This document shows positions 1 to 20,007 of a stretch of 20,007 bases of DNA, piece after piece. The stretch spans positions 1-20,007 of IMG/VR virus record IMGVR_UViG_3300021376_000466; one strand, written 5' to 3'. Every line of letters starts with the position of its first letter. Within the stretch, counting starts at the first letter, position 1. This stretch comes from a virus. Under the pieces are notes generated by a model. That model was given only the letters and a program-made list of their open reading frames with translations. It made no database searches and had not been told where the DNA came from. The position numbers and the translations under genes are program-made.

Positions 1-320
1 TCTGGGTTGGTGATGATTGCCAGCATCAGTGCTTGCAGGTCAGCGTCTTTAACCTCGTTCTTCAATTCAGCAATCTCGCCAGCTTGAAACAGCCGTTGGC
101 CAGTGTCGTCAGTTGCCTTGGTGACCAACAGATTCAATGCAAACCCATTCGGGTCATCGCCGCCAGGCATTTTTTGAGCGCGTTCACGTTCGGCCATGGT
201 CAGCGCCGTAGCGTAAAACTCAAACTCAGTGCCATCGCTGAGCTTGACCACGCGCTTAATCGGCGTCAGGTTTGCAGCCTTTTTGAGCCGTGCAAGCGCA
301 GAAGAATTGGAGACAGGCAT
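1..320 (-). CDS. Putative tail assembly chaperone, C-terminus beyond window
   Basis: The minus-strand frame opens at the ATG at 320 and is still open at base 1, so about 106 residues are visible and the C-terminus is missing. The visible part has a short basic helix (ALARLKKAANLTPIKRV), a small beta segment (KLSDGTEFEFYATAL), the helix start MAERERAQK, and then NGFALNLLVTKATDDTGQRL followed by FQAGEIAELKN. That sequence of elements resembles the small chaperones that coat the tape measure protein during tail assembly in siphoviruses. Its place directly after the tail tube gene is where this gene normally sits. In many phages the end of the gene carries a programmed frameshift making a longer form; that part lies outside the window. 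The ribosome-binding site is weak. A terminator precedes the gene at 353-378, so it may depend on readthrough or on its own promoter. Confidence 0.7.
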   Translation of the reverse strand, partial: MPVSNSSALARLKKAANLTPIKRVVKLSDGTEFEFYATALTMAERERAQKMPGGDDPNGFALNLLVTKATDDTGQRLFQAGEIAELKNEVKDADLQALMLAIITNP

Positions 321-352
321 GTTAATTGACTTGATGCCTTTAATTTAGACGC

Positions 353-378
353 AAAAAACCCCCAGCGCAAGCGGGGGG
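353..378 (-). terminator. Rho-independent terminator after the tail tube gene
   Basis: Read on the minus strand, the RNA forms a GC-rich hairpin (CCCCC-C-GC, loop TTGC, GC-T-GGGGG, with one C/T mismatch) followed directly by six T residues. It lies 16 bases after the tail tube stop codon and about 30 bases before the chaperone start. Hairpin plus T-run is seen directly; termination efficiency is unknown. It would allow the very abundant tube protein to be made in excess of the genes downstream. Confidence 0.8.
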
Positions 379-393
379 TCAATGGTGCTGGTA

Positions 394-1149
394 TCAAGCA
401 GACTTGCTGAAGTCGATCGTCGGTGCGCTGGTCGGGCGGAAAGTCACCTCAACCACCTGAGCATCGTCAGGGTTGACCGAGAAGCTAGCACTCAACAGCG
501 TTGCCTCCATGGCAATGCTACGGCTCAGAGCTTCGCTGCTTTGCTTGTCGATGTACAGCTTAAATGCTGCACCAGCCTGCGATTGCTGCAGCACATCCTG
601 AATCAGACGGCTTGCCAGAGTGGTGTCATCGTCGGTAACGAAGATGCTGGCGGTGCCGTTGCCATCAGCGAAGCCAGGAATGTATGCCCGAAATGGCGCG
701 TACTGGCCAGCGGTTTGACCGATGGTAGTAACGTCGATTTCAGCGCGGCTGATCTCAAAGCTCCAATTTTGCACCTGACCCACTGCTTCGTAGTCGGCAT
801 AGGCCACCAGGAAAGCGTTAGGCGCTACCACCGTGCCATCGTCGGTAATCGCAATGGTCGAACCACCGGCAGTGGCCGAAACCTGCATCACACCAGTGGC
901 GGCGGCATAACTGATGACGAAGTAGGTGGTGCCAGCAGTGATGCCAGCAGGCAGGGTGCCAGTACCAGCGGCGCCAGTATTAACATTGACAACGCTGAAC
1001 TTAACCGGGTCACCCACCTTGAAGTTCAGGTAGGTTGCAACAGTGATTTCGTCATCTGCCACATCAACGGCAGATTCACCAAAAGTTGCCTTGGTGGCGG
1101 CGGGTTTGTAGTAAAGGGCGCCGGACGTACCGGACAGAACGGTTGCCAT
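394..1149 (-). CDS. Major tail tube protein
   Basis: This 251-residue protein is predicted to polymerise into the tail tube through which DNA passes. The C-terminal two thirds look like a tube protein: WSFEISRAEIDVTTIG, then APFRAYIPGFADGNGTASIF, then a helix LIQDVLQQSQAGAAFKLYID, then SIAMEATLLSASFSVNPDDA and VVEVTFRPTSAP. Between residues about 30 and 105 there is an extra beta-rich domain (KVGDPVKFSVV, LPAGITAGTTYFVISY, GVMQVSATAGGSTIAI). This resembles small domains seen in other phage structural proteins and probably decorates the tube surface. The gene follows the tail terminator gene with a 31-base gap and ends just before a strong terminator. The product assignment rests on fold-like motifs and gene order, not on a search. 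Confidence 0.82.
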   Translation of the reverse strand: MATVLSGTSGALYYKPAATKATFGESAVDVADDEITVATYLNFKVGDPVKFSVVNVNTGAAGTGTLPAGITAGTTYFVISYAAATGVMQVSATAGGSTIAITDDGTVVAPNAFLVAYADYEAVGQVQNWSFEISRAEIDVTTIGQTAGQYAPFRAYIPGFADGNGTASIFVTDDDTTLASRLIQDVLQQSQAGAAFKLYIDKQSSEALSRSIAMEATLLSASFSVNPDDAQVVEVTFRPTSAPTIDFSKSA

Positions 1150-1180
1150 GATGAACGGTAGTTGGCTAGCAGCAGTCTAG

Positions 1181-1600
1181 CTAGTTGAGGTACGCCTCAA
1201 ATGTAATCGTAAGTTGCGTCTGAAAATACGGTTCAGGCGCTGCTGGTGTTACCTGCGCCGGACCGGATGCTGCATCAAAGATGATTTGCGAAACCGTTTG
1301 ACGGTCAAACAGATCCTTGATGCGCTCGGCAATGGTGAAATTAGCCCCAGCGCCAACGCCGATAGGGGTATAGACATTGACGACTAGAGTGCCAGTTTGG
1401 CGGTTCATGCCTGATGCTGGTCCTATCAGCGTGACATAATTGTTGTCACCAAAGCGGATTGACACCTGCACCCATGGCGTGTTATTGGGTGGGGTAGAAG
1501 GGACGTTTTGATAGCTGACCGGATAAGCCGGTGCTACTGCCATCTCAGTGGCGATTCGGCCTTCAATGGCAGCGCGAACGTCATTGTAAGTGCTGCTCAT
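1181..1600 (-). CDS. Tail terminator protein (DUF4128-like)
   Basis: The 139-residue protein begins MSSTYNDVRAAIEGRIATEM and has the alternating pattern of the DUF4128/tail terminator group: a first helix, a strand with WVQVSIRFGDNNYVTL, a strand with RQTGTLVVNVYTPIGVG, a helix FTIAERIKDLFDR and a last strand TQLTITFEAYL. Such proteins form a ring that caps the growing tail tube and joins it to the head. The start ATG overlaps the stop of the upstream connector gene in an ATGA junction (1597-1600), implying translational coupling. The position between connector and tube genes fits the role. Confidence 0.78.
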   Translation of the reverse strand: MSSTYNDVRAAIEGRIATEMAVAPAYPVSYQNVPSTPPNNTPWVQVSIRFGDNNYVTLIGPASGMNRQTGTLVVNVYTPIGVGAGANFTIAERIKDLFDRQTVSQIIFDAASGPAQVTPAAPEPYFQTQLTITFEAYLN

Positions 1601-2037
1601 GATTCTCTGCCGATTTTGGCCGCTGCTGCACGCACCCTACCCTGAACGTCTTTGGCTACACCTTGGACCCAACCGGCGGATGCCTGCTTGCTGCTGCCAG
1701 TGGCCAGCGGCTCTGCATACGGCAGGTTGTTGTGGACGCTATAGATGTTGCCAGGTTTCTCTTGGTTGTAGTTCATTTTGCGCAACGGCGGAGGTTGTGG
1801 CTTGCCGGGTGGTTTTGATTGTTCTTTAAATGCGCCTGTTGCCTCTTGCTGGGGTCCAGCATCGTAAAAACCAGCAGCATTCTCGCCCACTTGCCAGCTA
1901 GCGCGAAACCTGCCGGTATCAACAGGGCTGGCTTGCTTGAGAAGGCTATCGGTTTCAAGCACTGCAGCACGCAGCAGCTTTTCTATCTGCTGGCTGGCGT
2001 AGTCGCCAATATCACCAACCCGGATGGTGCGTACCAT
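1597..2037 (-). CDS. Neck/head-tail connector protein (HK97 gp10-like)
   Basis: This 146-residue protein carries the signature of the HK97 gp10 group: an N-terminal helix, the motif SPVDTGRFRASW, and later YSVHNNLPYAEPLATG, with a C-terminal helix starting AGWVQGVAKDVQ. These proteins are small alpha-beta virion or assembly proteins acting at the head-tail junction. A proline-rich loop (KPPGKPQPPPLRK, about residues 74-86) separates the two conserved halves. The start at 2037 overlaps the stop of the upstream gene by one base, and the end is ATGA-coupled to the tail terminator gene. The family call is fairly firm; the exact step in head-tail joining is inferred from gene order. Confidence 0.75.
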   Translation of the reverse strand: MVRTIRVGDIGDYASQQIEKLLRAAVLETDSLLKQASPVDTGRFRASWQVGENAAGFYDAGPQQEATGAFKEQSKPPGKPQPPPLRKMNYNQEKPGNIYSVHNNLPYAEPLATGSSKQASAGWVQGVAKDVQGRVRAAAAKIGRES

Positions 2038-2396
2038 CAGTCCCTCAAGATCAGTTCGTAGCTGATCGGTTCGTTGTCTTGCTCGATCGTGTCAACGCGG
2101 ATGATCTGATGCACGCGGCTGCTGATCACTACTTTGTCTGCCGTTGTAGGCAAGGTGCCGTTTAGGTCTAACGCAGCGATAATTAGTCGCTTGTCACCCG
2201 CCTGTATCAAATCGTTTACTTCACGCTTGCTTACGTCTTCCAGCACGCCCTTGATGCCAGTGTCCGCAGCGGTTTCAGCCGATGCGCCAGTGGTGGTGTT
2301 GTAGGCGCCTGATGTGATCTTACGAAAAGTCACATCACCGCCAAACTTGTTGACGACCTTGCTGGCAACTGACCGCAGCGAGGCTGAAAGTGCCAT
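2037..2396 (-). CDS. Head closure / head-tail stopper protein
   Basis: The 119-residue protein is mostly beta: GGDVTFRKITSGAYNTTTGA, then IKGVLEDVSKREVNDLI, AGDKRLIIAALDLNG, DKVVISSRVHQIIRVDTIE and a final YELILRD. This layout, with a short N-terminal helix followed by a barrel, is typical of head-completion stopper proteins that close the portal channel after packaging. It sits between the adaptor (2629-3192) and the gp10-like gene, the usual order. It starts at an ATG overlapping the stop of the small upstream gene in a TGATG junction. The detailed function is inferred from context. Confidence 0.7.
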   Translation of the reverse strand: MALSASLRSVASKVVNKFGGDVTFRKITSGAYNTTTGASAETAADTGIKGVLEDVSKREVNDLIQAGDKRLIIAALDLNGTLPTTADKVVISSRVHQIIRVDTIEQDNEPISYELILRD

Positions 2397-2626
2397 CAGA
2401 GCTTATAGGCGACCACAGAGCCAGCCGACAACGTGATGCTAGTGAACACGCCCTCAAGCTCACAGCTAGGGTCCAGCACCACTGAGGTCAGTGCATTACC
2501 GCTGTAGTCCAGTGCGGTCAAGGCGCTGATGATAGTGCCAGATTCAAGCGACACGATCTTGCCAAAGCGGCCAGTATGGGCGCTGGTGTCACTGATGTAT
2601 TCAGCACCGGGGTACTTGTAACCCAT
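2396..2626 (-). CDS. Small beta-rich virion protein candidate
   Basis: A 76-residue protein rich in S, T, A and G with regular beta spacing: YISDTSAHTGRFGKIVSL, TIISALTALDYSGNALTSV and a C-terminal GVFTSITLSAGSVVAYKL. Short proteins ending in FTSI-L-SG-V-AYK occur among structural genes of other tailed phages, where they are usually annotated only as structural or hypothetical. A Shine-Dalgarno sequence (GGAG) lies about seven bases before the ATG, and the gene starts two bases after the stop of the adaptor gene. Position in the connector block suggests a virion component, perhaps a head or neck decoration. No enzymatic motif is visible. Confidence 0.6.
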   Translation of the reverse strand: MGYKYPGAEYISDTSAHTGRFGKIVSLESGTIISALTALDYSGNALTSVVLDPSCELEGVFTSITLSAGSVVAYKL

Positions 2627-2628
2627 GA

Positions 2629-3192
2629 TCAGCTCCGGCGAATTGAGAAGTTGCCTGGTCCACTGATTCTAAGCCCAGTCAGGTATCTTTCCATCAATGG
2701 CGGCACACGGTCAGCACCGACTGCGCCGTAACCAAGGTTAGGCGTCACGTCAAGGCTGCCAATCTTGACATTTTTGTAGTCCTCAAGGCCGCTCAAGCCA
2801 AGGCCGCTGGTGTTGTTGTGCAAATACGCCGCCAGCACAGCTTGTGCATACTTGATTTGCTGCGGGATTTCGGTATCCGTGAAGTAGTCCGTAGTGATGC
2901 GGAATGGAAAGCCAACCGTGTAGGTATTGATATAGGTATCGGGCTTGCGCACTCCGGTGCGCGGCCACTGCAGCGCCTGTGTGTCAGTAGCACGAGCACC
3001 AAGGAACCGCTCACGGTCCAGCCGTTGCGTAGCGGTAAACAACGCACGATTGCGGCTGTCGTTGTTGCCGCTGTTCCAGTGTTGTACATCAGGATCCTGC
3101 ACAAAGCCATCAATGATGGCCTGCGCATCAGCCAGCGTCAGGTACGAGTTTGCGTTTGCCGCGCCTGGCGTGGCCACGATTACTACTGCCAT
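2629..3192 (-). CDS. Head-tail adaptor (DnaT-like/gp6-type connector)
   Basis: The 187-residue protein opens with VVIVATPGAANANSYLTLAD and continues with NRALFTATQRLDRERFLGAR and TDTQALQWPRTGV, then a helix IKYAQAVLAAYLH. This pattern matches phage proteins often labelled 'putative DnaT-like ssDNA-binding' (PF20557). Those proteins consistently sit at the head-tail connector position, and I read the DnaT label as misleading here: the helical bundle and gene order fit an adaptor ring that docks on the portal. The start is supported by a strong AGGAGG about eight bases before the ATG at 3192. Its 5' end overlaps a small ORF (3128-3307) in another frame by 65 bases. Confidence 0.75.
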   Translation of the reverse strand: MAVVIVATPGAANANSYLTLADAQAIIDGFVQDPDVQHWNSGNNDSRNRALFTATQRLDRERFLGARATDTQALQWPRTGVRKPDTYINTYTVGFPFRITTDYFTDTEIPQQIKYAQAVLAAYLHNNTSGLGLSGLEDYKNVKIGSLDVTPNLGYGAVGADRVPPLMERYLTGLRISGPGNFSIRRS

Positions 3193-3307
3193 CGGTCGGC
3201 GCCTCCTGTGGTTCTAGTTTAGGTGCAGGTTCTGACGCAGAAAGAGAGGCCGCCGCGTTAGCAGCAGCCTCAATTTCACGTTGCCTGCGAAAGGCAAACA
3301 GACCCAT
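3128..3307 (-). CDS. Small basic hypothetical protein overlapping the adaptor gene
   Basis: A 59-residue reading frame starts at the ATG at 3307, two bases after the stop of the decoration gene, with a GAGG about nine bases upstream. It reads MGLFAFRRQREIEAAANAAA, then an acidic, proline-rich middle (SEPAPKLEPQEAPTDG), then a basic tail (GHARRGKRKLV). Without it, the stretch 3193-3309 would be the only sizeable gap in this tightly packed block. The last third overlaps the start of the adaptor gene in another frame, so the basic tail may simply be the shadow of that gene. I do not recognise a family. Coding status is plausible but unproven. Confidence 0.45.
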   Translation of the reverse strand: MGLFAFRRQREIEAAANAAASLSASEPAPKLEPQEAPTDGSSNRGHARRGKRKLVPDAG

Positions 3308-3309
3308 GA

Positions 3310-3678
3310 TCAGGCCTCAGCGCCTTTGATGATGGCGTAGTTCAGCACCAGTGCTTCACCAGCGGTAGTGCCGAGGTTAGACAGGGTGACAGTGAATGAG
3401 CCAGCAGCAACAGCGCTGACACTGGCCACATAAGTGCCAGTAGATGCGCCTGATTGGATCGCCACCACGGGAACATCATTGATACCAACAAAAGAATTGG
3501 TCACAACGAAGCTCACCTCAGCGCCACCAGCAAGGGAAGCGTCATGAGTGGTGATCTCGCCAGCAGGCTTGTTGAGGGTGACCCCAGTTGCCTTGCTGGT
3601 GCCTTGGGTGACAGCGCCACCAAGACCTTCGGGATAGCCGATCGCCTTACCGGCGACTGCTTCAAATACGGATGCCAT
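3310..3678 (-). CDS. Capsid decoration / head surface protein candidate
   Basis: A 122-residue, glycine- and alanine-rich beta protein beginning MASVFEAVAGKAIGYPEGLG. The core is a run typical of small virion beta sandwiches: KATGVTLNKPAGEITTHDAS, GAEVSFVVTNSFVGINDVP, YVASVSAVAAGSFTVTLSNL and a final EALVLNYAIIKG. Proteins of this type lie next to the major capsid gene in many phages and are usually taken to be decoration or head-fibre proteins. A strong AGGAGG about eight bases before the ATG at 3678 suggests high expression, as expected for a component made in capsomer-level amounts. The gene starts 15 bases after the major capsid stop. The specific role is inferred from neighbours and composition. 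Confidence 0.65.
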   Translation of the reverse strand: MASVFEAVAGKAIGYPEGLGGAVTQGTSKATGVTLNKPAGEITTHDASLAGGAEVSFVVTNSFVGINDVPVVAIQSGASTGTYVASVSAVAAGSFTVTLSNLGTTAGEALVLNYAIIKGAEA

Positions 3679-3693
3679 GGTTAGTGCCTCCTA

Positions 3694-4722
3694 TCAATCC
3701 ATGTTAGAAGTGTTGGTGGCACGCACGATCCCAAGGTTCTTGAGTTCGTACACCTTCGACCAGTTGCCAACCGTAGCCAGCTGAGCGCGGGTGGGGTTGG
3801 TGGTGGTCACGCCCCACTTGGCGCCAACGGGGTGGTAGCAGTAGTGCAGGTCGATCGACATGGCATCGCTCTTGGCGAGGATGTCACGGTCGGTTTCGGT
3901 CTGCATTGCCATCTGCTCACCCGAGGCGACGGCGCCTTGGGTAAAGAAGTAGGTGGCGTATTCGGTCGAGGCGCCAGAGCCATCGGTCTGAACGTCATCG
4001 CTGACGATCACACGCAGGCCGCAGTAAGTCGGCACGTCAAGGCTGCCGCCATAGGCAAGAGCCATGGAGCCACCCGATTGAGTGCTGGTGGTGCCGCGAG
4101 CTTCGTTGGTGCTGACGTAATCAATCGCCTTGCGCTCAACCAGGTCGTAGTAGACCTTGCTGTGCATACAAATGGCGGTCAGCTTGTCGCCTTGATCGCC
4201 AAGTAGAGCCTTGGCTTCGGCAACGTGACGAGGGCTCAGGGTGGTAGGGGTATCACCCGATTCGCCGTCGATGGTCAGACCAAAGAAAGCAGCAGAAGCG
4301 CTAGTAGTACCAAGGGTGCCAAACACACCGGCAAGGCAAGACAGCAGATCCTTCTGGCGCTGGTTGGCCACATAGTCAGCGATCTTGGCGCCGATAGCGG
4401 CCATGGGATCGGCACCAGCAGCAAGAGCTGCGAGGTCACGAGCCTCAAAAGCACGGCCACGGTGCAGGATCACGCCAACTTGCTTGTCAGCAGTGATTTT
4501 GCCAGGGGTCAGGCTGCTGGAGTCCGAAAGGACTTCAAAATCGCCAGACAGGTTTGCCTTCCAGAAAGGAACGTTGATAAAATCACCACCCTCAGCAGCG
4601 TTCAGCTCAGCCATCGGTTGCACCACACCGCTTGCCAGGAAGGCATCACGCTGAGTGGTTTGCTCGATGACGTAAGGCGTAAAAACCTCTGGGATGATGA
4701 TGTCAGAGCGAAGAGTCGCCAT
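3694..4722 (-). CDS. Major capsid protein (gp13-like, HK97 fold expected)
   Basis: The 342-residue protein begins MATLRSDIIIPEVFTPYVIE and shows the landmarks of the gp13-like major capsid group: an extended N-terminal arm, GDFINVPFWKANLSGDFEVL, a helix-rich spine around GRAFEARDLAALAAGADPMA and IADYVANQRQKDLLSCLAGV, an HVAEAKALLGDQ helix, and a late DRDILAKSDAMSIDLHYCYH strand before KWGVTTTNPT. There is no N-terminal delta domain and no protease gene nearby, which fits assembly on the separate scaffold encoded just upstream. A GGTGAT serves as ribosome-binding site about ten bases before the ATG. The intergenic leader carries two small hairpins (4754-4785). Confidence 0.88.
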   Translation of the reverse strand: MATLRSDIIIPEVFTPYVIEQTTQRDAFLASGVVQPMAELNAAEGGDFINVPFWKANLSGDFEVLSDSSSLTPGKITADKQVGVILHRGRAFEARDLAALAAGADPMAAIGAKIADYVANQRQKDLLSCLAGVFGTLGTTSASAAFFGLTIDGESGDTPTTLSPRHVAEAKALLGDQGDKLTAICMHSKVYYDLVERKAIDYVSTNEARGTTSTQSGGSMALAYGGSLDVPTYCGLRVIVSDDVQTDGSGASTEYATYFFTQGAVASGEQMAMQTETDRDILAKSDAMSIDLHYCYHPVGAKWGVTTTNPTRAQLATVGNWSKVYELKNLGIVRATNTSNMD

Positions 4723-4753
4723 GATGAATCACCAAAAATGGATTTACGGGTGT

Positions 4754-4785
4754 GGGCACAGCCCTATTCACCAGCACAGCCGGTG
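4754..4785 (-). promoter_or_regulatory. Tandem RNA hairpins between scaffold and capsid genes
   Basis: In the minus-strand RNA two hairpins stand side by side. One has arms of seven pairs (CACCGGC / GCTGGTG, loop TGT, 4769-4785), including one G-U pair that forms only on the transcribed strand. The other is a four-pair GGGC-TGT-GCCC (4754-4764). Neither is followed by a T-run, so these are not classical terminators. They could protect the capsid mRNA or mark a processing site; this is inference. Confidence 0.3.
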
Positions 4786-4793
4786 ACAACAGC

Positions 4794-5468
4794 TTAGCGG
4801 TTAGCTGTTGCTTTCATTCTTTCATACAGGTCACGGTCTGTTTTAAATAGCCGTGCTTGTTCGGTCAGATTGAATGAATCACGGTTGAAAGGATTAGTCA
4901 TGCCAGCCGGGATGCTGCCACCTGTTGCACCGCTAGATGGGGCGCCACTGCCCTGCGGCTTGGGTTGCTTTTGCATCCATGCCGGCAGGGTCTTGGCCCA
5001 TTCGGCAACAGGTTTGCGCTCGTAGCCGTCTACTACAACGACGGTGCCATCAGGCTCGCGCTCGATTGCTTCGGGCTTGAGCTTGGTCTTTAGCACCATG
5101 TCGGGGTCATGAACAATCTCGGCCAATGCAGTAACTGCAGGCGTTACCAGTTCAAGCTCACGGACGCGGGATTCAAGCTCAACAATGCGCTGATCCTTGG
5201 CCGCAGTTGCCTCTCGAAATTGCTGCTCTAGCTGTTGCCGTGCTTCGGTGTACTTGCCCTGCGATTCAAGCTGCTGCTGTTCATAGCTGCGCTTGAACTC
5301 CAGTAGCTCGTCAACATTGACTCCATCCGGCACAGCCTTTGCTTGGGCGATGGCTTTTTTGTATTCGTCTAACAGCTCTGAGTTCTTACGCCGCATGGCG
5401 TCAAGTTCAGCTTGCATGTTGGCTACTTCGGCATTTTGCTCCACAGGAGCTTGTGCTTCATCAGACAT
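4794..5468 (-). CDS. Capsid scaffolding protein
   Basis: A 224-residue hydrophilic protein directly upstream of the major capsid gene. Residues about 15-110 are rich in heptad-like L, E, Q, K and R (for example MQAELDAMRRKNSELLDEYK and RIVELESRVRELELV), indicating a long coiled coil. A middle part (VHDPDMVLKTKLKPEAI) is followed by a flexible GSGAPSSGATGGS linker and a short C-terminal segment NPFNRDSFNLTEQARLFKTD that ends with RDLYERMKATANR. An acidic coiled coil with a compact C-terminal helix that binds coat protein is the usual scaffold plan. No protease motif is visible. The motif NPF-R-FNLTEQ is common near the end of phage scaffolds. A short inverted repeat (AAGCC-N3-GGCTT, 5473-5485) overlaps the translation start region. 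Confidence 0.8.
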   Translation of the reverse strand: MSDEAQAPVEQNAEVANMQAELDAMRRKNSELLDEYKKAIAQAKAVPDGVNVDELLEFKRSYEQQQLESQGKYTEARQQLEQQFREATAAKDQRIVELESRVRELELVTPAVTALAEIVHDPDMVLKTKLKPEAIEREPDGTVVVVDGYERKPVAEWAKTLPAWMQKQPKPQGSGAPSSGATGGSIPAGMTNPFNRDSFNLTEQARLFKTDRDLYERMKATANR

Positions 5469-5519
5469 GGATAAGCCGCAGGCTTAATTACGCTGTCATC
5501 GTAATGGCTCGCTCGCGCC

Positions 5520-5786
5520 ATGTCAAAACGTGAGTGGAATACGCCAGTGCGGGAACCATGGAACCCGCTAATCAAGCAAACGCTTGATGCCATTGACCGG
5601 CACGAGCACTTGTATCGCAAGACCGGCAACGGTTGGCACGCAGCCAGAGCGCATGACCTGAGGCGTTACATCTGCGAGCTGAAGACTTGGATACATCGCC
5701 AAGAGGCTGCTACCACTTCACCTTGTCTGCCCAGTAAGCCGGTGACATCTTTCCCTGAGCAATGTTGCTGGCGTGCCTTGCCTTGA
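5520..5786 (+). CDS. Hypothetical protein on the strand opposite the late operon
   Basis: This 88-residue frame runs rightward in a region where every neighbour runs leftward. It starts MSKREWNTPVREPWNPLIKQ and continues TLDAIDRHEHLYRKTGNGWH, then ARAHDLRRYICELKTWIHRQ. These first 62 residues look like a genuine helical protein: balanced charge, four tryptophans, no low complexity. The last 26 residues lie antisense to the 3' end of the gene at 5710-5985 and look like shadow sequence, so the tail may be unconserved. The frame is closed by a TAA 21 bases upstream, so the ATG at 5520 is the first possible Met. No strong ribosome-binding site or promoter is obvious. I do not assign a function, though I have an impression of similar short cyanobacterial or phage proteins. 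Confidence 0.55.
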   Translation: MSKREWNTPVREPWNPLIKQTLDAIDRHEHLYRKTGNGWHAARAHDLRRYICELKTWIHRQEAATTSPCLPSKPVTSFPEQCCWRALP

Positions 5787-5985
5787 ATGATGCACGCCTA
5801 GCTTTAGCTGCGGCAGATTCACCCTCGCGTGCAGGGCTGCCGCTGACGCCCTGCTGGCCAAATCTGATCAGCTTAACCGTATCGCCATCCTTGGCTAGTA
5901 CCGCGTGCGATTTGGTCGGATGCTTTGGCGTCCGTTTGGGTTTGTTGTAGCCCTCAAACTCTTCGCCGCGATAGGTGATGCTCAT
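5710..5985 (-). CDS. DUF6321-like small basic protein
   Basis: A 91-residue basic protein with the pattern YRGEEFEGYNKPKRTPKHPT, then SHAVLAKDGDTVKLIRFGQQ, GSPAREGESAAAKARR, SFKARHASNIAQGK and a terminal SPAYWADKVKW. From memory this is the DUF6321 layout (YRG...GYNKP...KHPTKS...A-DG--VKLIRFG...R--FKARH...YW--K-W), found in many cyanophages and other tailed phages, with unknown role. The ATG at 5985 overlaps the stop of the TUDOR-like gene (5982) in an ATGA junction. The 3' end is overlapped for 77 bases by a convergent plus-strand frame. Its position between minor head and scaffold genes suggests a virion or assembly role, but no function is established here. Confidence 0.8.
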   Translation of the reverse strand: MSITYRGEEFEGYNKPKRTPKHPTKSHAVLAKDGDTVKLIRFGQQGVSGSPAREGESAAAKARRASFKARHASNIAQGKMSPAYWADKVKW

Positions 5986-6203
5986 CGCCTTGGTGCTGGT
6001 TTCAGCTCTGAACGCTTTTTGATTACTGCATTGCCGGTTGACTCAGACTTGATTCGCACGATCGGGTCATCCTGGCTGCCGACGCGGGTGACGCTGCCAC
6101 CGCTGCGTGTGGCTATGGTTGCTCGCTCACCGCCGATGCTGGTGATGACGCCAAAGGTGCGGGCACCTTGGTACATCCAGCTAACCCGATCACCGCGTTT
6201 CAT
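5982..6203 (-). CDS. TUDOR-type small protein (HVA1/DUF2945-like)
   Basis: A 73-residue protein, [20 protein letters not shown] followed by strands [14 protein letters not shown] and [20 protein letters not shown], with a basic C-terminus KPAPRR. The G-D-V-W...G-V...V-S-G-A--K spacing matches the hypervirulence-associated TUDOR family (PF11160), a small SH3-like barrel that is widespread in bacteria and phages and has no agreed function. It is coupled on both sides: its ATG overlaps the stop of the DUF6496-like gene (ATGA, 6200-6203), and its own stop overlaps the start of the DUF6321-like gene. This arrangement suggests the three products are made in fixed ratio. Confidence 0.7.
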
Positions 6204-6343
6204 TTTTTAGCTTTCCGCTTGCGGCTTTTTCCGGCTTTTGCGTACGCGATTGCTTGTGCCTGTTTTGGTGACTTGCCTGCCTTGATCTCGCGGCGGATGT
6301 TCTCCGAGATCACTTCCTGACTCTTGCCTCGCTTCAGTGGCAT
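6200..6343 (-). CDS. DUF6496-like small basic protein
   Basis: A 47-residue protein, start ATG at 6343 and stop TGA at 6200-6202. It reads [20 protein letters not shown], then [20 protein letters not shown] and ends RKRKAKK. This closely follows the DUF6496 pattern (MPL-KGKS--VISENI--E--AGK--KQA-AIA---AG), a family of short proteins common in phage and bacterial genomes and without known function. Very basic, with a lysine/arginine tail, so nucleic acid binding is possible. It lies entirely within the C-terminal part of a longer overlapping frame (6207-6515) but is much the better coding candidate over that stretch. Confidence 0.8.
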
Positions 6344-6515
6344 GGCGCCATTCAGTCACTGGGCTCAGTTTAGCCATGTCCAATGTTGCCCAGTGCATGT
6401 CACCAGACGGCTCAAGGCATAGGACTGCTGATACCCAAGCTTCGCCAACCAATGCTTCGACCGGATCGCTATAGATCAGGCCATCCTTGAAATGCCTAAG
6501 TCCTGGCAGGTCCAT
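6207..6515 (-). CDS. Hypothetical protein with long C-terminal frame overlap
   Basis: The frame gives 102 residues, but only about the first 57 look real: [56 protein letters not shown]. This part has normal composition and predicted strands. After that the frame reads through the DUF6496-like gene in another frame, giving a low-quality R/S/G-rich tail. The ATG at 6515 lies inside the last codons of the minor head gene (20-base overlap), with only a weak ribosome-binding site. Either the ancestral stop near 6345 was lost, or the overlap is tolerated. I do not recognise a family. Neighbours suggest a late, possibly virion-associated role. Confidence 0.6.
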
Positions 6516-7710
6516 ATCGCGCTTTCAGTTGGTCCAAGGTTAGTTCACTCCCATCATCGCGCACAAGCTTGGCAAGCGCGTTCTGTGGTCCGTACTTTTC
6601 GGACAACTTGCGGAAATAAGGAACTTTGCCTGCACCAAGCGCAGTTGCTTGACGAACCAGTAGATCAGCATCTGTCTCTCCTGGGCGCTTTTCTTTTAGC
6701 CATTCCCCATAGCTCATGTTGGCCGGCACTTGGCCACCTGCTGCTGCGCGTGTTGCGGTCGTTGATGGCGGCAAGATGTCTGGGTCGATGACTGGCACCG
6801 TCGTGCTGCGGCAGTTGAAATGCTGCGGCGGTGTTGGACCTTTGCCATATGGAAACTCTTGACCATCCAATGCACGGCAAATGCTGCTGGTGCGGGTATC
6901 CAGTGTTGCCACATAGCGATACTTTTTAGTGATGTCTTGATTCGCCTCATAGACCTGCTGGCTGGCGCTGTTCGCTACCTGATTCACGCTAGTACGCACC
7001 AGTGCCATGATTTGATTGTCGGCAACGGCTGTGGCCTGGCCACCTGCAGCGATGAGCTGTCTAACATTGCGGGCACGTTCGCCAAACTGCAAGTTACCGA
7101 TCAACCGTTTAGCGATTTCGGGTGTCGGTTCGCCGGTAAGAAGTCCTTGCCTTACCACTTGATTAAACCGTTCAGCTTGGTCTACAGCAATGCCGCGAAA
7201 GGCTTTCCTGACCACCTCGCCATTGGGCAGCGTGATAGTGGCACCCTGGGCAGCGGTCAATGCAAAGGTCTGCGGTGCGCCTTGCACGGCTGCAAACAGG
7301 TCATCGCTAAGCGCCACCACGTTGATTTGCGTCGGGTCGGTTGTGACCACCGACTGCGCAAACTGCGGGCTGATCTCGACGGTGCGCACTGCATCACGAG
7401 CGCCGACAGGCAGCGCCCTGGCTAGCTGCTCGGTAACAAACTCAGACTGCAACTGCGCGATGCCTTGCAGTTCTGTCGCGGTCAGCTCGGTAGCATCACC
7501 CGACCAAGTAGCCAATGACTCCTTAAGTTGCGCAAGGATCCCACGCAACCGTGCAGCTTTTACAGGTGCGGCAAGCTCATCAATGGTGCGTAGCTGATTG
7601 ACCGCATCAATAATGATGTCGTTATAAGCGTTGATGATGCGACGGCCAACGCTGTTGCTGTACCTGTTCAGGTCAATCGCATTGCGGTATAGCGCTTCTG
7701 GTGTGCTCAT
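6496..7710 (-). CDS. Minor head / head morphogenesis protein (SPP1 gp7-like)
   Basis: A 404-residue protein with a long alpha-helical N-terminal region (about residues 1-230). It then has a C-terminal domain carrying the landmark of the SPP1 gp7 / Mu gpF-like head morphogenesis group: YRYVATLDTRTSSICRALDG, EFPYGKGPTPPQHFNCRSTT and VPVIDP. The C...LDG...PP-H-NCRS arrangement is the family signature. Such proteins bind the portal and enter the procapsid, affecting DNA exit or capsid size. After the domain there is a roughly 90-residue extension (YGEWLKEKRPGETDADLLVR and beyond) ending KARYGPART. It follows the portal gene and is coupled to the small gene between them (ATGA, 7707-7710). Confidence 0.85.
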   Translation of the reverse strand: MSTPEALYRNAIDLNRYSNSVGRRIINAYNDIIIDAVNQLRTIDELAAPVKAARLRGILAQLKESLATWSGDATELTATELQGIAQLQSEFVTEQLARALPVGARDAVRTVEISPQFAQSVVTTDPTQINVVALSDDLFAAVQGAPQTFALTAAQGATITLPNGEVVRKAFRGIAVDQAERFNQVVRQGLLTGEPTPEIAKRLIGNLQFGERARNVRQLIAAGGQATAVADNQIMALVRTSVNQVANSASQQVYEANQDITKKYRYVATLDTRTSSICRALDGQEFPYGKGPTPPQHFNCRSTTVPVIDPDILPPSTTATRAAAGGQVPANMSYGEWLKEKRPGETDADLLVRQATALGAGKVPYFRKLSEKYGPQNALAKLVRDDGSELTLDQLKARYGPART

Positions 7711-7919
7711 CCCAGAATCCCTAATTGGTCTGGCCGATACTGCGATCTGATGCTTACATCAGCGCCGCGTGTCAATGCACCACAGACCGCTGCGGCGAAG
7801 GCGTCATAGCCATTTTGGCCATCTTCCATAATCACCATTTCGTCTACCTCATCAGCTTTGCCGTTTCGGTAATACTTCATGCGCACCACGGCAAGCACCT
7901 CATTAGGTAGCTTGCACAT
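7707..7919 (-). CDS. Small hypothetical protein between portal and minor head genes
   Basis: I place the start at the ATG at 7919, giving 70 residues: MCKLPNEVLAVVRMKYYRNG, KADEVDEMVIMEDGQNGYDA, FAAAVCGALTRGADVSIRSQ and a YRPDQLGILG end. The frame is open further upstream, to 8042, but that stretch is the antiphase shadow of the portal C-terminus and would give an unlikely hydrophobic leader. The chosen start lies eight bases after the portal stop, with a GGGG-containing ribosome-binding site somewhat far upstream. The stop overlaps the next ATG in an ATGA junction. The sequence looks like a compact alpha-beta protein; I do not recognise it. Confidence 0.65.
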   Translation of the reverse strand: MCKLPNEVLAVVRMKYYRNGKADEVDEMVIMEDGQNGYDAFAAAVCGALTRGADVSIRSQYRPDQLGILG

Positions 7920-7926
7920 CGTGTAA

Positions 7927-9372
7927 TCAATCCCCGGTCGCCTCGGTTTCTTCGGTTCCACCAAGATCATCAGCGCCACCAACCAGTCTGTCAGCCAGTC
8001 CAGTAGACGGTACGTCAAGCCCCGCATTGGAAGTTGCCTCAAGCTCTTCGTCTACATCAAAATTATCGCCAAGGACATCGCCTTCTGCCAGTTCGGTTAG
8101 CAATGTTTCCTGGCTGATGGTGCCAGCGGTGTAAAGCGATAACAACGCTTGAATGTCTTGCGGCTCAAGGCGTGCGCCAAGGAAGTCGCGGTTGACATAA
8201 GCACTACCGGCAGCGGTTGCATTGCCAAGGTACTGCGCGTGGTATTGCAGGCAGTTGTCGATCATGTCCTGCACGTTCTGCGCGATGACCATCATGGTGC
8301 TATCGCCTTGGCTGCGGTCAATGCGTTTTGCCTCGGCGGTCTCGGCGGTCAGCTTCTGACCAAGGACTGCTGACAGGCCAAGTTCATTGATTTGCAGTGC
8401 AAGCTGCTCCAGCCTGCGGAACTGCGCGTCAAAGGATTTGCCCTGCGGCTCAATGTATTCAGCACGACCATCAGCAGGGAATGCAATCGCCTCACCAGGG
8501 CCAGCGCTGACTTCCTCTGCTGCAGACGGGAAGCCGTAAAACGCCAGCATGGGCACGGCGCTGATGTGAAGCTGGTTGTCGAGGTCTGATTGGATTTGAT
8601 AGGTCTTCAGGTTTAGCTCGGCAATATCCTCAAGCGGCGGTCTGGATTCCATAAAGCCATGCCGCTGGGCGTAGGCGACGCTGAACGGGATCTCGCTAAG
8701 GCTGGTGCGGCCTTCATCGACGATTTGAAAATCGCTGTTGTCATCCTTGCGGTGCAGTTGGTATTCACCAGGCGTCAGCACCCGGATCTGCTGCACTTCC
8801 TTTTCGCCGTACAGGCCATCAGGCACTGTGACCACTTCCGACAGCCGCAACTGCGTCAACACCTGTTTGCCTTCCTGCTGCTCGGTGCGCCAACCAAGGA
8901 TTTGCCTAGGCGTGTAGCTCACCCAATAGGGTCTACCCCCAGAAGCCGGTGCATCCACCAAGACACCAACGTGCCCATAGCGGACCATTTTGCGTGCGGT
9001 TTCGTAGGTCCAGACATTGAGGTCATTGCCTTGTAGGTCAACGTCAAACAACTGCTCACGGATGGCATCAGCCGTATCGTCGAGCCGAACTGGCTTGCGG
9101 GTGAGCATCCCTGCCAGCATCCGCTCAAGTCGGACGTAATAGGGCGGCACCACGCTGCGTGCTAGACGGTTGTCGTAGGACTCGTCTAGCTCGCGTGGTT
9201 CCTGCGGCAGGTACCGGCGATGCTTTTTGCGCATCCCGTAAGTGCCGCCTAGCAGGTCTTCAATCAGGATCCAATGCGGCTCTTGCGCAAACCATGCCGT
9301 GTTCGGGTCTTGGACTTTGGTGACAGTCCGTTGCGCCAGAGGCCGGTCGTAAAAGTTATATCCGGTGTACAT
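7927..9372 (-). CDS. Portal protein (DUF4055-like)
   Basis: The 481-residue protein is the dodecameric ring expected at one vertex of the head, through which DNA is packaged and released. Matching features of the DUF4055 portal group include WFAQEPHWILIEDLLGGTYG, RRYLPQEPRELDESYDNRLA, PPYYVRLERMLAGMLTRKPV, the strand/helix ETARKMVRYGHVGVLVDAP, PYWVSYTPRQILGWR, and later SAVPMLAFYGFP and a helix-rich QLALQINELGLSAVLGQKLT ahead of the AETAEAKRIDRSQGDS segment. Length is normal for the family. The acidic C-terminus (GGADDLGGTEETEATGD) is likely flexible. The gene lies two small genes plus one basic gene after the large terminase, and directly before the minor head protein. Confidence 0.88.
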   Translation of the reverse strand: MYTGYNFYDRPLAQRTVTKVQDPNTAWFAQEPHWILIEDLLGGTYGMRKKHRRYLPQEPRELDESYDNRLARSVVPPYYVRLERMLAGMLTRKPVRLDDTADAIREQLFDVDLQGNDLNVWTYETARKMVRYGHVGVLVDAPASGGRPYWVSYTPRQILGWRTEQQEGKQVLTQLRLSEVVTVPDGLYGEKEVQQIRVLTPGEYQLHRKDDNSDFQIVDEGRTSLSEIPFSVAYAQRHGFMESRPPLEDIAELNLKTYQIQSDLDNQLHISAVPMLAFYGFPSAAEEVSAGPGEAIAFPADGRAEYIEPQGKSFDAQFRRLEQLALQINELGLSAVLGQKLTAETAEAKRIDRSQGDSTMMVIAQNVQDMIDNCLQYHAQYLGNATAAGSAYVNRDFLGARLEPQDIQALLSLYTAGTISQETLLTELAEGDVLGDNFDVDEELEATSNAGLDVPSTGLADRLVGGADDLGGTEETEATGD

Positions 9373-9374
9373 GA

Positions 9375-9503
9375 CTAGACGGGCCGCTTGATGACAGTCT
9401 TGGCGGTGCCATCAGGCTGCACCTTGATCACATGGTAAAGGCGCGGCTCATTGCCTTTGGGCTTAAGGATGCGGCCTACTGCGGTGACGGTGGGACGGGT
9501 CAT
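9375..9503 (-). CDS. Small hypothetical protein upstream of portal
   Basis: A 42-residue frame: MTRPTVTAVGRILKPKGNEP, RLYHVIKVQPDGTAKTVIKR, PV. It is bounded by stop codons and fits the three-base gap before the portal ATG and four-base gap after the basic protein. Composition is normal and base composition returns to the GC-rich level of the portal gene. No convincing ribosome-binding site is seen, so it may be translated by coupling. The alternating hydrophobic pattern suggests a small beta-hairpin protein. No function can be given. Confidence 0.5.
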   Translation of the reverse strand: MTRPTVTAVGRILKPKGNEPRLYHVIKVQPDGTAKTVIKRPV

Positions 9504-9506
9504 GGG

Positions 9507-10613
9507 TTAGGCGTTTTTAGGTTTAAGGGATTCCCATGGAATGGTGAAGTTTTTAATTCCACCTTTAACAGTTACACTTTTAGCGCTTACCCTGACAACT
9601 TCACGTTTTCCATAAAGAACTCCTTCAACTGTATCACCTTTTTTGAGCCCTTTGTATGATGCTTTAATTGTATCAGCTCTGCTAGCTCTTGCTTTTGCGG
9701 CATCTCCTTTATTTCTATTGGCTAAACGTTCAAGATTTGCAGCGCGTGATCTTTGTTGTGCTGCTTTTTCTTGAAGCCTAAAAGATTTTTCGGTTTGGGC
9801 GTTCATTCTGGCTCTGCCAGCTAAGCGGCCTGGTTGAGTATTAAATGCCGTATTGCCAGCAGTATTTGCGGCCTCAAACATGCGACTTGCTTTGGCTTCG
9901 TTTTTGGCAGCAGCATTGCTCAGCATTGCTGATCTTGCGGCCCATCGTTCTTTTTGTGTTTTGGGCTTGCCTTCAGTGGCCCTTGCTGCTCGTTTTTCAT
10001 TTATGCGAGTTGTTGCTTCCCTAATATTGCGCTTAAAGGCCATTGAGTTGTCACGGACAACTTTACCAGTTGCTAAATAATTTTTCGCTTTCTTTAGCGT
10101 AATGCTACTCTTTAGGGTTTTAACATCACTTTTTTGATTAACTAATAATCCTTGGCTACGCAACTTTAGATTGCGAGCTAATTGCCTTTCAGCGCTAACC
10201 GCTTTCCGGTTAACTCTTTTAGCAACCTTGGCCGGTTCGTTTCCTTTAGTTCTTGCAATTGATTTAGGAAGAGTTGAGCCAACACGCTGAGCCCGCATGG
10301 TTTTAGGTCCAGCGGGGGTTGATGGGATTACGGATTCACGATTTGTTGAAAGTTTTCTGCGTGTTGCGGTTTTAATTTTTAGCCTTTCTGTTGCAGCTTG
10401 CCTAAGACTTGATGTCTGAGGCTTAGCTGTAACCGCCCCAGGTTTCAGCCCCTTCGGCTTACCGATAGTGCCCTTGGGCGCAGCACTTGCCTGCATGGTC
10501 TGCGTGGCACGCTTATTTCCGCTAGCAGTCTTTAGCCGTCCACCGCGAGCAGTGGCGCCAGCGCCTTTGGGCGCAAATCTGCCTTTGTTGTCGCGGGCGT
10601 ACTTGCGTGCCAT
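9507..10613 (-). CDS. Very basic protein, chimeric base composition, SH3-like C-terminus
   Basis: A 368-residue protein dominated by K, R, A, T and S. It begins MARKYARDNKGRFAPKGAGA followed by TARGGRLKTASGNKRATQTM, a motif (RDN-GRFAPKG) I associate with N-termini of phage-encoded basic proteins in cyanophages. The middle is low-complexity and helical (for example NEKRAARATEGKPKTQKERW). The last 50 residues form a likely SH3-like barrel: GLKKGDTVEGVLYGKREVVR, VSAKSVTVKGGIKNFTIPWE. The first 58 or so codons are GC-rich like the neighbours; from about 10440 to 9510 the DNA is strikingly AT-rich. This suggests replacement of most of the gene by recombination. Position between terminase and portal, plus extreme charge, suggests a DNA-binding virion or packaging protein, but this is inference. 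Confidence 0.7.
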   Translation of the reverse strand: MARKYARDNKGRFAPKGAGATARGGRLKTASGNKRATQTMQASAAPKGTIGKPKGLKPGAVTAKPQTSSLRQAATERLKIKTATRRKLSTNRESVIPSTPAGPKTMRAQRVGSTLPKSIARTKGNEPAKVAKRVNRKAVSAERQLARNLKLRSQGLLVNQKSDVKTLKSSITLKKAKNYLATGKVVRDNSMAFKRNIREATTRINEKRAARATEGKPKTQKERWAARSAMLSNAAAKNEAKASRMFEAANTAGNTAFNTQPGRLAGRARMNAQTEKSFRLQEKAAQQRSRAANLERLANRNKGDAAKARASRADTIKASYKGLKKGDTVEGVLYGKREVVRVSAKSVTVKGGIKNFTIPWESLKPKNA

Positions 10614-10741
10614 CAGTCTTCCTCTGTGTCTAAGACTTGCTGCACAAGGTCATGCTTGAGCAGCTCAAGGTAGCCAATCACCTCAGCGGCACTCATGCCA
10701 GCTTCAATCATTGCGTCAATTGCAGCGTTGAGTTGATCCAT
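10613..10741 (-). CDS. Small acidic helical protein
   Basis: A 42-residue frame, MDQLNAAIDAMIEAGMSAAE, VIGYLELLKHDLVQQVLDTE, ED. It is acidic and almost certainly one or two amphipathic helices. Its stop overlaps the ATG of the basic protein by one base (TGATG, 10611-10615), so it is probably translated together with that strongly basic product. An acidic partner for a basic protein is conceivable but speculative. No family recognised. Confidence 0.55.
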   Translation of the reverse strand: MDQLNAAIDAMIEAGMSAAEVIGYLELLKHDLVQQVLDTEED

Positions 10742-10765
10742 GAATGCCGTGAGGATGATTGCAGT

Positions 10766-10909
10766 CTACGGCTTTAGGTTGGGATGACAGGCCGGATGGT
10801 TGTGATGCGCGAGCGTGGCCTGATCACGGCCAGCGGCCATGCCGATGCCGTAAAAGCCAAACATGATGACAAGCACAGCGGCGCGGTTGATCCAGCGGTT
10901 GTTGATCAT
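10766..10909 (-). CDS. Small single-pass membrane protein with His/Cys tail
   Basis: A 47-residue frame from the ATG at 10909 to the TAG at 10766-10768. After a short polar start (MINNRWINR) comes a hydrophobic stretch AAVLVIMFGFYGIGMAA of about 17 residues, long enough for one membrane pass, and then GRDQATLAHHNHPACHPNLK. The tail has four histidines and one cysteine within nine residues, which could bind a metal. It lies between the large terminase and the small acidic gene. No clear ribosome-binding site is visible. A holin-like or other membrane role is possible but not shown; phage holins usually are longer. Confidence 0.5.
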   Translation of the reverse strand: MINNRWINRAAVLVIMFGFYGIGMAAGRDQATLAHHNHPACHPNLKP

Positions 10910-10960
10910 GGGGTGGAATGGTGTTGGACACCCACAGGATGCCACCCCATGCCGTCGTGG

Positions 10961-12310
10961 TCAATACAGCCTTACGCCAGTTCCGCGACCGGCACCAGCG
11001 TGCAGCGGGTTGAACTCACGCCAGACCAGGTAGCCCAGTGCGTCGTTCATGTGGTCAAAGCCTGCGTCCTTGTCGGGCTCGCCCTTGTCGGTGTAACACT
11101 GCAGCTCCAGGCACTCGATCACCCGTTTGCAAGTTTCTGACACCTGCAGCCGGACTTGACCCTTGCCGTTCTCCAGCAAAGCTTGAACAGCAGCCACCCG
11201 ATCACGAACGGGAGGATTTGCACGCGGCGACTGGTTGGACATGCCATAGCTCTCAAGGATGTTGATGTCGGTCTGACTTGCGTTGGTGCTGCGATTGCCG
11301 CCGCTGGCATCTGGGTAGGCGTACATGCGCCGCTGCGGGTAGCGCCTGATGATCTCTTGCGCCAAGGCATCGGTGTCATGGGCGCCGCTGATCTCATCAA
11401 TCACTAGCAGGCTGCTGCCAAGCCTGACGGCAATGACGGCTGACATGTTGCCTACGTTGAAGTCAACGCCGATACGCAACGGCTCTGATGTGGTATTTGG
11501 CAGCTCGGCAATGCAGTGTTTGGCGCGGTCAAAGCGGTCGTAGACCTGGCCTGTCGTCAGGTTGACAAACTCGCCGTCCAGGTACGCCCGCAGCAGGCTG
11601 GGATCGTAGTTGGCCTCTAGCCGCTCAATAAAGTCCGGCGGCAGATGCGGGTTATCAGCGGTGCGCATCTTGATGAGATGCCGGTCTGGCCGTGCCTTGG
11701 CTTCATCGCTGCCAAAGGTGTTCCACATCCAGCGGAAGCCCTCGGGCGTACTAGCCGCGCCAAACTGCCGAACGTTGCCAGCCCTGAGCCTGCCGAGGAT
11801 TTTTGGGAATGCCTTATTGGCGATCGAAGGCGTCACGGTGTCGATCTCATCCGCCAGCACCCATGCCAGGTTCAAGCCAATAATGCGTGACCAGTTCTCA
11901 AAGCTGCGGCACAGGATTTTGGTATCACCGCCCGGCAGGTGCAGCATGTATTCAGGCAGTGGACTAGCCCTGAAGGTGTACGGGATCTCGTACGCCTCTA
12001 GGAAGCTCTCGAAATCGGTCTGCCAGATGTCACGAATCAGTGGTCCGGTTGGCTCCATAACGGCACCTATAAAACCCTGATTGGCCGCCGCAAGCATCAC
12101 CGCCTTAGCGCAGAGCGCCCTGGTCTTGCCGGCGCCATAGCCAGCACTGATACCAAGGATCTGCGTTGCGGTGTCATCAACAAACGCAAGCTGCCCAGGG
12201 TGTAGGTCGGCGCGGATGCGGTCTAGCAGTTCCGGTACATCAATGACACCATTGCCATAGTTGAGCTGCTGCAGCACGCTGCCAGTAGGCGCTGCGGCAA
12301 GGATGCTCAC
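10961..12310 (-). CDS. terL: Terminase large subunit
   Basis: The motor ATPase and nuclease that packages phage DNA through the portal. I choose the GTG at 12310, which overlaps the TerS stop as GTGA; a TTG six bases further upstream is in frame but less likely. This gives 449 residues. The ATPase domain has Walker A SAGYGAGKT (about 55-63), Walker B AWVLADEID (149-157) and a coupling motif AASTPEG (185-191). The nuclease domain has a first acidic residue in RIGVDFNVGN (about D283), a second in YPDASGG (about D334) and the last in FDHMNDALGY (D419 or D423). All key elements are present, so the enzyme should be active. Family type suggests the Terminase_6/Terminase_3 group; packaging mode cannot be told from the sequence. 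Confidence 0.92.
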   Translation of the reverse strand: MSILAAAPTGSVLQQLNYGNGVIDVPELLDRIRADLHPGQLAFVDDTATQILGISAGYGAGKTRALCAKAVMLAAANQGFIGAVMEPTGPLIRDIWQTDFESFLEAYEIPYTFRASPLPEYMLHLPGGDTKILCRSFENWSRIIGLNLAWVLADEIDTVTPSIANKAFPKILGRLRAGNVRQFGAASTPEGFRWMWNTFGSDEAKARPDRHLIKMRTADNPHLPPDFIERLEANYDPSLLRAYLDGEFVNLTTGQVYDRFDRAKHCIAELPNTTSEPLRIGVDFNVGNMSAVIAVRLGSSLLVIDEISGAHDTDALAQEIIRRYPQRRMYAYPDASGGNRSTNASQTDINILESYGMSNQSPRANPPVRDRVAAVQALLENGKGQVRLQVSETCKRVIECLELQCYTDKGEPDKDAGFDHMNDALGYLVWREFNPLHAGAGRGTGVRLY

Positions 12311-12630
12311 GAGCAAAGCTGCGCCAATTTTGCAGCGGTGTTAATGGCGCCAAGCGCAATGTGGTACTGCCCAGCGCGGCGTGCTTCCATTTGAAGGGTG
12401 GAGCACTGGCTAAGCAGGTCTGCAATCATCTGCGGGCGTTCGATGTCCCAGTCAGCCTTGAGCATGTCCCGCGCCATGGATAGGTAGCGGTCACATGCGC
12501 CGGCCTTCACCCCCCAGTTTTCTTCCGCATACCTTAAGCAGTCCGACCTACGCCCGCCATTGGCGATGATGCGTGCAAACCGTTGTGCCCGCTGTTCGGT
12601 TTCGGCCTTAGTTGTACCAGGGGCGGCCAT
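12307..12630 (-). CDS. terS: Terminase small subunit
   Basis: A 107-residue helical protein directly upstream of the large terminase. The N-terminal half (TEQRAQRFARIIANGGRRSD, CLRYAEENWGVKAGACDRYL) looks like a helix-turn-helix DNA-recognition unit; the C-terminal half (IADLLSQCSTLQMEARRAGQ, YHIALGAINTAAKLAQL) is the long helical hairpin typical of TerS ring formation. It would recognise the phage packaging site and regulate TerL. Its ATG overlaps the methyltransferase stop by one base (TAATG), and its stop is GTGA-coupled to terL. No packaging site could be identified. Confidence 0.8.
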   Translation of the reverse strand: MAAPGTTKAETEQRAQRFARIIANGGRRSDCLRYAEENWGVKAGACDRYLSMARDMLKADWDIERPQMIADLLSQCSTLQMEARRAGQYHIALGAINTAAKLAQLCS

Positions 12631-13808
12631 TAGAACGCCTCCTTGTGTTCCTCAAGGATAGCTTTCTTGCCAGTGAAGTCTTCCCAGCGCTTGACGATTA
12701 CGTCGCAGTAAGCGGGGTCTAGTTCCATCATGCGGCAGTGGCGAGAGGTTTTCTCGCAGGCTATAAGAGTGGTGCCTGAGCCACCGTAGAGATCAACGAG
12801 CATGTCGCCAGCCTTGCCCCATCGCTTAAAGAACCATTCAGCAAGAGCTACAGGCTTTTGCGTTGGATGGACTCTCGTTTCATCGCCACGAGCTGTGTAG
12901 TTAGTCGTCACAAGAACACGAGCTAACTCGCGCTTGTGTTGCGTCTTTGACCAGCAAGTTTCAAAGGCACTGCCAAATCTACCATCTAGCAAGCCTTGGC
13001 GTTCTTGATCGCTGTATTTATCCCAAACAATCCAAGAGCCAAGGTTGGGGTATGCACGTCGCAGTGTCTCAACATAATAGTCGGCACCCCAAAGGAAGAT
13101 CTCTTTGCAATAAGCAAATGTTGACAACAGAAAGCCCGCGTCGTATTGCTCATTATCTGCGATGACAGCCTTGTGAGTTTTGCCACCATCACCCATTTTT
13201 GAGTAGTCGGTATCCAGATTCATGCCATAGGGCGGATCCGTGAACACCATGTCCGCCTTCTTGCCATCCATCAACCGCTCAACGGCTAGCACGTCCGTGC
13301 TGTCACCACAGAGGAGGCGGTGATTGCCAAGGATCCAGAGGTCGCCGGGCTTGGTGATGGGATCGGCAGGTGCCTCGGGTACGTCATCTGGATCGGTGTT
13401 GCCCTGCTCAGGCTCTAGCACCTCGGCTAATAGCTCGTCATCTTCAAACCACGGCGACAAGTCGTGCTCTTCACTGAGCTGCCGCAGCATCTCGTTGTCC
13501 CACTCACTGAGATCTGAGCTGCGGTTATCGGCAAGGGCAAGGCCTACCTTTTCATCTTCGGTGAGGCCAGCACGTCGTACAGCAATCAGCTCATCGCCAT
13601 CAGCTTCGACAATGCGGAGCTTGCTAATGCCTGCTTTTTTGGCGCCTTCTACGGTGCCATTACCAGCAAGGATGCGGCCTTCTTCGTCTATGACAATGCT
13701 GCGTGCGGCGCCGTAACGCTTGAGTGATTCTGCGATAAGCCCAGCGGAGCGATCAGTACGCCGCCGGGCATTTTTATGGTCTGACTTGAGATCCTTAATG
13801 GATGTCAC
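12630..13808 (-). CDS. ParB-like domain fused to DNA methyltransferase
   Basis: A 392-residue two-domain protein starting at a GTG (13808) that overlaps the dnaN stop as GTGA. Residues 1-130 form a ParB/Srx-type domain, with IVIDEEGRILAGNGTVEGAK containing the GNGTVEGA motif (49-56), where classical members have GN-R-. Residues 155-380 are an SAM-dependent amino-methyltransferase of the beta order: catalytic TDPPYGM (DPPY 191-194) first, HPTQKPVALAEWF (314-326), then SAM-binding DLYGGSGTT (339-347). It should methylate adenine N6 or cytosine N4; the target cannot be read from sequence. No restriction enzyme is adjacent, so it is probably an orphan phage methylase that protects or marks phage DNA or aids packaging. 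Such fusions are common in phages beside terminase genes. Confidence 0.88.
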   Translation of the reverse strand: MTSIKDLKSDHKNARRRTDRSAGLIAESLKRYGAARSIVIDEEGRILAGNGTVEGAKKAGISKLRIVEADGDELIAVRRAGLTEDEKVGLALADNRSSDLSEWDNEMLRQLSEEHDLSPWFEDDELLAEVLEPEQGNTDPDDVPEAPADPITKPGDLWILGNHRLLCGDSTDVLAVERLMDGKKADMVFTDPPYGMNLDTDYSKMGDGGKTHKAVIADNEQYDAGFLLSTFAYCKEIFLWGADYYVETLRRAYPNLGSWIVWDKYSDQERQGLLDGRFGSAFETCWSKTQHKRELARVLVTTNYTARGDETRVHPTQKPVALAEWFFKRWGKAGDMLVDLYGGSGTTLIACEKTSRHCRMMELDPAYCDVIVKRWEDFTGKKAILEEHKEAF

Positions 13809-14845
13809 TCTCTAATCTGCACGGGCATTACAAGATAAGTTAACGCATCTTCATCAGTTGGTGTCAATACTGCAGGCGTGGTTGCCGCATTAGCTGACAG
13901 CGCGACCTGTTCATGGCCGCGCATGGCTTTGAGGCCGTCTAGCAGGTAATGGACATTGAACGCCCAGGTGCCAGTTGCGGTGCCGTCATGGTGCAACACT
14001 TCGCGGCCATTATTGGCATCTGCTTCGGCTGTGATGGTGAGATCACAGTTGCGTGCTTCCAGCTTGACGATGCTGTTGTGCGCTTCTGCAATCAGTGCCA
14101 CGCGCTCTAGGGCGCGGGTGAAGCGATGCCGGTCAACGGTGATGGTGTGCTTGAAGCTGTCGGGGATCAGCTTTGCCACGTCAGGGTATTTGCCATCAAG
14201 GATGCGGCTGTAGATGGTGATGCCATCGTCAGTGGTGATGACGGCCTGACCGGCTGCGTGCGCGATGGTGATGGCGTGATCCTGCAGCAGGCGCATGGTG
14301 CTGGCTGGTAATACCACATCAAGGCCATCGGGCAGATCAACAGCAACACGCATGAGGCGATGACCGTCTGTGGCTTCCATGTAGCCGGCTGCGAGATGCA
14401 CACCAGCCAAGAGCGCTTTGCTCACATCAGTGCTGCAGCACGGCAGGCAGGCGCGCACACCAGCCGACAACATCAGCTCGGTGCCAGCAGCATCAACAAC
14501 GGGCATAGCAAGATAATCATCCGCATCCATCGCTGCAAGCCCGTAGGACGCCCCAGAGGCGCTTAAGGCGCCATCTGAAAGGGTCAGCACCTCGCCATCC
14601 TCAAAGCGGCTTACAAGCCCTGCTAGGAGCCTGTGAGGCAATGCCACAGTGCCGGGTGCCTCTACGGCTGCGGGAATAGTGACGCTGATGCCAAGTTCAA
14701 GGTTGAAGCCGGTAATGGTCATGGCGCCATCAGCAGCAGTGATCAAGGCACTGCCAAGGATGGGATGACTGTTGCTGGTGCTGATCGCAGGCGCCACGGT
14801 GCGTAGCGCATGGGCGAGGTCGCCTTGTGTTGTGATGAGTTTCAC
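13805..14845 (-). CDS. dnaN: Sliding clamp, DNA polymerase III beta subunit-like
   Basis: A 346-residue protein beginning (GTG start) KLITTQGDLAHALRTVAPAI and SNSHPILGSALITAADGAMT, with ITGFNLELGISVTIPA, the pattern of domain 1 of the bacterial beta clamp. Domain 2 includes MEATDGHRLMRVAVDLP (T-DGHRL is the clamp signature), and domain 3 ends TDEDALTYLVMPVQIRE, close to the usual Y-VMP-R-- terminus. The length is slightly under the usual 360-380 residues. The clamp encircles DNA and tethers polymerases and repair enzymes; a phage copy would replace or compete with the host clamp. No DNA polymerase gene lies in the window. GTGA junctions on both sides tie it to a small upstream gene and to the methyltransferase. 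Confidence 0.88.
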   Translation of the reverse strand: MKLITTQGDLAHALRTVAPAISTSNSHPILGSALITAADGAMTITGFNLELGISVTIPAAVEAPGTVALPHRLLAGLVSRFEDGEVLTLSDGALSASGASYGLAAMDADDYLAMPVVDAAGTELMLSAGVRACLPCCSTDVSKALLAGVHLAAGYMEATDGHRLMRVAVDLPDGLDVVLPASTMRLLQDHAITIAHAAGQAVITTDDGITIYSRILDGKYPDVAKLIPDSFKHTITVDRHRFTRALERVALIAEAHNSIVKLEARNCDLTITAEADANNGREVLHHDGTATGTWAFNVHYLLDGLKAMRGHEQVALSANAATTPAVLTPTDEDALTYLVMPVQIRE

Positions 14846-15045
14846 AGCGATGCTGCTTGGGTGAGATAAAGGATGATGCGGTCGTAATTAGCCTGAAAGC
14901 TGGCGACCAGTTCAGCTGGTATGGGCTGAGCTTCATCGGTCGCATTATCCATGACTGCAGCGGCATATGCAACCGCTTGGTCCATGATGTCGCTCAGTCG
15001 GTTGATGACGGGTCGTTGGCGTTCTGAGATTGAGATGCGATCCAT
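14842..15045 (-). CDS. Small helical hypothetical protein upstream of dnaN
   Basis: A 67-residue frame: MDRISISERQRPVINRLSDI, then MDQAVAYAAAVMDNATDEAQ, PIPAELVASFQANYDRIILY, ending LTQAASL. It is predicted to be helical with no enzymatic motif. The stop overlaps the GTG start of the clamp gene (GTGA, 14842-14845). The frame overlaps the preceding gene by 52 bases if the ATG at 15045 is used. An internal ATG at 14985, with a GAG-containing ribosome-binding site, would avoid the overlap and give a 47-residue product. I cannot decide between them. No family recognised. Confidence 0.6.
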   Translation of the reverse strand: MDRISISERQRPVINRLSDIMDQAVAYAAAVMDNATDEAQPIPAELVASFQANYDRIILYLTQAASL

Positions 15046-15281
15046 GTAATGACAAAAGCGGTGAGCAGCTCCACCATCCGACGTGGCATGTCACCACGTA
15101 GGTAAGCGGTCGCGTCGGAGATTAAACGGTGATAACCAGAAACAGTAAGTCCACTGTTGCAATTCAACACAAGCGCTCGGCTGCGGATCAACTCTGCACG
15201 CGCCACGCCAGCGGCTGCTGCCTGCTGATCCAGTAGCGCCAGGTCGGACTCTTCAAAGCGAACTTTGACTTCACGCATCAT
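14994..15281 (-). CDS. Ribbon-helix-helix-like protein next to the repeat region
   Basis: A 95-residue protein whose first 40 residues fit a ribbon-helix-helix or MobC-like DNA-binding unit: strand REVKVRFEES, helix DLALLDQQAAAAGV, helix ARAELIRSRALVL. The rest contains YHRLISDATAYLRGDMPRRM and a hydrophobic segment VELLTAFVITWIA of about 13 residues, probably an amphipathic helix. Its start lies immediately downstream of the repeat cluster at 15302-15565, so binding to those repeats as a replication or transcription regulator is a reasonable guess. Two adjacent ATG codons begin the frame. It is the first gene after the repeat gap and may head a sub-operon leading to dnaN. Confidence 0.65.
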   Translation of the reverse strand: MMREVKVRFEESDLALLDQQAAAAGVARAELIRSRALVLNCNSGLTVSGYHRLISDATAYLRGDMPRRMVELLTAFVITWIASQSQNANDPSSTD

Positions 15282-15301
15282 GCGGGCTCCAAAGGGTGCA
15301 A

Positions 15302-15565
15302 TTTAGGGCATGTCCCACCTCCAACGCAGGTAGGGCAGAGGTAGGGCAGGCAAACCCCCAGTCCAGCACTGGCATCTCCCTACCTACCCTACCTTCCCTA
15401 CCTAGAGTAATAAATAAAGAAAGAGAGGGGGAGGGAAAGGAACGCAGGGGATTCTTGGCAAGAGGTAGGGCAGTGGCAGGTAGGGCAGGAAAGGACCAGA
15501 TAGCCTGCGGCGCAGCGGATTTGGAAAATTGAATAGGTAGGGCAGGCTGCCCCACAGGTAGGGCA
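15302..15565. repeat. Iteron-like repeat cluster, candidate replication origin
   Basis: Six exact copies of AGGTAGGGCA lie on the plus strand at 15328-15337, 15339-15348, 15463-15472, 15478-15487, 15535-15544 and 15556-15565. A truncated TAGGGCA lies at 15304-15310. Three further AGGTAGGG units occur in inverted orientation between about 15379 and 15403. Between the groups are an AT-rich stretch (15407-15420) and an unbroken 27-base purine run (15416-15442). The cluster fills the gap between the primase gene and the next gene. Repeats, an AT-rich element and adjacent replication genes are the usual make-up of an iteron origin. Alternative: the repeats are the trace of a low-complexity coding tail. 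Confidence 0.6.
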
Positions 15566-17620
15566 CTATTTTCGATAGACATACCCCCTGCTCCCCCCTG
15601 TGCTGACGCGGTAGCGCTTAAAACCAAGCTGCTTGAGCACGTCTGCTACCTGCATTTGGTCTTGCCGTGTTTGACGCTCTACAGGTTTTTTTATGGCATC
15701 TGTTAGTAATTTTTCAGTGGTGATGTCAATGAATGGATGCTCTTTCAACCAAGACATAATTTCAGCCTGCCAAGGATTATCAACCACATAAGATTCGTTC
15801 TCAGTTGCAAGCAACCCTTCAAGTGCAGCAGGCAGGCGGCTGGTTTCACCATTGCGGTATGCAGCAACAGCGGCGGACCATATTGCATCACGCTCTAGCA
15901 ACAGCGAAGCGGTGTCGATTTGGTCCTGTTGTGTCTTGGTTGTAGGGATTACCCAGAAGCGGCGGTTGCCAGTTTCATCGACCAAAAAGCCGGTGGTACG
16001 GTTAGTTGTGCCGACAATGATTCCGCGCCTTGGGAATGCTTCAGTGGATTTACCGTAGGGCACGCGGAACATATCAACAGCCTGCGATAAAAAGGCTTTG
16101 ACTTGACCAGCGTGCTTGCGATTGGTCACATGGTCAAGTTCTGCCCACTCCATAATCCACGAGCGGTGCAGCACCATCAGATCATCTTTGGAGCTGATAT
16201 CACCTAACGCATCTGAGAAAAACTCACCGGCTAGGCAATTCCAGAACGAGGACTTGTAGGCGCCTTGATCGCCCATGATGACGCAGGCGGTGTCGTGCTT
16301 ACAGCCAGGGTTGTAGGCACGGGCAACAGCACCGATGAGGGTGCGTTTCATCATCTCGTCGTAGATGGTCCCCGGCTTATCACCAACGCGGAGGTAGGCG
16401 CTGGCTAGGGCTTCGATATAGGCAGGCTCGACGGTTGCGGCTACACGGTCGAGGTATTCGACTACGGGGTCATAGGGCGACTCATGCGCTACCTGCACGA
16501 TGCAGTCAAGCGCCACCTCTTTGGAAACCTTGTACCCCATCTGCGCAAGGGTGAGATAGAAGCGCTCGGCACCCTCGATGGCTGTGCCGTCTACTTCGAT
16601 GCGTTGAGTGAATGTGTTGTAGCGGTAAACGCTGCCGCCATCGCGCAAAAAGGCCAGTAATTCTGCAGCATTCATCGGCTGCAACTGCGCTAGCGGTGCA
16701 GTAGCAGCAGGCTCAGGCTTGGGCTTGCCGGCACGGGCAGCACGGCGCGGCTCTATTGACTCACGTCCACGCCAGCCGTCTTTCTTGGCTAGCTGACCGA
16801 GAGTGCCGAGGGTGATACCACCATCAGGCTTGAAGCCACGCCATTTGTGTTCGCAGTCTCCGGGTTTGAACTTGGACGATTGCGCTGACCATGTGATCCA
16901 GTCCTGCAGCAGGCTGTCATCTGCAAGGCTGTGTAAAGCCATGCCTACTTCCAGCCATTCGTCGTAGTCATCAGCGCGAGCAGGTGATAGCGCTTCGAGG
17001 TATGACCGTGCTCTGGCGGCATCTGCATCACCGGTAACCAACGGCAGGGACAGAGTGCTCTGCATCGTCTGGTGCAGCATCCGTGCAATCAGATCCGCTG
17101 GCGCGTCGGCAATGGGCAAGTCTGACGGCGATCGGCCTGGCAGCCAGGCATAGCCGCTAGTGAGTGGGTGAGCACCCGCTACAACGGACTGGCAACCATC
17201 CCAGCGGAGTTCTACTTGTTCGGGCTTGCCTTCGGTATCGGTGACACCGGTCTTAAAGCGCCGGGTGCGGATTTCAGACCAGTATTGCTTTGGGACTTGA
17301 TAAATGACCTGAAACCGGCCATCGCGGCCTGAGGTAACAGTCCAGCTCGGCGGCAGCGAGGAGACGGGCATCCCCCATGACTCCAGCATCTGCGATGCGG
17401 ACTTGCCGTCGTGGTCCAAGAACAACAGACCGCCTGACGGTGTGCCACAGCAGACGCCGATGGCGCGTGCGCGACCGGCTTTCAGCTCCTTGCCGAGTTC
17501 AGCGCGTGTGATGTGATTCTTTTGCCAGCCATCCATGTATGGCCGCTTCTGACCGTCAACTGCCACATAGGACCAATGGCGGGGCAACGCAGCAAGTTGC
17601 TGCAGTAATTCACTGCTCAT
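15566..17620 (-). CDS. Primase-polymerase fused to VirE/D5-type helicase
   Basis: The 684-residue protein probably primes and unwinds DNA at the phage origin. Residues 1-180 resemble an archaeo-eukaryotic-type prim-pol domain: GVCCGTPSGGLLFLDHDGKS with the metal-binding DHD (69-71), then TSGRDGRFQVIYQVP and QSVVAGAHPLTSGYAW. Residues about 203-283 match PriCT-2 (YLEALSPARADDYDEWLEVG, HKWRGFKPDGGITLGTLGQL). Residues 420-620 are a virulence-associated E-type P-loop ATPase: Walker A GDQGAYKSS (450-458), Walker B WIMEWAELD (488-496), GTTN (537-540) and arginine-containing GNRRFWVIPT (551-560). All catalytic landmarks are intact. Its ATG is coupled to the stop of the small ribbon-helix-helix gene, and its stop abuts the first origin-like repeat. 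Confidence 0.9.
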   Translation of the reverse strand: MSSELLQQLAALPRHWSYVAVDGQKRPYMDGWQKNHITRAELGKELKAGRARAIGVCCGTPSGGLLFLDHDGKSASQMLESWGMPVSSLPPSWTVTSGRDGRFQVIYQVPKQYWSEIRTRRFKTGVTDTEGKPEQVELRWDGCQSVVAGAHPLTSGYAWLPGRSPSDLPIADAPADLIARMLHQTMQSTLSLPLVTGDADAARARSYLEALSPARADDYDEWLEVGMALHSLADDSLLQDWITWSAQSSKFKPGDCEHKWRGFKPDGGITLGTLGQLAKKDGWRGRESIEPRRAARAGKPKPEPAATAPLAQLQPMNAAELLAFLRDGGSVYRYNTFTQRIEVDGTAIEGAERFYLTLAQMGYKVSKEVALDCIVQVAHESPYDPVVEYLDRVAATVEPAYIEALASAYLRVGDKPGTIYDEMMKRTLIGAVARAYNPGCKHDTACVIMGDQGAYKSSFWNCLAGEFFSDALGDISSKDDLMVLHRSWIMEWAELDHVTNRKHAGQVKAFLSQAVDMFRVPYGKSTEAFPRRGIIVGTTNRTTGFLVDETGNRRFWVIPTTKTQQDQIDTASLLLERDAIWSAAVAAYRNGETSRLPAALEGLLATENESYVVDNPWQAEIMSWLKEHPFIDITTEKLLTDAIKKPVERQTRQDQMQVADVLKQLGFKRYRVSTGGSRGYVYRK

Positions 17621-17778
17621 TGCTTTGCTGGCAGGATGCCGTCAAGCTGCAACCGCAGCGCCTGTTCCAGCAGCAGCCTTATGGCGGTGGCGCGATTCAT
17701 GCGGTCACCACGCCACAAGTCAAGGCGCTGCAGCAGGTCTGGGCTTAGGCGTATGTGGGTTGGATGGGCAAGGCGCAC
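17617..17778 (-). CDS. Small ribbon-helix-helix regulator candidate
   Basis: A 53-residue frame not starting with ATG: I place the start at the GTG at 17778. A stop lies 14 codons further upstream in frame, with only non-ATG codons between, so the exact start is uncertain. The sequence reads VRLAHPTHIRLSPDLLQRLD, LWRGDRMNRATAIRLLLEQA, then LRLQLDGILPAKQ. Strand (HIRLSPD), helix (LLQRLDLWRGD) and helix (NRATAIRLLLEQAL) match the CopG/Arc ribbon-helix-helix plan. Members bind DNA as dimers at inverted repeats, often repressing their own promoter. The stop overlaps the primase ATG (ATGA), and a perfect inverted repeat lies just upstream in the divergent intergenic region. Confidence 0.65.
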   Translation of the reverse strand: MRLAHPTHIRLSPDLLQRLDLWRGDRMNRATAIRLLLEQALRLQLDGILPAKQ

Positions 17779-17803
17779 GGATTCTGGCGGGATGCTTGCA
17801 CAG

Positions 17804-17822
17804 CGTAGCAGCGGGTGCTACG
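17804..17822. promoter_or_regulatory. Inverted repeat, candidate operator between divergent arms
   Basis: A perfect 7-bp inverted repeat, CGTAGCA-GCGGG-TGCTACG, sits in the 53 bases between the GTG of the small ribbon-helix-helix gene (17778) and the ATG of the helicase gene (17832). It ends ten bases before the helicase start. As DNA it could be the operator for the adjacent regulator; as RNA it could form a hairpin close to the helicase ribosome-binding site. No clear -10/-35 pair is visible in the gap. Confidence 0.5.
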
Positions 17823-17831
17823 GTGTCAAGC

Positions 17832-19184
17832 ATGAACCTCCGCCCCTACCAAACCCAGCTCATCACCGACATCCGCCTGCAATACCAGCTAGGCCACCGC
17901 AGGGTCTTAGCGGTGCTGCCAACCGGCGGCGGCAAGACCGTGGCATTCACCCACATAGCCCAACAGGCTGCCCGCAAGGGCAACCGCGTCTGCGTACTGG
18001 TCCACCGGCAGGAGCTGCTTGACCAAGCCAGCCGCACCATGCCAATGCCGCATGGTTGCATCCGCGCTAACCGAAGCATGGACCTGAGCCATGCGGTGCA
18101 GATCGCCAGTGTGCAGACATTGTGCAGACGCCTGCACTTGATACCGCCGGACTTCTTTCAGCTCTTGGTGATCGATGAAGCGCACCACACCAATGCCGGC
18201 ACATGGCGCAAGGTGATCGAGCACTTCCAGCGAGCGCATCTATTAGGCGTCACGGCCACCCCATGCCGCACTGATGGCCGCGGCCTTGGCGAGTGGTATC
18301 AGACCATGGTGCAGGGACCATCAGCGCAATGGCTGACGGATAACGGCTTTCTTGCTCAGTCCAAGGTGCTGGCACCGCCTGGCTTTGATGCTGCTGGCCT
18401 GCGCAAAAAGATGGGCGACTACGACACCAAGGAAGCAGAGCAGCGCGTTGGCACCATCATGGGCGACATCGTTGGCCATTACCGCAAACACCTCGATGGC
18501 CAGACGGCAATTGCGTTCTGCTGCAGCGTGGCACATGCGGAGGCGGTAGCTGGGCTATTTACATCCCATGGCATCGCGGCAGCCAGCATTGATGGCACCA
18601 TGTCGGGCGAGCAGCGCAGCGACCTGCTGCAGGCGCTCGGCACCGGCAGGCTCAAGGTTCTGACCAGTTGCGCATTGATTGGCGAGGGCGTGGACGTACC
18701 CAGCGTCGGTGGGTGCATCCTGCTAAGGCCTACGCAGTCGGAGGCATTGCACCTGCAAATGATCGGCAGATGTCTTAGGCCATCAGGCAGCAAGGTGGCT
18801 GTCGTATTGGATCATGTTGGTAATACGCTCCGACTTGGCCACCACTTAGAGCAGCGCGACTGGACCCTCGACGGCCTTAAAAAACGCGACCGCGACCAAG
18901 CACCCAGCGTCAAGGTATGCCCGGTCTGCTACAGCACCAGCATGAGCGCTGCGCAGGTATGCCGGGAATGCGGCCATGTATTCGCCCCACAAGAGGCCAG
19001 GGAGCTAAAGCAGGTTGAAGGTGAGTTGCAGGAAGTCAAGACCACCGCCCGCGAAAAACGCCGCGAGCAGGGCAGTGCTCAAAGCCTGCAAGAGCTGATC
19101 CAGCTTGGTCAGAGCAGGGGATACAAAAATGCCGTAGCGTGGGCAAAACACGTTATGTATGCCCGGTCGCTCAGGGGACGCTAG
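17832..19184 (+). CDS. DEAD/DEAH-box superfamily 2 helicase with zinc finger
   Basis: The 450-residue protein starts at the ATG at 17832 (MNLRPYQTQLITDIRLQYQL); the open frame extends 207 bases upstream, but that part is the shadow of the divergent gene. Superfamily 2 motifs: I PTGGGKT (30-36), Ia VCVLVHRQELLDQA, II DEAH (115-118), III TATP (141-144), V LTSCALIGEGVDVPSVGG (277-294), VI QMIGRCLRPS (309-318). The C-terminus has a likely zinc finger with C363, C366, C377 and C380 (CPVC...CREC). It probably unwinds or remodels DNA during phage replication or recombination, as with other phage SSL2/RecQ-like helicases. The next gene, a VRR-NUC nuclease, overlaps its 3' end by 26 bases, suggesting joint action. 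Confidence 0.9.
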   Translation: MNLRPYQTQLITDIRLQYQLGHRRVLAVLPTGGGKTVAFTHIAQQAARKGNRVCVLVHRQELLDQASRTMPMPHGCIRANRSMDLSHAVQIASVQTLCRRLHLIPPDFFQLLVIDEAHHTNAGTWRKVIEHFQRAHLLGVTATPCRTDGRGLGEWYQTMVQGPSAQWLTDNGFLAQSKVLAPPGFDAAGLRKKMGDYDTKEAEQRVGTIMGDIVGHYRKHLDGQTAIAFCCSVAHAEAVAGLFTSHGIAAASIDGTMSGEQRSDLLQALGTGRLKVLTSCALIGEGVDVPSVGGCILLRPTQSEALHLQMIGRCLRPSGSKVAVVLDHVGNTLRLGHHLEQRDWTLDGLKKRDRDQAPSVKVCPVCYSTSMSAAQVCRECGHVFAPQEARELKQVEGELQEVKTTAREKRREQGSAQSLQELIQLGQSRGYKNAVAWAKHVMYARSLRGR

Positions 19185-19530
19185 CGAGCAGCGGATACAG
19201 CAAGAGATCCGCATCGCCTGCAGCACCGGCGACACGCGCCTGTTTCGCAATAACACCGGCACGCTGAGGGACCAGAATGGCCGCCCTGTCCAGTTTGGCC
19301 TCTGCAAGGGCAGCGCCGACCTGATCGGCTGGAAGCGGGTGACGATCACCCCAGAAATGGTTGGAACCACTCACGCCGTGTTCCTATCCATTGAGGTGAA
19401 GACGCCAACCGGCAGGCTCAAGCCTGAGCAGCAGCAGTGGCTGGATGCCGTCCAAGCAGCAGGCGGCATTGCAGGCGTGGCAAGGTCTGTCAGCGATGCC
19501 GAGGCATTGTTACGGAGTGCGACTGCCTAG
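19159..19530 (+). CDS. VRR-NUC domain nuclease
   Basis: A 123-residue stand-alone VRR-NUC (PD-(D/E)XK) nuclease. Visible landmarks: an N-terminal helix with EQRIQQEIRIA (E10, E16), RLFRNNTGTL, GLCKGSADLIGW (catalytic D54), FLSIEVKTPTGRL (E79 and K81 of the E-x-K motif) and the trailing KPEQQQWLDAVQAAGG (Q91). In phages these small enzymes act as structure-specific or flap-type nucleases, usually next to helicases as here. It starts inside the end of the helicase gene, using the ATG at 19159; another in-register ATG is not available further downstream until the middle of the domain. Length is typical. Confidence 0.87.
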   Translation: MPGRSGDASEQRIQQEIRIACSTGDTRLFRNNTGTLRDQNGRPVQFGLCKGSADLIGWKRVTITPEMVGTTHAVFLSIEVKTPTGRLKPEQQQWLDAVQAAGGIAGVARSVSDAEALLRSATA

Positions 19531-19532
19531 GG

Positions 19533-19560
19533 TTGACCATGGCGGCACATGGTGTAGGAT
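19533..19560 (+). promoter_or_regulatory. Sigma70-like promoter, rightward
   Basis: TTGACC (19533-19538) and TAGGAT (19555-19560) are separated by 16 bases, matching five of six and five of six positions of the -35 and -10 consensus. They lie just after the nuclease stop codon and about 56 bases before the ATG of the next gene. The match is seen directly; activity is inferred. Confidence 0.55.
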
Positions 19561-19615
19561 ACGGGGACAGCAGGCAACCGGTCCTGCACCCGGCAGCCCA
19601 GAGGCTGCGATTCAG

Positions 19616-19798
19616 ATGCTGGATCAGCTCACTGCTCTAATTGCTCGCTACGAGCAAGAGGCTGCTGAGTTTGCCGCGCAGGTGCGGCAAGCCAACGTTG
19701 ACAATGATCGCGGCTGGTATTTGGACAGCATCCGCGCTTTTGATGAGCGCAAGATGTGGATTCACAATTTGCGTAAGCACCTGCCGCAAGCTGGTTAA
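19616..19798 (+). CDS. Small helical hypothetical protein
   Basis: A 60-residue frame from the ATG at 19616: MLDQLTALIARYEQEAAEFA, AQVRQANVDNDRGWYLDSIR, AFDERKMWIHNLRKHLPQAG. It is charged and helical, probably two helices with coiled-coil character. The same frame is open upstream to 19445, but that part overlaps the nuclease gene and has poor composition, and a promoter lies between them. AGAGG upstream of the ATG is a modest ribosome-binding site. No family or function recognised. It is the first gene behind the promoter at 19533-19560. Confidence 0.6.
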   Translation: MLDQLTALIARYEQEAAEFAAQVRQANVDNDRGWYLDSIRAFDERKMWIHNLRKHLPQAG

Positions 19799-19837
19799 AT
19801 CCACGCGGCCAGCCGGAGCCGCACCCAATCCGGCATG

Positions 19838-19862
19838 AAAAAAGGCGGCCACACCAGCCGCC
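19838..19862 (-). terminator. Rho-independent terminator facing leftward
   Basis: On the minus strand, GGCGGC-TGGTGTG-GCCGCC is followed by six T residues: a perfect six-pair GC stem, seven-base loop and T-run. On the plus strand the hairpin is not followed by T residues. The orientation therefore opposes the flanking plus-strand genes and would stop transcripts coming from the right of the window or antisense transcripts. Confidence 0.65.
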
Positions 19863-19886
19863 CATCAATCTCACCCACATCATTCT

Positions 19887-20007
19887 ATGGACGACTCCGA
19901 CATCTATTGGACCTTCGTGACCGCCAGCAAGTATGCAGGCAGTTTTTACAAGGCATTAGCCCATGCTGGTCTTGCTGCTGACCCCGGCAACAAACAACGA
20001 CTGCTGA
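19887..20007 (+). CDS. Hypothetical protein, truncated by right edge
   Basis: A frame opens at the ATG at 19887 and continues to the window end, giving 40 residues: MDDSDIYWTFVTASKYAGSF, YKALAHAGLAADPGNKQRLL. It is a soluble-looking helical start with aromatic residues and normal composition. I have an impression of similar short phage proteins but cannot assign a family. The start follows the leftward terminator by 24 bases and has no strong ribosome-binding site. Function unknown. Confidence 0.55.
   Translation, partial: MDDSDIYWTFVTASKYAGSFYKALAHAGLAADPGNKQRLL

Follow-up and report, generated by a model that had tools for sequence, protein, structure and literature searches.

A candidate replication origin in cyanophages, with repeats that vary together with the winged helix of the adjacent PrimPol protein

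A repeat cluster 3' of a PrimPol gene

We analyzed a 20,007-base virus contig (IMG/VR record IMGVR_UViG_3300021376_000466, positions 1–20,007), which we call the window. It encodes a protein that joins PrimPol, PriCT-2, and VapE-like helicase domains to a C-terminal winged helix, and the gap 3' of this gene contains a cluster of short repeats (Table 1). The structural genes of the window match those of two cyano-siphophages, KBS-S-2A and S-H1. A full-length match to the PrimPol protein was found in only one of 50,697 phage records, that of Synechococcus phage S-LBS1 (51% identity), and a scan of bacterial genomes found a single relative, in a Cyanobium metagenome bin. Taken together, these matches make it very likely that the window is from a freshwater cyanophage.

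Table 1. Features of the candidate origin and its surroundings (positions in the window)
Feature	Position	Strand	Basis or remark
Candidate replication origin, non-coding gap 3' of the PrimPol gene, 284 bp	15282..15565	.	Repeats, kept position, no conserved frame
AGGTAGGGCA iteron units, outer pair adjoining the PrimPol stop	15535-15544 and 15556-15565 (15535..15565)	+	Sequence; aligned relatives
AGGTAGGGCA iteron units	15463-15472 and 15478-15487 (15463..15487)	+	Sequence; aligned relatives
AGGTAGGGCA iteron units	15328-15337 and 15339-15348 (15328..15348)	+	Sequence; aligned relatives
Three inverted head-to-tail AGGTAGGG units, 9-bp period, adjoining the AT/purine tract	15378-15385, 15387-15394, 15396-15403	-	Matching place in relatives
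Degenerate unit-like site AGGTGGGACA	15311-15320	-	Relatives conserve AGGTGGGRCA
AT-rich stretch and purine run between unit sets, candidate melting element	15404..15442	.	Putative melting role
PrimPol - PriCT-2 - VapE-like (SF3) helicase - winged helix, 684 aa, candidate initiator	15566..17620	-	Pfam PF09250, PF08707, PF05272; structure models
C-terminal winged helix, aa 634-684, candidate iteron reader	15569..15721	-	Unit co-variation; predicted helices and beta hairpin
D660 codon; wing T674 codon	15641-15643; 15599-15601	-	In the winged-helix segment of the PrimPol gene
Gene for a 53-aa ribbon-helix-helix (RHH) protein that may repress the replication operon; overlaps the start of the PrimPol gene	17617..17778	-	phrog_4738
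Downstream RHH gene, beyond the candidate origin	14994..15281	-	Weak NikA-like match, below cutoff
DNA polymerase III beta clamp, phage-encoded	13805-14845	-	
N6/N4 DNA methylase with ParB-like N-terminal part	12630-13808	-	

The initial annotation placed the gap at 15302–15565. The flanking genes (primase/helicase and RHH) and the end are as described there, but with the RHH gene starting at 15281 and the PrimPol stop at 15566, the true start of the gap is 15282, 20 bases earlier. The six perfect copies of AGGTAGGGCA that had been claimed are all present, all on the + strand and all within the gap. The three inverted AGGTAGGG units are also as claimed, and so are the AT-rich stretch (approximately 15404–15422) and the 27-base purine run (15416–15442). 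Across the 20-kb window, AGGTAGGG matches nine times, against 0.27 expected, and none of 100 shuffles reached nine; all nine matches lie between the PrimPol stop and the RHH start. Elsewhere in the window, no repeat cluster is as strong. The AT content over 40 nt peaks at 0.65 at the AT-rich stretch, which is equalled by 1.3% of the window.

A search of the phage collection with the 53-aa RHH protein gave no match. Upstream of PrimPol, relatives of this protein are found in 101 of 134 loci. The overlap of its gene with the PrimPol start gives the same order as orf56-orf904 in pRN1.

The position of the cluster is kept and the unit drifts

We compared 149 distinct loci with the end of PrimPol and the DNA downstream; this total comprises loci collected by PrimPol searches of IMG/VR together with S-LBS1 and the window. 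Tests of repeat excess and of co-variation used 95 representatives of these loci, and units were scored by direct counts of GGTNRGN. (A per-locus EM motif finder was dropped because purine-rich tracts drew the motif away from the units.) One reading frame of the gap happens to be open throughout in the window. However, a six-frame check over 240 nt found no open frame in 122 of the 149 relatives, so the gap is not a conserved coding region, in keeping with the initial annotation.

The decamer was expected to be conserved beside prim-pol genes. Its position is conserved, but its letters drift by clade (AGGTAGGGCA, AGGTGGGGTA, AGGTAGGACA, GGTTAGGACG, AGGTTAGGCA). The relatives have a repeat cluster 3' of the PrimPol gene at positions that match within clades, where the units hold the same alignment columns and their sequence changes in concert. 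In close relatives, the units lie about 6, 28, 83, 98, 165–183, 222, and 233 nt from the PrimPol stop, and these distances are kept. In more distant clades, another unit occupies the corresponding places: AGGTGGGGTA, AGGTAGGACA, or GGTTAGGACG, or in S-LBS1, AGGTTAGGCA and AGGTTGGGCA. Between the unit sets, aligned relatives have an AT-rich/pyrimidine tract, which is moderately AT-rich (equalled by 2–5% of genome windows).

Exact 7-mer repeats were in excess (a shuffle fraction of 0.05 or less) in the 300 nt 3' of PrimPol in 72 of 95 representatives, versus 0 of 95 internal gene controls. In the other 23 of 95, exact 7-mers were not significantly enriched; tests based on exact repeats overlook a quarter of these loci. 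Outside the 3' site, the seven near-complete relatives (six plus S-LBS1) together have just three isolated unit matches (G008 has two of these and G011 the third), and in five of the seven no other repeat cluster of the genome is as strong.

A minimum of GC skew at the site was another expectation of the initial annotation, and this one failed. In each of three near-complete genomes that have end repeats, the minimum after detrending is 12–17 kb away from the candidate, which is thus not supported by GC skew. Such a minimum would count in favor of an iteron origin but does not define one. Cumulative GC skew in six relatives and S-LBS1 had no consistent extremum at the candidate origin. Gene orientation probably dominates the skew.

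We also considered six distant phages with VapE-type genes. In three of them (Pseudomonas LPPA36, Marinobacter PS3, and Corynebacterium StAB), the 3' gap contains a cluster of repeats that exceeds local controls; with exact 8-mers, we found no such cluster in VarioGold, S-2L, or RcPescado. This suggests, but does not establish, that a repeat cluster 3' of VapE-type genes is a wider rule. Downstream of PrimPol in two of our loci (L206 and L212), the unit is TTGGAACA, which is unlike that of all relatives and resembles the StAB unit TGGAACAAC. In S-LBS1 (34268–34641), the end of the record repeats about 117 nt of the origin region 257 nt further on, from either a tandem duplication or an assembly end.

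Co-variation of the units with the winged helix

Using the 95 representatives, we asked whether the divergence of each domain follows the divergence of the units once whole-protein distance is removed (partial Mantel). The last 50 residues of the PrimPol protein, which form the predicted winged helix, follow the units (0.475, p = 0.0005 by label permutation). The other domains of this protein do not: the values were −0.05 for PrimPol, −0.27 for PriCT-2, and −0.12 for the VapE helicase. Synonymous sites of the winged-helix segment (codons with unchanged residues) gave −0.03, which argues against bare physical linkage, although these sites may be saturated. Still, the co-variation could be due in part to the winged helix and the origin being exchanged together as neighboring DNA. 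Among the 51 representatives that have the downstream RHH gene, the winged helix (0.295) and PriCT-2 (0.279) are tied, so the separation of the winged helix from other domains rests on the full set of 95. The parallel change of the unit sequence and these 50 residues suggests that the tail of PrimPol reads the repeats.

An alternative is that the units are single-strand priming templates for the primase part of the protein (PrimPol plus PriCT-2/helix-bundle domain). NrS-1 PrimPol primes at 5'-TTTGGTTA-3' and at GTG motifs (PMC8718748), and some types of unit contain GGTTA or GTGG strings. However, this seems inconsistent with the lack of tracking by PrimPol or PriCT-2 across the 95 representatives (the tie for PriCT-2 being confined to the RHH-bearing subset) and with the occurrence of units in both orientations. 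We consider this explanation improbable, but priming may also take place at units after melting.

We also considered the downstream RHH protein, which the initial annotation had raised as a possible binder. RHH proteins commonly bind short repeats, and the repeats are directly upstream of this gene, so they might be operators by which it regulates itself, or a centromere-like site. But the gene is absent beside the repeats in all 46 of 46 loci of the S-LBS1 type, where the repeats are kept, so the downstream RHH gene is not needed for the repeats. Furthermore, in the 51 representatives that have the gene, and with PrimPol distance removed, RHH divergence does not follow the units (−0.07 for the whole protein and −0.23 for the N-terminal part), whereas the winged helix correlates with the units at 0.73 given RHH distance. 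A role for the repeats as RHH sites is therefore quite improbable, slightly more so than a role as templates.

The least probable of the three is an origin like that of pRN1, in which a structure is recognized instead of the sequence of the repeats; we consider this very unlikely. The gene order is the same and the proteins are similar, pRN1 has as its origin a stem-loop of 100 nt 3' of orf904 (PMC4234260), and the inverted unit sets can pair. Yet across the three loci that we folded there was no consistent excess stability: L051 is more stable than its shuffles (z = −3.7), but L057 (z = −1.55) and the window (z = −1.3) are not, and we found no stable stem-loop of about 100 nt in the window. 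Also, a pure structure would not need the units to change together with a DNA-binding domain. Integrase arm sites were set aside because there is no integrase among the window proteins that were scanned and the S-LBS1 repeats are far from int (10085).

AlphaFold2 predicts the C-terminus to be a winged helix, with a mean pLDDT of 86 when modelled alone (the helicase part of the model has low confidence). In the model, helix 652–664 is the recognition helix and contains D660, and a beta hairpin (668–683) has T674 near its turn. The top structural match for amino acids 308–684 is SaPI PriRep1 with double-stranded DNA (7pds; Z = 14.0, rmsd 6.2 over 323 residues), which is also the top sequence match of the VapE part (E = 1.4e-26). 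The winged helix alone matches the same structure with only Z = 5.7. When the query for Foldseek was limited to the winged helix, no match reached E < 0.001, and the matches listed did not include the P4 origin-binding domain. The N-terminus matches the PrimPols of pRN1 and NrS-1.

Some residues of the winged helix go with particular units. With the winged helix left out of the tree, 9 of 10 independent contrasts pair Asp660 with GGTNGGG units (p = 0.011). Among the representatives, the median share of GGTNGGG in the GGTNRGN matches is 0.69 with Asp660 and otherwise 0 (maximum 0.32). The exceptions are L206 and L212, which have D660 yet use a third unit (see above). Two pairs of loci are informative. 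L024 and L022 differ at 42 of 680 residues, including K670A in the wing (L022/L024 numbering), and the unit changes throughout the cluster, from GGTGGGG in L022 (K) to GGTAGGG in L024 (A). In L180 and L186, the rest of the protein is close, while the winged helix and the unit both differ; it looks like these were exchanged together.

The proposed origin and related systems

The initial annotation had interpreted the gap as an origin, and comparison with relatives supports this. We think it likely, from sequence comparison and structure prediction, that 15282–15565 is a cyanophage replication origin whose AGGTAGGGCA iterons are bound by the winged helix (aa 634–684) of the phage's own PrimPol-VapE protein. 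The winged helix would bind the iterons as double-stranded DNA, with the gene for it ending at the edge of the origin. Because oppositely oriented units flank the AT-rich/purine tract, the bound protein could assemble SF3 helicase rings there. These rings would melt the tract, and the N-terminal PrimPol would then prime the exposed strand.

PICI origins have two sets of iterons flanking AT-rich DNA, immediately 3' of pri-rep (PMC6092414). The candidate origin has this same layout relative to the PrimPol gene, and the VapE-like/SF3 helicase is related to SaPI Rep and has a C-terminal predicted DNA-binding domain. Unlike the SaPI and PICI satellites, these are full-size tailed cyanophages, and PrimPol and PriCT-2 are fused ahead of the helicase. 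We do not class the window as a PICI because it contains a terminase large subunit and a coat/head gene region that matches cyanophages. Both SaPI Rep and SCCmec Cch2 bind iterons that directly follow their own genes, and they do so through a C-terminal domain (PMC7581432). For Cch2, these are putative origin iterons directly 3' of the helicase gene, and they are bound by the isolated C-terminal domain. But there, a separate pair, CCPol-MP (with an A-family polymerase), does the priming, and the iterons are only three copies of the 5-nt AAGTG.

According to the summary in PMC4234260, P4 alpha combines primase, helicase, and a winged helix that binds origin repeats in one protein. The P4 primase is of the TOPRIM type, whereas the primase here is archaeo-eukaryotic (Prim-Pol PF09250). 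The P4 origin has a second element, crr. We found no counterpart of crr here: near-complete relatives have no second cluster of units.

In pRN1, a small repressor gene is followed by a PrimPol-SF3-winged-helix gene and then, 3' of it, by the origin; the candidate repressor, the PrimPol gene, and the candidate origin have the same order here. The pRN1 origin differs in being a stem-loop without iterons, and the binding motif of ORF904 was described as "not yet identified" (PMC4234260). The same work proposed that initiators of the PrimPol-SF3-winged-helix type bind downstream of their own genes (PMC4234260); in the cyanophages, motifs of this kind can be seen, and they come in a series of natural variants. 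NrS-1 PrimPol also combines PrimPol, a helix-bundle domain, and a C-terminal helicase in one protein, but it has been described by its template recognition sites and not by origin iterons.

The best explanation, then, is an iteron origin that is read by the winged helix of PrimPol itself, resembling the origins of SaPI/PICI, SCCmec Cch2, and P4; it differs from these in its occurrence in a full-size cyanophage with an archaeo-eukaryotic PrimPol. This would extend the SaPI/PICI origin layout to full-size phages. A word search of the S-LBS1 genome paper found no mention of repeats or of a replication origin of its own, and from the open-access text that we searched, origins of this group of cyanophages seem not to have been described previously.

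More tentatively, the winged helix (the last ~50 residues) and the adjoining origin might be an exchangeable cassette that sets specificity through a residue-to-base code, which can be read in part. Cyanophages would have repeatedly swapped or evolved this cassette so that co-infecting relatives are kept from firing each other's origins. In the proposed code, D660 would go with GGTNGGG, and the wing residue with the base after GGT. The natural pairs (L024/L022 and L180/L186) make recognition testable with a 75-residue domain and short oligonucleotides. We also noticed that in L036 (7398–7580), as well as in L029 and L037, an ORF of about 60 amino acids between the origin and the RHH gene resembles the PrimPol winged helix (36% identity, E = 2e-6); it is possible that it encodes a free-standing origin binder or a competitor.
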